Source: Chlorobiota bacterium (GTDB lineage Bacteria; Bacteroidota; Ignavibacteria; Kapaibacteriales; NICIL-2). From it: a DNA stretch of 64,000 nt. The position numbers and the translations under genes are program-made. The notes under the pieces are model-generated. The model saw only the letters and a list, made by a program, of their open reading frames with translations, had not been told where the DNA came from and made no database searches. This document shows positions 1 to 64,000 of the stretch, in pieces. The stretch spans positions 1 to 64,000 of the forward strand of contig JAOAGY010000003.1 of NCBI GenBank assembly GCA_026415505.1. The letters run 5' to 3'. Position 1 is the stretch's first letter; each line of letters begins with the position of its first letter.

Positions 1-62
1 GTGCATGCTGCCGCCACGACGATCAGCACAATCGCAAGCAGCCGATGCACCCAGCCGAGCAT
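1..62 (-). CDS. Partial gene: N-terminus of an exported protein, possibly a lipoprotein
   Basis: Only the first 20 codons lie in the window; the gene runs off the left edge. The ATG at 62 opens a peptide with a short charged start (MLGWVHR), a hydrophobic core (LLAIVLIVVAAA) and then Cys, which looks like a signal peptide with a weak lipobox (AAAC). It begins 19 bases downstream of the pckA stop on the same strand and may be cotranscribed with it. Nothing can be said about function. Confidence 0.45.
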   Translation of the reverse strand, partial: MLGWVHRLLAIVLIVVAAAC

Positions 63-81
63 ACACGTGCGCCGGCGGCAA

Positions 82-1686
82 TTAGAGCGTGGCGGTCACC
101 TTGAGCACATCGCGAACGGCTGGCTCGACGTAGTCGGCGAACTGCTCGAAGTTCTGCTCGAAGAGCGAGACCAGGTATCGCGCTTTGTCGTCGTAGGCGG
201 TTTTGTCTGACCACGTGCTGCGCGGATCGAGGATTTCGTCTGGAACGCCCTCGCACGTTGTCGGAATTGAGAGCCCAAAGTACGGCTCGGTGACAAATTC
301 GACGTCATCGAGCGCGCCTGAAAGCGCTGCGCGAAGCAAAGCACGCGTGTAGGCGATCTTCATGCGGCTTCCGACGCCGTAGGGACCGCCGCTCCAGCCG
401 GTGTTGACCAGCCAGACCGTCGCGCCGTGCTGCAACATGCGCTCGCGGAGCATGTTCGCATACACCGAGGGATGATGCACCATGAACGGCGCACCGAAAC
501 ATGTCGAGAACGTCGCCGTCGGTTCTTTGACGCCTGCTTCCGTTCCGGCGACGCGTGCTGTGTAGCCCGACAGGAAGTGATACATGGCTTGTTCGGGTGT
601 CAAGCGAGCAATTGGCGGCATCACCCCGAACGAATCGCAGGTGAGGAAGAAAATATTCGTTGGATGTCCTGCTTTGTTTTCGGCGACGACGTTCGGTAGC
701 ATGTCGCGTTTGTACGATGCGCGCGTGTTTTCGGTGATCGTCTGATCGGCAAGGTCTATGCGGCGCGTGACGGGATCGTACACGACGTTTTCGAGAATCG
801 TCCCGAAGGTGCGCGTCATCTGGAAAATCAGCGGTTCAGCTTCGGCGCTCAGGTTGATGACTTTGGCGTAGCAACCGCCCTCGAAGTTGAAGATGCCATC
901 GTCGCTCCAGCCGTGCTCGTCGTCGCCGATGAGCGGACGCTCCGGATCGGTCGAGAGCGTCGTCTTGCCCGTCCCCGACAGTCCGAAAAAGAGCGCGACA
1001 TCGCCAGCAGCGCCCACGTTCGCCGAGCAGTGCATCGGAAACACACCGCGCAGCGGAAGCAGGTAATTCATCAGCGTGAAGACGGACTTTTTGATCTCGC
1101 CAGCATAATGCGTCCCGCCGATGAGCACCAGCCGCTGCTCGAAACTCAAGATGATAAACTTGTGCGAGGCGGTGGCGTCGATGTCCGGCTGTGCGTGGAA
1201 ATTCGGCACATGGACGATCGTGAAATCCGGCGTGAAACTCGCCAGCTCTTCCGGCTGCGGTTCGATGAACATGTTTTTGGCGAACAAGCTGTGCCAGGCG
1301 TGTTCGGTGACGGTGCGGACGGCATACCGATAGCGCTCGTCGGCACCGACCCACGAATCGTGGACGTACACATCGCGCCCTTGCAGGTACGCAAAGACAC
1401 GCCGTTTGAGACGCTCGAATGCTTCGGGTGAAAACGGACGATTGACCTTCCCCCACCAGACGTGTTCTTTGCTCGACGGCTCTTCGACGATGAATTTGTC
1501 GCTGGCACTGCGTCCGGTGTTCGGTGCCGTCATGCAGAGGAGCGCGCCATGCTCGGAAATTTCTGCTTCCCCCAGGATGACTGCGTGTTCGTAGAGTTCC
1601 GCTGTCGGTGCGTTGTGATTGATTTCGCCCAATCCAATCAATCCCATTCCGGCAAGGTCCGATCGGAGTGCGTCGGAGGCAATCAT
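82..1686 (-). CDS. pckA: Phosphoenolpyruvate carboxykinase (ATP)
   Basis: Converts oxaloacetate and ATP to PEP, ADP and CO2 in the cytoplasm, the entry step of gluconeogenesis. The product of 534 residues has the usual length for ATP-type enzymes. It carries the kinase-1a P-loop GLSGTGKTTL (about 235-244) and the kinase-2 motif LIGDDEHGW (about 252-260); the signature MHCSANVG precedes the P-loop. No gap or missing motif is visible. An in-frame start at 1713 exists, but ATG 1686 is preferred because it matches the family N-terminus and lies about 28 bases below a TAAGTTTG promoter element. The gene is divergent from the isopentenyl-diphosphate isomerase gene. Confidence 0.96.
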   Translation of the reverse strand: MIASDALRSDLAGMGLIGLGEINHNAPTAELYEHAVILGEAEISEHGALLCMTAPNTGRSASDKFIVEEPSSKEHVWWGKVNRPFSPEAFERLKRRVFAYLQGRDVYVHDSWVGADERYRYAVRTVTEHAWHSLFAKNMFIEPQPEELASFTPDFTIVHVPNFHAQPDIDATASHKFIILSFEQRLVLIGGTHYAGEIKKSVFTLMNYLLPLRGVFPMHCSANVGAAGDVALFFGLSGTGKTTLSTDPERPLIGDDEHGWSDDGIFNFEGGCYAKVINLSAEAEPLIFQMTRTFGTILENVVYDPVTRRIDLADQTITENTRASYKRDMLPNVVAENKAGHPTNIFFLTCDSFGVMPPIARLTPEQAMYHFLSGYTARVAGTEAGVKEPTATFSTCFGAPFMVHHPSVYANMLRERMLQHGATVWLVNTGWSGGPYGVGSRMKIAYTRALLRAALSGALDDVEFVTEPYFGLSIPTTCEGVPDEILDPRSTWSDKTAYDDKARYLVSLFEQNFEQFADYVEPAVRDVLKVTATL

Positions 1687-1720
1687 GATGCAGGCGTAAA
1701 AAGTGGAACACAATGCGATG

Positions 1721-1728
1721 CAAACTTA
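1721..1728 (-). promoter_or_regulatory. Candidate -7 promoter element of pckA
   Basis: The minus strand reads TAAGTTTG, a perfect match to the Bacteroidota -7 consensus TAnnTTTG. It would place the transcript start near 1714, about 28 bases before the pckA ATG. No clear TTG -33 box is seen at 19 bases. Confidence 0.4.
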
Positions 1729-1769
1729 CAGCATATTTGCAGCACCGAACAGCGATGACAGCTTCTCCG

Positions 1770-2810
1770 ATGAGCGACGACCGCCGAACCTCGCGCCGCA
1801 AAGAAGAGCACGTGCAACTGTGCACCGATGCCGACGTGCGCTTCCGACGAAAAACGACCGGTTTGGAGCGCTACGACTTCGACTACGTCGCTCTGCCGGA
1901 ATTGAATTTCGACCAGCTCGACACCTCGTGCGAGTTTTTGGGCAAACGGTTGACGCTGCCCTTGCTGATTTCCTCGATGACGGGCGGCTACGACGGCGCA
2001 ACGGCGATCAATGCCGCACTGGCGCGCGTATGCCAGCGTCGCGGTTTGGCGCTCGGCATCGGTTCGATGCGGCAAGCGCTCGAGTCGAACGCCCACGCGG
2101 AGAGTTTTCGCATCGCACGGCGGGAAGCACCCGATGTTCCGCTCATCGCCAATATCGGTGGAACGCAACTGGTGCAAGGTGTCGGCATCGAGCAGATCGA
2201 ACGCCTCGTTGCGCTCATCGGCGCCGACGCTGTTGCCGTTCACCTCAATCCGCTGCAAGAGTTGCTCCAGCCGGAAGGGACGCCGAGATTTCGCGGTGTG
2301 CTCGATGCCATTGCTGAACTGGTTTCGAATCTGTCGGTGCCCGTCATCGTCAAGGAAGTCGGTGCAGGGATTTCCGGTCGCGTTGCCGAACGGCTCGTCG
2401 AGGCTGGCGTGCGCATCGTCGATGTCGCCGGTGCAGGCGGTACCAGTTGGGCGGGTGTCGAGTTGCTCCGGAGCGACATTGCAGATCACCCGCTCGCCGA
2501 GCTGTGGGATTGCGGCATACCGACCGCCGATTGCATCGTCGAGGTCGCCTCGCTTCGCACACGTGCGCCGCTGATCGTCATCGGTTCCGGCGGTATCGTG
2601 ACCGGTTTCGATGCAGCCAAAGCGATCGCTCTCGGTGCCGATCTGGTCGGCATTGCACGTCCGTTGCTCCAGGCGCTCCAGCGCGGCGGGGAAACCGAAC
2701 TCGAACGCTATCTCGACGCATGGGAACTGCAGCTGCGAGCAGCGATGTTCGTCACTGGTTCACCGACGATCGGAGCGCTTCGCAACGCACACCTTCGCCA
2801 GCGGAGCTGA
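1770..2810 (+). CDS. fni: Type 2 isopentenyl-diphosphate delta-isomerase
   Basis: FMN- and NADPH-dependent isomerase that interconverts IPP and DMAPP for isoprenoid synthesis. The 346 residues have normal length. Family marks are the N-terminal RRKEEHV (substrate-binding Arg/Lys), the SMTGG FMN-site segment, and HLNPLQELLQPEG, which contains the hallmark His, Asn, Gln and Glu. A glycine-rich phosphate-binding segment (IGSGGI) follows near the C-terminus. The start is uncertain: ATG 1755 and ATG 1770 are both in frame and neither has a Shine-Dalgarno site; 1770 gives the usual N-terminus. The stop shares its last base with the ATG of the prenyl synthase (TGATG), so the two genes are translationally coupled, supplying DMAPP/IPP and the chain-elongating enzyme together. 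Confidence 0.94.
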   Translation: MSDDRRTSRRKEEHVQLCTDADVRFRRKTTGLERYDFDYVALPELNFDQLDTSCEFLGKRLTLPLLISSMTGGYDGATAINAALARVCQRRGLALGIGSMRQALESNAHAESFRIARREAPDVPLIANIGGTQLVQGVGIEQIERLVALIGADAVAVHLNPLQELLQPEGTPRFRGVLDAIAELVSNLSVPVIVKEVGAGISGRVAERLVEAGVRIVDVAGAGGTSWAGVELLRSDIADHPLAELWDCGIPTADCIVEVASLRTRAPLIVIGSGGIVTGFDAAKAIALGADLVGIARPLLQALQRGGETELERYLDAWELQLRAAMFVTGSPTIGALRNAHLRQRS

Positions 2811-3802
2811 TGGCACACACAACGGATACCCACATGTTCGACTCGCATTTGACGATCATCGAAGGCGCAATTGCCGATGCCCTTGCGAAAGCACATTTGC
2901 CGCCGGAGCTTGCCGAGCCGATCGCCTACACGCTCGATGGCGGAGGCAAACGCCTCCGTCCGCTCCTGACCGTGTTGGCAGCCGAAGCCTGCGGCGCATC
3001 ACCCCACCGAGCAGCACCGCTGGCAGCAGCGATCGAGATACTGCACAATTTCACGCTCGTCCACGACGACATTATGGATCGCTCGCCGCTCCGCCGCGGT
3101 AAACCGACGGTGTACGTTCGCTGGGATGAATCCACGGCGATTTTAGCCGGCGACACGATGATGGGGATCGCCTACCGCCTTCTTTCGGAGCACTACGACG
3201 CCGAAACCTGCCGGCAGCTTGTCGCCGAATTTTCCGCTGCGTTCATCGAAATTTGCATCGGACAGGCTGAAGACATCGCCTTCCGCTATCGCCCGTCTGT
3301 GGCGATGAGCGATTACACGGAAATGATCGCGCGCAAGACCGCACGACTTTTCGCAACGGCGACTGCGTCGGGTGCAATCGTCGCAGGTGCTTCGGATCGC
3401 ACGAGCCAGGCTCTGCGGCGATTCGGTCACGGGCTCGGTATGGCTTTCCAAATCCAGGACGACGTGCTCGATCTCTTCGGCGAACCTCAGTTCGGCAAGC
3501 AACGCGGACAAGATTTGCGAGAGGGGAAAAAGACGTTCATCGTCCTGAGCCTTGCCGACCGGTGCAGCAGCGCACGCGCGTTGCTCGAACGCTACATGCA
3601 CGGCGAGCCGATCGCCAGCGATGCCGACATCGAGCGCATCGCCACGCTGTGCCGGCAGTGCGGCGTTCTCGAAGAGGCACAAACGACGATCGACAGCTAC
3701 CTCGACGACGCAATTGCTGCGATTCGACGAGAGTTACCGCCGTCGCCAGCACGCGATTTGCTCGTCGCCGCAGCCGAAAAGAATCGGACGCGGACACTCT
3801 GA
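2810..3802 (+). CDS. Trans-isoprenyl diphosphate synthase (polyprenyl synthetase)
   Basis: Head-to-tail condensation of IPP onto an allylic diphosphate to make a geranylgeranyl or longer prenyl diphosphate. The 330-residue protein has GGGKRLRP (44-51), the first Asp-rich motif DDIMD (86-90) and the second DDVLD (217-221). The residues just before the first motif (FTLVH) do not allow product length to be called; quinone side chains or undecaprenyl-like carriers are both possible. It overlaps fni by one base. An internal ATG at 2834 is an alternative start. It might supply the polyprenyl chain for the lipid-sugar pathway at 42-45 kb, but that link is speculation. Confidence 0.93.
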   Translation: MAHTTDTHMFDSHLTIIEGAIADALAKAHLPPELAEPIAYTLDGGGKRLRPLLTVLAAEACGASPHRAAPLAAAIEILHNFTLVHDDIMDRSPLRRGKPTVYVRWDESTAILAGDTMMGIAYRLLSEHYDAETCRQLVAEFSAAFIEICIGQAEDIAFRYRPSVAMSDYTEMIARKTARLFATATASGAIVAGASDRTSQALRRFGHGLGMAFQIQDDVLDLFGEPQFGKQRGQDLREGKKTFIVLSLADRCSSARALLERYMHGEPIASDADIERIATLCRQCGVLEEAQTTIDSYLDDAIAAIRRELPPSPARDLLVAAAEKNRTRTL

Positions 3803-3839
3803 CGGTAGCTGCTTACAGTGTCCATGTGCCGATCTTTCC

Positions 3840-5636
3840 TCACAGAATCTCGAACCAAGACTTTATCTTGAGCGCCATCAGCTTTCGTCGTTCTTCGAGG
3901 AACTCGTCGTAGCTGGGAATCACTCCGTCGAGCATGGACTCCGGAATGCAATGTGCACGTAGGTTTGCACGCAGCTCTGTTTCGTCGGTGATACCACCAT
4001 ATTTTTTCTTGCCTCCTCTGACTTGCTCTGCAAGCTCCCTGAAGTAGGTCTCTGGCGATTTATCACCGATAGCGATGTTGATTTCGCTCTGTGCGATCAC
4101 GAAGTTGGCAATCTGGTTGTAACGGCTCCGTGGGAGACCCAAATTTTTCAGGTACTGTTTCGGATATATGTGGTGTACGTCGCTACGATTGAGCAAAAGA
4201 TCGTGCACCGTGATGTCACGCGAGAGAAAACCCTTGTCGCCGAGCTTTACTTGTGCAGCTTGGTAACAGAGGAAATAGGGGCTATTCGGCGAGGAGGTAT
4301 TCATGAGTTCCGGTAGCATGCCCGTCCAAAAACTATCCGGCAGCTCGCTTTCGATCACTGCGTCGAAATAGGCTGCAATTCCGCGTTCCTCGAACTGGCG
4401 AATATCGAAGTCGAACGCCGAATCGGGGCTGCCTGTATAGCGACCACGCAAGACAGACATGGCATACCAGCGACGCACAAGCCGTTCGAGATCGGCGGCG
4501 GGCAAACCCTCTGCGCGACCACGTAGGTAGATGATGTAGGCGAAATTGACTGCGTTACGTCCACCGATCAAGTCGCTCGTCACGAAGCCCGCCGATCGCA
4601 ATATCATCGTGAAGCGCTCGAAGTGAGTCTTGTTGATGAATGCCAACACACCCTTTTTGAGTTTTGCAAACGACTGCTCGGCGATCTCCTCCTCGAATTG
4701 CCTTGTCTCGAAGTTACGACCGGATAGTAGCGCCACAAGGTCCTGCAGCTTACCGCGCCCGAACTCGGAGGTAAACGCTACGCGCAGCATGTCAGTATAG
4801 GTCGGGTCGTAGATGTCGTCATTGACGTCTTTGAGCCAGCGCATTGCGGGAAAGAACTCGGAGGCAACGAACTCTTTGTCGTTTTTTTCGATCGTCGTCA
4901 CAAACTCGGGCGCTACCGCAGCGTGACAGAAATAATCGATCGCCTTCCGCAAGAGATTGCCCCCGTAGGTCTCGTTGACAGCGATTTTCGACATGGCAAA
5001 GTCAGCCTGCGAAAGCTCGATACCAGCCGAGTTTACTCGAATGAAAATCTCCGTCACTGTTTCGATATCGAGTTCCTCTGCCAGTTCGATTACTCCGATG
5101 TGGTTGTTGACGATCTTGCGCAGCTTCTCGATACAAGCGAAGACGGCATCCTGCGAGATACCTGGATTGTTACGACAGTACGCCGTCACAAGCTGAAATA
5201 CACTCGTTGACGGCGCGAAGACCTCGGCTATGTCTTCAATCCATGCGACGTCTTTGCGAATCGCTGGATTGGCTACTTCGAAGCGCTCCTGTTGGGGATG
5301 AAAGGCGATACGAATGCGGACGGACTCGTAGTCCTTGGTCAACACTTCGCGACCGAGTAGTGCTGCCATCAGTGCAGTGACGCGCTGCTGACCATCGATC
5401 AATATCCGTTTGCCTGCCGATAAGGTGCCGTCCTTGAGCCTTACGGTCGGGTTGCGCCAGGTGATCAGGTAACCGACTGGATAGCCTCGATAGAGCGAGT
5501 CGAGCAGGTTACGTACCTTCGTCGCGTCCCACACAAACGGGCGCTGAATTTCGGGAATAGCGATCTCGCCGGACTTGACCCAAGTAAGGATGGTTTCGAT
5601 CGGATGCGGAGTGACGGAGTAACGCTGGGTTGACAT
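3840..5636 (-). CDS. DUF262/HNH protein, GmrSD-like restriction or defence enzyme
   Basis: Protein of 598 residues with the architecture of stand-alone DUF262 proteins, relatives of the type IV restriction enzyme GmrSD. The N-terminal DUF262 domain contains [10 protein letters not shown] (about 27-36) and the ParB-like DGQQR motif (81-85), associated in this family with nucleotide binding or hydrolysis. The C-terminal region has [11 protein letters not shown] (near 485) followed by [20 protein letters not shown], resembling the HNH-type nuclease end. Biological role is therefore probably restriction of modified or phage DNA, but substrate is unknown. G+C content is visibly lower than in neighbours and the gene sits alone between housekeeping genes with no methylase, which suggests horizontal acquisition. 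ATG 5636 has no good Shine-Dalgarno site. Confidence 0.85.
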
Positions 5637-5738
5637 AGCTCAGTGTGTCACTCTGACGGTATCACTGATGGTGTTCTCTGCGTCACTCCGCAATCCGTGC
5701 TCGATGTGCCGCTCGCCGCTTGTACACACGCGCTCGGA

Positions 5739-6338
5739 TTACGATTCGAGTTCTTCTTCGAGTTCGGGATCGGTGATTTTTTCGCGGTCGTCGAGCATGT
5801 CGTGAAGGTAATCGAGCTTCTTGCGCAGATGCAAGACCGCATAGCGCTTGCGCGCCAGCAGTGTGTTGATGTTGACCCCGCTGGCTTCGCTCATTTCGCG
5901 AAACGAAACACCCTCGAACTCGTTTTTCTCGAACACCTCACGCTGTTCCGGCGGAAGCTCTGCCAAACCTTCCTGGACTTTTTCCCAGATCGTTTTGCGC
6001 ATCAACTCGGTTTCCGGCGAATAGCTTTCGTCGGCGATGAAATTCTCGAACGACTCGACGCCTTCGTCAATGAGTGACGGCGTAAGCATGTCCGAGAACG
6101 AATCGGTTTTCTTCTTGCGGTACGAGTCAATGATGCGGTTTCGCACCGCCGTGAAAACCCACGAAGCGACATTCTCGATCGGACGATCGATCGTCTGTGC
6201 TGCCGCCAACACGTTGGCAAACACATCGTGGAGAATGTCTTCGGCTTCCTCCTGCGTTTTGACACGCTGGCGGATGTAGCCCAATAGCCGCTTGCGTTCG
6301 GTGCGGTAGAGTTGTTCCAGTTGCATTGCCAGGTTCAT
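5739..6338 (-). CDS. RNA polymerase ECF-type sigma factor
   Basis: Sigma-70 family regulator of 199 residues. Region 2 is seen in EAEDILHDVFANVLAA followed by NVASWVFTAVRNRIIDSYRK, and region 4 in LPPEQREVFEKNEFEGVSFR with a helix-turn-helix (REMSEASGVNINTLLARKR). ATG 6338 is fixed by a strong ribosome-binding site (AAAGGAG, 6 bases upstream). The acidic C-terminal tail (about 15 residues, DPELEEELES) is unusual. No anti-sigma factor gene is adjacent, so its control is unknown. The 238 bases upstream to hutU hold no gene that I can support. Confidence 0.92.
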   Translation of the reverse strand: MNLAMQLEQLYRTERKRLLGYIRQRVKTQEEAEDILHDVFANVLAAAQTIDRPIENVASWVFTAVRNRIIDSYRKKKTDSFSDMLTPSLIDEGVESFENFIADESYSPETELMRKTIWEKVQEGLAELPPEQREVFEKNEFEGVSFREMSEASGVNINTLLARKRYAVLHLRKKLDYLHDMLDDREKITDPELEEELES

Positions 6339-6576
6339 AGCTGGCTCCTTTCGTTGAATTGTGGCACTACCGATTACGCGCTCGGTCGAGCGCAATGCGG
6401 TCGGCAATTGGTCATGCCACATATCTCCGTCGAGTAGTTGAACTTCGTCTGTCGCAATAACACTTTGGCGCTTCATTTTGTTTCGTCGTCGAAGAAGAAC
6501 TGTGCCACTGTCTGCACTGCTCGTGTCGCCGGTCACTTAGACCGAACTGCGCGACAATCGTTGACAAATCCGACTG

Positions 6577-8253
6577 TCATCGTTGCCGACTTGCCTGCAG
6601 CATCGGGATACGAATGCCGTATTGCTGGGCATTGGCGATCGCTGTGTCGTAGCCGGCATCGGCATGACGCAAAATGCCGGTGAGTGGATCGAACGTGAGC
6701 ACGCGCTCCAATCGCCGCGCTGCTGCGTCGGTGCCGTCGGCAACGACCACCATGCCCGCATGGAGCGATAGTCCGATGCCGACGCCGCCACCGTGATGGA
6801 ACGACACCCACGTAGCGCCGCCGATAGCGTTGAGCGCGAAATTGAAGTACACCCAATCGGCGATCGAATCGGAGCCATCGAGCATCGCTTCCGTTTCGCG
6901 ATAGGGCGATGCGACCGAACCGCAGTCGAGATGGTCACGTCCGATGACGATCGGCGCTTTGACGCGACCGGTGCGAACCAATTCGTTGAAGAGCAATCCT
7001 GCTTGTGCCCGCTCGCCGTAGCCGAGCCAGCAGATACGCGCGGGCAAGCCTTGGTAGCGAATGTGTCGCTGCGCACTCCGAATCCATCGGTGGAGATGTT
7101 CGTCGTGTGGGAACAGCTCCATGATCGCTTCGTCGGTGGTGCGGATGTCTTCCGGATCGCCGCTGAGCGCGACCCAGCGGAACGGACCGCGTCCGTCGCA
7201 GAATTGCGGACGAATGAACTCGGGTACAAACCCTGGAATGGCGAACGCGTGCTCGACACCGCCGAAATCTTTGGCGATGCCGCGAATGTTGTTGCCGTAA
7301 TCGAACACAATAGCGCCGCGCTCGCGGAAGGCGAGCATCGCCCGAACATGCTCGGCAATCGAAGCGTAGGCGCGCCGCAAGTATTCGTCCGGATCGTCAC
7401 GTCGGAGCTCGTCGGCTTCCGCTTTGCTCAAACCTGCCGGATAGTAGCCGTTGAGCGGATCGTGCGCAGCCGTTTGGTCGGTGACGACGTCCGGAGTGAT
7501 GCCACGACGGACCAACTCCGGATGCACTTCTGCTGCATTGCCGACCAGACCGATCGAAATCGGCGTTCCTGCCGCTTTGTGCTCGCCGATGATACGGAGC
7601 GCTTCGTCGAGGTCGTCGAGCATCATTTGGCAGTAGCCGTCGCGGATGCGGCGCTCGATGCGCTCGCGGTCGATCTCGACGCAAAGTATCGCTGCACCGG
7701 CGATCGTGGCTGCCAGCGGTTGTGCACCGCCCATCCCACCCATGCCAGCAGTGAGGACGAATCGCCCGCTGAGCGTTCCGCCGAAGTATTTCCGTCCGCA
7801 CTCGGCGAACGTCTCGTAGGTGCCCTGCACGATACCTTGCGTGCCGATGTAGATCCAACTGCCGGCGGTCATCTGTCCGTACATCGTCAAGCCTGATGCT
7901 TCCAAGCGGCGAAACTCGTCCCACGTCGCCCACTTCGGCACCAGGTTCGCGTTGGCGATGATCACGCGCGGTGCGTCGGCAAACGTTCGCACCACCCCGA
8001 CCGGTTTGCCCGACTGAACCAGCAACGTTTCGTCTTCGTCCATCGTGCGGAGCGAGTCGAGTATCGCCTCGAAGCATTCCCAATTGCGGGCTGCTTTGCC
8101 GCTACCGCCATAGACGACGAGCTGATCGGGTTTTTCGGCGTTCTCCGGATCGAGATTGTTTTGAATCATCCGGTACGCGGCTTCGAGCTGCCAGTTTTTG
8201 CAGGTCAGTCCCGAACCGCGCGGTGCGCGAACGATTCGTTGTGTCGTCGTCAT
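6577..8253 (-). CDS. hutU: Urocanate hydratase (urocanase)
   Basis: Second step of histidine degradation: urocanate to 4-imidazolone-5-propionate, using NAD+ as electrophile. The 558 residues match the family length. The signature [10 protein letters not shown] (about 400-409) contains the cysteine regarded as catalytic, and [11 protein letters not shown] follows. The start is supported by GAGGTGA ahead of ATG 8253. No hutH, hutI or hutG gene is in the window, so the rest of the pathway must be elsewhere. The gene directly follows a DUF971 gene with a 3-base gap on the same strand. Confidence 0.97.
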
Positions 8254-8256
8254 AGG

Positions 8257-8595
8257 TCACCTCGCCAGTGATGTATCGTCACGTGCGACCATTTCTGCAA
8301 TCTGCCGGAGCAATTGCCACGGATAAATGCCGGTGTCGTGACCATCTGCCCATCGTGCACGAACCGCGTAATTGCCGACCGGTTCGAGTGCGACCAGCTC
8401 GTTCATGCCCGGCGAAAACTGCTGTAGCGGAAGCATCACCGTCGTCCCGAATACGTGCTCGCCCTTGCAGTACGCACAGGGACAGTGCTGGCGCAACACG
8501 TCGAGCGGAATCGTTGCAGTGAAGCCGTCGCCCCACACGATGCGGAGTCTGCTCGGATCGAGCCGTTCGATGCGAATCGGTCGTTGAACGTCCAT
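8257..8595 (-). CDS. DUF971 protein (gamma-butyrobetaine hydroxylase-like N-terminal domain)
   Basis: Small cytoplasmic protein of 112 residues. It has the DUF971 pattern: IVWGDG near residue 20, RQHCPCAYC (three Cys, probably metal-binding) and the end motif HDTGIYPWQLLR. In other bacteria this domain is found alone or fused to Fe-S assembly proteins (Mrp/ApbC), so an iron-sulfur role is often suggested, but no reaction is established. It is probably cotranscribed with hutU and divergent from yjbQ. Confidence 0.85.
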   Translation of the reverse strand: MDVQRPIRIERLDPSRLRIVWGDGFTATIPLDVLRQHCPCAYCKGEHVFGTTVMLPLQQFSPGMNELVALEPVGNYAVRARWADGHDTGIYPWQLLRQIAEMVARDDTSLAR

Positions 8596-8663
8596 TCCAT
8601 TTACGAGCGCTGCAGTGCAAAAATCGTAAATTCACGGCGAATTCCATCGCAAAAGCTCGACCG

Positions 8664-9092
8664 ATGGAGATCGTTCAGCGTTCGATCGCACTGGAGCCGC
8701 TCGAGCGCGGCATTCACTGCATCACCGCACGCATCGCCGAACAATTGCCCGAAATAGCTCGATTCCGCGCCGGTCTGCTGCATTTGTTTCTCCAGCACAC
8801 CAGCGCAGCGCTTTCGCTCGGCGAGAACACCGATCCGGACGTCCGCAGCGATCTGGCAGAGCACTTGGACAGACTCGTGCCGGACGACCTGCGCCTCTAC
8901 CGCCACGCGCTCGAAGGAGCCGACGATGCTTCATCGCACATCAAAAGCGCACTCATCGGTACAAGCCTGCTCATTCCGATTCGCGATGGCGCGATGGCAC
9001 TCGGACGGTGGCAAGGCATTTACCTCTGCGAGTTCCGCGACCGTCCGAGCCGGCGAACGCTCGTGGCAACGATCATCGGCACTGAACGATGA
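8664..9092 (+). CDS. YjbQ/UPF0047 family protein
   Basis: Protein of 142 residues with the UPF0047 core: FLQHTSAALSLGENTDPDVR, a His and Asp/Glu-rich surface, then DDASSHIKSALIG and GRWQGIYLCEFRDRPSRR. The E. coli homologue has weak thiamine-phosphate-synthase activity in vitro; physiological role remains open. Its stop overlaps the comF ATG by four bases (ATGA), so the two are translationally coupled. Confidence 0.93.
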   Translation: MEIVQRSIALEPLERGIHCITARIAEQLPEIARFRAGLLHLFLQHTSAALSLGENTDPDVRSDLAEHLDRLVPDDLRLYRHALEGADDASSHIKSALIGTSLLIPIRDGAMALGRWQGIYLCEFRDRPSRRTLVATIIGTER

Positions 9093-9826
9093 ACGCCGTC
9101 GCTCGACTTGTCGCACCGGTACGGCTGGTGTTGACATCGCTGCTCGATTTTTTCGCACCGTGGCGATGCATGATGTGTCATGCCGTCTTGCCGTCCGATA
9201 CGCTGTGGCATTACATCTGCCAGCGGTGTCTCGACCGGCTCGCCCCCGCACCGACGCCGATAGAGCTGTTGGCACACATCGAACAATCGGGCGATCCGGA
9301 CGAATGTGCCCTGTCCTTTGTCATCGCACGCTGGAGCGCATCGCCTCGGCAACAGCCTGGACTGTTCGACCTCGTCCACGCGCTCAAGTACTACGGCTAC
9401 TGGCGCATCGGCGTCGAACTCGGACGCGAACTCGGTGCTGCTGTGCGTCTGCTGGCTCCTGTGCGATACGATGCGCTCGTTCCTGTGCCGATTCATCCGG
9501 CGCGACGACGCGAACGCGGCTACAATCAAGCGGAAGCGATCGCCGAAGGAATGCACGAGATTCTGCGCATCCCCGTTTGGTGCGATGCGATCCGGCGCAC
9601 GCGCTACACGCAGAGCCAAACGCGACTTTCGGCAGCCGAGCGACGCATCAACACGCGCGATGCGTTCGGCGCGGGAAAACAGGCAGAACGCTTGCGCGGA
9701 GCGACGGTGCTGATCGTCGACGATGTCTTGACGACCGGCTCGACGCTCAATAGCGTTGCCACGGCTGCGCTCCAGCTCGGTGCTGCACGCGCCGATGCTG
9801 CAACGATCGTCGTTGCGGCGACATGA
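9089..9826 (+). CDS. comF: ComF family phosphoribosyltransferase-like protein
   Basis: Protein of 245 residues. It has an N-terminal Cys-rich zinc-finger-like part (CMMC then CQRC, about 27-52) and a C-terminal PRTase fold with the PRPP loop VLIVDDVLTTGSTL. In naturally competent bacteria ComF helps DNA uptake across the inner membrane; homologues are also widespread in non-competent species. LVPVPIHPARRRERGYNQAE is the conserved middle block. It overlaps the genes on both sides by ATGA junctions, forming a three-gene unit yjbQ-comF-M24 peptidase. Confidence 0.92.
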   Translation: MNAVARLVAPVRLVLTSLLDFFAPWRCMMCHAVLPSDTLWHYICQRCLDRLAPAPTPIELLAHIEQSGDPDECALSFVIARWSASPRQQPGLFDLVHALKYYGYWRIGVELGRELGAAVRLLAPVRYDALVPVPIHPARRRERGYNQAEAIAEGMHEILRIPVWCDAIRRTRYTQSQTRLSAAERRINTRDAFGAGKQAERLRGATVLIVDDVLTTGSTLNSVATAALQLGAARADAATIVVAAT

Positions 9827-11241
9827 CGATTCACTATCGCCATTCGACAATGCGACCCATGCTTCGATGGTTTCTGCTGGCTGTCTGCACCGTGTGTGCA
9901 TCGGCACAGGTGCTGCTTCCCTACGAGCAATTCGACACCGACGGTATTCCGCCCGACGTGTACAAGCAGCGGCGCGAGCGATTGGCGGCAGCTCACACCG
10001 CTCGCTCGCTCATCGTACTGCTGAGCGCCGACGTGCGCAATCGGCAAAACGACGTGGACTACGAGTATCGCCAGAATTCGAATCTGCTCTACCTGACCGG
10101 TTGTTCCGAGCCGCGGTGTGCACTGGTGATCGTTCCCGGCGGCGCTGAGTGGAACGGCGGGAAAGTCACCGAACTGTTTTTCGTGCCGCCGCGCAATCCC
10201 GAACGTGAGACGTGGACGGGCGTACAGATGGGACCGGAAGAAGCCGAACGTCTGCTCGGTATTCGCCCCGTGCTCGATTACGCGCTGTTGGGCGCAGTAC
10301 TCGACTCGCTGCTCGCCGATCGCGATACGCTTTACATCGCGTCGGGATTGCCGACTCCGTCGGTGACGATACCCATCGTCGGCAAGCGAATCGAGATCGA
10401 GCACATTCTCCGCGATTCGCTTCAGCGTCGGCATCCGAACGTGGTGGTGCGAACATCGCTGCGCACACTCGCTGCGATGCGCGAGGTCAAAGACGAGCAC
10501 GAATTGCGCCTCCTGAGGAAAGCGATCGAAACGACGCTCGATGCATTCGAGCAGGTTCTCCGTTCGGTTCAGCCGGGCATGAACGAATACGAAATCGAAG
10601 CACTCATGGAATACCATTTCCGCCGTGCCGGTGCCGAAGACGTCGGTTATCCGAGCATCGTCGGCAGTGGTTACAACAGTTGCATTCTCCACTACCAGAA
10701 AAATCGCCGACCGACACGCGCAGGGGACGTGGTGCTCGCCGACTGCGGCGCCGAATATCACGGCTACACCGCCGACATCACGCGAACGTTCCCCATCAGC
10801 GGACGCTTCACGCCGGAACAACGGACGCTCTACCTTTTGGTGCTCGAAGCGCAGGATTCTGCGATCGCTGCTGCACGCGTCGGTGCACCGTTTCGCGCGA
10901 CGCATCGCGCAGCAGAATCGGTCATCGCGCGCGGTCTGATGGAACTCGGCATCATCGAGTCGGCGGCACAGGTGCGGCGCTATTTTCCGCACGGCACCTC
11001 GCACTATTTAGGGCTGGACGTTCACGATGCTGGAACGTACGGTCCGCTCCGTGCAGGAACGGTCATCACCGTCGAGCCGGGGATTTACATTCCTCCCGGC
11101 AGTCCATGTCCGGAGCGCTGGTGGAATATCGGCATTCGCATCGAAGACGATGTGCTCGTCACCGAGAGCGGTCCGGTGAACTTATCGGCTCGACTGGCTC
11201 GCCATCCCGACCAGATCGAAGCGCTGATGCAGAAGCGATAG
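9823..11241 (+). CDS. Exported M24B aminopeptidase P-type metallopeptidase
   Basis: Xaa-Pro aminopeptidase family enzyme, 472 residues. All five metal ligands are present in order: Asp (VLADCGAEY), Asp (TADITRTFP), His (FPHGTSHYLG), Glu (TVEPGIY) and Glu (IRIEDDVLV). Unlike cytosolic PepP it begins with a hydrophobic signal segment (MLRWFLLAVCTVCASAQ), so it probably acts in the periplasm. ATG 9823 overlaps the comF stop as ATGA; ATG 9850 or 9859 would give a more usual signal-peptide start. The stop lies 38 bases before the first repeat cluster. Confidence 0.92.
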   Translation: MTIHYRHSTMRPMLRWFLLAVCTVCASAQVLLPYEQFDTDGIPPDVYKQRRERLAAAHTARSLIVLLSADVRNRQNDVDYEYRQNSNLLYLTGCSEPRCALVIVPGGAEWNGGKVTELFFVPPRNPERETWTGVQMGPEEAERLLGIRPVLDYALLGAVLDSLLADRDTLYIASGLPTPSVTIPIVGKRIEIEHILRDSLQRRHPNVVVRTSLRTLAAMREVKDEHELRLLRKAIETTLDAFEQVLRSVQPGMNEYEIEALMEYHFRRAGAEDVGYPSIVGSGYNSCILHYQKNRRPTRAGDVVLADCGAEYHGYTADITRTFPISGRFTPEQRTLYLLVLEAQDSAIAAARVGAPFRATHRAAESVIARGLMELGIIESAAQVRRYFPHGTSHYLGLDVHDAGTYGPLRAGTVITVEPGIYIPPGSPCPERWWNIGIRIEDDVLVTESGPVNLSARLARHPDQIEALMQKR

Positions 11242-11278
11242 CCGATGCTGAACTCGGTTTGGCTCCTCCCTCCTCCAC

Positions 11279-11610
11279 CGTCACCCTGAACTCGGTTCAA
11301 GGTCTTTTCTTGTCCCCTGTCACCCTGAACTTGTTTCAGGGTCTTTTCTTGCCCTCTGTCACCCTGAACTTGGTTCAGGGTCTTTTCTTGCCCTCTGTCA
11401 CCCTGAACTTGGTTCAGGGTCTCACTGCACAAGATGCCGAAACGCGTTCGGCACGACAAACAGCAGTGCAATCAGATGCCGAAACAAGTTCGGCATGACA
11501 GGGGGTTGCGCATTCCCCAAACGCACGTCACCCTGAACACACACCGTCATCCTGAACTTGGTTCAGGGTCTCACTGCACAAGATGCCGAAACACGTTCGG
11601 CATGACGGGA
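11279..11610. repeat. Cluster 1 of short palindromic repeats
   Basis: The 491 bases between 11241 and 11733 hold no gene; most are repeats. Unit A (GTCACCCTGAACTTGGTTC then AGGGTCT) recurs at about 11281, 11320, 11358, 11398 and 11546, some copies diverged. Unit B (AGATGCCGAAACAAGTTCGG then CATGACA) occurs at about 11432, 11474 and 11581. Each unit is an imperfect hairpin. B reads like A in reverse orientation with a different stem sequence, so the cluster is a set of opposed REP-like elements. Segment 11399-11560 is repeated almost intact in cluster 2. The remainder, 11611-11732, shows nothing recognisable. Confidence 0.95.
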
Positions 11611-11732
11611 AAGGGGATATGCCGAGCACAACCCAACGTACAGGCACATCGCCGCTGCCATGACCACTAGAAATGGGTCAGGGACGACCGAACAGCCAGC
11701 CGCCCCCGACAACACTACGCAACAGACAGCGC

Positions 11733-13202
11733 TCAATCAACTACCACAAGTCGCACCGTCCGAACGTCACCGCCCCGCCCCTGCAGACGAAGCGTGTACA
11801 CTCCCGCACTCAAGCCTGCCGTCGGAACGACTGGCAATCCACCATTGAACGCAGTGGTGCTCACTGTCCGCCCAAGCCCATCGACGATGTCGAGCTGACA
11901 GTTCTCCGGTATCGTCCCCAATAGCAGCGCATCCTCGCCACGCTTGACAGGATGGGGAGCGACCGTCAGCGATTCCTTCGGCTCGTCTTCGACCGATACC
12001 ACCGTTCGCTCGATCGCAAACAATCCATGTGAACAACCGACCAAACACCGATTGGAGTCGAGCCAGTACACCTCGTGAAAATTCGTCGGACCTCCGAGCG
12101 ATAACGTCCGAACCGACGACGTTGCAGTATCGCCGAAAGTAAACTCGAATACATCGAAACCGCCCTTACTGACGAGCGCTCGCGTACCGTTCGTCCACAG
12201 ACCCAGACCAATACCTCTGAGTGTGATCATCATATTCGGATCTTCGACTGTGTTGTAGAGTTTGAAAACCGGCGGTAGATAGGTAAGAGCGTTTTGCTGT
12301 AGATCGAGCCGGGCGACAGTCATACGGCCTGTCCCGATGTAAGCTAAAAGATACAACTGCCCATCGGCGCCACGCGTCAATATCCGCGCTGATCGGTCGA
12401 AATCTATCGGCGGCGTAAAGGTAAACCGCCGATGCTCGATCGTTCCATCTGCAGCGACATGGACGAGCACTACTCCGGTGCAGAAATACAACCCACCCTG
12501 CCCATCGGGAACGAAGGGCGTAGCTTCCTCGGCGTTATCTCCGAATAACGTCCAACGACTGATCAACTCCAGCCCCGAACGACCGACGCGGAAGAGTTCT
12601 GTGAACCTCTGGGTAATCCTCACGGAGTTGTTGAGTGTATCAATCCACGAAAAGAGGTAGGAGTCGGCGGTCACATAGACTCTCCCGCTACCATCCACTC
12701 CGAACCAGAGAAACTTCCGTGTCATCCGGAGCGAGTCTTCGAACGGCGTCAACGGGCTTGGAACGTAGCGGTAAGTATGCCACTGCTGCTCGGCAACACG
12801 GAACACCATCACGCGAGACTCTGCCACGCGAGACTCTGCGTCACGGATTGTACGACCGGCAACGTAGATATTGCCTTCGTGATCCGTCTCGATCGGCGCC
12901 CAAAAGCTATAGTGACTGAAGATCGGTTGGTCGAGTGTATCCGCAGGGTAGCCGTACTGCGGCAACCCGATCGGGTTCCATTGCTGCCCATCCCACACGT
13001 GAACCGAATGAAGTACATTCATCATACCCCACCGCGGGAGGCGGTAGAGGCTACCGCTTTGGACAGCATAAAGCTGACCATTGCGCAGACAAACACGACC
13101 GGCAGGTTTGTCGAAAAGCTGGGTTACCCGCCAGGCAGTTTGTGCTTCGAGCACCCACGCAGCGCCGATCAGCAGAGCGATCACAGAAAAAACGTGTCTC
13201 AT
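11733..13202 (-). CDS. Secreted beta-propeller-like protein with T9SS sorting domain
   Basis: Protein of 489 residues. ATG 13202 is set by a perfect GGAGGT site. A signal peptide (MRHVFSVIALLIGAAWVLEAQ) is followed by about 380 residues of loosely repeated beta strands with 'DGQG/DGSG' loops, consistent with a propeller. The last 75 residues form a type A C-terminal sorting domain: APHPVKRGEDALLLG, then LDIVDGLGRTV and LSAGVYTLRL, ending in V-R-hydrophobic. The protein is therefore expected to cross the outer membrane by T9SS. Substrate or partner is unknown. It lies 19 bases downstream of the Cys-rich gene, probably one operon, and the pair is flanked by repeat clusters. Confidence 0.85.
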   Translation of the reverse strand: MRHVFSVIALLIGAAWVLEAQTAWRVTQLFDKPAGRVCLRNGQLYAVQSGSLYRLPRWGMMNVLHSVHVWDGQQWNPIGLPQYGYPADTLDQPIFSHYSFWAPIETDHEGNIYVAGRTIRDAESRVAESRVMVFRVAEQQWHTYRYVPSPLTPFEDSLRMTRKFLWFGVDGSGRVYVTADSYLFSWIDTLNNSVRITQRFTELFRVGRSGLELISRWTLFGDNAEEATPFVPDGQGGLYFCTGVVLVHVAADGTIEHRRFTFTPPIDFDRSARILTRGADGQLYLLAYIGTGRMTVARLDLQQNALTYLPPVFKLYNTVEDPNMMITLRGIGLGLWTNGTRALVSKGGFDVFEFTFGDTATSSVRTLSLGGPTNFHEVYWLDSNRCLVGCSHGLFAIERTVVSVEDEPKESLTVAPHPVKRGEDALLLGTIPENCQLDIVDGLGRTVSTTAFNGGLPVVPTAGLSAGVYTLRLQGRGGDVRTVRLVVVD

Positions 13203-13221
13203 AAGTACCTCCGTTAATAGT

Positions 13222-13959
13222 TCAACAACCGTCCTCACACTGAGCCGAATTGGGACCTGTGCCGTACTTCGACTCTTGCAGGCTGCAGGGATAAATTCGC
13301 TGCTTGCTGATCTGACGTGCACGTATGACCTGATCCCCGAATTGGGGAAATGTCTCGATGCAGTATTCGAAGACCCGCTTGCAGCATGTGGTTCCGCAGT
13401 CCTGCCATTTGTACGAGCGCACACGTAGTTTGCCATCGGGACCTCGAAACTCAGGGAAGGGTGGATCGAATCCCTGTTGGCACCATTTCTCCACCGATTC
13501 GTCAACAGCATACTCGCAGTACACCCAAACTCCACAACGTCGTGTGTAGTAATGGGCTCGTGGCGTACCCCAACCAGTCGAACAGGGAGGTACTGATCCG
13601 GAGTAGAAACCCCTTTGAACAATCCATTCCCAGATATTCTGAAGACCTGCCTGCACAGCCATTTCTGCTGCTGCGTCGAAATCGAAATGGAACACACTGC
13701 GTTTCTCGAATGCTTCACAAATGCCGATCAACTCACGAGAGACCTCGTAAAATTCAACCACGCCATTGCAGATGCGATACATCATGTTGACCTGAAGAGA
13801 ACACGAGGGCGCAGCAATTTTGAATGCTGTACCGATCGGTCCCTGCCATTGTGCTGTATCGCAGTCTCCTTGAGGCGGGCACGGTTGCGCTTTCAGACCG
13901 GACAACATTGTGCAGAATAGCGCACCCGTGATCAACCAACAATTGATGATAGCTTTCAT
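13222..13959 (-). CDS. Small cysteine-rich exported protein, unknown function
   Basis: Protein of 245 residues that I do not recognise. ATG 13959 follows AAGGAA and opens a signal peptide (MKAIINCWLITGALFCTML, cleavage probably after LKAQ). The mature part has 16 Cys, an even number, including a CC pair near the C-terminus, suggesting disulfides outside the cytoplasm. A stretch around the middle is aromatic-rich (HYYTRRCGVWVYCEY). No T9SS domain is visible. It is the first gene of a likely two-gene operon with the propeller protein, so the two may act together at the cell surface. Confidence 0.75.
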   Translation of the reverse strand: MKAIINCWLITGALFCTMLSGLKAQPCPPQGDCDTAQWQGPIGTAFKIAAPSCSLQVNMMYRICNGVVEFYEVSRELIGICEAFEKRSVFHFDFDAAAEMAVQAGLQNIWEWIVQRGFYSGSVPPCSTGWGTPRAHYYTRRCGVWVYCEYAVDESVEKWCQQGFDPPFPEFRGPDGKLRVRSYKWQDCGTTCCKRVFEYCIETFPQFGDQVIRARQISKQRIYPCSLQESKYGTGPNSAQCEDGC

Positions 13960-14335
13960 AGGTATTTCCTTCACAGGTAGTGGAACATGAAAAGAGCATT
14001 GTTCTCCTCCATCCCGACACAAGCGATCTCATGTTCCACATGGCGGTGGGCGCTCTTCATCGAACAGCAGCCGGCGTGGAATGGTGTGTGTGTGTGTGTC
14101 AGCTTCTTCCCAGCATATCCAACAACTACTGGCAATAGCAGTGTTACCCCGCCCCCGTCAATTACTATGGGGTATTCACACCATTTGTATGTTACCGTAG
14201 TCCCGAACATGGCATGACATCCGCGCGAAACTCGTAACTAATATACGGCATTTCATTGCAATATCCAAATTTTTTCACCGCGCCTTCCGCGTTCATAGCG
14301 TACTGGTTTCGGTTGGTCGAGACTTCCCCATTACT
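13960..14335. other. Non-coding leader region without a supported gene
   Basis: No convincing reading frame in about 375 bases. A (TG)n run sits at about 14085-14100. The region is richer in A+T near 14235-14280 and should contain the promoter of the Cys-rich gene, but no TAnnTTTG box could be fixed. Confidence 0.5.
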
Positions 14336-14760
14336 CGTCACCCTGAACTTGGTTCAGGGTCTTTTCTTGCCCACCGTCACCCTGAACTTGTTTCAGGGTC
14401 CACTGCACAAGATGCCGAATCACGTTCGGCACGACAAGCAGCAGTGCGATCAGATGCTGAAACAAGTTCAGCATGACAGGCGGGTGTGCATTCCCCAAAA
14501 GCGCGTCACCCTGAACTCACACCGTCACCCTGACCTTGTTTCAGGATCTTTTCCTGTCCTCTGTCACCCTGAACTTGGTTCAGGGTCTTTTCTTGCCCTC
14601 TGTCACCCTGAACTTGTTTCAGGGTCTCACTGCACAAGATGCCGGAACACGTTCGGCACGACAAGCAGCAGTGCACTCAGATGCCGAAACAAGTTCAGCA
14701 TGACAGGCGGTTGTGCATTTCCCAAAAGCACGTCACCCTGAGCTTGTTTCAGGGTCCCGG
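14336..14760. repeat. Cluster 2 of short palindromic repeats, running into coaBC
   Basis: A units at about 14338, 14375, 14561, 14601 and 14731; B units at about 14409, 14451, 14637 and 14679. The B unit at 14451 has stem TGCTGAA/TTCAGCA instead of TGCCGAA/TTCGGCA, a paired change that keeps the hairpin. The composite of A, spacer with CTCACTGCACAAGATGCC, B, spacer with CAGCAGTGC, B is present twice here (about 14383-14545 and 14603-14756) and once in cluster 1. The final A unit is inside the 3' end of coaBC. Confidence 0.95.
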
Positions 14761-16118
14761 CTCGACGAAAGCAACGCCACGACGCGATCGAGAATGTACT
14801 CGGCACAGACACGCTTCGGCGAGGGCGGATACGAATGCCGATGCGGCTGCCCACCTTCGAACGTGACGACGACGATCGTGTTCGTGTCGCCTTCGAAGCC
14901 GCTATCGGGTGCATCGAATGCATTGAGCACGGCGATGTCGCAGCCGCGTTGGCGGAGCTTTTCGATGCCGCTGTCGAGTTGCTCGCTCGATTCGAGCGCA
15001 AAGCCGACCAGCACTGCGCCCGGGCGTTTTGCGCTGCCGAGCTGCGCCAGAACGTCCGGCGTGCGCACGAGCTCGATCGCCAAACGCTCGCCGAGTTGTC
15101 GTCGCTTGAGTTTCCCGCTGTAGGGTTCGGCAGGCATGTAGTCGGCGACCGCAGCAGCAGCGATAGCGACATCCCATCGGTAGCGCGCAACTGCTTCGGA
15201 CATCTGCTGCGCCGATTCGACACGGACGAGTTCGACACCATCGGGCACTGGCAGCACCACCGGTCCACTGACGAGCACGACACGTGCGCCACGATCGCGC
15301 GCTGCTTCGGCAAGAGCATATCCCATTTTGCCCGACGAACGGTTGGAAATAAACCGCACGGCATCGAGCGCTTCCCGCGTAGGTCCGGCGGTGACGAGGA
15401 CTGTTTTGCCATCGAGTCGTGTTGCAGTGCCTGCTTTGAGCGTCGAAAGTTCGATCTCGGCAGTGAGCCGATCGTGTTCGACGGCATCGCCGAGAGAGCG
15501 TGTCGGGCGCGCCGTCACATCCTCCACACGCAAGTGTGGCGATCGGCGGTGTCCGCTTCGCTCGGCAAGGACGAGTGCAAGATGTCGGACGAGAGTTTCT
15601 GGTTCGGGCATGCGTCCTGTGCCCCACAGTCCGCTGGCAAGCTCGCCCTCTTCCGGCTCGATGACGATTGCGCCATCGCGGCGAAGTTGCTCGACGTTGC
15701 GCGCCGTTGCAGGATGCTCCCACATCGTCGTATCCATCGCCGGAGCGACGACAAGCGGCGTCGCGGGCGGAAGTGCCAGCGCCAAGCACGCCACGACCGA
15801 ATCGCACGCACCGTGTGCCAGCGAAGCGAGCGTGTGTGCGCTGCACGGCGCAACGAGCATCGCATCTGCCCACTGCGCCCAATGAATGTGCCACGAACCA
15901 CCGTGCTGAACGCGTTCGTCGAACATATCGTCGGCAACCGGTTCGCCGGCGAGATTTCCCAGCACGAGCGGCGAAACAAAATGCCGTGCCGACGGTGTCA
16001 TCGCTACGCGAAGCTCGGCACCGGCTTGTCGCAACAGCCGAACCACCAGCGGCGCTTTGTAGGCAGCGATGCTTCCGCAAACGCCGAGCAGGATACGTTT
16101 TCCAGCGAGTTCTTCCAT
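14733..16118 (-). CDS. coaBC: Bifunctional phosphopantothenoylcysteine synthetase/decarboxylase
   Basis: Two steps of coenzyme A synthesis. The N-terminal CoaC flavoprotein domain (about 1-180) has [15 protein letters not shown], an active-site His in [13 protein letters not shown], and APAMDTTMW; Asp in place of the E. coli Asn (PAMN) is, as I recall, usual in Bacteroidota relatives. The CoaB domain (about 235-455) has [29 protein letters not shown] and the substrate lysines near KLKRRQ. The last residues, RDPETSSG plus stop, are encoded by a copy of the palindromic repeat, so the natural C-terminus has been replaced or extended. ATG 16118 was chosen over TTG 16127. rpoZ lies upstream, a common pairing. 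Confidence 0.95.
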
Positions 16119-16134
16119 CGCGTGCAAAATAAAA

Positions 16135-16172
16135 ACGTCCGCGCGCCGATCGGCTCCAGACGCAGCGGACGT
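16135..16172 (-). terminator. Intrinsic terminator after rpoZ
   Basis: On the minus strand an 8-bp stem ACGTCCGC/GCGGACGT with a 22-base loop is followed by TTTTTATTTT. It lies 20 bases after the rpoZ stop and just ahead of coaBC, so it should limit readthrough into coaBC. Confidence 0.65.
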
Positions 16173-16192
16173 CTCGAATGCGTCGGTCGATG

Positions 16193-16504
16193 TTACTGTT
16201 CAGCCGGGCTTTCGGGATACCACCAGCGAACCTGACCGTCGAACATTTCCTTCATCGCCAAGAACGTCGGCTTGGGGATTTTGTCGAATTCCCGGCTGAT
16301 GTTGAGCTTGTCGTAGTTGGTAACGTTTTCCTCCTCCGTCTCGCCGAGATCGGCGATGCGTCCGAGATACTGATTGCGAATTTGGTCGTTGATCTGGCGC
16401 GCCCGCAGTCCGATTGCGACGATCGCTTCGTAGAGCGAACCTTGCTCGGACGCTTTCATCTTGACTTCGACTGGATTGACTATGCCGAAATGATTGACGC
16501 TCAT
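16193..16504 (-). CDS. rpoZ: RNA polymerase omega subunit
   Basis: Protein of 103 residues with the Bacteroidota form of omega. SLYEAIVAIGLRARQIND matches the conserved helix with the RAxQI motif, and IPKPTFLAMKEMFDGQVRWW matches the family-specific C-terminal block. It promotes assembly of the polymerase core. Placement beside coaBC is conserved in relatives. A promoter element at 16543-16550 and a downstream hairpin suggest a monocistronic transcript. Confidence 0.88.
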   Translation of the reverse strand: MSVNHFGIVNPVEVKMKASEQGSLYEAIVAIGLRARQINDQIRNQYLGRIADLGETEEENVTNYDKLNISREFDKIPKPTFLAMKEMFDGQVRWWYPESPAEQ

Positions 16505-16542
16505 CGAGGCACCAAGGAGTGTGGAACTATTTCATCGGGATG

Positions 16543-16550
16543 CAAAAATA
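16543..16550 (-). promoter_or_regulatory. Candidate -7 promoter element of rpoZ
   Basis: The minus strand reads CGTATTTTTGCA around TATTTTTG, a TAnnTTTG match, giving a leader of about 30 bases. The same 12 bases occur ahead of fusA. No TTG box is at the expected distance. Confidence 0.45.
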
Positions 16551-16558
16551 CGTCGGTT

Positions 16559-17371
16559 TCAACGTTCACCGCGGTGTGTCAAAGCCAACGTCAACATCCA
16601 CGCTGCTACTTTCATGCCGCTTGCCGATACGTCGGTCAGCGGCAACCGATACTGCATACCTGGACGGAGATACCACTGCTCGCTCAACCGGAAGCTCGAT
16701 TCGATGCGGAATGCCAGCGATGCTTGGAAGCGCTTGAGCCCGATAATGTCGCCGTCACGAATTGTCGTCGAGCTGCTGCCATCGGGCATTCGGAGCGAGA
16801 GTGTCTCGCCGTTGGGCAGACGCACGGTGTTTTGTGTCAAACTTTTTGTGTGTTGGACGGTGCCATTGAGCAGAAACCCCAGATCGGTACCGAGTCCGAA
16901 CGCCACGATGTCGCTGGCGAACGGAACAAACCGAACATACGGCTGCGCCCAGAGACCGAAGAAACTGAACGTCGCTTGCTGACGGAATTCGACGGGAACA
17001 TCGTCGAAGCGTTGCGCTCCGTCCGACGAAACAAACGACACCAACTCTTGTTGACGATAGCTCGACACAAGGCGGCGATAATCTATGCCCGCACTGATAC
17101 CGAGGCGAACAAGCGAGTGCTTCTCGCTAGGCAGCTCATAAAAAACTCCTGCCATGATACCGCTGCCACTGCCGCCGGTGAACGGCGGGCAATTGCACGT
17201 ATCGAGGTACTGCCCCTGCTGGATGGCGATCGGCACGCCGACAATCACGCCGGGATAGTCGTAGAGCGTGATTTCCGGTGCGATGGGGGACGCTTCCCCA
17301 CGACGCACAACCTGAGCCGACAGAGTCACAACCGCCACAAGCGCGATCGAGACACCGAGCAATCGTTCCAT
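16559..17371 (-). CDS. Outer-membrane beta-barrel-type protein
   Basis: Protein of 270 residues, start fixed by GGAGG ahead of ATG 17371. A signal peptide (MERLLGVSIALVAVVTLSAQ) precedes alternating polar and aromatic/hydrophobic strands, for example RLGISAGIDYRR, TFSFFGLWAQPYVRFVPF and LAFRIESSFRLSEQWYLRPG, typical of PorT/OmpA-like eight-strand barrels. There is no sorting domain. Function is unknown. It is divergent from the RsmB-like gene. Confidence 0.7.
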   Translation of the reverse strand: MERLLGVSIALVAVVTLSAQVVRRGEASPIAPEITLYDYPGVIVGVPIAIQQGQYLDTCNCPPFTGGSGSGIMAGVFYELPSEKHSLVRLGISAGIDYRRLVSSYRQQELVSFVSSDGAQRFDDVPVEFRQQATFSFFGLWAQPYVRFVPFASDIVAFGLGTDLGFLLNGTVQHTKSLTQNTVRLPNGETLSLRMPDGSSSTTIRDGDIIGLKRFQASLAFRIESSFRLSEQWYLRPGMQYRLPLTDVSASGMKVAAWMLTLALTHRGER

Positions 17372-17482
17372 GAAACCTCCGAGCATTCGAAATGGTGCAT
17401 ATCGCCGTCGGTTGCTCGCAGAATCCGCATGAGAGCCTGCTTCGCTATTTTGGCAGCGAGCACCTCGCATGCCGAAGACGAT

Positions 17483-18868
17483 ATGAGCACCGATCCATTG
17501 AACACCGACGTTACACCGCATCTTGTCGACCGCGCTCCGTTGTTCGAGCAGGAAGGTCCGCGCGGAGTCGCTGTGCGGAGTTTGTTGCGCATTGAGAGCA
17601 CCTCGATCCCTGCTGCTCGCGTCGTCCATGGCGAGTTGGCAACCCACCGGCATTGGGACGAGTTCGAGCGCGCATTGTACCAAGAGCTCGTGTACGGAAC
17701 TCTCCGCTGGCGCGCCAAACTCGACTGGGTGCTGACGGGTTTCTACCATGGCGACTTTCCCAAGTGTATGCCGGCTGTGCAGAATGCACTCCGCGTGGCA
17801 CTCTATCAAATTCTGATGATCTCGAAAGTGCCACCGATGGCTGCCATCGAAAGCGCTGTTCGGACGATCGAGCGGCTCAAAAGCACCGAACACGCTACGA
17901 AACTCGGCAGCGTGCTCCGAACTATCGCGCGAAACGTTGCCGGCATTCGCTATCCGCCCAGAGAGCAACTCGCATTGCATCTGTCCATCGTCCACTCGCA
18001 CCCGCTGTGGCTGGTCGAACGGTGGATCGAACGGTACGGCGTCGAGCTGACCGAACAAATGCTCGCTGCCGCATTGGAGCGAGCACCTCTGTATCTGGCA
18101 GCGAACTCTCTCCGAGTCAGCGATGAACACTTGCGTCTGTGGTTGCAGGAACACGGAATTCCTTTCGAGGTTTCACCCCTGCACCAGCACTTGCTTCGAG
18201 TCAATCCATTTGCCGACTACGAAGCGCTGCCGATCTGGCAAGAAGGCTGGTTTTACACTACCGACCCGATGAGTACGACCGCCGCAGCAATTCTTGACAA
18301 ACTCTCTCCGCGCTCACTGGTATTTGTCTGCCGAGAGACAAGCTCCGCTGTACTTCCTTTCGCCGAGTTGGCAGAAACACACAATGCCGAATTGCTTATC
18401 TGGACTGCATCTCCTACTGGTTCGCCCTCCGCTCGCGACCACGAGCGGCTCGGTTGGCATGCACCTTCGGTGATCACTGAGCTGGGCGATCGCACATACG
18501 AAGTGGTTTGCGTAGAAGCGCCATCGAGCGGTATCGGACTCTGGCGGCGAATGCCGGAACGGAAGTGGCGCTCCGATTCGCTCGACATCCCTCGCGCGAT
18601 CGGCAGAAGCCGGGCGATGCTCGACCAAGCCAGTGCCGCTGTGGCGCCCGGCGGGACACTTCTTGTGATGGTTGCTTCGACCGAGCCGGAAGAAACGACC
18701 TCCCTGGTCGAATGGCTCGTTGCAACACATCCGGACCTGAAGCAGGTACCGATTTCGCCCGACAGTGTGCACTCATCGCTGCTGCAAGACGACGGTACAT
18801 TGCAATCGCTACCGCACATTCATCGCTGCGATTCGGTATTTGTCGCACTTTTCGAGAAAACGCGATAA
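17483..18868 (+). CDS. RsmB/Fmu-like protein lacking methyltransferase catalytic residues
   Basis: The N-terminal 155 residues form a NusB-like RNA-binding domain (FERALYQELVYGTLRWRAKLD, then ALRVALYQIL). The C-terminal part follows the layout of 16S rRNA m5C967 methyltransferase RsmB, but the catalytic parts are lost. Motif I is not recognisable (about 277-292, no DLCAAPGGKT). Motif IV reads EAPSSG (345-350) instead of DAPCSG. Motif VI reads LVMVASTEPEE (394-404) where ATCS or STCS is expected. Both conserved Cys are therefore replaced, although surrounding residues are kept. The frame is intact over 461 codons, so this is not ordinary decay. It ends 2 bases before the next ATG. It may keep an rRNA-binding or scaffolding role; that is inference. 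Confidence 0.8.
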   Translation: MSTDPLNTDVTPHLVDRAPLFEQEGPRGVAVRSLLRIESTSIPAARVVHGELATHRHWDEFERALYQELVYGTLRWRAKLDWVLTGFYHGDFPKCMPAVQNALRVALYQILMISKVPPMAAIESAVRTIERLKSTEHATKLGSVLRTIARNVAGIRYPPREQLALHLSIVHSHPLWLVERWIERYGVELTEQMLAAALERAPLYLAANSLRVSDEHLRLWLQEHGIPFEVSPLHQHLLRVNPFADYEALPIWQEGWFYTTDPMSTTAAAILDKLSPRSLVFVCRETSSAVLPFAELAETHNAELLIWTASPTGSPSARDHERLGWHAPSVITELGDRTYEVVCVEAPSSGIGLWRRMPERKWRSDSLDIPRAIGRSRAMLDQASAAVAPGGTLLVMVASTEPEETTSLVEWLVATHPDLKQVPISPDSVHSSLLQDDGTLQSLPHIHRCDSVFVALFEKTR

Positions 18869-18870
18869 CC

Positions 18871-21483
18871 ATGCTGTTGGCATTGCTCGCATTCGTTGCT
18901 GGTTCGATGGCGGCTCGGCAGCAGTGGGAAGAACCGTCGCCGCTCGATCGGCAACAGTGGGAAGTGCTTCGTTACCGCGATCCGAAGACGGGCACAATAC
19001 CGCCGGAGGCTGCAGCTCGCGACGCCGCGTTGGCACGTATCCTGCAGAGCACCGAAACCAAACGTCCCCGCACGGCATCGGTGCTGGTCGAACCAATCGG
19101 ACCAGTCAATGTCGCCGGACGTACACGTGCGTTGGCTGTGGACAGCCGAGCATCGTCAGTACTCATGTGCGGCGGTGTCACCGGTGGTGTATGGCGCAGC
19201 ATCGACCGCGGTCGGTCGTGGGTGCGCATGACGTCACCACTACTCGTACCGCACGTCTCGTGCATCGTCCAGAGTCGTTCGGCGCCCGACACGTGGTACA
19301 TCGGTACTGGCGAAGGTCTCTCGACCACCGAACGTCGCACCTCGACCCAACTACGCACAGTCGGCACAGGAACGGGGATTTATCGCTCGACCGATAACGG
19401 GACGAGTTGGTATCCGATCACACCACCAGTTACCGAACAACCGAACGTACTCTCGCGCTCGCCGTGGCAGATCGTCTGGCGACTTGCGGTAGTAAGCGAT
19501 GCCGGACAAGAGCGTCTCTACGCTGCTTGCTACGGTGGCATCTACGCATGGGACGGGAATACGTGGCGATTGGAGGTCGGCGATTCATCCCAGCCAGCAT
19601 TCGCAACCGATATCGTCGCTGCCGGGGGATCGCTCTACGCTGCGATCGGCGCGACCGATGACGGTCTGCGCCCACCGTACTATGGCATCTTCGAGCGAAG
19701 AGGAGGAAGCTGGCGCTCGATTACCCCGCCGGCTTTCCCGACCGTGAGACGCATCGTTCTGGCAGTAAGCGCCGATGGTTCGATTCTCTACGCATTCGCT
19801 CAGAGACCACGATCATGGAACGACCGTTACACGAGCTTTTCTTCCGAGCACGTTCTGTGGCGATATTCGGCAGCGACCGGTCAATGGCAAGATCGCACGG
19901 CATGGCTCGCTTTGCTCCAATCACCGATGCAAACGCCACTGGAAACACTCGGCGGCTACTGCATGACGATCGCTGTTTATCCGACCAATCCGGACATCGT
20001 CTATGTCGGTGGAACCGACCTCTACGCGTCGCACGACGGGTGCGGGTCATCGGCATTCCATCTCGGCGGCTACCCCTACACTGTCGAACCGGGAGCGCTC
20101 CATCCAGACATTCATGCCGTGGTATTCGATCCGAACGATCCCAGCCGCTTATATGCGGCAACCGATGGCGGCGTGTATCTGACGACTTCGCCTTTGACGC
20201 AAGGCGAGCACTATTGGGAGGCGCTGACCAATGGATTGACGACGACTCAAACCTATCACGTTGCTCATGACCCGTTCGGCACCGACCAGCTCGTCATCGC
20301 AGGTTTCCAGGACAACAGCAATTGGTATTCGTCAGCGCTTGCATATGGTGCGCCATGGACATTCGCTGGTGGTGGCGATGGGTGTCGTGTGCTGGTCGGC
20401 AGCGGTCGGCAATTAGTGTTCGCCACTTCACAATTCGGCTACGTGTATGCACTCGACGCCAGCAGCGATGTACCGCGATTTATCCAGCTACCATCCCCAC
20501 CGCGCAGTGGCACTGCATTCGTTACCGAAATCGCCTACGATCGAACCTCCCATCAGCTTGTCTTGGCACTCGACAGCGACCTCTACCGACTCCGCGTCAC
20601 GCCCACCGAGACCGAGCGAGAGTGGACGCGCGCAGCAGCACTGCCGGCTGGAGAGCTGATTACGACGATCGCACTCTGGCAGACAACTGCGTTGGTAGGA
20701 ACAGCATCGGGTACGTTGTACACAGCCGATCTTATCACCGGACGAGTCGAGCCAATCGCCATTCCTCTTCCCAGAGGCTCTTTCGTTGCAGCGATCGAGT
20801 GGGATCGCGCCGACCGCTCTCACATCGTCGTGACGGTCTCGAACTACACACTGCCGAGCATCTTCGCCAGTTGGGACGGCGGCAACACATGGCAATCGGT
20901 CGGGGGTTCACTCGACGAGGAGCACAACGGTTGGGGTCCGTCGGTCCGCGTCGTTCGTGTGCTCGATCGCAACGGCAAGCGGCTTTACATCGCCGGTACC
21001 AGTATCGGCGCATTCGTTGCAGACTCGCTGCACGCAGGGACACAATGGCAACCGATAGGGACGACCACACTCGGTGTGCTCCCCGTCGAAGCGGTCGAAA
21101 CGCGCAGTAGCGATGGACTCACACTTTTCGGCACGCACGGCGGAGGCATTTATGCCTGCTATCTCGATCCGAGCACCATCGGCGGCGACGTTCCGACGGT
21201 ACCGAACGACTTTCTCGTCGAAGAATGCACGCCGCATCCAGTGGTCGAGTACACAACCATTGGCGTTCACGTCCCGCGCAGTGGAGGTATCGTCAGGCTG
21301 GAGCTCTTCGATGCACTCGGACGAAAGCTGCTCGAACGTCTTCGCCCGGCGACGTGGGCTGGTACGGTGTCCATCGTCCTTTCCCAGTCCGATCTGAGCG
21401 TTTGTCCAGCCGGGACGTACTTCTATCGCGTCACCTGGGAGGATCGTGTCGTCAGCGGGAAATTCGTGCGGCAATCCCCCTGA
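18871..21483 (+). CDS. Large secreted BNR/sortilin-type beta-propeller with T9SS sorting domain
   Basis: Protein of 870 residues. A short hydrophobic signal (MLLALLAFVAGSMAA) is followed by a linker with PIGPVNVAGRTRALAVD, the usual opening of VPS10/sortilin-like propellers. Repeated BNR/Asp-box motifs follow, such as SIDRGRSW, STDNGTSW and SWDGGNTW, along with 'GIY' and 'VGG' strands. The last 85 residues are a type A sorting domain (TPHPVVEYTTIGVHVP, LELFDALGRKLLE, CPAGTYFYRVTW). It is expected to be displayed on or released from the cell. Its start is only 2 bases after the RsmB-like gene, so the two are probably cotranscribed, an odd functional mix. Confidence 0.88.
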   Translation: MLLALLAFVAGSMAARQQWEEPSPLDRQQWEVLRYRDPKTGTIPPEAAARDAALARILQSTETKRPRTASVLVEPIGPVNVAGRTRALAVDSRASSVLMCGGVTGGVWRSIDRGRSWVRMTSPLLVPHVSCIVQSRSAPDTWYIGTGEGLSTTERRTSTQLRTVGTGTGIYRSTDNGTSWYPITPPVTEQPNVLSRSPWQIVWRLAVVSDAGQERLYAACYGGIYAWDGNTWRLEVGDSSQPAFATDIVAAGGSLYAAIGATDDGLRPPYYGIFERRGGSWRSITPPAFPTVRRIVLAVSADGSILYAFAQRPRSWNDRYTSFSSEHVLWRYSAATGQWQDRTAWLALLQSPMQTPLETLGGYCMTIAVYPTNPDIVYVGGTDLYASHDGCGSSAFHLGGYPYTVEPGALHPDIHAVVFDPNDPSRLYAATDGGVYLTTSPLTQGEHYWEALTNGLTTTQTYHVAHDPFGTDQLVIAGFQDNSNWYSSALAYGAPWTFAGGGDGCRVLVGSGRQLVFATSQFGYVYALDASSDVPRFIQLPSPPRSGTAFVTEIAYDRTSHQLVLALDSDLYRLRVTPTETEREWTRAAALPAGELITTIALWQTTALVGTASGTLYTADLITGRVEPIAIPLPRGSFVAAIEWDRADRSHIVVTVSNYTLPSIFASWDGGNTWQSVGGSLDEEHNGWGPSVRVVRVLDRNGKRLYIAGTSIGAFVADSLHAGTQWQPIGTTTLGVLPVEAVETRSSDGLTLFGTHGGGIYACYLDPSTIGGDVPTVPNDFLVEECTPHPVVEYTTIGVHVPRSGGIVRLELFDALGRKLLERLRPATWAGTVSIVLSQSDLSVCPAGTYFYRVTWEDRVVSGKFVRQSP

Positions 21484-21494
21484 ACGCAACCATG

Positions 21495-21514
21495 GGCTCC
21501 CCTTGCGGGAAGCC
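21495..21514 (-). terminator. Hairpin with GCAA tetraloop after htrA
   Basis: Minus-strand RNA can form GGCTTCCC-GCAA-GGGGAGCC, eight pairs including one G-U, 29 bases after the htrA stop. There is no U tract, so termination is uncertain. It lies in the 60-base gap between convergent genes. Confidence 0.3.
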
Positions 21515-21543
21515 TATGGCGACGGCACTGATTACACGGAGCG

Positions 21544-23127
21544 TCAATTCGCTTTTGTTGGGAGGCGCAACGAAACGATTTGCTTACCGCGCTCGGTCTT
21601 GACTTCGAGCATGACGACATCTCCCGGCTTTTTGGCTGCGATCAACGAACGCAATTCTTCCGGCGAACGAACCGGTTTACGGTCGGCGCGAAGAATGACT
21701 GCGTTCGGTGTCAGCCCGCGCAGAGATGCTTCGCTGTAGCGTTCGACGTTCGTCACCTCGACCCCGTCGGTGACATCGAGTTTTGATTTGGCATCGGCGC
21801 TCAGTGGAGCGACAGTAAAACCGAGATCGTCGAACGTTACCGGTTCATTGCTCTTGGGAGAAGTCTTGCCGGGGACTGGTTCATCGCTGTTATCGGCACG
21901 AGCAACCGAGCCATCCCGCGCTTCGAGCGTGACATCTTTGGTAAACGTCTTGCCATCGCGCCAAATGCGCAACTTGACCCTGTCGCCGGGGCGACGTTCC
22001 AGAATCAACGTCTGGAGCTGGTTCGGCGAATTTACCGCCGTGCCGTCGAGGTCGAGTATGATGTCTCCGGTTTGAATATCGGCTTTGGCAGCCGGTGAAT
22101 TTTTGAGCACATCTTGCACCATGACGCCTTGCACCTTCGGAAGTCCGGCGCCTTTGGCATCGGTTTCATCCACAGCACGAATCGTCACGCCGATGTACGC
22201 ACGGTTGACTTTGCCGTAATTGATCAGGTCGAGCGCAACGGTACGAACGATGTCCACTGGAATCGCAAAGCCGTAGCCGGCATAGAAGCCTGTTCCCGAT
22301 GCAATTGCCGTATTGATTCCGATCAGTGTCCCGTCAAGCGTGAACAGCCCGCCCCCGCTATTGCCGGGATTGATCGCCGCGTCGGTTTGAATGTAGTTTT
22401 CGATGCCAAAGGGATCGCGGTTGAGTCCCATTCCACCGCGCCCGACAGCACTGACAATACCGGCAGTGATCGTCGAGCGCAAGCCTAAGGGATTGCCGAC
22501 CGCAATTACCCACTGACCAATCTTGATATCGTCAGCCGTTCCCAGATACGCCGTCGGTAAATCTTTCGCTTCGATCTTGATGACGGCAATATCGGTCAGC
22601 GAATCTTGCCCGATAATTTTCGCAGTGAATTCGCGTTTGTCGTTGAGCGTGACTTTGATGCCATCCGGCTTGGCACCACGAATGACGTGGTTGTTCGTGA
22701 CGATGTAGCCATCGCTGGTGATGATCACACCCGACCCTTGTCCGAGCGGTCGCGGACGCGAGCGATTGTTACGGTCACGGTTGCGATTCCGCGGTGGAGA
22801 GAAAAACTCGTCTTCGTCACCCCACGGACTGAAGAAGCGGAAGAAATCTTCGACATCGCTGCCGCTGTCCTCGCCGGTAACTTCGATGGACACAACCGTC
22901 GGCGACACCGCATTAGCAGCGGCAATGAACGCATCGTTGATCGCGCGCACGTTATCGGGCATTTTGACGGGCGGCTGTTTGGCGCCGATTTGGCGTATGC
23001 CTTGCCCGAATAATTTCGACACTGGAATATTAGTCAGCTCGGCAACGAAAAAGACGCCGACGATGAGACCGATCGCAACCAGCGCACCAGCACGAAGTGC
23101 CGAGCGCTGCTTCTCGGATAACCGCAT
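21544..23127 (-). CDS. htrA: HtrA/DegP-family periplasmic serine protease
   Basis: Envelope stress protease and chaperone, 527 residues. An N-terminal membrane segment (about 13-30) is followed by a trypsin-like domain with the triad His147 (TNNHVIRG), Asp179 (SLTDIAVI) and Ser257 (NPGNSGGG). Two PDZ domains follow (about 290-385 and 430-520). An Asp- then Arg/Asn-rich insertion (about 85-128, with RNRNRDRNNRSRPR) corresponds to the variable LA loop. ATG 23127 was chosen; ATG 23151 is also in frame. The hairpin at 23206-23241 separates it from the upstream gene, so it should have its own promoter, not located. Confidence 0.95.
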   Translation of the reverse strand: MRLSEKQRSALRAGALVAIGLIVGVFFVAELTNIPVSKLFGQGIRQIGAKQPPVKMPDNVRAINDAFIAAANAVSPTVVSIEVTGEDSGSDVEDFFRFFSPWGDEDEFFSPPRNRNRDRNNRSRPRPLGQGSGVIITSDGYIVTNNHVIRGAKPDGIKVTLNDKREFTAKIIGQDSLTDIAVIKIEAKDLPTAYLGTADDIKIGQWVIAVGNPLGLRSTITAGIVSAVGRGGMGLNRDPFGIENYIQTDAAINPGNSGGGLFTLDGTLIGINTAIASGTGFYAGYGFAIPVDIVRTVALDLINYGKVNRAYIGVTIRAVDETDAKGAGLPKVQGVMVQDVLKNSPAAKADIQTGDIILDLDGTAVNSPNQLQTLILERRPGDRVKLRIWRDGKTFTKDVTLEARDGSVARADNSDEPVPGKTSPKSNEPVTFDDLGFTVAPLSADAKSKLDVTDGVEVTNVERYSEASLRGLTPNAVILRADRKPVRSPEELRSLIAAKKPGDVVMLEVKTERGKQIVSLRLPTKAN

Positions 23128-23205
23128 GGCAATTGTTCGGAAGTGGCACATGTTCGCTCGGCACAATAAAACGAACAGGGAGAGCTCCTTGTTGTAGCGA
23201 AACAA

Positions 23206-23241
23206 AAACGATCGCCCCCGTGACCAGCACGGGGGCGATCG
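23206..23241 (-). terminator. Strong intrinsic terminator of the 1450-residue secreted protein gene
   Basis: A perfect 14-bp stem CGATCGCCCCCGTG/CACGGGGGCGATCG with a 5-base loop is followed on the minus strand by TTTTTG. It begins 22 bases after the stop at 23263. Confidence 0.85.
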
Positions 23242-23262
23242 CAATAGATGTGCTGCTTCTGT

Positions 23263-26200
23263 TTACTTCTCGACAACCACCGGCACAGTTTCGGTGTAGT
23301 CACCACTGCGCAGGCGGAGCATGTACGAGCCACTGGCAATCCCGTTCGGGACAAAGCGAACGGTGTATTGTCCAGCCTTCAGGTCGCTGCGAATCAACGT
23401 AGCGACCGGTACACCGCTGGTGTTGATCAGCTCCAACGACGTCGGGGCATCGTAGCCGACACCGAAGTGGATATCGGCACCGCTGCCGCTTACTGGATTC
23501 GGGTTGACCTGGATGTCGAACGTTGTCGTCGAAAGCTGAACGAGCCGTAGGTTGAAGGCACAGACCGGATTGATACGCAGAGTTGCATCCTGCGTATTGA
23601 TAACGACGCATTGGTCGTTGACACTCACAGTCTGTAGTGTTATCGTATAGCCCCCACTGGTCGGCAATGTGCCGGGCAACGACGCTGTCAATTCCACGCC
23701 GAATACGTCGTCGTCCCGCTGTAAGCGAAGTGGCGTCGTTCCCACCAGCGTGAACTCGACTGTTCCACGCTTTGCTTGTTGATCGTAAGTGACCGTCGCG
23801 TTCGACACCGTCCAACCAGCCGCTGCCAGAGGACCGAGGACCTGCACCACCGGCTGTCCGTTTTGTTTGATTATGTCGAACGCTGTCGCATCGAACGTCA
23901 CTCGCATCGTAAAGGACGTCACCGACCCCATCGTGACAGGAGCAGTCGCACGGAAGCGTACTAACTTCGGTGCAGCATCAGAACCTTGCGGGACATCGAA
24001 TATCTCAGGAATCGCCGCAATGGCTGCCGTCTGTTGCAATCCATCACCGCTCAAATTGCCGATGTAGTCGGTCGTATTGCCGTTGATGTGGAGGACAATT
24101 TGTGCTGTGAACGGGCCGCCTGCCTGCGTTGGAGTGAAGGGCACGATCAGATCGTAGGTCCCACCCTTGGGAATAGGAGCGGGAATCGGCAGATTCGTCG
24201 GCGCTCCGAACATCGTCGCATTCGGACCCATCAGGCGAGCGAAGGTAAGCTGCGTTATCGGCACATCTCCAGTGTTCGTCACGCGAACGGTGAGTGTCGT
24301 CGTGCTACCGACGCACACACTTGCGGACGCCGGTGAGATGTCAATCTTTGCAACGCCGCTGTAGGCACTACCATTCCACACCGATTTGGCTTCTTCGAGC
24401 GCATCACTGACAGTAACAAGAGTCGCCGTATTGGTCACGTTCAATCCAGGTGTAGCGACCAAGTACTCAGCATCGAACGTCACGCTTTCTCCCGGCAGCA
24501 GTACGCGCGGCAGATTCAGCGATGCACGGTCGAAGGTAAAGTTTTGGGTGCCATAGGTTGTTAGATCGTTTGCAATCGTTCCCGGCACTTCAGGCACCAA
24601 ATCGCGCAGGTGGAGTGTGTCGGCATACTGCCAGTCTTGACGGCTCAGGTTCGTCACCGTCACCGTCTTGATATCCGGGGTTGTTCCACCTGCTTCGATC
24701 GGTCCGAATGTAACCGTCGGGGTAATTGTGACCTTCGGCGCGACGCCCACACCAGAAATAGTCGCTGAGCGCACTTCACCGGTGCTGTTGTCGAAAGCCA
24801 CTGTCACTTCGTGCGGTCCGGTTGTCTGCGGGCTGAAATACACGTAGATTGGTCTGCCTGTAACACTTGAATAGGACTGGCCAGGTGGAATGTCCACAAC
24901 GGGCAGTTGGTCGAGCGGCGGGTCGAATGTAAATGCAGCACCGTTACCGTAGCGATCTTGAGCGATGCTCGCACTGCGGACAGTCACTGCTTGCGATCCA
25001 TCGTTGCGCGGATCGAGCGCAGCAACGGTTTGCCAATCCGCCAAGAGATTGTATGGAGCCGCCGGGTTGATTCGCTTTTCACCGAAGTCGAGCGGTGAGA
25101 CCGTCAATCCCGGCTTGACACCGCGACCGCGGATGTACACGACCGAGTCAATCCGTGTTGCGTCGCTGGAGAATGTCAATGTTGCCGTGTACACCTGCTC
25201 GGCGGTCGGAGTGAATGTCATAGTAAACGTTTTGGAGTCGTTTCCGCCACCCTGCGGGGAAAGTACCAGCGGCGACGCGGGCGAAATCTGCCCGACAGCT
25301 GCCTCGGGTACGAACGCAGGATCGGTCGGTCCCTGTGTACCGCTAATCGTGAGCTGGACAGTACCGCGGCTGAACACTGTAAATGTACGTGTCGCGGTTG
25401 TCCCAAGACCAACATCGCCGAAATCGAGCGGACGAGCCGCTGGATTGGACACATCAATGACCGGCTCGCCTGTCTGACCGCTTACCAACCGGCGATAGCG
25501 GAAAATGCACTCGTCGCCGACACCGATCGAATCGCGCACTACACCGTCATTGGTCGCCGTATAGCGGATCGTGATGGTCTTGCGTTCTTGCGGCTGAAGG
25601 TCGAACGGAATAGGATTGTTGACAATATCGAAGACACCCTGCCCGCCACCCTTGAATTCCAGCCGTGTCACTCGCACAGGAGATGTGCCTTCGTTGACGA
25701 CATCGAGTGTGCGAGTAGCAACAGCGCCTTTTCGCATCATCCCAAAATCTACATCGCTCGGCTGGAGCGTAATGCGACGAGCTTTGTACTCAACAACGAT
25801 GACTGTATCATTGTTGGCACGGTCGCGGAAAACGATGTAGGCAGTCGCATCTTGATCAGGGTCGTCAACTGTCAAGCGCCAACGAGTCGAACGCGATGTT
25901 CCTACCTCGAACGGATCGTAGTCGAGCGTGTAGTTGGTACTACGAGGGTCGAGGTAGATTTCTGCCAGATTCGAACGTACCTGATCGTCGTCCGGATAAT
26001 CGGTCACTTCTGCATCGCCACCGTTTTCTCCGCTTACCGTCCCATCGCAATTGACCACATAGCGTGGGCGTGGTGGAACCGTGTCGGGTAACTGTACTGC
26101 AAATGCTGCGCTGGTCGGATGACCATACGAGTCGTAGTTACTGAAACCGAATGAATAGGCTGCGAAAGGCTGACTGCACCGGATCCGATATACACCGTCC

Positions 26201-27615
26201 TCAATCCGGAGTACCTTCGAAGCATACCGCTTCCCATTGACCGTTATCGGGAAAACATCACCGACACTCGGTCCGAATGCGGCGGCTACCGTCTGCCATG
26301 CAACTTGCCCACCACTCATCACGCCCCATTCGAGGTCGGGTGGCATTGTACCCTGATCAGTCAAGGGATAAACAAGAGCGACATAGTTCTGATCGAATCG
26401 CGGCGTACCCTGTGAACCAGGCGTGCAGAAAATCACCTCACGCTGGTATTGCTCGATCGGATATATCGTCATCTGGAACGGATCGGAAACAACCCCGTCG
26501 TCTTCTTGGCCAGGATTGAAAAACGTTGCACCAATTGGTTTATCGCCACTGAATGCAACTACTTCGTTGTTACCGCTCTCAGTGGCTCGGTCATAGATGA
26601 AACCCCTTCCCTCTGTACCGCCCTTGGTCGAGATATTGCGCCAGTAACTCCCGTTCCGGAACACACGAGTATTGGGCTCTTTAGCGAAGATTTTGATCAT
26701 CGCTGCATATCGTCGCGTCGGTACGCGAGGAACAAGCAACGTTTTTCCCCACATGTCCGTCGGGATTTCCATATCATCTATAAAGTCGCACCACCGAATA
26801 TCGGTGGGAACATTGGCGCATTGGTTGCCGGAGATAACCGCCACCGGCTTCGATGCCCGAATGAGGGTACCCGACAAATCGCCTTCCCGACCAGCAGTGT
26901 TCCCTGTAGCGAGTGCGAGAACATCGTTACGATTGAGTGTCCAGGTCCGTGTTTGACCGGGGCGGAGTCCGCCGGATGTTTCTGTGTTCGAGTTTCCGCC
27001 AATCGTTACCGTTACTTTCGTATTGTCATAAGGCGCCGCAATCACCGTCTCGCTGGGCAGATTGTACCCCGAATACATCCACGTCATGTCCGCCATCGAG
27101 GCGACGATGTATTCTTTCCCCAACACTCGCAACGGATAAGCAAGGAACGAATCCGACGTGTAGCAGAATCGGGTGACGCCATAGACGACAATCGGTGCCG
27201 ACGACCGAATACGGATAGCCTTGCCTGGATACACTTGCTCCGGCGGCGCAGTCTGGTTACCCCTCTTTTCGTATGGTTGTGCATTGCCGGGGTTCATCTC
27301 CAGCGGTGTAATAACGTACGGCGCTGTAAACAGCACACGCTGGTAGCCTGCGGCTTCCACTTCGACGATAATTCTCGCACGGACAGCAGAAGCGAAATAG
27401 AGCATGATGCGGTTGGTGCAACCGACTGATTCATCGGCGAAACATGGCGGGAACGAAAAACAGAACTCCGTCCCCGCTGCTCCACCGTCATTGGCAAGGA
27501 GGGCGATGAGTTTAGAGCGAATCTGCTCGTCCGTTTCGGGTTGCCCCTGGCGACTCCATACCGGCAACACTGCAGCACACAGCAGCACGGTCAGAAAAAG
27601 AATGCGACGTTGCAT
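23263..27615 (-). CDS. Giant T9SS-exported protein: IgGFc-binding-like and choice-of-anchor-D domains
   Basis: Protein of 1450 residues. ATG 27615 follows CGAGG and opens a signal peptide (MQRRILFLTVLLCAAVLPVW). Residues about 40-500 resemble the IgGFc-binding N-terminal domain family (SKPVAVISGNQCANVPTDI and IPTDMWGKTLLVPRV). From about 640 there are several Ig-like 'choice-of-anchor D' repeats (VDFGMMRKGAVATRTLDVVN; LDFGDVGLGTTATRTFTVFS; LDFGEKRINP). A cohesin-like segment (about 1230-1370) precedes a type A sorting domain (VNPNPVSGSGADIHFG, LELINTSGVPV, GSYMLRLRSGDY). It is likely a large surface adhesin or coat protein; ligand unknown. An A+T-rich leader of about 185 bases upstream should carry its promoter. 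Confidence 0.88.
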   Translation of the reverse strand: MQRRILFLTVLLCAAVLPVWSRQGQPETDEQIRSKLIALLANDGGAAGTEFCFSFPPCFADESVGCTNRIMLYFASAVRARIIVEVEAAGYQRVLFTAPYVITPLEMNPGNAQPYEKRGNQTAPPEQVYPGKAIRIRSSAPIVVYGVTRFCYTSDSFLAYPLRVLGKEYIVASMADMTWMYSGYNLPSETVIAAPYDNTKVTVTIGGNSNTETSGGLRPGQTRTWTLNRNDVLALATGNTAGREGDLSGTLIRASKPVAVISGNQCANVPTDIRWCDFIDDMEIPTDMWGKTLLVPRVPTRRYAAMIKIFAKEPNTRVFRNGSYWRNISTKGGTEGRGFIYDRATESGNNEVVAFSGDKPIGATFFNPGQEDDGVVSDPFQMTIYPIEQYQREVIFCTPGSQGTPRFDQNYVALVYPLTDQGTMPPDLEWGVMSGGQVAWQTVAAAFGPSVGDVFPITVNGKRYASKVLRIEDGVYRIRCSQPFAAYSFGFSNYDSYGHPTSAAFAVQLPDTVPPRPRYVVNCDGTVSGENGGDAEVTDYPDDDQVRSNLAEIYLDPRSTNYTLDYDPFEVGTSRSTRWRLTVDDPDQDATAYIVFRDRANNDTVIVVEYKARRITLQPSDVDFGMMRKGAVATRTLDVVNEGTSPVRVTRLEFKGGGQGVFDIVNNPIPFDLQPQERKTITIRYTATNDGVVRDSIGVGDECIFRYRRLVSGQTGEPVIDVSNPAARPLDFGDVGLGTTATRTFTVFSRGTVQLTISGTQGPTDPAFVPEAAVGQISPASPLVLSPQGGGNDSKTFTMTFTPTAEQVYTATLTFSSDATRIDSVVYIRGRGVKPGLTVSPLDFGEKRINPAAPYNLLADWQTVAALDPRNDGSQAVTVRSASIAQDRYGNGAAFTFDPPLDQLPVVDIPPGQSYSSVTGRPIYVYFSPQTTGPHEVTVAFDNSTGEVRSATISGVGVAPKVTITPTVTFGPIEAGGTTPDIKTVTVTNLSRQDWQYADTLHLRDLVPEVPGTIANDLTTYGTQNFTFDRASLNLPRVLLPGESVTFDAEYLVATPGLNVTNTATLVTVSDALEEAKSVWNGSAYSGVAKIDISPASASVCVGSTTTLTVRVTNTGDVPITQLTFARLMGPNATMFGAPTNLPIPAPIPKGGTYDLIVPFTPTQAGGPFTAQIVLHINGNTTDYIGNLSGDGLQQTAAIAAIPEIFDVPQGSDAAPKLVRFRATAPVTMGSVTSFTMRVTFDATAFDIIKQNGQPVVQVLGPLAAAGWTVSNATVTYDQQAKRGTVEFTLVGTTPLRLQRDDDVFGVELTASLPGTLPTSGGYTITLQTVSVNDQCVVINTQDATLRINPVCAFNLRLVQLSTTTFDIQVNPNPVSGSGADIHFGVGYDAPTSLELINTSGVPVATLIRSDLKAGQYTVRFVPNGIASGSYMLRLRSGDYTETVPVVVEK

Positions 27616-27800
27616 GGCAAACCTCGGCATGTAGTGAAACATCGAAAAAAGATGTGCTCGACTTACGATCACGACTGCAATAATGATCTCGATGCGAATT
27701 TCGTTTCAGTTTGATCGGGATTTTTCTCAAACCAAAATAAGAAAAAAAATCGTGCAAACAAAACCTACCCCAATGTACCGTTACACGGAGTCGCCGGCGG

Positions 27801-29336
27801 TCAGATAAACTCGATTTTCCGACCGCTCAATTCTTCCAGTAGCAGTGCGCGACGCTCGGCTCCCCACAACTCGATACCGATTTCTCCGCCAGCCTTCGAG
27901 TGAATCCGAATACAGTCGTCGCCGATTTCGACGTGCACTGCTTCGACGCGCTGCTGGCGCCGGCGGTCGAGTCCCTCGGCGATCCGCAGACACGCTGCCA
28001 TCCAACGAACGGCACGTTTCCACCGTTGCGGTAACGCTGCGAAGTTTTCGTGCTTGCTTTTGGGATGGCTTTTTCGGTGGTACCGCGCGACATTGGCGAT
28101 AATCTCGGCTTCCGTACTCGAAAAGCCCGGCATGACGGCATTGCTGATAATGTAGTAGCTGTGTTTGTGGTGCTGGTCGGGCGAAATGTGATAGCCGACA
28201 TCGTGCAGCAGTGCGGCAGCTTCGAGCAACTCTCGTTCGGCATCGCCCAAGCCGTGCAGCGAGTGCAAGCCGTCGAACAGTTGCAGGGCGAGCCGGGCGA
28301 CATGTTGCGCGTGCGCTCGATCCACGCCGTACCGCTGGCACATCTGCTCGATCGTCGCTGCTCGCAAGTGCACCAAGTGGTGGTATTGCCGCTGATCGCG
28401 CAAATGCTGCGCTGTATCGAAGACGACCCCCTCGCGCAGAGCATACGTCGAGACGACCACGTGCGGCAGGTTCATCTGTTCGAGGAAGCGCTCGGCGATG
28501 AGCGCTCCGGCAGTGATGATGTCGGCTCGTTCTGCTTCGACGCCGGCAATCTCGGCGATGCGGCGAGGCGATCCGGCACGAACGATACGCTCGATCGCTT
28601 CCGACAAAGCGTCACGTTCGATGCGCCGCCCGTGCAACTGCCCCGCGCTCGACTTACCGTTTCCGAGCGCAACGCGTGCGAGCGTTTCCCATGTGCCGGA
28701 CGTTACGACGACCTCGTCCCAGCCGACTTTCCTGGCGGCATCGAGCACCGGCGACCACTCGCCCGCCAACGCCTTCCGACACGCTTCTACCGCGCGAGCA
28801 GACCGCGACCGACGGAAACACTGCTCGGTCAGGCGAATCGCGCCGATTTTTTCGCTGCGCACGAAAAGCACTTCGCCGCGTTCGCCGATGACGACTTCGG
28901 TCGAACCTCCGCCGATGTCGCAGACGCACAAACGCTGCTCGACCAGCGGCAGACCGTGAATGACACCGACGTAAATCAAGCGCCCCTCCTCTTCGCCCGA
29001 AATCACCTCGATCCGCACGCCCGTTCGCTGCTCGACCTGGCGCAAGAATTCTTCGCGGTTGAGCGCCTCGCGAACGGCGCTCGTCCCGACAGCTCGAACG
29101 AACGCGCCATGCTGGCGAGCCATCGCGACAAAACGCTCCATCACCAGCACGCCGCGTTCGATTGCATCGTCGCTCAAATGCTTGATGTCGCCACCGGATT
29201 TTCCCAGCCGCACCACCTCGCGATCGCGTGCGAGAATTTCCATCGTCCCGTTGGCACCGACACGAGCGACGATCATGTGGATGGAGTTCGTGCCGACGTC
29301 GATCGCCGCAATCGGTGGCAAATCGTTCCCGCTCAT
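27801..29336 (-). CDS. ppx: Exopolyphosphatase/pppGpp phosphohydrolase (Ppx/GppA family) with HD domain
   Basis: Hydrolyses terminal phosphates of polyphosphate or the 5' phosphate of pppGpp. The 511 residues contain the ASKHA fold with AAIDVGTNSIHMIVA (phosphate 1), the catalytic Glu region ISGEEEGRLIY and the glycine loop VCDIGGGSTEVV. The C-terminal third is an HD-like domain with LLHDVGYHIS and HHKHSYYII. Full-length form similar to E. coli Ppx. Its ATG overlaps the stop of the tiny membrane protein gene upstream (ATGA). A link to the Pst phosphate system at 58-62 kb is plausible but unproven. Confidence 0.93.
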   Translation of the reverse strand: MSGNDLPPIAAIDVGTNSIHMIVARVGANGTMEILARDREVVRLGKSGGDIKHLSDDAIERGVLVMERFVAMARQHGAFVRAVGTSAVREALNREEFLRQVEQRTGVRIEVISGEEEGRLIYVGVIHGLPLVEQRLCVCDIGGGSTEVVIGERGEVLFVRSEKIGAIRLTEQCFRRSRSARAVEACRKALAGEWSPVLDAARKVGWDEVVVTSGTWETLARVALGNGKSSAGQLHGRRIERDALSEAIERIVRAGSPRRIAEIAGVEAERADIITAGALIAERFLEQMNLPHVVVSTYALREGVVFDTAQHLRDQRQYHHLVHLRAATIEQMCQRYGVDRAHAQHVARLALQLFDGLHSLHGLGDAERELLEAAALLHDVGYHISPDQHHKHSYYIISNAVMPGFSSTEAEIIANVARYHRKSHPKSKHENFAALPQRWKRAVRWMAACLRIAEGLDRRRQQRVEAVHVEIGDDCIRIHSKAGGEIGIELWGAERRALLLEELSGRKIEFI

Positions 29337-29506
29337 GGTCGCTGCATCGTTCGAGCGGTTCCCACTTTTTCAGGGACGATCGGCGGATGCCGTCGGACAG
29401 AAACTCGCTTTCGCCCCGACAGTCGCCGGACAAAGCCGAGTCCATAGAGACCGAAACCGGTCACGATCGTAGCGATCGCAAACAGAACGAGAACCAGCCG
29501 AGCCAT
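29333..29506 (-). CDS. Tiny membrane protein coupled to ppx
   Basis: 57 residues with one transmembrane helix (VLVLFAIATIVTGFGLYGLGF) and a basic tail (RRLSGRKRVSVRRH). I do not recognise it. Support for a real gene: the ATG at 29506 lies about 20 bases below a two-box promoter at 29533-29563, and the stop overlaps the ppx ATG in an ATGA junction. It could simply be a leader cistron that sets ppx translation, or a membrane partner of Ppx. Confidence 0.6.
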   Translation of the reverse strand: MARLVLVLFAIATIVTGFGLYGLGFVRRLSGRKRVSVRRHPPIVPEKVGTARTMQRP

Positions 29507-29532
29507 TTCGGCATTCGTTCGATAGTGCTGCA

Positions 29533-29563
29533 CAAAAATAGAGTCGCCTCGCCACAGACACAA
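29533..29563 (-). promoter_or_regulatory. Bacteroidota-type promoter for the small membrane protein and ppx
   Basis: Minus strand: TTG (29563-29561), 20 bases, then TATTTTTG (29540-29533), matching TTG-N-TAnnTTTG. Predicted transcript start near 29526, 20 bases before the ATG at 29506. Confidence 0.6.
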
Positions 29564-29603
29564 GAAACTAACTTTGCCACCGCAAACTCTCTGCCTGTGC
29601 ACG

Positions 29604-30788
29604 ATGCGGTATCGGTGGCTCGACTACTTGCGCGGCATTGCTGCGCTGTGGATGATCGAAGTGCACGTCGTGGACGTCGCGCTCGGTCCACAGTGGCACT
29701 CGTCGTGGTGGTTCCCATGGCTGAGCCTGACACACGGTTTCGTCGCCGTCGCGTTTCTGTTTTGCGCAGGCGGCGCCCTCGCGATCACACTCGAACGGAA
29801 GCTCGACGCATACCGGAGACTGGAGCGCCCGCTGTGGGATTACCTCGGTAGGTTAGGCTTGCTCTTGGTCATCGGCTACTGGCTGCATTTGCCGGCTTTT
29901 TCGCTGGAAAGAACGCTTCGCGCGACGCCCGAAGAACTCGTCCGTCTGGCAGATTGCGACATTCTTCAAACGATCGCGTACAGCTCGCTCGTTGCGCTTG
30001 CGATAGCTCTTCTGATCCCGCGTCCGAACTGGTATCGGAACGTGTTCGCGCTGACGACTGCCGCATGTGCACTGCTGACGCCGCTCGTCTGGGAGCTTCG
30101 GTTGGATACGACGCTTCCGCTGTTTGTCGGTGCACTCGTTGCCCCGCAACCGGTGAGCAAGTTCCCGCTGGTGCCGTTTGCAGCGTACTTTTTCGCTGGT
30201 GCGTGGATCGTACCGCTCCTGCGCGATCGGAGCCGCCGAGTACTCTGGATCGTTGCCTTCGCCTGCGCTGCACTGGCGATTGCGACAGCAGCGATCGGTT
30301 TTTCGTCGCCGAAGCAGTGGTGGAATTCGTCACCGATGCATGTCGTGTTCCGTCTCAGTGGTACCGTCGCTGTGCTCGCGTTTTTGATGCTTGCCAGCGA
30401 GCGTCTCGAAGCGTTTCGAGCACACCGCGTGATTCTACTCGCTGGACAGCAGTCGTTGTGGGTGTACGTGTTTCACTTGCTGCTGGTCTATGGCTCGGTC
30501 GGCGGGAAAGGGCTGTCGTCGGCAATCGGGCACAGCTTCGGTCCGGTGGAAACCGCTCTGCTCGTTATCGCGATCGCCACGATTACGCTGGCGACGACGT
30601 GGGGCTGGGCATATCTCAAGCGATCCATGCCGGATGTCGTTCGCACGGTCGTCGTTGCGGTCGTCATTGTTGCCGCGGTAACGTTCGTGTTGCTACCGGC
30701 GCGACTGGCTGCTCTGCTCTCTACGGGCGAATCGGCTCGACGGGATGGAGCTGCACCGGTGGCGGTGCGTAGCGATCTTCCTCGATAA
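29604..30788 (+). CDS. Multi-pass membrane acyltransferase (DUF1624/HGSNAT-like)
   Basis: Protein of 394 residues with about ten hydrophobic helices. The opening YRWLDYLRGIAALWMIEVHV carries the Asp-x-x-Arg-Gly and helix-end His pattern of heparan-alpha-glucosaminide acetyltransferase and related membrane acyltransferases. CDILQTIAYSSL resembles the conserved second block, and QSLWVYVFHLLLVYG a late His-containing helix. It probably transfers an acyl group from acyl-CoA to an extracytoplasmic sugar or lipid; the acceptor is unknown. A TAACTTTG element at 29569-29576 is a possible -7 box. The last 68 bases overlap the 3' end of the PBP1A gene on the other strand. Confidence 0.75.
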   Translation: MRYRWLDYLRGIAALWMIEVHVVDVALGPQWHSSWWFPWLSLTHGFVAVAFLFCAGGALAITLERKLDAYRRLERPLWDYLGRLGLLLVIGYWLHLPAFSLERTLRATPEELVRLADCDILQTIAYSSLVALAIALLIPRPNWYRNVFALTTAACALLTPLVWELRLDTTLPLFVGALVAPQPVSKFPLVPFAAYFFAGAWIVPLLRDRSRRVLWIVAFACAALAIATAAIGFSSPKQWWNSSPMHVVFRLSGTVAVLAFLMLASERLEAFRAHRVILLAGQQSLWVYVFHLLLVYGSVGGKGLSSAIGHSFGPVETALLVIAIATITLATTWGWAYLKRSMPDVVRTVVVAVVIVAAVTFVLLPARLAALLSTGESARRDGAAPVAVRSDLPR

Positions 30789-32880
30789 CCTGACGTGCCT
30801 GTTCGAGCGGAATCGGGACGATCGTCGAATCGCGGTCGGGGAATGTGCGCTTGGTAAAGCCGAGCGATGGATCGGCATAAATTTTCGCCATCAGCCGTCC
30901 CCAAATCGGTGCTGCAGCTTTACCGCCCATCCCATACGCACCGGTGAATTTGATGCGGTGGTCATCGAAACCGAGCCACACACCGGCGACCAGCTCCGGT
31001 GTCATGCCGACAAACCATGCATCGGCATAATCGTTCGTGGTGCCGGTTTTGCCGGCAGCGTCGTAGCGGTAGAACTGCCGAACGGTCGAGCCAGTGCCGC
31101 CATCGACGACGCCTTGCAACAGACGAATCATCGTGCGGCACACCTGCGGACTGAGCGCATCGGTGACGCTGGCGGGGAGTTTGCCGCGATAGATTTCGCG
31201 CCCCATGCGGTCGCGAATCGCACGAATCGCAACCGGTGGAACCGCAATGCCGCTGTTGAGGAACGTTCCGTATGCGCTGACCAGGTCGATCGGATAAACT
31301 TCCTCGACGCCCAATGCCAGTGCCGGGAATGGATCCATCGGCGTAGTGATGCCCATTTTTCGCGCCAGTGCGACGACACGTTCCGGCGTGGTGTACTGCG
31401 TGATCACGCGTGCTGCGACGGTGTTGATCGAGAATTTGATCGCCGTTGCGACATCCACCGCTCCAGCATGCGACGAACCACGCGGCGACCACGTCCGCCC
31501 ATCGGCGAAGGTGTACGTAAACGGCGTCGCGTCGATGATAGTCGTCTCGTCGAGCGTACCATCGGCGAGTGCCGCTGCATAGACGAACGGTTTGAACGCC
31601 GAGCCGGGTTGGCGACGAATTTCGGTGCAGTGGTTGAGCGAATAGCGCGAGCCTGCGCCACGCTCGAACGCCAGCGGTGACGAACCGACCATCGCCAGTA
31701 TCGCGCCGGTTTTCGGATCGAGGACGACAAGCCCACACTGGACCGTCGTCACAGCGCGCTTGACCGAATCGACGAAGTGTTGCGACGAAAGCAATCTGCG
31801 CTCGACGCGCTGCTGCTCTTCGGGCGATTCGGCAGCCAAATATGCCGGGTGCGACTGCGCTGCTTTCTGGAGAATCGCTGCCAGCAAATCCTTGTGTGCG
31901 TTCCACGACCACGAGCGGTCGAACTCGCGTTGGAACTGCTCGAGCTGTTCGCGCACGGCTTCGTTGGCATAGCGTTGAATGCGCGCGTCGAGCGTCGTTT
32001 CGATCGTCAAACCGTCGCGGTAGAGGTCGTAGTCCTGCAAGCGTGAATCGCGTGCGAGTTTTTTGCGCAGCATTTCGACAAAATGCGGTGCCAGTCCGCC
32101 GCGGCGCTCGGGTGTGAGCGATTCCGACGCCAAAACGATCGGCTCACGGGCATACTGGGCACGTTGCTGCGGTGTGAGAAAGCCCGCCTCCTCCATCAGC
32201 GCCAGCACGAGATTGCGCCGACGGAGCGCTCGCTCGTAGTTGGTTTGTGCGTCGTATGTCGCCGGTGCTTTCAGCAGCGCGACCAAGTAGGCGCACTCCG
32301 CCGGGGTCAATTGGCGCGGATGTTTGCCGAAGTATTCCTGTGCTGCGACGTAAATGCCGTAAGCGCCGCGACCGAAGTTGACCGTGTTGGCGTACATCTC
32401 CAGGATTTCGTTCTTGGTGTACGTGTGCTCGATCTGCACAGCGGTAATCGCTTCGCGGAGCTTGCGCGCAATGGTCGGCTCTTGGTTGAAGTAGAGATTC
32501 CGCGCCAGTTGCTGCGTGATCGTCGAAGCGCCTTCTTTGGCACGGAGCGCCAGCACGTTTTTGACCGTCGCTTTGACGATTCGCCACAGGTGAATTCCCC
32601 AGTGGTTGTAAAACTCACGGTCTTCGGTGGCGATGAGCGCTTGGAAGAACGCCGCAGGGATGCTATCGTAGGGCACATAGAGCCGACGCTTGACGAAAAA
32701 GTTTTCGATCGGACGACCGTTGCGATCGAGAATGCGCGTGGCGTACTCTTGCGGTGGGTTTTCCAGTTGCTCCAGCGATGGGAGCGTACCGATCACTGCC
32801 GAGTCGAACCACACCACCAATGCTGCAATCGCGACGACCGCTACAGCGATGGCGTAACCGACCTTGGCACTGCTTGTCAT
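30721..32880 (-). CDS. mrcA: Class A penicillin-binding protein (transglycosylase/transpeptidase)
   Basis: Polymerises and cross-links peptidoglycan. The 719 residues comprise an N-terminal anchor helix (about 9-24), a GT51 glycosyltransferase domain with catalytic Glu in ATEDREFYNHWG (Glu86) and the STITQQLARNL block, and a transpeptidase domain with SAFK (Ser near 428), SIN (FSINTVA) and KTGT (near 610). The motif PGSAFKPF is intact. ATG 32880 lacks a Shine-Dalgarno site but gives the usual cytoplasmic stub. The C-terminus overlaps the convergent acyltransferase gene. Confidence 0.95.
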   Translation of the reverse strand: MTSSAKVGYAIAVAVVAIAALVVWFDSAVIGTLPSLEQLENPPQEYATRILDRNGRPIENFFVKRRLYVPYDSIPAAFFQALIATEDREFYNHWGIHLWRIVKATVKNVLALRAKEGASTITQQLARNLYFNQEPTIARKLREAITAVQIEHTYTKNEILEMYANTVNFGRGAYGIYVAAQEYFGKHPRQLTPAECAYLVALLKAPATYDAQTNYERALRRRNLVLALMEEAGFLTPQQRAQYAREPIVLASESLTPERRGGLAPHFVEMLRKKLARDSRLQDYDLYRDGLTIETTLDARIQRYANEAVREQLEQFQREFDRSWSWNAHKDLLAAILQKAAQSHPAYLAAESPEEQQRVERRLLSSQHFVDSVKRAVTTVQCGLVVLDPKTGAILAMVGSSPLAFERGAGSRYSLNHCTEIRRQPGSAFKPFVYAAALADGTLDETTIIDATPFTYTFADGRTWSPRGSSHAGAVDVATAIKFSINTVAARVITQYTTPERVVALARKMGITTPMDPFPALALGVEEVYPIDLVSAYGTFLNSGIAVPPVAIRAIRDRMGREIYRGKLPASVTDALSPQVCRTMIRLLQGVVDGGTGSTVRQFYRYDAAGKTGTTNDYADAWFVGMTPELVAGVWLGFDDHRIKFTGAYGMGGKAAAPIWGRLMAKIYADPSLGFTKRTFPDRDSTIVPIPLEQARQVIEEDRYAPPPVQLHPVEPIRP

Positions 32881-32920
32881 CGGATCACCGACAGTGAAGA
32901 CACAGTATTTCGCCGTGTGC

Positions 32921-32960
32921 AAAATACATGCCCCCGATCGCCTGAAACGATGCGGGGGCA
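32921..32960 (-). terminator. Intrinsic terminator after rpsD
   Basis: Minus strand: stem TGCCCCCG/CGGGGGCA, extended inside by ATCG/CGAT, then TGTATTTTG. It sits between the rpsD stop (33013) and the PBP1A start (32880). Confidence 0.65.
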
Positions 32961-33012
32961 TATCGTCGTTGCACGGGAAAGCCGACCATGTTCGGCGATG
33001 ATGCCAGTGCGA

Positions 33013-33615
33013 TTACCGCGAGTAGTACTCGACGACCAGCGGCACTTCGCACACGATGGGGACATCTTCGCGTGGCGGCAAATAGAGGTATTTCGCCGTC
33101 AGATCGGCTTTGGACACTTCCAGGTACGGAACCGGCTGTGCCGTGCGGACGGCATTCTGGAAGCATTCGAGCTTGCGGCTTTTTTCGCGGACACTGATGA
33201 CGTCGTTCGGCTTGACGCGATAGGACGGAATATCCACCTTGCGACCGTTGACCTCGATGTGTCCGTGGCGAACGTATTGCCGCGCCGCGTAGATCGTCGG
33301 CGCAAAACCGGCACGATAAACCAGCGCATCGAGCCGCGATTCGAGCAGTTGGACGAGGTTGTCCCCCGTGTTGCCCGCCAAGCGCGAGGCTTCTTCGAAA
33401 TAGTTGCGCATCTGCCGCTCGTGGACGTTGTATTGCAAGCGCAGGCGTTGTTTTTCCAGAAGCTGCCGCCCATAGTCGCTCAGTTTCGCACGGCGCTTGA
33501 CCGGTCCGTGTTGCCCCGGCGGGTAGGGCTTGCGATCCATGTATTTGCGGGCTTTCGGCGTCAGCGAAAAGCCCAATTTGCGCGAGAGTTTGACCTTCGG
33601 TCCAGTGTATTTCAT
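33013..33615 (-). CDS. rpsD: Small-subunit ribosomal protein S4, apparently the alternative form
   Basis: Protein of 200 residues, primary 16S rRNA binder. The N-terminus MKYTGPKVKLSRKLGF and YPPGQHGP are diagnostic; the S4 RNA-binding domain follows (LESRLDALVYRAGFAPTIYA, RHGHIEVNGRKVDIPSY). No zinc-binding Cys cluster is present. The gene is not in the usual rpsM-rpsK-rpsD-rpoA operon but alone beside an EF-G gene. The TPKARKYMDRKPYPPGQHG and YNVHERQMRNYFEEA segments resemble the stand-alone S4 paralogue of planctomycetes and deltaproteobacteria, from memory. A 13-base palindrome (ACAAAACTTTTGT, 33642-33654) lies just upstream. Confidence 0.94.
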   Translation of the reverse strand: MKYTGPKVKLSRKLGFSLTPKARKYMDRKPYPPGQHGPVKRRAKLSDYGRQLLEKQRLRLQYNVHERQMRNYFEEASRLAGNTGDNLVQLLESRLDALVYRAGFAPTIYAARQYVRHGHIEVNGRKVDIPSYRVKPNDVISVREKSRKLECFQNAVRTAQPVPYLEVSKADLTAKYLYLPPREDVPIVCEVPLVVEYYSR

Positions 33616-33739
33616 GAGCGTACCACGCTACAAAAGATGGAACAAAACTTTTGTGCAACATTTTCCTGCCGCACGATGTGCACGGCAGGGGTACGTTGAC
33701 AGTCGAACGCCGAACGAGCCACGAGCGCGAAAATAGCGG

Positions 33740-35872
33740 TCACTTGTTGCCTTCGGCGCGTTTTTTCTGGTATTCGCGCACCATTTCTTCCTGCACGGCA
33801 CGCGGCACTTGCGCGTACTTGAGGAACTCCATGGTGAACTCGCCTTTTCCTTGCGTGACCGAGCGCAGATCGGTCGAATAGCCGAACATTTCTTGCAGCG
33901 GCACTTCGGCGGTGATGACGACGTAGCCCGCTTCGCTTTCGGTGCCGATGATCACGCCGCGACGTTGGTTGATTTGCCCGATAACAACGCCCTGGAACTC
34001 TTCTGGCGCCGACACTTCGAGCTTCATGATCGGCTCGAGCACGACGGGATTGGCACGCATGTAGCACTCGCGAATCGCGGCTTTCGCTGCCGTCTTGAAC
34101 GCCATTTCGGATGAGTCCACAGGGTGCGTCGAGCCGTCGTTGAGAACGACACGGACGCGCTGGACAGGTTGCCCGATGAGCATACCTTCTTTGAGCTGCT
34201 CCTGGAATCCGTCGTCGCAGGCGGGGATGAACTCGCGCGAGATCACACCGCCGACGATCGCGTCCACGAACTCGTAGTTGTTCGGGTTGTCCGGTTCGAG
34301 CGGCTCGATGTAGCCCGCCACGCGCGCGAATTGTCCGGCACCGCCGGTTTGTTTTTTGTGCGTGTAGTTGAACTCGGCACGCTTGGTGATCGTTTCGCGG
34401 AAGGCGACCTTCGGACGCCCGACGACGACCTCGCAGTTGTACTCGCGCTTGATGCGCTCGATGTAGATTTCCAAGTGCAGTTCACCCATGCCGCGGATGA
34501 TCGTCTCGCCGGTCTCTTCGTCGCGATAGACACGGAACGTCGGGTCTTCCTTTGTGAAGCGATTGAGCGCTTTGGAGAAGTTCGCCAAGCTCGTTTTGTC
34601 CTTCGGCGACACTGCCAGCTCGATGACCGGCTCGGGCACGAACATCGAGGTCATCGTCAGATTGACCGAGCCATCGGTGAACGTGTCGCCCGTAGCGCAG
34701 TCCACACCGAACATCGCGACGATGTCGCCGGCGAGCGCTTCGTCGATGTCGTGCATTTCGCTGGCGTGCATGCGCACCAGCCGCGGCACCTTGATTTTTT
34801 TGCCGGTGGCGTTGTTGACGATCACATCGCCTTTGCGCACGCGCCCTTGGTAAATGCGCATGTAGGTGAGCTGACCGTAGCGACCGTCTTCGAGCTTGAA
34901 GGCATATGCAACGAGCGGACGATCCGGATCGGGCGTAATCAGCACACGCTCTTCGTCGCGGTCGCGGTCGAGCGCATAGTTTTCGACCTCGAACGGATTC
35001 GGCAGGAACATACACACACCATCGAGCAGCGGCTGGACGCCTTTGTTTTGCTTGGCGGTACCGACAAACACGGGCGTGACTTTGAGCGCGATTGTCGCCT
35101 TCCGGATTGCGGCGATGATTTCGTCGGCTGAGATGTCTTCTTCCATCAGGTACTTTTCGGCGATCGCGTCGTCGTAATCGGCAGCCTTTTCGATGAGCTT
35201 GGTTCGGTATTCGTGCGCGATGTCGAGCATGTCGGCGGGAATTTCTTCTTCGCGGACGAATTCACCGTTGTCCCCATCGAAATAGAGCGCTTTCATGTGA
35301 ATCAGGTCCACGACGCCGCGGAATTGGTCCTCCGCACCGATCGGGATGTTGATCATCACCGGATCGTGATGGAGCTTTTCGCGCAATTGCTGCACGACGC
35401 GGTAGGCGTTCGCACCGGCACGGTCGAGCTTGTTGATGAACGCAATGCGCGGCACGTTGTAGCGGCGCATCTGACGATCGACCGTGATGGACTGGCTCTG
35501 CACACCGGCAACACCGCAGAGCACGAGAATCGCACCGTCGAGGACGCGCAGTGCACGTTCGACCTCGATGGTGAAGTCCACGTGACCGGGCGTATCGATC
35601 AAGTTGATGTGATAGCCCTTCCACTGGCAATACGTCGCCGCCGACTGGATCGTGATACCCTTTTCGCGTTCGAGGTCCATCGAGTCCATCGTCGGACCGG
35701 CGCCGTCTTTGGAGCGCACCTCGACGATCCTGTGGATACGTCCGGTGTAGTAGAGGATGCGCTCGCTCAGCGTCGTTTTGCCCGAGTCGATATGGGCAGA
35801 GATTCCGATGTTTCGCAGCCGGGCAATGTCAATGCCCACCGCCGCAGGTGCGGTAGCAGTCATCGTGCTCAT
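33740..35872 (-). CDS. fusA: Elongation factor G, mitochondrial EF-G1/spdEFG1-like type
   Basis: GTPase that drives ribosomal translocation; 710 residues with the five EF-G domains. G1 reads [20 protein letters not shown], with Ser-Ala and Ser-Gly where ordinary bacterial EF-G has Met-Ala and Ala-Gly. Further marks of the mitochondrial-like group are [20 protein letters not shown] and [16 protein letters not shown]2 ([12 protein letters not shown]), G3 (DTPGHVDF) and G4 (NKLD) are intact. ATG 35872 (MSTMTATAP) was chosen; 35863 and 35884 are alternatives. No tufA, rpsL or rpsG is adjacent, so this is not the str operon and may be an additional EF-G. Confidence 0.92.
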
Positions 35873-35901
35873 ATTGTGCAACATTTTGTTCGTCAAGACT
35901 G

Positions 35902-35909
35902 CAAAAATA
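35902..35909 (-). promoter_or_regulatory. Candidate -7 promoter element of fusA
   Basis: Minus strand reads CGTATTTTTGCA, containing TATTTTTG, the same 12 bases as ahead of rpoZ. The transcript would begin near 35895, giving a leader of about 23 bases. Confidence 0.45.
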
Positions 35910-35999
35910 CGCTCGACGGCTGCGGAAATTGTATCGGCATTACATGGAGCACGCTGTACGTCCGTCCTAAGCAGCACCATCAACCCTTGTGAATGCACC

Positions 36000-36722
36000 A
36001 TGGAACTCGTCTCTGCCTCGTTCCGCGAGGAAGGCGCCGGCGCACGTGTGCGGCGTTTGTTCCCATCGCCCGCGTTGCATTGGCCAGCGACCGATCCCTT
36101 TTTGCTCCTCGATGAATTCTTCGTCGAGGCGCATGCAGGATTTCCCGACCATCCCCACCGCGGATTCGAGATCGTCACCTACATGCTCGACGGCGGTTTC
36201 GAACACCGCGACTCCCTCGGCAATGCCGTCGAAGCACCGGCTGGACATGCGATGCATTTCGTCACCGGCAGCGGCGTGATTCACTCGGAAATGCCGCTCG
36301 GCACAGCACACGGATTACAACTCTGGATCAATTTGCGGCGTCAACACAAAGCCATCGCACCTTCGCTGCACCTCGTCGCACCGGACGCGATGCCCGTGCG
36401 GACCTTCGACGGCGGCATGATTCGCCGCATTGCGTCGCCCGACGGACCAATCGCGCTCCATACGCCGGTCATCTACGACGACGTGCACTTCACCGGCGAA
36501 GGAACGGCAACGTGGAAGATTCCCAGCGACAGTACTGCATTGGTGTACGTCGTCGAAGGCGAGCCGATCGTCGGCGGCATGACTGCCGGGAGCGGACAGC
36601 TTTGTCTGTACGATGGCGGCGACACGGTCGAACTTCGTTCGGCTGCACCTGCTCGCGCGATCGTTCTCATCGGCGAGCGTCATCACGAGAGCGTTCGCTT
36701 CTTCGGTCCGTTCGTCGATTAG
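36000..36722 (+). CDS. Pirin family protein
   Basis: Bicupin protein of 240 residues. The metal site of pirins is present: His-x-His in [12 protein letters not shown] (about 51-62) and His-x-Glu in [10 protein letters not shown]. Bacterial pirins include quercetin 2,3-dioxygenases and regulators of central metabolism; which applies here cannot be told. ATG 36000 matches the family N-terminus. Divergent from fusA and overlapping, at its 3' end, the last 56 bases of the alkyltransferase-like gene. Confidence 0.92.
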
Positions 36723-37035
36723 CGTTCGGAATCCACAAATGCCGATCGAGCCGAACGCGATCGCCGTCGAACGTGACGCCTTCGGCTTCGAGCAGTTCGC
36801 GCATCAGTGTCGGCGTGGCAAAGTGCATGCGACCGGTCAGCTCGCCGCACCGATTGACCACGCGATGCGCGGGAATGTCGTCGCGACCGGCAGCGGCATT
36901 GAGTGCCCACCCGACAGTGCGTGCCGACGAACGCATGCCGAGCGCAGCAGCGATGTGTCCGTAGGTGGTCACTTTCCCTCGCGGTATGCAGCGGACGATT
37001 TTCCAGACGCGCTCGTAGAAATCGTCACCGCTCAT
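36667..37035 (-). CDS. Alkyltransferase-like protein (ATL) without the active-site cysteine
   Basis: Protein of 122 residues related to the DNA-binding domain of O6-alkylguanine-DNA alkyltransferase. The helix-turn-helix and Arg finger are kept (RVWKIVRCIPRGKVTTYGHI, SSARTVGWALN), but the active-site PCHRV is replaced by PAHRV (about 58-62). Such ATL proteins bind O6-alkylguanine and hand it to nucleotide excision repair rather than removing it. ATG 37035 lies 2 bases after the pfkA stop, so the gene is probably cotranscribed with pfkA. The C-terminal tail is Arg-rich. Confidence 0.9.
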   Translation of the reverse strand: MSGDDFYERVWKIVRCIPRGKVTTYGHIAAALGMRSSARTVGWALNAAAGRDDIPAHRVVNRCGELTGRMHFATPTLMRELLEAEGVTFDGDRVRLDRHLWIPNANRRTDRRSERSRDDARR

Positions 37036-37037
37036 GC

Positions 37038-38045
37038 TCAACGCAGCGCAAGCGTCATCTTGATCAACTCGTCGGGAATGTCGAGATGGTTCGAGCGGCT
37101 GTCGTCGGCTGCGACGTCGAGCGGTAGCGGCTCTTGCATGTGACCGGTGTAGAACGCCGTGTAGAAGCCGCTGTCTTTACGAGCGAACGCATCGGTGACC
37201 ATTCGATAGCCGAGCCAACTGGCGCGAAGAATATCGGTGACGGCAGCTTGCCCGCCGCGCTGGAAATAGCCCATGTCCACGGTGCGAATCTCCCGCTTGA
37301 TGTTTCGCCGACGGAAGATGTCTTCGAGAATTGCGCGGATTTCGTCGAGCGATTTGCTGTAGCCTTCGGCAACGACGATGCGGGTGTCGCGGTCGCGCTC
37401 TTCGATCATCGTCGCCAGTTGCTCGTAGTCCACATTCTCGCGCGGACGGATGATGTACTCGGCACCGGTTGCAATGCCGGCATAGAACGCCAAGTACGCC
37501 GAATCTCGCCCCATCGAACCGATCAGGTACACGCGCCGGTGCGAGCTGGCGGTGTTGCGGATCCATTCGAGCATTTCGAGACTGCGATCGAGCGCACTGT
37601 AGAAACCGATCGAGGTGCCGTAGTTGTTCGCCACGTCGTTGTCGATCGAACCGGGACACGCCATGATGCGCGTGCGGAGTCCTTCGGCTTTGATGATGCG
37701 GTCGAGCGTCGCGCACGCCTTCAAACTGCCGTTGCCGCCGCACACGAACAGGTAATCGAAGTGGTTGTCGTCGAGATTGAGCGCGACCTGGCGTTGCAAC
37801 TCCGGATTTTCCGCCAATTCCGGCACCCGCACTGTTCCCAGAATCGTGCCGCCCTGAAATGCAATGCCTGCGACGTCGAGCTTGCCGAGCCGGCGATATT
37901 CGTTCGTGATAAGACCGCGCCAACCGTCGACGACGCCCCACACCGACGTTTCCGGACGGATGTTGAGCGCGCAGCGGACGACGCTTCGAATGAACGCATT
38001 CATGCCGGAGCTGTCGCCGCCGCCCGTGAGAATCGCGAACTTCAT
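37038..38045 (-). CDS. pfkA: Phosphofructokinase family protein with divergent active site
   Basis: 335 residues with the PfkA fold. Recognisable motifs: GGGDSSGMNAFIR (usually GGDAPGMNAAIRG), FQGGTILGTVR, PGSIDNDVANNYGTSIGF (catalytic Asp-x-Asp of TIDND kept) and IGSMGRDSAYLA. The nucleotide/Mg motif reads GGNGSLKA where ATP-dependent enzymes have GGDGS, so the Mg-binding Asp (Asp103 in E. coli) is Asn; Gly104, typical of ATP rather than PPi use, is kept. It is probably a sugar-phosphate kinase, but substrate or phosphoryl donor may differ from classical PfkA. Followed by the ATL gene. Confidence 0.88.
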   Translation of the reverse strand: MKFAILTGGGDSSGMNAFIRSVVRCALNIRPETSVWGVVDGWRGLITNEYRRLGKLDVAGIAFQGGTILGTVRVPELAENPELQRQVALNLDDNHFDYLFVCGGNGSLKACATLDRIIKAEGLRTRIMACPGSIDNDVANNYGTSIGFYSALDRSLEMLEWIRNTASSHRRVYLIGSMGRDSAYLAFYAGIATGAEYIIRPRENVDYEQLATMIEERDRDTRIVVAEGYSKSLDEIRAILEDIFRRRNIKREIRTVDMGYFQRGGQAAVTDILRASWLGYRMVTDAFARKDSGFYTAFYTGHMQEPLPLDVAADDSRSNHLDIPDELIKMTLALR

Positions 38046-38055
38046 CGCTCGAGCG

Positions 38056-38838
38056 TTACCGCACGATCTGCAAGGGTCCGCTCAGCGCTCGTCCCCCACT
38101 GCGCACGACGATTCGGTACGTCCCGCTCGGCAAATCACCCACCGACAGAGCAGCTCGATCCGACGGCATCGTCGTCGAGCGAACCACACGCCCGAGCGCA
38201 TCGACAATTTCGACGCGTGCACCCATGACCGCCGATACATGCACCACGTCGCTCGCCGGATTCGGCGCGACGGTCACTGCTTCCACCGACTGCTCGACCG
38301 AAAGCGTCGTCGCTTCGAACGTCACGTCGAACGCGATGTAGTCGCTCATATCGGCGACGTTGTAGATGACGACCCCGATGACCGACTGCCCCGATTCACC
38401 TTGCGGATCGAACTGAATCTTGAACGTGTGATCGCGCTCGCCCGGTTGAAGCGTTACACGCCCTTGCTCGTCGCTTTCGAGGACAAACGACGGATAGCAC
38501 GCTTGCCCACTGCAGAAGTTGACGCGGTGATACGGACTTTTGCGACTGGTGTCGATCCGCACGCCGAACGTAACGGGATTGGGCGAGACATTCTCGACGC
38601 TGATGTATGCATCGAGCGGCATGTTCGGAGATACCGGAAACGCCAGCGATTGTCCTTCGACCAATCGCAGCGACGTGTTTTGAATCTGCGGATACGGCCA
38701 CCGTTTCTGACACGGACAGCATCCCGACTTCGGCACGATGACGATCGTTCGCGATGCACTCACGCGCGTTTGCGCGCGAGCATCGTTCGCCCCGATCAAC
38801 AAGCATGCGATTGCGAGCGTGCAGACGAGCTGTTTCAT
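38056..38838 (-). CDS. Secreted protein with T9SS sorting domain
   Basis: Protein of 260 residues; ATG 38838 is set by GGAGGC and a two-box promoter. A signal peptide (MKQLVCTLAIACLLIGANDARAQ) is followed by a CCPC segment and an Ig-like beta domain (YISVENVSPNPVTFGVRIDT, VTLQPGERDHTFKIQFDP). It ends in a type A sorting domain (VAPNPASDVVHVSA, VEIVDALGRVVRS, LPSGTYRIVV). Function unknown. Upstream of pfkA by 10 bases on the same strand, probably by chance of packing. Confidence 0.85.
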   Translation of the reverse strand: MKQLVCTLAIACLLIGANDARAQTRVSASRTIVIVPKSGCCPCQKRWPYPQIQNTSLRLVEGQSLAFPVSPNMPLDAYISVENVSPNPVTFGVRIDTSRKSPYHRVNFCSGQACYPSFVLESDEQGRVTLQPGERDHTFKIQFDPQGESGQSVIGVVIYNVADMSDYIAFDVTFEATTLSVEQSVEAVTVAPNPASDVVHVSAVMGARVEIVDALGRVVRSTTMPSDRAALSVGDLPSGTYRIVVRSGGRALSGPLQIVR

Positions 38839-38865
38839 AAGTTTGCCTCCGAAGTTCGACTCGCA

Positions 38866-38895
38866 CAAAACTACTGCACTTCAGCGTAAAAACAA
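38866..38895 (-). promoter_or_regulatory. Bacteroidota-type promoter of the secreted protein gene
   Basis: Minus strand: TTG (38895-38893), exactly 19 bases, then TAGTTTTG (38873-38866). Predicted start near 38859, 21 bases ahead of the ATG at 38838. The TTG box overlaps the start codon of the divergent tlpA-like gene. On the plus strand TAAGTTTG at 38838-38845 could serve that gene. Confidence 0.65.
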
Positions 38896-39407
38896 TGGCA
38901 CGTTTTGTTGCTTCTGTCGTAGTGCTCGCGATCGCCGCTGCTGCAGCCATCGCACAGGATACCAGCGCTGCACAGCGTTTGCCGATCGTGACACTGAAAA
39001 AACTCGACGGCACGCCGATTACGACCCACGAACTCGTTGCCGGTAGCACTGGACCGATTGTGCTCGATTTCTGGGCGACCTGGTGCAAGCCGTGCATTCA
39101 GGAGCTATCGGCACTGGCGGACGTGTACGACGAATGGAAAAAGCTCACCGGCGTTCGCATCGTCGCCGTTTCGATAGACGATGCACGCAACAGCAAAAAA
39201 GTCGCGCCATTCGTGCGCGGTCGGCGGTGGGAGTTCGACGTCTATCTCGACGAGAACGCCGATCTCAAGCGCGCACTCAACGTCAACGAAATCCCGCACA
39301 CGTTCGTGCTCGATCGCCAAGGCAGGATCGTGTACCAGCACAAATCCTACGCCCCCGGCGACGAAGAATTGCTTTTGGACGCTATCAAGAAAGCAGCCGC
39401 AGAATGA
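38895..39407 (+). CDS. TlpA/ResA-like periplasmic thiol-disulfide protein
   Basis: Protein of 170 residues: signal peptide (MARFVASVVVLAIAAAAAIA) and a thioredoxin fold with WATWCKPC, the cis-Pro loop EIPHTFVLD, and FDVYLDENADLKRAL. Probably reduces or oxidises disulfides of exported proteins or cytochromes. Its stop overlaps the ATG of the DUF6029 gene (ATGA), so the two are coupled. Confidence 0.92.
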   Translation: MARFVASVVVLAIAAAAAIAQDTSAAQRLPIVTLKKLDGTPITTHELVAGSTGPIVLDFWATWCKPCIQELSALADVYDEWKKLTGVRIVAVSIDDARNSKKVAPFVRGRRWEFDVYLDENADLKRALNVNEIPHTFVLDRQGRIVYQHKSYAPGDEELLLDAIKKAAAE

Positions 39408-41029
39408 TCACATCTCGCATGCTCGTTCTGCTGCTCGTTGTGGCGACGCTCGCAACCGATGCACTCGCACAACTTCCGCAAGGCTGGCGCGCCGATCTGC
39501 AAGTGGACGCACAATCCTACACGCCCGATTCGGCGATCAACGCACCGGCTGTTCGTGAAAAGGTGCTCGCACAAGGCTTTTTCAACGTGCTCTATTCCAA
39601 CGAGCATCTGCGGTTGGGATTTCGCTACGAGGCGTACTTCAATCCGCTGCTGGGCATCGACCCCCGCTACGAAGGCAACGGCATTCCGTATCGCTTCATT
39701 CAGTACGTCGGCGATCGTGTGGACATCACCATCGGCAACAGTTACGAGCAATTCGGCAGCGGAATGATTCTCCGCACATACGAAGAACGCTCGCTCGGTT
39801 TCGACAACTCCATCGACGGCGTGCGGCTGAAAGTGCGCCCCACAAGCGGCGTCCAACTGACCGCACTGTTCGGCAAGCAGCGGGCATTTTTCGGTCTCGG
39901 ACCGGGCATCGTGCGCGCAGCCGATCTCGACGTCGAACTGCACGAACTCGCCATCGGCGACGAAAAGCTCTTCGATCTTCCGTTCGCGCTCGATCTCGGC
40001 GCCAGTGTCGTCAGCAAGTACCAGCCGGCAGCCGATCCGATTCTCCGCTTGCCGGAGAACGTGCTTGCGTATGCCACGCGACTATCGTTGACGACCGAGC
40101 GCTGGAATCTCTACGCCGAGTGGGCGTACAAAATCAACGACCCGCAACAAACCAACAACAACAGCTTCAATCCCGGCAACGGACTGTACGTTTCGACATC
40201 GTACAGTGGCGATGGCATCGGGCTTCTGCTGGCAGCCAAACGGATCGACAACATGGACTTTCGTTCCGATCGCGGCGCAATCGGGAACGTGCTCACCATC
40301 AACTTTCTGCCGCCGCTGACCAAAGTGCACACGTATCGCCTCTTTACGCTCTACCCATACGCGACGCAGCCCTACGGCGAATACGGTGTCCAGGGCGAGT
40401 TGACACTGACCATCCCGCGCGGTTCGGCACTGGGCGGACCCTATGGCACGACCGTAACGATCAACTACTCCCGCGTGCACAGTATCGACTCGACGAAAAT
40501 CGACGAGTTCACCTATCGCTCGACGTGGAAGCCCGGCAGAGTGCTTTTCTACCAGGACTTCAACGTGGAAATTCAGCGCACATGGTCGCGCACGCTCAAA
40601 AGCACCTTCACAATGGTTGCACTGGCATACAACAAAGACGTCATCGAAGTCAAGACCGGCTACGGCACGATTTATCCGCTTGCGTTCGTGCTCGAAACGC
40701 AGTACAAGCTCGGCAGCCGAAGTGCGCTGCGAACGGAGCTTTCTCACATGAGTGTGCGGGGCGATATGGGAAGCTGGGCATTCGCGTTGCTCGAATACAC
40801 GCCGGTCAGCAACGTGTACTTGACGGTGTTCGACGAATGGAACTATGGCAATCCCGATCCGGAAAAGCGCTACCACTACCCGGCGGCGTCGGTCACGTAC
40901 GTCACCGGCGGAACGCGCATCGCGTTCGGTTACGCCAAGCAGCGAGCGGGGATTCTCTGCGTGGGCGGTGTGTGTCGGTTGGTGCCTGCTTCGAACGGCT
41001 TTTCGCTCAACATCACGAGCACGTTGTAG
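39404..41029 (+). CDS. DUF6029-type outer-membrane protein
   Basis: Protein of 541 residues with signal peptide (MLVLLLVVATLATDALAQ) and a long series of amphipathic strands ending in a C-terminal strand GFSLNITSTL, consistent with a large barrel. GNSYEQFGSGMILRTYEERS and SIDGVRLKVRPTSGVQLTAL match the Bacteroidota DUF6029 family as I remember it. Function is not established. Translational coupling to TlpA suggests a joint role, perhaps maturation of a disulfide-bearing surface complex. Confidence 0.78.
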   Translation: MITSRMLVLLLVVATLATDALAQLPQGWRADLQVDAQSYTPDSAINAPAVREKVLAQGFFNVLYSNEHLRLGFRYEAYFNPLLGIDPRYEGNGIPYRFIQYVGDRVDITIGNSYEQFGSGMILRTYEERSLGFDNSIDGVRLKVRPTSGVQLTALFGKQRAFFGLGPGIVRAADLDVELHELAIGDEKLFDLPFALDLGASVVSKYQPAADPILRLPENVLAYATRLSLTTERWNLYAEWAYKINDPQQTNNNSFNPGNGLYVSTSYSGDGIGLLLAAKRIDNMDFRSDRGAIGNVLTINFLPPLTKVHTYRLFTLYPYATQPYGEYGVQGELTLTIPRGSALGGPYGTTVTINYSRVHSIDSTKIDEFTYRSTWKPGRVLFYQDFNVEIQRTWSRTLKSTFTMVALAYNKDVIEVKTGYGTIYPLAFVLETQYKLGSRSALRTELSHMSVRGDMGSWAFALLEYTPVSNVYLTVFDEWNYGNPDPEKRYHYPAASVTYVTGGTRIAFGYAKQRAGILCVGGVCRLVPASNGFSLNITSTL

Positions 41030-41059
41030 CGTCTCATCCGCCGCTTTTCTGCCCCACAT

Positions 41060-41079
41060 CCGGTGTAATTTTACACCGG
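41060..41079. promoter_or_regulatory. Perfect 20-bp dyad upstream of mnmH
   Basis: CCGGTGTAA-TT-TTACACCGG, a perfect inverted repeat, lies 22 bases before the mnmH ATG and 30 bases after the DUF6029 stop. The two-base centre and lack of a T run fit a repressor operator better than a terminator. The regulator is unknown. Confidence 0.45.
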
Positions 41080-41101
41080 CACAGCTTGCATCCCAGTCGC
41101 A

Positions 41102-42145
41102 ATGCGTTCGGTTTCGGTCGAAGAGTTTCTCGCTGCCCTTAGGAGCGGTTCGATCTGTGTGTTCGACGTCCGCAGCCCGCGCGAATACGCACGTGGCGCT
41201 ATCCCGGCAGCATTGCCGCTACCGCTCTTCGACGACGACGAACGCCACCGCGTCGGTCGGCACTACGTCGAGCACGGTCGTCGCGCAGCGATCAAGCTGG
41301 GACTCGATCTTGTCGGTCCGAAACTCCGATGGTTCGTCGAGGAAGTCGAACGCCACCTCCAGCCTGGTCAGTCGGTCGGACTGTATTGCTGGCGCGGTGG
41401 AATGCGCAGTAGCGCGGTTGCGTGGCTGCTCGATTTTTACGGCTTCGATGTCGTCGTGCTGCGCGGTGGATACAAGGCGTATCGTCGTTTTGCATTGGCA
41501 CAATTTGCCGCGCCGCGGCAGTGCGTGATATTGAGCGGCTACACCGGCTCGGGGAAAACCGAACTTCTCGACATGCTCGCCCGCAGCGGTGAAGCGACAC
41601 TCGATCTGGAACGATTGGCATCCCACCGCGGCTCGGCATTCGGCGCACTCGGTCTGGCTCCGCAGCCGACGCAGCAGCACTTCGAAAACCGCATGGCTTT
41701 CGAGCTATGGAAGCATGCCGCTGCCGATCGCATTTGGATCGAGGACGAATCGCGGCGCATCGGTTCGCTCGCGATCCCCGATGGGCTGTGGTCGCAGATG
41801 CAATCGGCGCCGATCGTCGCAGTAGAAATTCCGCTCGAGCGTCGCATCGAACGGCTCGTTGCCGAGTACGGGCAATTTCCCACCGAGCAACTGGCAGCAT
41901 GTTTGCGAGCGATTCGCGAGCGGTTGGGTGCGGAGCGGTATCGCCGCGCACAGGAAGCTCTCGCAAGCGGCGATCTTGCCACCGTCGCTCGCATCGCATT
42001 GGAGCACTACGACAAAGCTTATCGCCACAGCCTTCGCAAGCGTGCCGATCGCATCGTGTGGATACGCGCCGATTCGCCTGCTGACGCTCTACCTGCTCTC
42101 CGCCGCTTCACTGTGCATCACCACGCGGTAGCCGAGCAACGATGA
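41102..42145 (+). CDS. mnmH: tRNA 2-selenouridine/geranyl-2-thiouridine synthase
   Basis: Replaces sulfur by selenium at U34 of certain tRNAs, through a geranylated intermediate. The 347 residues have an N-terminal rhodanese domain with active Cys96 in YCWRGGMRSSA and a C-terminal P-loop domain with SGYTGSGKTELLD (145-157), both diagnostic. It uses selenophosphate from SelD, not in the window, and geranyl diphosphate. The stop overlaps the next ATG (ATGA), so it heads an operon with the three lipid-sugar genes; a functional tie through prenyl diphosphates is possible but may be coincidence. Confidence 0.93.
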   Translation: MRSVSVEEFLAALRSGSICVFDVRSPREYARGAIPAALPLPLFDDDERHRVGRHYVEHGRRAAIKLGLDLVGPKLRWFVEEVERHLQPGQSVGLYCWRGGMRSSAVAWLLDFYGFDVVVLRGGYKAYRRFALAQFAAPRQCVILSGYTGSGKTELLDMLARSGEATLDLERLASHRGSAFGALGLAPQPTQQHFENRMAFELWKHAAADRIWIEDESRRIGSLAIPDGLWSQMQSAPIVAVEIPLERRIERLVAEYGQFPTEQLAACLRAIRERLGAERYRRAQEALASGDLATVARIALEHYDKAYRHSLRKRADRIVWIRADSPADALPALRRFTVHHHAVAEQR

Positions 42146-43566
42146 ATCGCCCCCGGCAACCGCTTCTCGTTGTCGATCTGGACGAAACGTTTTTGCGAAC
42201 CGATCTGGTCTGGGAAGCCCTCAGCCAATTAGCGCGACGCAAGCCCCATTTGCTGCTGCTTGTTCCGTTGATGTTTCTTCGCGGGCGCGTTCGGTTCAAG
42301 CATTGGATCGACCGTCACGTCGAACTCGATCTCGACGCGATGCCGCGCAACGACGCCGTCGAGCGATTCGTCCGCAGTGCAAAAGCCGATGGGCGCACCG
42401 TCGTGTTGGCGACGGCATCGCTGCGACGCTGGGTGGAACACTGGGCACAGCAGCTCGGCTGTTTCGACCACGTACTCGGCACCGACACGATCAACCTCCG
42501 CGGCAAAGCAAAGCTCGAACGCATCCGTGCAGAATTCGACGGCTGCGAGTTCGACTACGTCGGCAACAGCGGTGCCGACGTTCCCTTGTGGCGAGCGGCA
42601 CGTGCTGCGTTCGTCGCCGGTGACCGCCGCCGCTACGAGCGTCGCATCGGCAAACCATTCGCCGGCGAATTTCCCGTCGAGCGTCCGACGATTGCCGATT
42701 GGCTCGGTCAGCTTCGCATCGAGCAGTGGAGCAAAAATTTGCTCGTGCTCGTGCCGCTCATGCTCGCGCACCGGATCGGCGATCCGGCAGCGCTCGGTGC
42801 GGGACTGGTGGCAGCGCTGCTTTTGAGCATCGCAGCATCGGCGCTCTACGTGTTCAACGACATCCTCGACCTCGAACGCGATCGAGCGCATCCCGCCAAG
42901 CGCAATCGTCCGCTGGCGCGCGGCATCGTACCGCTTCGCCACGCGTGGATCGCGGTCGGTATCGGTAGTGTCGCTTCCATCGTCGCTGCTTCGCTTGTGT
43001 TGCCGAGTGCTGCGCTGATCGTGTTGCTTTTGTACGCGACGGTGTCGGCGGGATATTCGCTCGCCTTCAAACACATCGCAGTGGTTGACATCATCGTGCT
43101 CGGTGGATTGTACACGTTGCGCATCATCCTCGGCGGAGTCGCGACGGGAACGGAAATCTCGACGTGGCTGCTCGGCTTTGCATTCGTGTTTTTCACTGGC
43201 TTGGCACTGCTCAAGCGCCACAGCGAAGCTGTCCACGCTCGCTCGAGCGGGCACCGGTTCGATAGTGTTCGACCGTACGACGACCGCGACGAACCGTTTC
43301 TCCTGGCTGCAGGTATCGCCACCAGCGCGATGGCAGCGGTGATTTTGATCCTCTACCTGACCAGCGAGCGCGTGCGCCAACTCTACAGCCATCCGGAGCG
43401 GCTCTGGGCGGTGCTGCCACTGGTGTTGCTGTGGACAATGCGCATGTGGCGGCTGTCGGTGCGCGGAGAACTATCGAGCGATCCGCTCAGCGCCGCATTG
43501 CGCGATCGGGCAAGTCTTGCGATCGCTGTCGCGGTCGTTGCGATCGTGACGATTCTCGCACGCTGA
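42142..43566 (+). CDS. HAD phosphatase-UbiA prenyltransferase fusion (NoeC/DPPR-synthase-like)
   Basis: Protein of 474 residues. Residues 1-185 are a HAD hydrolase: motif I DLDET (12-16), motif II LATAS, Lys in LRGKAKLERI and motif IV YVGNSGADVP. Residues 195-474 are a UbiA-type membrane enzyme with NDILDLERDRAHPAKRNRPL (about 237-256) and IVLGGLYTLRIILGGVATG. These UbiA blocks resemble mycobacterial Rv3806c, which transfers 5-phosphoribose from PRPP to decaprenyl phosphate, and NoeC of Azorhizobium. The HAD domain could then remove the 5-phosphate. With the next two genes this predicts polyprenyl-phosphate arabinose synthesis. Placement at the inner membrane is clear; the reaction is inferred. 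Confidence 0.85.
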   Translation: MNRPRQPLLVVDLDETFLRTDLVWEALSQLARRKPHLLLLVPLMFLRGRVRFKHWIDRHVELDLDAMPRNDAVERFVRSAKADGRTVVLATASLRRWVEHWAQQLGCFDHVLGTDTINLRGKAKLERIRAEFDGCEFDYVGNSGADVPLWRAARAAFVAGDRRRYERRIGKPFAGEFPVERPTIADWLGQLRIEQWSKNLLVLVPLMLAHRIGDPAALGAGLVAALLLSIAASALYVFNDILDLERDRAHPAKRNRPLARGIVPLRHAWIAVGIGSVASIVAASLVLPSAALIVLLLYATVSAGYSLAFKHIAVVDIIVLGGLYTLRIILGGVATGTEISTWLLGFAFVFFTGLALLKRHSEAVHARSSGHRFDSVRPYDDRDEPFLLAAGIATSAMAAVILILYLTSERVRQLYSHPERLWAVLPLVLLWTMRMWRLSVRGELSSDPLSAALRDRASLAIAVAVVAIVTILAR

Positions 43567-43570
43567 GGCA

Positions 43571-44860
43571 ATGAGCATACGTTCGTGGACTGGACTGCCG
43601 CCCGCTGTATCGTCGCATGCGGTCCCTCTGCACTGGACCGGCGAAAATCCCTTCGATGGAATCGCCGGAACGCTATTGGCGCGCGGCTGCGGTCGGAGCT
43701 ACGGCGACGTGTGCTTGCCGTGCGAGACCGCTCTTGTGTGCACACCGTGCGACCGGATTCGCTGGTTCGATCGCGAGCGCGGTATCGTCCGCACCGAAGC
43801 CGGAGCGACTCTCGGCGACATTCTCCGCACCACGATACCGGCAGGTTGGACACTGCCGGTTCTGCCGGGGACCGAACATGTGACCGTCGGCGGGGCAATT
43901 GCAAACGACATTCACGGCAAAAGCCATCACTGGGCAGGCACGTTCGGTCGGTGGGTCGAACGCTTCGAACTGATCCGCTCCGACGGACGCTATCTCTGCA
44001 CGCCGAACGACAACGCCGAACTCTTCGCCGCAACGATCGGCGGACTCGGATTGACCGGAATCGTTGCCTGGGCTGAGCTTCGACTCGTGCCGGCGCGTTC
44101 GGCGTGGATGGCAACACAAAACATTCCCTTTTCCTCGCTCGACGAGTTTTTCGAAATCGGCTCGCGGCTCGAACGCAGCGCCGAATACGTCGTCGGTTGG
44201 TGCGATCTATCGGAGCCAGGAAGCATTCGCGGGATTCTTCATGCATCGTCCTTCTGCGAAGGCGATCGTCGCACACGCACACCATCGCCGCGTTTCGATC
44301 GTGCGCCGTCGCTGCCGTTTTCGATGTGGTCTCGACCGTTGATTCGGCTTGCCAATGCTGCGCGGCACTGGTCACGATCGCAGCGTCCGACCGCGCGGGA
44401 GCACTACACCCAGGTGTTTTTCCCGCTCGACCGCATTCCGTGGAATCGCCTTTTCGGACGGCGTGGCTTTTATCAGCTTCAAGCAGTCGTGCCGGCTCGC
44501 ATCGAACGCGAAGGAATCGCCGAGATATGCCGACGATTGTGGCATGCACGCATTCCACTACCGCTGTGTGTGCTCAAACGATTCGGATCGATCGCCTCGC
44601 CGGGCTGGTTGTCGTTCCCGATCGCCGGAACGAGCATTGCCGTGGACGTACCGAACACATCTCGGGCACGAGCGGCATTGGGAACCATCATCGCCGACGT
44701 CGCTCGAATCGGCGGGCGCGTTTATCCAGCCAAAGACGCACTGATGACAGCCGAGCAATTTCAGCGCATGTATCCCGATTGGCAGCGGCTCGATCGTGTG
44801 CGCGACCTGCGCTGCTGCTCGCAATTTTGGAAGCGGGTCACACAGAGGACGTCGCAATGA
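43571..44860 (+). CDS. DprE1-like FAD oxidoreductase (polyprenylphosphoryl-ribose 2'-oxidase)
   Basis: Protein of 429 residues of the FAD_binding_4/ALO group. CGRSYGDVCLP (40-50) and VTVGGAIANDIHGKSHH (104-120) match DprE1, including the His-Gly-Lys (115-117) equivalent to His132-Lys134 of the mycobacterial enzyme. FFPLDRIPWNRLFGRRGFY and VYPAKDALMT (Lys about 386, equivalent to Lys418) are also kept. The position of Cys387, target of benzothiazinones, is Ala here (SIAVDV, about 354-359). Predicted role: oxidises the 2'-OH of polyprenylphosphoryl-ribose to the keto intermediate. It begins 4 bases after the UbiA fusion and overlaps the dehydrogenase gene. Confidence 0.88.
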   Translation: MSIRSWTGLPPAVSSHAVPLHWTGENPFDGIAGTLLARGCGRSYGDVCLPCETALVCTPCDRIRWFDRERGIVRTEAGATLGDILRTTIPAGWTLPVLPGTEHVTVGGAIANDIHGKSHHWAGTFGRWVERFELIRSDGRYLCTPNDNAELFAATIGGLGLTGIVAWAELRLVPARSAWMATQNIPFSSLDEFFEIGSRLERSAEYVVGWCDLSEPGSIRGILHASSFCEGDRRTRTPSPRFDRAPSLPFSMWSRPLIRLANAARHWSRSQRPTAREHYTQVFFPLDRIPWNRLFGRRGFYQLQAVVPARIEREGIAEICRRLWHARIPLPLCVLKRFGSIASPGWLSFPIAGTSIAVDVPNTSRARAALGTIIADVARIGGRVYPAKDALMTAEQFQRMYPDWQRLDRVRDLRCCSQFWKRVTQRTSQ

Positions 44861-45609
44861 AACTCGACTCGATTCTCATCGTCGGCGCTACCTCGGCAAT
44901 TGCCGAAGCGACAGCGCGCGAGCTGATCGGTACATGCCGGGCATTTGTGCTCGCAGCACGCAATCGCGAGCGGCTCGACGCAGTGGCGAGCGATCTCCGA
45001 AGCAGAGGAGCAGATGCGGTTTTCACGCTCGACTACGACGCGCAGCGCGACGTCGAGCGCGATGTGGTCGCCGACGCCGAACGCCTGCTCGGCACAGTGC
45101 CCGATGCTGTGCTCATCGCGCATGCTGTGTTGCCGCGCCACGAAGACGTCGTTTGCGATGCGAAGTACGCTCGCTCTGTGCTCGACATCAACACCGTGTC
45201 GGTGCTTGTGCTTTGCACGCACGTTTGCCGCCATTTCGAGTGGCGCGGCAGTGGGATGCTCGCTGTGATCAGCTCCGTCGCTGCCGATCGCGGGCGCCGA
45301 CGCAACTTTCTCTACGCTGCATCGAAAGCAGCGCTCGATGTGTATCTCGACGGCTTGCGATTGCGGTGGATGGCAACGTCGCCTGCTCTGCGTGTGCTGA
45401 CGATCAAGCCCGGCTACGTGCGAACGCCGATGACTGCGCATTTGGAGAACATGCCACTGGCTGCGCAGCCGCAACGTGTCGGCAGAACCATTGCGCGACT
45501 CCTTCGGCGCGGCGATTGCGGTCGTCGGTACATTCCGTGGTGGTGGCGACTGGTGATGGGCGTCGTGCGCCGTCTGCCCGATCGTGTGCTGGTCTCGGTG
45601 CAGCAGTAG
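44857..45609 (+). CDS. DprE2-like short-chain dehydrogenase (2'-keto reductase)
   Basis: Protein of 250 residues of the SDR superfamily. SILIVGATSAIAEATARELI is the Rossmann start, with GATSAIAE like the GxTSxIG form of DprE2. The catalytic Ser (VISSVAAD) and YAASKAAL (Tyr-x-x-x-Lys) are present, as is KPGYVRTPMT. Predicted role: NAD(P)H reduction of the keto sugar lipid to polyprenylphosphoryl-arabinose. ATGA overlap with the DprE1-like gene makes the pair translationally coupled, as their mycobacterial counterparts are adjacent. Confidence 0.88.
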   Translation: MKLDSILIVGATSAIAEATARELIGTCRAFVLAARNRERLDAVASDLRSRGADAVFTLDYDAQRDVERDVVADAERLLGTVPDAVLIAHAVLPRHEDVVCDAKYARSVLDINTVSVLVLCTHVCRHFEWRGSGMLAVISSVAADRGRRRNFLYAASKAALDVYLDGLRLRWMATSPALRVLTIKPGYVRTPMTAHLENMPLAAQPQRVGRTIARLLRRGDCGRRYIPWWWRLVMGVVRRLPDRVLVSVQQ

Positions 45610-45650
45610 TAGCATGGCGCGTCACTGCGGGGGATGCGATCGGACCGAAC

Positions 45651-47477
45651 TCATCGGTCGTTGTATAACCGCGCCAGTCGATCGCGTGCAGCCATGTTGC
45701 TCCGGTCGAGACCGATCGCCGCACGATAGCACTCGGCGGCGCGACGACGATCGTGCGATACCACTGCATCTCCTGTCCGCACGTATGCCAACGATGCCAG
45801 CGCAGCCAATCCACGGTCGAGTCGCTCGGTATCGTATCGCTGGGCACCTTCCATGAGCTGCTGGGGTTCGACCATCGTCGGCAGTGGCGGAATCTGCCCA
45901 CCTGCTCCGACCAGCGCGACAGTAGCGCCGTAGGGTCGGACGTCGAATGCAGAAGCCAATTCCGGCTCGGTCTCGATCACTTCCGGTGTGGCGAACCAAT
46001 AGCGATCGGGGTTACGCTCGGCAAGGGCGCGAAGCAGCGCAACGAATGCACGTTGAATCTGGTTGTATCGCTCTTTCGGCATCCGTCCGGACTCGAACTC
46101 TTCCAGCAGTGGCATGTAGGCAGCGATCTCTGTCGAACATCGCCGGATCGGCTCGCCGTACCACCGTTCCAGTTGATGGACGTACCATGTACGCCTGAGG
46201 AGTTCCTTCTCGACGAGCACGATGTCGCGCCGATAGCCTTCGACCTGTTGCAGATACCAGAATGCCGAGCAGAAGTAGTCCCACTGCTGAGAGAAGACGA
46301 TGCTACCTTTCGGCAGCGGCTCAACAACGAGGCGGACGTAGTCGCGAACCAGGCGATGTGCGTGCAAGTCATTGACACGCCAGTTCCACACGGTGTAGGC
46401 GAGCGGCAGCAAGACCACAATGCCACGCACGAAGCGGTATCGCCAGAGCGCAGCAATCCCGACGGCTGCCGCCAGCGACAATGCGACGAACGCCGATACG
46501 AAGTACGGCTCGATGTCGTGAATGCTGTAGTTGATCACATAGCCGACGCACACGACCGCCATCAGTACCAGCAAGAGAGCGATCGGGCGATTTCGCCGCC
46601 AGAGAATCCACAAGCCCCACAATGAGAACGGCAATGCAGCGTTCGGCAGCAAGAGCTTCCAGAACACCGCCAGTTGTTGCCGCCACCCACCGCTGAACAT
46701 CCACACCGAATACTGCTTACCCGACACATGGTACCAGAACTTGTCGAAGCTGCGATGGACCTCGCCCCAGTCGAAAATCGGTCCGGATGCGCTCCGCAGC
46801 GGCAAATAGACATAGAGCAGTGCACACGAAATCACCATCACTGCTGGCAAGGCAAGTTCTCGGACACGCTCGGCGAAACTGCCGCGACCGAGCAACAGCG
46901 CCATCACCAGAACGCCCGGCAGCAGAACGATGCTCGATAGATGATTCGTAAAGCACAGCCCCAACACCAGTGCAGCAATCACCATCTGCCGACGGCGGCG
47001 CGAGTTCTCCCAACGTACCAGCATGTGGATCAAAAGCACCACCAACAGAACTTGCAGCGCATGAACTTCGAGACTGAGTGCCTGCGCCCAGATCGTCCGT
47101 GCTGTTGCAAACAGCAGTGCTGCTATCGCCGCAACGACTCGAACCGCCGCCGAATCGAGCGTTACCACCCGACCCACCAGATGCAAGGACGTTCGATGCA
47201 CCACCGCAACAGCGCTGGCACCGAGCACAGTCATGAGCAGGTTCAACTTCGCAATCGGCAACAGCAGTGGTAGCGGAAGCACATGCCATAGATATCCCAC
47301 AAGCGTAAACAACGGGTAGCCGGTCGGGTGCGCCACGCCGAGCGTTGCACACACCCCAGCCAACTCGCCACAGTCGGTGTAGTACACATCCGGTGCCGCT
47401 GTCAGCCGATACAGCACTAATGCGACCGTGCTAACAGCGACCGTATCCAGCCATCGCAGATCGAGCCGTGAGTGCAT
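45651..47477 (-). CDS. DUF2723 GT-C-type membrane glycosyltransferase candidate
   Basis: Protein of 608 residues. About ten transmembrane helices occupy the first 400 residues, then a soluble domain with TPR-like helices (AAECYRAAIGLDRSN) at the end. The first loop YYTDCGELAGVCATLGVAHP carries the Asp/Glu and HPTGYPLF pattern of DUF2723, the family of human TMEM260 protein O-mannosyltransferase, so a GT-C role using a lipid-phosphate sugar donor is likely. The gene is convergent with the DprE2-like gene (41-base gap). It might be the arabinosyl acceptor enzyme; inference only. ATG 47477 is preceded by AGGATC. Confidence 0.8.
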   Translation of the reverse strand: MHSRLDLRWLDTVAVSTVALVLYRLTAAPDVYYTDCGELAGVCATLGVAHPTGYPLFTLVGYLWHVLPLPLLLPIAKLNLLMTVLGASAVAVVHRTSLHLVGRVVTLDSAAVRVVAAIAALLFATARTIWAQALSLEVHALQVLLVVLLIHMLVRWENSRRRRQMVIAALVLGLCFTNHLSSIVLLPGVLVMALLLGRGSFAERVRELALPAVMVISCALLYVYLPLRSASGPIFDWGEVHRSFDKFWYHVSGKQYSVWMFSGGWRQQLAVFWKLLLPNAALPFSLWGLWILWRRNRPIALLLVLMAVVCVGYVINYSIHDIEPYFVSAFVALSLAAAVGIAALWRYRFVRGIVVLLPLAYTVWNWRVNDLHAHRLVRDYVRLVVEPLPKGSIVFSQQWDYFCSAFWYLQQVEGYRRDIVLVEKELLRRTWYVHQLERWYGEPIRRCSTEIAAYMPLLEEFESGRMPKERYNQIQRAFVALLRALAERNPDRYWFATPEVIETEPELASAFDVRPYGATVALVGAGGQIPPLPTMVEPQQLMEGAQRYDTERLDRGLAALASLAYVRTGDAVVSHDRRRAAECYRAAIGLDRSNMAARDRLARLYNDR

Positions 47478-47478
47478 G

Positions 47479-47529
47479 ATCCTGCAATGATTCGATCGTC
47501 ATCCTGCACAAATATCTGGCGTGCAGGAT
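47479..47529 (-). promoter_or_regulatory. Leader hairpin with alternative pairing at the DUF2723 start
   Basis: Minus-strand order: ATCCTGCAC (47529-47521), 11-base loop, GTGCAGGAT (47509-47501), 14 bases, TGCAGGAT (47486-47479), then C and ATG. The first arm can pair perfectly with the second arm or, over 8 bases, with the copy that overlaps the ribosome-binding position. Confidence 0.4.
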
Positions 47530-47570
47530 ACACTTTCCCGCTCCGAGCAAACGAGCCAATATCGGCTCTC

Positions 47571-47585
47571 TGGCACAGAACTTGA
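47571..47585 (+). promoter_or_regulatory. Sigma54-like promoter of the flagellar operon
   Basis: TGGCACAGAACTTGA has GG and the -12 dinucleotide ten bases apart, as in TGGCACG-N4-TTGC. The -12 pair is GA rather than GC. Start of transcription would be near 47597, 28 bases before flgB. Confidence 0.4.
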
Positions 47586-47624
47586 GGAGATACGCTGTGG
47601 AACTCACAACGTATCGGATGCGCC

Positions 47625-48047
47625 ATGGACGTGCGCGATTATTTGTTCCGCGAAAAACTGCCGCTGATGAGCACGGCACTGGAAGCCTACGCGCTGCGGC
47701 AACGCACCATCGCCAAAAACATCGCCAACGCTACCACGCCGGGCTATCGTCCCGAGCGCGTGCGCTTCGAGGAAGAATTCCTCCAGAGCGAGATGATGCT
47801 CCGCGGCACCCGCACCGACGAGCAACACGTGAGCATCGGTCCGCCCCTCGATAGCGAAGCCCGACCCCAGCGGGAAGATGCCCCCGTACCGAAACCGGAA
47901 GTCTATTTCGCCGGCGAGTCGCACGTCAACGTGGACAAAGAAATGGGCGAGCTGGCGAAAAATCAAATTCGCTTCCGCTTGGTTGCTCGCCTGGCGCAGC
48001 GCTACTTCTCCGGATTGCAGCAAGCCATCAAAGGTACACCACAATAA
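47625..48047 (+). CDS. flgB: Flagellar proximal rod protein FlgB
   Basis: Protein of 140 residues, subunit of the periplasmic rod. The N-terminal heptad region with QRTIAKNIANATTPGYRPER is the conserved flagellar axial-protein signature; the C-terminal helix (MGELAKNQIRFRLVARLAQR) mirrors it. First gene of flgB-flgC-orfX-fliE-fliF-fliG, 28 bases below a sigma54-like promoter. Confidence 0.95.
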   Translation: MDVRDYLFREKLPLMSTALEAYALRQRTIAKNIANATTPGYRPERVRFEEEFLQSEMMLRGTRTDEQHVSIGPPLDSEARPQREDAPVPKPEVYFAGESHVNVDKEMGELAKNQIRFRLVARLAQRYFSGLQQAIKGTPQ

Positions 48048-48058
48048 CCCGATCGGCT

Positions 48059-48547
48059 ATGGCAAGCGAAAACATTTTTTCGGCGTTCGAATTCAGTGCG
48101 CAGGGACTGAGCGTCCAGCGCATGCGACTGTCGGCGGTCGCCAAAAACATCGCCAACGCCGACACCACACGCGACGAACGCGGTCAGGTCTATCGCCGCG
48201 AAGTCGTCGTCGTGCGGGCGCTCCAGCGCAACCAGTTCGACGATCTCTTGCAGCAGTCGTTGCCCCTGGCGCGCAGCGCGCCATCGCACGTGGATCCCGA
48301 AACGCCTGGTCTGCGTCCGCCCGACGATCGCATCCTCAAGGCACAAGTGGCGCGCGACAATTCGCCGCCACGCTTGGTGTACGACCCGACGCATCCGGAC
48401 GCCGACGCCGAAGGCTACGTTCGCATGCCGAACGTCAACGTCGTCACCGAAATGGTCGAGATGATTTCGGCGCAGCGTGCCTTCGAAGCCAACACGGGCG
48501 TGATCAGCGCCGCAAAGAACATCGCTCGCGATTCACTCGACATCTGA
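48059..48547 (+). CDS. flgC: Flagellar proximal rod protein FlgC
   Basis: Protein of 162 residues. AFEFSAQGLSVQRMRLSAVA and AKNIANADTT at the N-terminus, GYVRMPNVNVVTEMVEMISA and FEANTGVISAAKN at the C-terminus are diagnostic. The start context CGATCGGCTATGGCA is identical to that of fliE. No Shine-Dalgarno site. Confidence 0.96.
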   Translation: MASENIFSAFEFSAQGLSVQRMRLSAVAKNIANADTTRDERGQVYRREVVVVRALQRNQFDDLLQQSLPLARSAPSHVDPETPGLRPPDDRILKAQVARDNSPPRLVYDPTHPDADAEGYVRMPNVNVVTEMVEMISAQRAFEANTGVISAAKNIARDSLDI

Positions 48548-48551
48548 TGCC

Positions 48552-48761
48552 ATGAACCTGCGTGCAATCGCTGCATATCAGCAAGCGGCTCCTGCCGAGA
48601 CGGCGTTCCACCAGCGTCGCACTGCCGAACAGCATGCCCGGCAACAACAGCCGATGCAACAATCACCGGCACTGGCAGCTCCGCTCGTCGTCGAGCAATT
48701 CACGCGCAACGGACAGCCCCAGCGCATCGCGCTCGGTGTTTACCTGGACAAACGAGTCTAA
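48552..48761 (+). CDS. Small Gln-rich protein between flgC and fliE
   Basis: 69 residues, unrecognised. Gln/Ala/Pro-rich in the middle (RRTAEQHARQQQPMQQSP) with a short conserved-looking end (GQPQRIALGVYLDKRV). It begins 4 bases after the flgC stop and ends 18 bases before fliE, so it is very likely translated with the operon. It could be an export-associated or chaperone peptide; no evidence fixes this. Confidence 0.6.
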   Translation: MNLRAIAAYQQAAPAETAFHQRRTAEQHARQQQPMQQSPALAAPLVVEQFTRNGQPQRIALGVYLDKRV

Positions 48762-48779
48762 CATTTCCAGCGATCGGCT

Positions 48780-49088
48780 ATGGCAGGTATCGCACCACTC
48801 GACTCGCTTCTGCAACAACCGCCGGCAACAGGTGCGCCGCAGCAGCCGGCACGCACCGCGCCGCAAGGACCGACCTTCGACGACACGCTCCGCCAGTTCG
48901 TCGAAAGCGTCAACCAGCTGCAACACGAAAGCGGCGATAAAAGCGCGCGTTTCATCAAAGGCGAGGCAGTTGACTTGCACGATGTGATGATCGCTGCCGA
49001 AAAAGCCAAGACCAGCTTCCAGCTTCTGATGGAGCTGCGCAACAAAGCGCTCGATCTCTACCGCGAAGCGATGCGGATTCAAGTGTAA
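48780..49088 (+). CDS. fliE: Flagellar hook-basal body protein FliE
   Basis: 102 residues; adaptor between the MS ring and rod. FDDTLRQFVESVNQLQ and the C-terminal VDLHDVMIAAEKAKTSFQLL and LRNKALDLYREAMRIQV match FliE. A Pro/Gln-rich N-terminal stretch is longer than usual. Confidence 0.95.
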   Translation: MAGIAPLDSLLQQPPATGAPQQPARTAPQGPTFDDTLRQFVESVNQLQHESGDKSARFIKGEAVDLHDVMIAAEKAKTSFQLLMELRNKALDLYREAMRIQV

Positions 49089-49113
49089 CCACTGCCCGAC
49101 GGTGTAACAGGCT

Positions 49114-50775
49114 ATGGCTCTTCCTGCAGCGTTCGATCAAGCCAAGCAGTTCTGGAAGCAATTGCGCATGCCGCAGAAAGCGGCGATCATCGGCGCCGTC
49201 GCTGTTGCCATCGGCATCGTCGTCGCTGTCGTCGTCGCCTCGTCGTCGCAGCCGATGCAGGTCCTCTTCAGCGACCTCGATCCCAAGGATGCCGCGGCGA
49301 TCGTCGAAAAACTCAAAGAGCAAAACATTCCCTACGAGCTTGCCGACGGCGGCACGACGATCCGCGTTCCACAGCCGCAGGTGTACGACCTGAGGCTGGC
49401 GATGGCGCGCGAGGGATTGCCCGCCGGCAGCACCGTCGGCTACGAAATTTTCGATCGCACCAATCTCGGCATGAGCGATTTCGTCCAGAAGCTCAACCAC
49501 AAACGCGCGCTCGAAGGCGAGCTGCAAAAAACCATCGCCAGCTTCGACGAAGTGCAAAAGGTGCGCGTGATGATCGTGCTGCCCGAAAAAGCACTGTTCG
49601 AGAAAGACCAAAAGAAGCCGACCGCTTCGGTGTTGCTCCATCTCAAAAGCGGTCGGAGTCTGAGCAAACTCAACATCGAGGGCATCCAAAATCTGGTAGC
49701 CAGCAGCGTCGAAGGTCTCAGCCCTGCCGACGTCACCGTCGTCGATCAGCACGGACAAATTTTGAGCCAAGCGCCGCGCGAAACCTCGACGCTGGCGGGC
49801 TTGACCGCAACGCAGTACGAGCAGCAGCAGAAAGTCGAAAGCTACTTGACCTCGCGCGTGCAATCGTTGCTCGACGGTGTGCTCGGTCCGGGCAACAGCG
49901 TCGTGCGTGTCAGCGCCGAACTCGATTTTACCCAGCGCGAGCAAACACGCGAGAACTACGATCCCGATGGTCAGGTCGTTCGCAGCGAAGAACGCATCGC
50001 CGAAGCACGTCGCTCGCAGGATTCGCTCGACTATCCCGCCGTCAACAGCGAAAGCAACGCGACGAAAGTGCGCACCAACTACGAAATCTCGCGGACGATC
50101 GAGCGTATCGTCGGCGGCGTCGGGACGATCAAGCGTATCTCGGCATCGGTGCTGGTCAACGGCATCACCAAAGTCGTCGAGCAGGACGGCAAGAAAGTCG
50201 TCCAATACACGCCGCGCAGCCAGGAAGAGTTGCAAAAGCTCACGCAGATCGTGCGCAACGCGATCGGCTACGACCCCGAACGTAACGACCAAGTGAGCGT
50301 GGTCAACTTGCCGTTCGACACCACCGCACTGGAAGAACCGGAAGAAGAGCAGACGCTGTCGTTACCGAAGGGTGGGCTGGCGATCGGCATCACGGCATTG
50401 ATTGCATTGGCGTTGGCGCTGTGGGCGCTGTGGCGCTTAGTGATGGCACCGCCGCTGCGGCGTCGGATCGAGGAAATCATTCTTCCACCCGCCGAAGAGC
50501 GGCTCCAATTGGCAACCGATGCGATGGCTCTTGCTCCGATAGAATCGCTTTCGCCGCCAGCTCAACCAGCCCAGTTGGAAGAACACCGCGAACGTTCGCC
50601 CTACGATGAACTCCGCGAGCGAGTCCGTGCCAAGCTCGATGCAGCCGGTAGCCAAGGACTCACCGAAGAGCAATTGCTCGTCGAGGAAATGAAAGAGCGC
50701 ATCGCACAGTTCATTCGTGAGAACAACGCCGATGCCGTCAAGCTGATTCAAAGCATGATCAATCAGGAGCACTGA
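49114..50775 (+). CDS. fliF: Flagellar MS-ring protein FliF
   Basis: 553 residues. Membrane helix about 25-43, then ring-building motifs (VLFSDLDPKDAAAIVEKLK, EIFDRTNLGMSDFVQKLNHK, GELQKTIASFDEVQKVRVMI), a second helix about 425-445 and a cytoplasmic tail that binds FliG. Inner-membrane base of the rotor and housing of the export gate. The length is typical. Confidence 0.97.
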   Translation: MALPAAFDQAKQFWKQLRMPQKAAIIGAVAVAIGIVVAVVVASSSQPMQVLFSDLDPKDAAAIVEKLKEQNIPYELADGGTTIRVPQPQVYDLRLAMAREGLPAGSTVGYEIFDRTNLGMSDFVQKLNHKRALEGELQKTIASFDEVQKVRVMIVLPEKALFEKDQKKPTASVLLHLKSGRSLSKLNIEGIQNLVASSVEGLSPADVTVVDQHGQILSQAPRETSTLAGLTATQYEQQQKVESYLTSRVQSLLDGVLGPGNSVVRVSAELDFTQREQTRENYDPDGQVVRSEERIAEARRSQDSLDYPAVNSESNATKVRTNYEISRTIERIVGGVGTIKRISASVLVNGITKVVEQDGKKVVQYTPRSQEELQKLTQIVRNAIGYDPERNDQVSVVNLPFDTTALEEPEEEQTLSLPKGGLAIGITALIALALALWALWRLVMAPPLRRRIEEIILPPAEERLQLATDAMALAPIESLSPPAQPAQLEEHRERSPYDELRERVRAKLDAAGSQGLTEEQLLVEEMKERIAQFIRENNADAVKLIQSMINQEH

Positions 50776-50779
50776 GTCA

Positions 50780-51814
50780 ATGGCAGCGATCACCTCACAG
50801 CGGCAGCTAACCTTCGAGCAATTGAGCGGACGCCAAAAAGCGGCATTGCTTCTGATGGCACTCGATGTCGAAACCGCCTCGCAGGTGTTGCGGGCACTCC
50901 GTCCGCAGGACATCGAACAAGTCGGCGCCGAGATCGCAGCACTCGACGCAGTGCCAAAGGAACTCACTGCTCGTGTCGTGGAGGAATTCTACCAGCTCAT
51001 CGTCGGTCGCCAGTACGTACTGGCTGGGGGCGTCGAGTACGCACGGCTATTGCTGGAACGCTCGTTCGGTCCGGAAAAAAGCCGCGACCTGATCGAGAAG
51101 GTCAAGATGCTTTCGACGGTCCGGGGTTTCGACATCCTCAAGAAAGCCGATCCCCAGCAACTGGCTAGCTTTTTGTCGAAAGAGCATCCGCAGACGATCG
51201 CGCTGCTGTTGTCGCATCTACCGACCAATCAAAGCGCCGAAGTGCTCGAACGCTTTCCCGACGATCTTCGTGCCGACGTCATCATGCGCATCGCCACAAT
51301 CGGTAAGGTCTCGCCGGCAATTGTCCAGCAGATCGAGCAGGTGGTCGATCAAATCGCCGAACAAACGTTATCGCAGAACATGGCTTCCGCAGGCGGTGCG
51401 CAAATCGTCGCCTCGATCCTGAACCTATCGCCGCCTGCGCTTGCCAAGTCTATCATGGAGCACATTGAGCGTACCAACCCGCAGTTGGCGCAAGACATCA
51501 AGCGACTGATGTTCCTGTTCGAGGACATCTTGCTCATAGACGACCGCGGCATTCAACGCATCCTGCGCGAGGTGGATCGCCGTGATTTGACGTTGGCTCT
51601 CAAGGGTGCCGATGAACGGCTCCGCGCAAAGATTTTCAAGAACATGTCCGAGCGGGCAGCCAAGGTCGTCAAAGAAGAGCTCGAGCTGATGGGACCGGTA
51701 AAGCTAAAGGACGTCGAAGCAGCCCAGCAACGCATCGTCGAAATCGTCAAGCGACTGGAAGAGCAAGAGGAGATCACCATCAGCGGACGCGGTCGCGACG
51801 AGGTGTACATTTGA
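50780..51814 (+). CDS. fliG: Flagellar motor switch protein FliG
   Basis: 344 residues. Armadillo-like FliG N, M and C domains: LSGRQKAALLLMALD, FLSKEHPQTIALLLSHLPTN, and C-terminal MFLFEDILLIDDRGIQRILR with the charged torque helix (EVDRRDLTLALKGADERLRA). It completes the run of genes here; fliH, fliI and the rest are not in the window, and the next gene is on the opposite strand. Confidence 0.97.
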   Translation: MAAITSQRQLTFEQLSGRQKAALLLMALDVETASQVLRALRPQDIEQVGAEIAALDAVPKELTARVVEEFYQLIVGRQYVLAGGVEYARLLLERSFGPEKSRDLIEKVKMLSTVRGFDILKKADPQQLASFLSKEHPQTIALLLSHLPTNQSAEVLERFPDDLRADVIMRIATIGKVSPAIVQQIEQVVDQIAEQTLSQNMASAGGAQIVASILNLSPPALAKSIMEHIERTNPQLAQDIKRLMFLFEDILLIDDRGIQRILREVDRRDLTLALKGADERLRAKIFKNMSERAAKVVKEELELMGPVKLKDVEAAQQRIVEIVKRLEEQEEITISGRGRDEVYI

Positions 51815-51835
51815 CGATAACGCCGACGGTTATCG
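51815..51835. terminator. Short hairpin between convergent fliG and STAND-ATPase genes
   Basis: CGATAAC-GCCGACG-GTTATCG, a 7-bp perfect stem, begins at the fliG stop and overlaps the stop of the facing gene. No T tract, so only a weak candidate for a shared terminator. Confidence 0.25.
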
Positions 51836-53776
51836 GTGTTCGAAGTGTTTTCTCAACTCGTCTGCCAGAGGCAGCCACCGGAGCATGGTTGCCATCCGCC
51901 GCGCAGCTTTTGCAGCAAGTCTCCACTGGGGGCGACCGAGTCGCTCCAGTAGCAGCGCGATATTGCTCAGGGCAATCGTCGTCGTCTGCGGCGAGACGCT
52001 TCGCCGCGCCCACAGCGCTGCCTGCTGAGCATGGTCCCACGCATGGACGAAGCGTTCCTCGCTACTGTCGAGCACGACCGCCATTGTGTACACCAAGCTG
52101 ACGATTTCTGGCTCGTCACCATCGCCCACCTGGCTGATCAGCGCAGCAATTCGTTCACGGGCTTGGTGGAAGGAACCGGTATCCACCAACAATCGCACAC
52201 GGACCAGCTCGACCAAGGTGCGCTCCATTGCTGTGGCGTGGTCGAGCGAAAGGGACTGAGCCTGCGAGACTGCTGCGGTGATGTCGCCGGCATACCATTG
52301 CTCGACGATGCGCTCGAGCATCTCGGGGATATTGGAGTCCTCTTCGCTTGCACTACTCGCCTCTGTTGCGGCACGCATTGCCACTGTCTGCTGCGCATAG
52401 TCGGCGATCAGTTCGTGACCGGCATTGGATGCCTGGCGAGACAGCTCTTCCATAACGCGCGCGGCAGTTTCAGGATCGCTCGCCTCCAGATAATGTGCTG
52501 CGATCAGCGGCGCGAGCTGCTCGGCGAGCGCTTCGTCGTGCGCAGTGTGGGATTGCTGCTGAAGAATCGCCGCAATGCGACTGTGGAGTTCGACTCGCTC
52601 TTCGTGTTCGAGATACTCGACAAAGAAGCGATAGTAACCAGCGTGCGTGAAAGTGTACACCGTCGTTTCGACGCCGTAGAGTCTGCGCATACCGAGGCTG
52701 CGGAGAACTCCCGTCCGCTGTTGGAGTGAGCGCAGTAGCCGTACCGTCGAAATCGGATCGCGCTGGAGCAGTTGCGCGACGATGAACACGCTGCATGTGA
52801 TTCCTTCGGCAGCACATGTTGCCAGCACCAGTTTATCCTCCTCGGTGAGAGCACCAAGCGTCTGCTCGATGAGAAGGTTCAACGATGCCGGACGATAGTC
52901 GGTTCGCAACAGTTCGGTTTGCAGTGTTCCATCCGGTGCGAACGGTGGATGCTGGCGGAAGTACTGCAAGTACGCCATCACAACAGCAGGCACTCCACCG
53001 GACTGATGGAGGAGCCATTCATCGAACACCGGATCGGGACGGTACGAGTCGAGCATAGTCACGGCGAGCTGACGGATCTCGCTTGTCGAAAGCACCGGTA
53101 GTTCGATGCAGTGCATCCCGCCTTGTCGTCGCTGAGCGAGCCACGTCTCGAAAGGAATGTTCTGTGCTTCGACAACCGACGGTTCGTAAGCGAGCACGAC
53201 GACAAGCGGCGCCCGACGCTCGGTCGTAGCCAGATGGTCGAGCACCTCCACCGATGCAGCATCTATCCACTGCGCATCGTCGAGTAGAATAACCAGCGGC
53301 GTTTCCTCGGCGATCGCCAGCAGGCTGTCTGCCATCGCCGCAGTTTCTGGTAGCTGTCGGCGATACGTCTCGCGGCGGAACTCGCGCATATCGCGCATTA
53401 CTTCCTTGGCGACATCGAAAATCGAGCCGACCAGCGGAATCATTCCCAACACCGACAAACCGATGTTGACCAGCAATCGGCGTTTGGCTCGCTGCTGAGG
53501 ATCGTTGAGCGCGTGCTCGACCGCCTTGACAAACGGATACAGCGGCTGGACAAGCGGCACCGTTTGCGAACCGAGTGGCGACGGACATTCCACCGACACA
53601 ACACTGAACGTGTGTGGCAATGCCGCCCGACACTGCTCCAGGAAGGTCGTTTTTCCGTAGCCGCTCTCGCCAGCGACAGCAATGAAGCCGACGCGTTTGC
53701 TTTCGACCGCTCGCTGCACCTGTACCGTAACCTCGGCGACGAGTTCAGCTCGCACATCCGACAGATTGCCCATCAT
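51830..53776 (-). CDS. STAND/AAA-type ATPase with TPR-like C-terminal half
   Basis: 648 residues. Walker A FIAVAGESGYGKTTFLEQC (about 31-49), Walker B TPLVILLDDAQWID (about 155-168), then LATTERRAPLVVVLAYEPS and a winged-helix-like region, followed by about 300 residues of paired helices like TPR repeats. This is the layout of MalT/LuxR-type STAND regulators and of AAA_16 signalling ATPases, but no DNA-binding domain is present. A hydrophobic segment LVNIGLSVLGMIPLVGSIFD (about 103-122) could touch the membrane. ATG 53776 overlaps the stop of the permease gene. Role unknown; a sensor or scaffold linked to the permease is inferred. Confidence 0.8.
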   Translation of the reverse strand: MMGNLSDVRAELVAEVTVQVQRAVESKRVGFIAVAGESGYGKTTFLEQCRAALPHTFSVVSVECPSPLGSQTVPLVQPLYPFVKAVEHALNDPQQRAKRRLLVNIGLSVLGMIPLVGSIFDVAKEVMRDMREFRRETYRRQLPETAAMADSLLAIAEETPLVILLDDAQWIDAASVEVLDHLATTERRAPLVVVLAYEPSVVEAQNIPFETWLAQRRQGGMHCIELPVLSTSEIRQLAVTMLDSYRPDPVFDEWLLHQSGGVPAVVMAYLQYFRQHPPFAPDGTLQTELLRTDYRPASLNLLIEQTLGALTEEDKLVLATCAAEGITCSVFIVAQLLQRDPISTVRLLRSLQQRTGVLRSLGMRRLYGVETTVYTFTHAGYYRFFVEYLEHEERVELHSRIAAILQQQSHTAHDEALAEQLAPLIAAHYLEASDPETAARVMEELSRQASNAGHELIADYAQQTVAMRAATEASSASEEDSNIPEMLERIVEQWYAGDITAAVSQAQSLSLDHATAMERTLVELVRVRLLVDTGSFHQARERIAALISQVGDGDEPEIVSLVYTMAVVLDSSEERFVHAWDHAQQAALWARRSVSPQTTTIALSNIALLLERLGRPQWRLAAKAARRMATMLRWLPLADELRKHFEHR

Positions 53777-54687
53777 CGTTGCGCTCGGTACGATGGCAAA
53801 ACCGTCCGCATCAGTCGCATCTGCCCCCACGACGCAGCGACGATAACGACGAATACCACGACCGCAATCGCCGCTGCATATCCCATCCCGTCGGTTCGCT
53901 CGAAGGCGTTTCGATACACTTCGTACACGAGCGTCGTCGTAGTGCCTTCCAGCGGACCGCCTCGTGTCATCACGTACACTTCGACGAAGACCTGGAGCGA
54001 CTTGATCGTGTTCATCACCAGCACGAACAGCAGCGTCGGTTTCAAGAGCGGCAGCGTGATCCAGCGGAATTGTTGCCACGCAGTCGCCCCGCTGAGCGTC
54101 GCCGCTTCGTAGAGTTGACGGGGAATCGTTTGCAAGCCAGCCAACACGATCACCATGTAGTATCCAGTCGCCATCCATACATCCATCGCCATGATCGAAC
54201 CGAGAGCTGTCGTTGGCTCGAGCAGCCATCCCCGCTCCGGATGCGGTAGTCCCAGCATCCGACACACGGCATTGAGATAACCGTCGCGAGCGTACAGATT
54301 GGTGAACACCAAAGCAACAACGACCAACGAGGTGACCGTCGGCAGAAAGTATGCTGCACGCAACACCGAACCGAGCCATCGAGAGGTAAACCGATCGAGC
54401 ATAACCGCCAGCGCCAGTGCTGCTGCGGTCGTCGCAGGCACTGTCCCGACCGTGAACACGACTGTATTGATCAGCGCACGCCAGACGAGTTGATCATCGA
54501 ACAACGCAGCAAAGTTCGTCAGCCCGATCCATTGCCGTTGACCGGTGAGGGTCGAATAGGCGCTCATGCTGAGCCAGAATGCCTCCACCAACGGATACAG
54601 CCAGAACACAACGAACGTTACCAGCCACGGGGCTATCAACACCAGACCGTAGCGATACTGTTGCCGCGCGATATGCCGCTCGCTCAT
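53773..54687 (-). CDS. Sugar-type ABC transporter permease (MalF/UgpA family), without partner genes
   Basis: 304 residues with six predicted membrane helices. The EAA loop that contacts the ATPase is intact: YEAATLSGATAWQQFRWITL. N-terminal LIAPWLVTFVVFWLYPLVEA is typical of this family. Normal importers of this type need a second permease, an ATPase and a binding protein; none is adjacent. Instead the gene is coupled by ATGA overlaps to an exported protein upstream and a STAND ATPase downstream. Partners may be encoded elsewhere, including a shared MsmK-like ATPase. Confidence 0.9.
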   Translation of the reverse strand: MSERHIARQQYRYGLVLIAPWLVTFVVFWLYPLVEAFWLSMSAYSTLTGQRQWIGLTNFAALFDDQLVWRALINTVVFTVGTVPATTAAALALAVMLDRFTSRWLGSVLRAAYFLPTVTSLVVVALVFTNLYARDGYLNAVCRMLGLPHPERGWLLEPTTALGSIMAMDVWMATGYYMVIVLAGLQTIPRQLYEAATLSGATAWQQFRWITLPLLKPTLLFVLVMNTIKSLQVFVEVYVMTRGGPLEGTTTTLVYEVYRNAFERTDGMGYAAAIAVVVFVVIVAASWGQMRLMRTVLPSYRAQR

Positions 54688-55544
54688 CGCCGTTGGTTTC
54701 GACGGTTGCCAATTCTCTGCGAGCGATGGGCTGCTGCTGGGATCGTCACCGAAAATGTGGCAGCAGGTCCGTATCCATCGCTACTGCCGATCGGCAGGCT
54801 ACTATGGAGATCGAGCGCTTGCACAGTCCAAACGTAGCGACCCACGTCGAGTCTCCGTGCATGCCACACGAACGCATCGGCATCGCATATCCTCTGCTCC
54901 ACCAACGGTGGCTGCAGCCGGATTGCTTCTGCAACAGCGAGCGTATCGGGTAGCCGGAAGCACCGTACCACGTAGCATGTGCCCCGACGATGCGGCTGGA
55001 CAGGCAACCACGCAAGCCGCACACTGCTTTTGCGATCGCTGACGACTACCGTGTTGTCGCCGACGGGGGCAAGCGGCACCGGCACGGTGTACGAAAACGT
55101 GCGCAACACCCTGCACACAGGTTCGGCGAAGTGTTCGATCCCCATCGAGTCGGTCACAGCGATGCAGAGGCTGACGATTCCCGTGTCCGCGAGTGCTTGC
55201 CACGCCGGATCGCTCCTATGGGCATCGCCTGTTAGAATCAATTTCCCGAACACATCTGCACCTTCCAGGCGGACGGTTTCACCAGGTACAACCGTCGCCA
55301 TGTGTTCACGCGGGAGCTTCGTTCGCGCCAGGATTCTTCCATCCTTGGTAATCACGGCACGCAGGGCGAACCGTATCGTCCGATCGGAGCGATTGCTAAT
55401 GTCAACGCGTACTGCCTGCCATTCGGCGACGTAATTCGACAGCACGCTATCGCATCGAAGCTCGCTCTGCAATGGGTAGATCACCTGCTGCGCTGCGGCG
55501 GCAGTCAGCACCCAGAGCATGAAGAAAAGCCAAGCGACCGGCAT
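54684..55544 (-). CDS. Exported protein of unknown function, first gene of the permease operon
   Basis: 286 residues. Signal peptide MPVAWLFFMLWVLTAAAAQ, then beta-rich sequence with an Ig-like block (VAEWQAVRVDISNRSDRTIR, VVPGETVRLEGADVFGKLIL) and a fibronectin-like part with RYVWTVQALDLHSSLPIGSS. No sorting domain and no similarity to solute-binding proteins that I can see. The stop overlaps the permease ATG, so expression is coupled. A basic C-terminus ends the protein. Confidence 0.7.
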   Translation of the reverse strand: MPVAWLFFMLWVLTAAAAQQVIYPLQSELRCDSVLSNYVAEWQAVRVDISNRSDRTIRFALRAVITKDGRILARTKLPREHMATVVPGETVRLEGADVFGKLILTGDAHRSDPAWQALADTGIVSLCIAVTDSMGIEHFAEPVCRVLRTFSYTVPVPLAPVGDNTVVVSDRKSSVRLAWLPVQPHRRGTCYVVRCFRLPDTLAVAEAIRLQPPLVEQRICDADAFVWHARRLDVGRYVWTVQALDLHSSLPIGSSDGYGPAATFSVTIPAAAHRSQRIGNRRNQRR

Positions 55545-55618
55545 TCTACGCGCGTCGGTTTCTTATCATTGCATGCAAAGATACCAGCACGTGTTCAACG
55601 ACAGAGAGGTTTTCTCCG

Positions 55619-56698
55619 ATGGCAACGGCAGCCAAATTGTTCGACCACGATCGCTCGAACATGCGAGCGGTACTCCGCACATTCCCCGAGCAGGTGCGAC
55701 ACGCCGTACAAATCGCCGAGCAGGTTCCACCGTTGCACGGCATCGAATTGCGTGCCGAGGTCGTTGTCGCTGGTGTCGGTGGCTCGGCGATCGGCGCCGA
55801 TCTGGTGCGTTCGTACTGTGCCGCGCTTCGAGGCGCCCAGCGACTGCGCATCAATGTCTGGCGAGGTTACGGTGCACCACCGTTTTTGGACAGATCGAGC
55901 GTTCTCGTCGCAAGCTCGTATAGTGGCGACACCGAAGAAACACTCTCTGTCTATGCAGACGCACGAAAGCGAACAACTCACCTGTACTGCATCACCACCG
56001 GCGGGCAACTGGCCAGATTGGCAAAACGCCACCGCGTTCCGTGCATTCTCATCCCAGCCGGATTTCAACCCCGAGCGGCAATCGGATACTCGTTTTTTCC
56101 CTTGTTGGGATTAGTACTCGGTCATCCTGCCGTCGAAGACACTGCACGACGAACAGTGCAGAGATCGATCCCCGAAACAATCGAGGTACTCGAACAATTG
56201 TCGGAAGAATGCGCCGAGCCAACGCCGGACAACCCAGCGTTGGCACTGGCAAAACTTTTGCGCGAACGATTGCCAGTTGTCTATGGCGCCTATGAACGCA
56301 CCGATGCTATCGCCCTCCGGTGGCGCGGGCAAATTCAGGAGAATGCCAAGCAACTGGCGTTCTCGCATCTGCTTCCTGAAATGAATCACAACGAAATCAA
56401 CGGTTGGCACTATCCACCGGAGCTGGTACGACGCTCGGTTGTGCTGTTGCTCCGCGACCGCGACGATCATCGTCGCATTGCGCTCAGATTCGATGCACTC
56501 GCCGACATATTGCGGCGAGCGAAAGTCGCCGCTGTTCGGACAGTCGAAGGACGCGGCAACAGTCTGCTCGCACGAACGATGAGCCTGGTCTATCTGGGAG
56601 ACTGGACAAGCTACTATCTGGCACTGCTCAATGGTGTCGATCCGACACCCGTTCCTGTCATTTCGCGCTTGAAGCACATTCTTGCTACCGCTCGATGA
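55619..56698 (+). CDS. Bifunctional phosphoglucose/phosphomannose isomerase
   Basis: 359 residues with two SIS domains, family of Pyrobaculum/Thermoplasma PGI/PMI. VVAGVGGSAIGADLVRSY (about 49-66) and SSYSGDTEETLSVY are the sugar-phosphate sites; HLLPEMNHNEINGW carries the catalytic Glu and His. Interconverts fructose-6-P with glucose-6-P and mannose-6-P. Its stop overlaps the fmt ATG (ATGA). Confidence 0.92.
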   Translation: MATAAKLFDHDRSNMRAVLRTFPEQVRHAVQIAEQVPPLHGIELRAEVVVAGVGGSAIGADLVRSYCAALRGAQRLRINVWRGYGAPPFLDRSSVLVASSYSGDTEETLSVYADARKRTTHLYCITTGGQLARLAKRHRVPCILIPAGFQPRAAIGYSFFPLLGLVLGHPAVEDTARRTVQRSIPETIEVLEQLSEECAEPTPDNPALALAKLLRERLPVVYGAYERTDAIALRWRGQIQENAKQLAFSHLLPEMNHNEINGWHYPPELVRRSVVLLLRDRDDHRRIALRFDALADILRRAKVAAVRTVEGRGNSLLARTMSLVYLGDWTSYYLALLNGVDPTPVPVISRLKHILATAR

Positions 56699-57660
56699 GC
56701 GTGCCGAGCATAGTGTTTTTCGGCACTCCACCGATCGCAGTTCCGACGCTGGAGCGGCTCCATCGCGACTGGAGTGTCTCTGCGGTTGTCACACTCCCCG
56801 ATGCACCCGCAGGACGGGGAAGGCATCGGCAATCGCCAGCGGTCAAGGTTGCTGCCGAGCGACTTGGTATCCGAACGATTTTCCAACCGCAGTCGCTCAG
56901 CGATGCTGCATTCGTCGAACAACTGGCTGCACTCGATGCGGATATTTTCTGCGTGTTTGCATTTCGCATTCTGCCGCGCGTGTTGCTGGGACTTCCATCG
57001 TTGGCATTCAACGTCCATCCGAGTTTGCTACCGAAATTCCGCGGTCCGGCTCCGATCGCTCACACGATCATCGCCGGCGAGCTCCAAACAGGCGTGACGA
57101 CGTTTGTCTTGAGCGAGAAAGTCGATGCCGGCATGATTCTCTTGCAAGAGTCGCTGTCGATCAGCGATGGATTGACTGCTGGCGAACTGGCTGAGATATT
57201 GGCGCCGCGATGCGCCGACTTGGCTAGCCGCACGATCGCAGCATGGATGAACGGCACGCTCGTTCCGACACCACAAGACGAGCGGCTTGCGACCGCCGCA
57301 CCGAAACTCCATCCCGAAACAGCGTGGATAGACTGGCGCCGCGACTGCCGTACCGTCCGAAACTGGATTCACGGACATTCGCCCCAGCCAGGTGCGTGGA
57401 CTCTGATGGACGGCACACGGCTCAAAGTCTATCGTGCCCGTCTCATCGAGGAAGAATCCTCGCATCAGCTTGCCGGTGTATGGCGCATGACCGACTCGGC
57501 ATGGCAGGTCGCCTGTGGACGTGGCACGCTCGAACTCCACGAAATCCAACTGCCCGGCAAACGCGCAGTGGCAGTTGCCGATTTCCTCCGCGGCTGGCGG
57601 GGACATCGAGAGGGCGTCTTCTCACTCCCGGAACAGAAGCACGATGGAACCTCTGGCTGA
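56695..57660 (+). CDS. fmt: Methionyl-tRNA formyltransferase
   Basis: Formylates initiator Met-tRNA from 10-formyl-THF. 321 residues; IVFFGTPPIAVPTLE, the catalytic NVHPSLLPKFRGPAPI (Asn and His), and the Asp in SEKVDAGMILLQ are present. The C-terminal beta-barrel follows. SLLPKFRGP differs slightly from the common SLLPRYRGA. Overlaps the isomerase gene before it and the phosphodiesterase gene after it. Confidence 0.95.
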   Translation: MSVPSIVFFGTPPIAVPTLERLHRDWSVSAVVTLPDAPAGRGRHRQSPAVKVAAERLGIRTIFQPQSLSDAAFVEQLAALDADIFCVFAFRILPRVLLGLPSLAFNVHPSLLPKFRGPAPIAHTIIAGELQTGVTTFVLSEKVDAGMILLQESLSISDGLTAGELAEILAPRCADLASRTIAAWMNGTLVPTPQDERLATAAPKLHPETAWIDWRRDCRTVRNWIHGHSPQPGAWTLMDGTRLKVYRARLIEEESSHQLAGVWRMTDSAWQVACGRGTLELHEIQLPGKRAVAVADFLRGWRGHREGVFSLPEQKHDGTSG

Positions 57661-58420
57661 ATTCGTTCGCTCGCATCCGCGCTTTGTCGTGGCGCACCGC
57701 GGCGCGTCGGCAGTAGCGCCAGAAAACACGCTCGCCGCGATCGAATCAGCTATCGAAGCAGGTGCGCCGATGGTGGAAGTAGATGTCCAGCTTACCAGCG
57801 ACAAGCACGTCGTGCTCTTTCACGATCGCACGCTCCGACGCACCACCGGCGAACGTGGTCGAACACATCGTATCACCTATCGCGAGCTATCGCAGCTCGA
57901 CGCCGGGGAATGGTTCAGCACGACATATCGCGGCGAGCGAGTACCACTGCTGGAAGACGCTCTTCGCCTGTTGGCGCGACACGATCGATACGCCAGCATC
58001 GAGATCAAGCCCCCTGCTCCTCAGGAAGATTTCGCCGTTCGCTTGGAACGTATCGCCGAGGTCGTCGAGCGCTGCGGCATGATCGAGCAGGTACTCTTTA
58101 CATCGTTCCATCACGACTCGCTCCGTCTGCTGCGAGAAATGCTCAGCCATTGCCATACTGCTGCGATCAATGTGCCCGGGGACCGACGCAGACCGTCGGA
58201 CATCGCGCGCCGGATCGGCTGCGAAGCGTTCGTGTGTTCGCTGCGCGAATGCACGCGATGGCGCATCGAGGACGCCGTTGCCAGCGGTCTCTACGTTGGC
58301 GTGTACACGGTCAATACCGTTCGTCAACTCGATCGAGTGCTCCGCTATCCTGTCACCGCAATCGTCAGCAACCATCCGGAGCTGATTCTCCGAGCGCTCG
58401 CCGATCGTGCAGCATCGTAG
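57644..58420 (+). CDS. Glycerophosphodiester phosphodiesterase
   Basis: 258 residues, cytoplasmic UgpQ-like. AHRGASAVAPENT (His18, Arg19), VEVDVQL (Glu45, Asp47) and FHDRTLRRTTG (His60) form the metal and catalytic site. Splits deacylated phospholipids to glycerol-3-phosphate and an alcohol. ATG 57644 lies inside the fmt coding end (17-base overlap). Confidence 0.94.
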   Translation: MEPLAEFVRSHPRFVVAHRGASAVAPENTLAAIESAIEAGAPMVEVDVQLTSDKHVVLFHDRTLRRTTGERGRTHRITYRELSQLDAGEWFSTTYRGERVPLLEDALRLLARHDRYASIEIKPPAPQEDFAVRLERIAEVVERCGMIEQVLFTSFHHDSLRLLREMLSHCHTAAINVPGDRRRPSDIARRIGCEAFVCSLRECTRWRIEDAVASGLYVGVYTVNTVRQLDRVLRYPVTAIVSNHPELILRALADRAAS

Positions 58421-58529
58421 CACGAGCACCGGCTCGGCGGCAGAGTAACGATTTGGTAACATGCCAAAACTCGTCTCCCTCTGGCACGACCAGTATTTTC
58501 GCAGTCGGTAAGTGTTCGACCATCGCTGC

Positions 58530-59501
58530 ATGTCTGCTGACGTTACGACGACTTCTCCGATAGCTCCTTCTCGATCGCTTTTGAGCAAGCGCTCCAGCAA
58601 GGTCGGCAACACCGTCTTTGTCGCCATCTGTGCGGTGGCGGGCGCGTCGGTACTGTTGATCGTGACAGCGATCGTTGTGCAACTCGTTGTCGAATCGCAG
58701 CCGACCATTCGGCGATTCGGCATCAGTTTCCTGACGCGCTCGGTATGGGACCCTGTGGCGGAAGATTTCGGAGCGCTACCGTTCATCTATGGCACTCTTG
58801 TGTCGTCGTTGCTGGCGATGATCATCGCCGTACCGCTGAGCGTCGGTGCAGCGATATTCCTTGCCGAGATAGCACGAGGCTGGCTGAGGTCGGTTGTTTC
58901 GTTCCTGATCGAGGCGCTGGCTGCGGTTCCGAGCGTCGTCTATGGCATCTGGGGAGTGTTCATCCTCGTGCCTTGGCTGACCGAGCATGTAGCGACACCG
59001 CTGGCAGAACGATGGGGTGAGCATATCCCGCTGTTGGCTCCCCCCGCGATCGGACCGAGCATGCTCAGTGCTGCCGTGATTTTGGCGATCATGGTCACTC
59101 CGATCGTTGCATCGGTGGCACGCGACGTATTGTCGGCAATACCGCGGATGCAACGCGAGGCAGCCTACGCACTCGGCGCCACGCGATGGGAGGTCATTCG
59201 TACAGTGCTCGGTTCTGCCCGATGGGGAATTTTCGGGGCAATCGTGCTCGGTTTGGGTCGTGCACTCGGCGAAACGATGGCTGTCACGATGGTCATCGGT
59301 AACGATCCTTCGATTCACGTGAGCATTCTCCAACCAGCGTACACATTGTCGTCGGTCATTGCCAATGAATTCACCGAAGCGACGACGCCGCTCTACTTGA
59401 GCGCACTCGTAACGCTGGGATTGGTGTTGCTACTGGCGACACTCGTCGTCAATATCGTCGCTCGCGTGTTGGTGTGGAGTGTTGCTCGACGCTATCGGTA
59501 A
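58530..59501 (+). CDS. pstC: Phosphate ABC transporter permease PstC
   Basis: 323 residues, six helices. [20 protein letters not shown] and the EAA-type loop [20 protein letters not shown] are diagnostic. Forms the inner-membrane channel with PstA. ATG 58530 preferred over GTG 58512. A weak dyad TTTGG-N7-CCAAA (58452-58468) lies upstream. No pstS gene precedes it. Confidence 0.95.
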
Positions 59502-59506
59502 CGCCG

Positions 59507-60379
59507 ATGGAACGACGGCTCATTTTCTCTCGTTCGACCGACGTCCGCCGCCGGATCACCAGCATCATAACTCTGGCGATGGTGGCGTTAGCAACCGCTA
59601 TTGTTTTGGTTCCGTTGATAGCGGTCGTGTGGTACACCGTGGGAGAAGGAATCGCCGGACTGACATGGGAATTTTTCACGCACCTACCGACACCGGTCGG
59701 CGAAAGCGGCGGTGGGATGGCAAATGCGATAGTCGGCAGCGGTATTGTCGTGGGGCTGGCTTCAGTGGTGGCTGTTCCTGTCGGGATCGCAGCCGCGATC
59801 TTCATCACCGAATATGCCTCGGCACGTTTGGCATCGGCAATCCGTTTCGTGACCGAGATTATGCTCGGCTTGCCTTCGATTTTGCTCGGCATTTTTACGT
59901 ATGCGGTACTCGTCAAACCGATGGGACGGTTTTCCGCATACGCTGGTGCGCTGGCGCTGAGCATCGTGATGTTGCCGATCGTCATCAAAACGACGGAGGA
60001 AATTCTCCGCCTGGTGCCTCAGCACATACGCGAAGCCGGACTCGCATTAGGCATACCGCAGTGGGTCGTCGTGCTCCGTATCGTACTCCGGGCTGCGGTC
60101 CGAGGTATTTTGACCGGCGTATTGTTGTCGGTGGCACGAGCAGCCGGCGAGACGGCGCCGCTGCTTTTTACGGCGCTCAACAATCGCTTCTGGCACAGCG
60201 GTCTCGACCAGCCTATTGCGACGTTGCCTGTGCAGATTTTCACCTATGCCGTTGCGCCGTACGACGACTGGCATCGGCAAGCATGGGCAGGAGCACTCGT
60301 CCTCATTGCGTTAGTGCTCGTGCTCAGTATTGTGCTGCGCCTGGTAGTTTCGCGAACACAACTCGACTCCGAGCAGTGA
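59507..60379 (+). CDS. pstA: Phosphate ABC transporter permease PstA
   Basis: 290 residues, six helices. [20 protein letters not shown] and the loop [20 protein letters not shown] match PstA, as does [20 protein letters not shown]. Begins 5 bases after pstC and shares one base with the pstB start (TGATG). Confidence 0.95.
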
Positions 60380-61224
60380 TGGACGCGCCTCGACAACCGA
60401 CGAACGTTACCGAACACCATCGCTCGCCTATCGAGCACGAAACGACGTCGCATTCGACAGACCATGCAGACGAGCGTTACCGGATCGTGACCGAGCAACT
60501 GTCGGTGTACTTCGACGGTAAACCAGCCATCCGCGATGTTTCGATGGTGATTCGCACCAACAAAGTAACCGCCATCATCGGTCCATCCGGTTGCGGCAAA
60601 TCAACGTTCCTGCGGGCGCTCAATCGCTTGCACGAAATCCAACCGAACGCTCGTGTCAGCGGACGCATTCTGCTCGACGGCGAAGACATCATGAGCATGG
60701 ACGCCACGCTCGTGCGGCGGCGCATCGGCATGGTATTCCAAAAACCCAACCCGTTCCCGGCGATGAGCATTTTCGACAACGTCGTTGCCGGTCTCCGGTT
60801 CAACGGAGTTCGCAAGCGCTCGGTACTGGCTGAGATCGCCGAGGAAGCGCTCCGCCGTGCAGCTCTCTGGGACGAAGTCAAAGATCGGCTCCGAGCACCA
60901 GCGACGTCGTTATCGGGCGGACAGCAACAACGACTCTGCATCGCGCGAGCATTGGCGATCGAACCGGAGGTGTTGTTGATGGACGAACCGACCAGTGCTC
61001 TCGATCCGATTGCGACAGCAAAAATCGAAGAGCTCATCTATGAGCTCAAGCGATCGTACACGATCGTTGTCGTCACGCACAACATGCAACAGGCTGCTCG
61101 CGTAAGCGACTACACGGCGTTCATGTACCTGGGCGAGCTGGTCGAGTTCGACAAAACACGAAACATCTTCACCAATCCGTCCAAACGCCAGACGGAAGAG
61201 TACATCACCGGTCGCTTCGGCTGA
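60379..61224 (+). CDS. pstB: Phosphate ABC transporter ATPase PstB
   Basis: 281 residues. Walker [18 protein letters not shown], signature [16 protein letters not shown], Walker [13 protein letters not shown], and [20 protein letters not shown], the Q-loop typical of PstB. An N-terminal His-rich extension of about 35 residues precedes the ABC domain. Confidence 0.96.
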
Positions 61225-61310
61225 CCGAGTGTGTTTGCGCTGTGTGTGTGGCATTTGCCAGTGCCACCGTTGCTTGCAGCAGTATGCAGCCACCACTTGC
61301 TGGTTCGGAC

Positions 61311-62033
61311 ATGTATCGCCAATTCGAAGAAGATTTCGACAAATTGCGCACGCGACTGATCCGCATGGGATCGCTCGTGGAAGAGCAAGTCGAGTACGCC
61401 TTTCGCGCATTGTTGACGGGTAACGCCACATTGGCTGATCTGGTCATCGAGCGCGACGACAAGGTTGACAAACTCGACCTGAAAATCGACAAGCAGGTGC
61501 AGCGAATTTTTGCGCTCTCGCAACCCGTCGCGCGGGATTTGCGACTGTTGTTGGCAGCGATCAAGATCAACAACGAATTCGAGCGTATCGGCGACTACGC
61601 GGTCATCATTGCACGGCTCGCCCACGATGCGACAGCACAGCAACTGGCTGAACTCGTTGGGTTGGAGCGAATCACTAAGGCGACATACACGATGGTCAAA
61701 GCGAGCCTCGACGCATTCATCGGCAGCGATCCGGAGCTGGCAAAACACGTTTTGGCGACCGACGACATCGTGGACACGCTCGAGCGGGAACTGTCGGCAG
61801 CGATCGTTGCTCGCATGAAAGCCGATCCCACGACCGTCGAAAGCGGTGTGCGACTGGTCATCGGGCTGCACAACATCGAACGCATCGCCGACCGCGCCAC
61901 GAACATTGCCGAGAACGTGATTTTCCTCGCCGAAGCGCACCTGGTGCGTCACCAACAAATTCAAGGAGACATCGCACCGCTCGAATCGGAAGAAACCGGC
62001 GACGAATCGCCCCCCGACGACGACCGCCAATAA
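61311..62033 (+). CDS. phoU: Phosphate signalling protein PhoU
   Basis: 240 residues, two three-helix repeats with metal-binding E(D)xxxD patterns (INNEFERIGDYAVIIARL; LHNIERIADRATNIAENV). Links Pst transport to the PhoR/PhoB response. ATG 61311 gives the family start MYRQFEEDF; ATG 61284 is in frame. The acidic tail (ETGDESPPDDD) overlaps the 3' end of the facing exporter gene by 73 bases. Confidence 0.93.
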   Translation: MYRQFEEDFDKLRTRLIRMGSLVEEQVEYAFRALLTGNATLADLVIERDDKVDKLDLKIDKQVQRIFALSQPVARDLRLLLAAIKINNEFERIGDYAVIIARLAHDATAQQLAELVGLERITKATYTMVKASLDAFIGSDPELAKHVLATDDIVDTLERELSAAIVARMKADPTTVESGVRLVIGLHNIERIADRATNIAENVIFLAEAHLVRHQQIQGDIAPLESEETGDESPPDDDRQ

Positions 62034-62845
62034 CTCAGCACGGCACGCACAACCGTCGCGCCGAGGACGAGCGCTCCTCCAGCGACCGCCCACGCAGACG
62101 GACGCTCGCCGAGCGCAATCATCACCCAGAGCGGATTGGCGATCGGCTCGATCATCGCAAGCATGACCGCTTCGACTGCACGGACAGTGCGAAGAGCACG
62201 CGCGAACAAGATGTATGGCACTCCCAGTTGACCACATCCCAGCACGACCAAGGCTGCGATCGTTTCGCCGTCGAGCTCGGGAATGTGGTGCCATGTACCG
62301 ACACCGATAGCTGCGGCGAGGAGGTTGCCCACCATCAACGATTCGAGCGCCGATCCACTGCGACCGAGCATCCTCACCGACAGCGTCATCAATGCCATCG
62401 CAATACCACTGCCCAACGCCAAGAGATTCCCGATCATGCCATCGGCAGAAAGCCGTTCCCCAAAAAAGAGTGCCACACCGGCGAGCATCACCGCAAGCAA
62501 TATCCATTCGACCGCATCGAGTCGCTCGCCGAGCAACCACGTGCCGAGCACCGCTACATACAGCGGAGAGCTGTATTGCAAGACAATGGCGTTTGCGGCA
62601 GCGGTCAGCTTCGTCGCCCACACGAAAAGCACAACAGTCGCCGCATAGCCGATCGCGCTCCCCCACTCCGCGGCACTGCGTGGAAGAAGGCGCGGCAACC
62701 GCCGCTGACGCCAGATCAAATACACACCGATCACGACAGCCGCAACAGCACTCCGAGCAGAAGCGATACCGAGCGGCGACCACTGGGCAAGTTTGATGAG
62801 CACGCCACCGCTGCTCCACAGCAACGACGCCACCAGCAGAAGCAC
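61961..62845 (-). CDS. EamA/DMT-superfamily membrane transporter
   Basis: 294 residues, ten helices in two EamA repeats (ASLLWSSGGVLIKLAQWSPL; ARALRTVRAVEAVMLAMIEP). Probably a metabolite exporter, substrate unknown. GTG 62845 is the likely start; an earlier non-ATG start cannot be excluded. Convergent overlap with phoU. Confidence 0.85.
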   Translation of the reverse strand: MLLLVASLLWSSGGVLIKLAQWSPLGIASARSAVAAVVIGVYLIWRQRRLPRLLPRSAAEWGSAIGYAATVVLFVWATKLTAAANAIVLQYSSPLYVAVLGTWLLGERLDAVEWILLAVMLAGVALFFGERLSADGMIGNLLALGSGIAMALMTLSVRMLGRSGSALESLMVGNLLAAAIGVGTWHHIPELDGETIAALVVLGCGQLGVPYILFARALRTVRAVEAVMLAMIEPIANPLWVMIALGERPSAWAVAGGALVLGATVVRAVLSYWRSSSGGDSSPVSSDSSGAMSP

Positions 62846-62902
62846 AATGGCTTCCGCACGCGAAGGTCTGCGAGAGTAAACGATCGTTTCCAGACGCGTC
62901 GG

Positions 62903-63190
62903 CTACTTTTTCTCGTCGAAGATGACCTGGGACTCCTTGACGTAGCGTTTCTTCCCGTTCGGGGTCAAAACGTACAAGCCACCTTTCTTGCCGCGATACA
63001 CGACGCTTCCGCCTTTGGTAGTTCCGACACGCTCATCGCTCGACTCGACCGCCTTCGTGGACGAAGAGGTAGCCGGTGCGGTCGCGACAGACGTTTTCTT
63101 CGTGCGCGCTTTGGCACTGTCTTGATGACGGGCAATACCGACAGCGCTGAGCAGCACTGCACAACATAGCATGATCGAAAATGCACGCAT
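62903..63190 (-). CDS. Small exported Lys-rich protein
   Basis: 95 residues with a signal peptide (MRAFSIMLCCAVLLSAVGIA), a Ser/Thr/Ala-rich linker and a compact basic C-terminal part (GKKGGLYVLTPNGKKRYVKE) resembling the PBCV-like small basic domain seen in other exported proteins. No function assigned. A TATGTTTG element lies 39 bases upstream. Confidence 0.72.
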   Translation of the reverse strand: MRAFSIMLCCAVLLSAVGIARHQDSAKARTKKTSVATAPATSSSTKAVESSDERVGTTKGGSVVYRGKKGGLYVLTPNGKKRYVKESQVIFDEKK

Positions 63191-63228
63191 GGCGACTGCT
63201 CCACTTGGCGTTGGACATACCGACGTCG

Positions 63229-63236
63229 CAAACATA
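63229..63236 (-). promoter_or_regulatory. Candidate -7 element of the small exported protein gene
   Basis: Minus strand TATGTTTG fits TAnnTTTG; transcript start near 63222, 32 bases before the ATG. No TTG box at 19 bases. Confidence 0.4.
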
Positions 63237-63347
63237 CACAAACCGCTATCGCCACCGAATAACCTGTGTTGAAACACTAAAGGTTCGGCGTTCTCGTCCT
63301 CGCGCTCCCAATTTGTTTTGTTGTTTCACTATTCTCGTGCATGTCCT

Positions 63348-63947
63348 ATGCGTACACTGCTCGTTCTGGCGATTGCCGGTGGTATGCTGCTTGCGCAGCC
63401 GGCGACGTGGAAATTGGATCAGTCCCATTCCAACGTGCTCTTTACCGTTGACCACATGGTCATTTCCGAAGTGACCGGCTACTTCAGAACTTTCGACGGC
63501 ACGGTCACCGCGAGCAAACCGGATTGGAGCGATGCCCAGATCGAGTTCACCGTTGACGTCGGTTCGATCAATACCGACAACGAGCGCCGTGACAACCATC
63601 TCCGCAGCGAGGATTTCTTCGACGCGGCGCACTATCCGAAAGCCACGTTCAAGGCAACCGGGATGAAGAAAGTCGGCAACAACAAGTACAAACTCACCGG
63701 TGATTTGACCATTCGCGGCACGACAAAGAAAGTCACCTGGGACGTCACCTTCAAAGGTCAAACCAAAGACCCGTGGGGCAACATCCGTGCTGGATTTATC
63801 GCCGAAACGACCATCAATCGCTTCGACTTCGGTTTGAAGTGGAACAACCTCACCGAAACAGGTGGATTGGTCGTTGGCAAGGACGTCCGCATCCGCGTCA
63901 ATGCCGAGTTGATCAAAGCCAACGAAGCTCAGCAGAGCGGCAAATAG
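63348..63947 (+). CDS. YceI-family periplasmic polyisoprenoid-binding protein
   Basis: 199 residues: signal peptide (MRTLLVLAIAGGMLLAQ) then the YceI lipocalin-like barrel (WKLDQSHSNVLFTVDHMVIS, SINTDNERRDNHLRSEDFFD, GDLTIRGTTKKVTWDVTF). Family members bind long isoprenoids such as quinones in the periplasm. ATG 63348 was chosen over the upstream in-frame start because it gives a normal signal peptide. Confidence 0.92.
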   Translation: MRTLLVLAIAGGMLLAQPATWKLDQSHSNVLFTVDHMVISEVTGYFRTFDGTVTASKPDWSDAQIEFTVDVGSINTDNERRDNHLRSEDFFDAAHYPKATFKATGMKKVGNNKYKLTGDLTIRGTTKKVTWDVTFKGQTKDPWGNIRAGFIAETTINRFDFGLKWNNLTETGGLVVGKDVRIRVNAELIKANEAQQSGK

Positions 63948-63965
63948 TAAACCAGCTCTATTTTT

Positions 63966-64000
63966 ACGAGTGCAGGTGCTATCTTTGCGCCTGCACTCGT
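63966..64000 (+). terminator. Hairpin at the right edge after the YceI gene
   Basis: Perfect 11-bp stem ACGAGTGCAGG/CCTGCACTCGT with a 13-base loop, 19 bases after the stop. A T tract, if any, would lie beyond the window. The loop contains TATCTTTG (63980-63987), a TAnnTTTG match, so a promoter of the next gene is an alternative reading. Confidence 0.45.

Follow-up and report, generated by a model that had tools for sequence, protein, structure and literature searches.

The mycobacterial DPA pathway is composed of the proteins Rv3806c, Rv3807c, DprE1 and DprE2, and DprE1 is a clinical drug target in mycobacteria. To our knowledge, D-arabinofuranose is uncommon outside this group. The contacts of Rv3806c with PRPP have been mapped and residues tested by mutation (PMC10994848). 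In 2024 the HAD-UbiA fusion protein ORF15 of Citrobacter youngae, with one phosphatase (PRP) and one transferase (PPPRS) domain, was shown to make polyprenyl-phosphoryl-ribofuranose (Kelly et al. 2024, PMC11127046). The three-component pentofuranose system of that work consists of a donor synthase, a MATE flippase and a GT136 transferase, and DprE1/E2 homologues are reported there from systems with arabinofuranose glycans and treated as the mark of Araf (PMC11127046). According to the same paper, which cites the Pseudomonas PSPA7_6246 region, a Gram-negative polyprenyl-P-Araf pathway is predicted to feed O-glycosylation of the type IV pilin, the P. aeruginosa enzyme having no PRP domain and its P. 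syringae homologue a C-terminal one. O-antigen side chains are another published or predicted use of the pathway (PMC11127046).

Layout of the locus and comparison with described systems

The locus described here lies in a window of 64,000 nucleotides, which is the whole stretch of DNA analysed and belongs to a 2.3 Mb draft genome of the lineage Kapabacteria. The initial annotation had read three consecutive coupled genes between 42142 and 45609 on the forward strand, encoding a HAD-UbiA fusion, a DprE1-like flavoprotein and a DprE2-like SDR, and all three were found there (Table 1). It had also described the host as T9SS-bearing and flagellated, which agrees with one T9SS sorting domain upstream of the locus and a group of flagellar genes downstream of it.

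Table 1. Features of the predicted arabinose donor locus and its surroundings in the window
Feature	Position	Strand	Remarks
T9SS sorting domain	38056-38868		TIGR04183, 32 bits, cut-off 23
mnmH, tRNA 2-selenouridine synthase	41102-42145	+	NF008750, E=7e-109; upstream neighbour
HAD-UbiA fusion gene	42142-43566	+	Gene 1 of three consecutive genes
HAD phosphatase half, aa 1-184	42142-42693	+	Pfam HAD PF12710, E=4e-10
UbiA-fold half, predicted polyprenyl-phosphate phosphoribosyltransferase (Rv3806c/PPPRS type)	42694-43566	+	
Predicted PRPP/Mg binding motif NDILDLERDRAHPAKRNRP, aa 239-257	42856-42912	+	Equivalents of Rv3806c N73, D77, K87 and R90 kept
DprE1-like FAD oxidase, predicted polyprenyl-P-ribose 2'-oxidase	43571-44860	+	Gene 2
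DprE2-like SDR, predicted 2'-keto reductase	44857-45609	+	Gene 3
TMEM260-like GT-C glycosyltransferase	45651-47477	-	PF11028, E=6e-30; convergent with the operon
Flagellar genes FlgB, FlgC, FliE, FliF, FliG	47625-51814		

The genes are tightly packed. The flavoprotein gene begins 4 nt past the stop of the fusion gene, and the ATG of the SDR gene overlaps the flavoprotein stop by 4 nt; a longer mechanical ORF starting at 44104 was rejected as the SDR gene in favour of this start. The three genes probably form one transcript and are translationally coupled. Upstream, the 3' end of mnmH shares 4 nt with the start of the fusion gene, an adjacency kept in all five same-genus loci read, and mnmH is probably a co-transcribed neighbour outside the pathway. 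A scan for promoters and terminators at the locus gave no signal above that of shuffled sequences.

Compared to the mycobacterial DPA pathway, whose proteins are the best structural matches of all three gene products, the enzyme classes and the order of reactions are the same. The differences are a fused HAD domain in place of the separate phosphatase Rv3807c, a lipid carrier which is probably undecaprenyl phosphate, and a substitution of DprE1 C387 by alanine. An acceptor system of the Emb/Aft type was not identified, and the GT-C candidate described below has only the general fold in common with these arabinosyltransferases. The Citrobacter ORF15 and the fusion described here both have an N-terminal phosphatase, a C-terminal UbiA domain, a PRPP motif and polyprenyl-P-Ribf as the predicted product, but here DprE1- and DprE2-like genes follow the fusion. 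Of the three components of the system of Kelly et al. 2024 the donor synthase gene is present, while the MATE flippase and the GT136 transferase are missing from the operon, and a convergent TMEM260-like GT-C gene adjoins it, whose connection with the pathway is no more than suggestive. With the Pseudomonas pilin system the operon has in common that both are predicted polyprenyl-P-Araf pathways of Gram-negative bacteria.

Family, residues and fold of the three enzymes

The fusion protein is a full-length member of PRK08238 (NF006088), the model covering residues 5-470, practically the entire protein, with 484 bits against a curated cut-off of 351 (E=4e-145), and there is nothing distinctive about it beyond its sequence. 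The fusion had been regarded as a special finding in the initial annotation, which does not hold, as it belongs to a large named family, one member of which has been proven biochemically and which includes a predicted Araf branch (PMC11127046). Fusions of this type are also found in Mesorhizobium, Burkholderia, Corallococcus and others. The HAD nucleophile D18 and the PPPRS residues N247, D248, D251 and D255 of ORF15 are all present, as D12, N239, D240, D243 and D247. The HAD half, predicted to strip the 5'-phosphate from polyprenyl-P-ribofuranose-5-phosphate, carries the DxDxT motif (D12/D14/T16) together with T91, K124 and G141/D146, all invariant across eight aligned fusions, and in a structure search with the AlphaFold model of the fusion (pLDDT 92) its predicted fold resembles SerB-type phosphatases.

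Among all PDB chains the top sequence match of the UbiA half is Rv3806c of M. tuberculosis (E=3e-28), which is also first in the PDB in a Foldseek search with the model (8j8j, TMt 0.83), quinone- and lipid-type (prenyl-transferring) UbiA structures scoring lower (TMt 0.64-0.75). Nine of the ten PRPP contacts are kept (R22, K28, Y70, N73, D77, K87, R90, Y138 and K143 in Rv3806c numbering). The tenth, Q135, which touches the ribose in Rv3806c, is a serine here and Ser, Thr or Asn in the checked relatives. The moderate contributor Y157 is kept and K208 is replaced by Asp. Across 27 relatives the PRPP/Mg motif and most of the contact positions are invariant.

An ordinary role in quinone or heme synthesis, as an aromatic prenyltransferase that carries an accessory phosphatase, could be read from the UbiA fold and from weak hits to the quinone and heme models. 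These models reach however at most about 31 bits on the fusion against the 484 of PRK08238, the phosphoribose-binding residues are kept and have no counterpart in the four other UbiA proteins of the window genome, and the operon partners are DprE1- and DprE2-like. Two UbiA paralogues included in a quick tree fall far outside the fusion/Rv3806c group. Such an identity is ruled out by residues, fold and context, and we give it practically no weight. The initial annotation had named kinship with quinone, heme or chlorophyll enzymes and loss of the PRPP residues as findings that would speak against its reading; the domain turned out to group with Rv3806c, apart from the quinone and heme enzymes, and to keep the residues listed above.

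Gene 2 matches the DprE1 structures of the PDB at E=6e-53 and the next family only at E=1e-11. For gene 3 the sole PDB match at E<=1e-20 is the mycobacterial DprE2 of the DprE1-DprE2 complex 21gq (E=1e-21). A grouping of this pair with unrelated sugar oxidases, which the initial annotation had named as a further finding against its reading, is not seen, and all other oxidases and SDRs with a solved structure are left far behind. Retained in gene 2 are the DprE1 equivalents Y60, H132, K134, W230, Q334, Q336, K367 and K418, including the FAD-site H132, the catalytic K418 and the substrate-side Y60, Q336 and K367; C387 corresponds to A357 and N385 is also replaced. The SDR catalytic residues N112/S140/Y153/K157 of gene 3 are present as read from its sequence. 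Since both genes score below the NCBIfam equivalog cut-offs, with 267 bits against 500 for DprE1 (NF053785) and 146 against 250 for DprE2 (NF053786), they are named DprE1-like and DprE2-like. Gene 3 also misses the cut-off of PRK07102 (211 bits against 267). The NF053785 cut-off was reached by no genome among the relatives or in the phylum-wide sample, and both equivalog cut-offs appear to be set for the mycobacterial enzymes.

These scores and the substitutions of N385 and C387 may also be read as signs of a pair with changed specificity, in which case the operon would yield another polyprenyl-P-pentofuranose (ribose or xylose) or another lipid-linked sugar; variants of the pathway for Ribf and for Xylf exist, the latter with a different epimerase (PMC11127046). 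The Xylf system has however a single GalE-like epimerase and no FAD/SDR pair (PMC11127046), most of the checked substrate- and FAD-side residues are retained, including K418, H132 and Q336, and genes 2 and 3 occur together beside the PPPRS in the greater part of the order. A product other than arabinose appears quite improbable to us.

We are confident that the operon makes polyprenyl-phosphoryl-beta-D-arabinofuranose, a membrane-carried arabinose donor, arabinose being predicted as the product because DprE1/E2-like genes lie downstream of the fusion. In the proposed pathway the UbiA half would act first, as a polyprenyl-phosphate phosphoribosyltransferase, and the fused HAD half would take off the 5'-phosphate. 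The DprE1-like flavoenzyme would then oxidise C2 of the ribose and the DprE2-like SDR would reduce the keto group with opposite stereochemistry to give arabinose. The donor would finally be flipped to the periplasm, where a GT-C enzyme would attach the arabinose to an envelope glycan or protein. We infer the four steps of donor synthesis from strong homology, residues and fold, and relatives of the enzymes have been shown to perform them elsewhere. The arabinofuranose-donor biochemistry proposed in the initial annotation is in this way supported by the matches to Rv3806c, DprE1 and DprE2 and by the kept residues. Its claim of a complete pathway stands for the synthesis of the donor and falls for the later steps, as flippase and glycosyltransferase genes are both missing from the operon itself.

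Distribution of the operon

When 84,980 species genomes were scanned, at least 557 loci were found to encode a relative of the fusion. Among the best 80 of these at least 557 loci, 49 have a DprE1 homologue beside the fusion and 30 have fusion, DprE1 and DprE2 homologues in identical order; the latter belong to Pseudomonadota, Myxococcota, Nitrospirota, KSB1, Chlorobiota and Ignavibacteriota. The known uses had been given as arabinogalactan and Nod factors, which is too narrow in view of these 30 of the best 80 loci, and Pseudomonas pilin arabinosylation and O-antigen side chains belong to the published or predicted uses as well (PMC11127046). The pathway as such is ordinary; besides tuberculosis bacteria, several Gram-negatives have been known to have it since 2024.

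The new element is the near-universal presence of the operon in the order of the window (Kapabacteria, Ignavibacteria and relatives). In a set of 99 genomes, composed of the relatives and the window's own, a UbiA gene above cut-off was found in 73 and a DprE1-like gene in 79. These genes occur in families f1, f2, f3, f5, f6, f8 and f9, and the three genes of the operon are usually consecutive in the loci read across the order. Outside the order the DprE1-like gene is only sporadic in a phylum-wide sample. That the operon is kept so widely suggests a core envelope function of the arabinose donor in the order. No measurement of arabinose in the lineage was found in the literature search, in which arabinose in Chlorobi or Kapabacteria gave no relevant paper and none describing the glycan, and the initial annotation was correct in stating that the lineage is one without a described arabinose acceptor.

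Candidate flippases and transferases

The search for partners of the donor pathway gave few candidates. No MATE-family flippase is present in the window operon and no GtrA-type flippase was found in the window genome. Relatives of family f3 have a gene for a Wzx-like flippase inside the operon, to which the Wzx candidates of the window genome show only weak similarity. A UDP-galactopyranose mutase gene adjoins the operon in the same family, and as the window genome has no real homologue of it an arabinogalactan-like polymer is not supported. Two sets of neighbours were rejected: a GH57 gene upstream of the operon (f2, f3, f5 and f9), considered as arabinosyltransferase, encodes a glucan-branching-type enzyme, and the neighbours c7 and c8 in relatives, considered as flippase or transferase, are DUF3467 and TPR proteins. 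The GT-C genes which follow DprE2 in Proteobacteria and Chlorobium had no match among the window-genome GT-C proteins compared.

The best candidate for the arabinofuranosyltransferase is the TMEM260-like GT-C protein, on evidence which is suggestive only. Its model (pLDDT 91.5) has a GT-C fold resembling ArnT (TMt 0.58) and oligosaccharyltransferases, and more weakly AftB (TMt 0.45) and Emb. The structure search was rejected as a test of the donor, as it recovers the general GT-C fold and does not tell donors apart. The motif TD35xGE38 is invariant. Co-occurrence was determined by a protein search of the same 99 genomes, with counts taken from those at least 95% complete and two high-identity GT-C fragments at contig ends scored as present. 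The gene was found in 51 of 60 DprE1-positive and in none of 13 DprE1-negative genomes (Fisher p=6e-9, kinship ignored); at the genus level it was present in 28 and absent from 6 of the positives, against 0 and 7 for the negatives (p=8e-5, kinship again ignored).

The alternative is that the GT-C protein stands outside the pathway, has retained a hexose donor and lies by the operon accidentally, and we lean slightly towards this explanation. Among same-genus genomes the adjacency is limited to the window and G001, and in family f2 the gene sits with thioredoxin-like and DUF6029 genes. On a tree of ftsY, moreover, the association comes down to about three independent absences of DprE1 (f7/f10/G029, f4 and G080), all without the GT-C gene, which has itself been lost in several DprE1-positive lineages, and counting losses by simple parsimony did not set it apart from the DUF6029 control neighbour. 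Against an unrelated GT-C protein stand the difference between DprE1-positive and DprE1-negative genomes, the presence of the DUF6029 control in five of the six DprE1-negative genomes outside f7 (at least 95% complete), none of which has the GT-C gene, and the long TMEM260 paralogue, which is near-universal, does not track DprE1 and in the window genome and G004 is paired with a DPM-synthase-like GT2. With about three independent absences and adjacency in only two species, the link of the GT-C gene to the operon is a lead and not a result.

Animal TMEM260 (CAZy GT117) is a protein O-mannosyltransferase with mannose as its sugar. The neighbour of the operon has the PF11028 domain and the GT-C fold in common with it, but is a bacterial short form with distant similarity only. 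Since the animal enzyme acts on proteins, secreted or surface proteins are a possible acceptor here. The full proposal, that D-arabinofuranose on an envelope component is a core trait of the whole order and that the TMEM260-like GT-C protein is the transferase, perhaps with such proteins as acceptor, is tentative and we consider it rather unlikely. If true, it would amount to protein O-arabinofuranosylation by a relative of TMEM260.

That the donor pathway is conserved through a Gram-negative order from which no arabinose glycan has been described suggests an envelope component still to be described, and the TMEM260-like GT-C protein is a testable candidate for the enzyme attaching the arabinose.

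Genes around the arabinose operon

In the window the tRNA 2-selenouridine synthase gene mnmH overlaps the gene of the HAD-UbiA fusion by 4 nt, and this adjacency was found in 5/5 same-genus loci read. A GH57 branching-enzyme-like gene lies upstream of the operon in families f2, f3, f5 and f9, in most cases immediately adjoining it. In the DprE1-like protein of the window the position of DprE1 Cys387, the target residue of covalent benzothiazinone drugs in mycobacteria, is occupied by alanine (A357).

Features of the window and of related loci (L, loci read; f, families; g, genera)
Feature	Location	Strand	Other loci
Operon with flanking genes	window 38895-47477		
mnmH	window 41102-42145		
DprE1-like gene	window 43571-44860		
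GH57 branching-enzyme-like gene	L047:13750-15483; L040:8089-9807	-; +	nine further loci
Wzx-like flippase/UDP-galactopyranose mutase, f3	L047:11223-13753	-	L086 (Ignavibacteria), L059, L050, L046, L045
HAD-less UbiA loci			L040, L041, L042, L062, L063 (f2, g4/g13); L054, L056 (f8)
Long TMEM260 paralogue and DPM-synthase-like GT2	L077:9265-12330 and 12332-13075; L172:4839-8652		
Short TMEM260-like GT-C/DUF6029 neighbourhood, f2	L165:1627-6502; L168:2566-7429		
GT-C gene downstream of DprE2	L105:5601-7472; L112:9148-10986; L109:3685-5037; L142:13486-15288; L148:13366-15180		

TMEM260-like and other GT-C genes

The fusion, DprE1 and the TMEM260-like GT-C are absent together from G080, a 97% complete genome and the single exception in the otherwise positive family f3. 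In family f2 the short TMEM260-like GT-C adjoins a DUF6029 gene, in L165 also a thioredoxin-like gene, and the same genes flank the operon in the window. A second, long TMEM260 paralogue of about 1030 aa occurs almost throughout the order; immediately 3' of it, in the window genome and G004, is found a DPM-synthase-like GT2, which is probably its donor synthase.

Several Proteobacteria and one Chlorobium carry a related GT-C gene immediately 3' of DprE2. These genes likely encode arabinofuranosyltransferases, and the set of GT-C genes compared from the window genome contains no match to them.

Phosphatase and galactofuranose functions

In families f2 and f8 some UbiA enzymes have no HAD domain, yet DprE1 and DprE2 homologues follow downstream; the 5'-phosphatase must in these cases be encoded at another site.

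Galactofuranose and arabinofuranose are the two sugars of mycobacterial arabinogalactan. In family f3 two genes lie upstream of the operon, one for a Wzx-like flippase and one for a UDP-galactopyranose mutase (TIGR00031 match, 447 bits), and the donors of both sugars are therefore co-encoded there.
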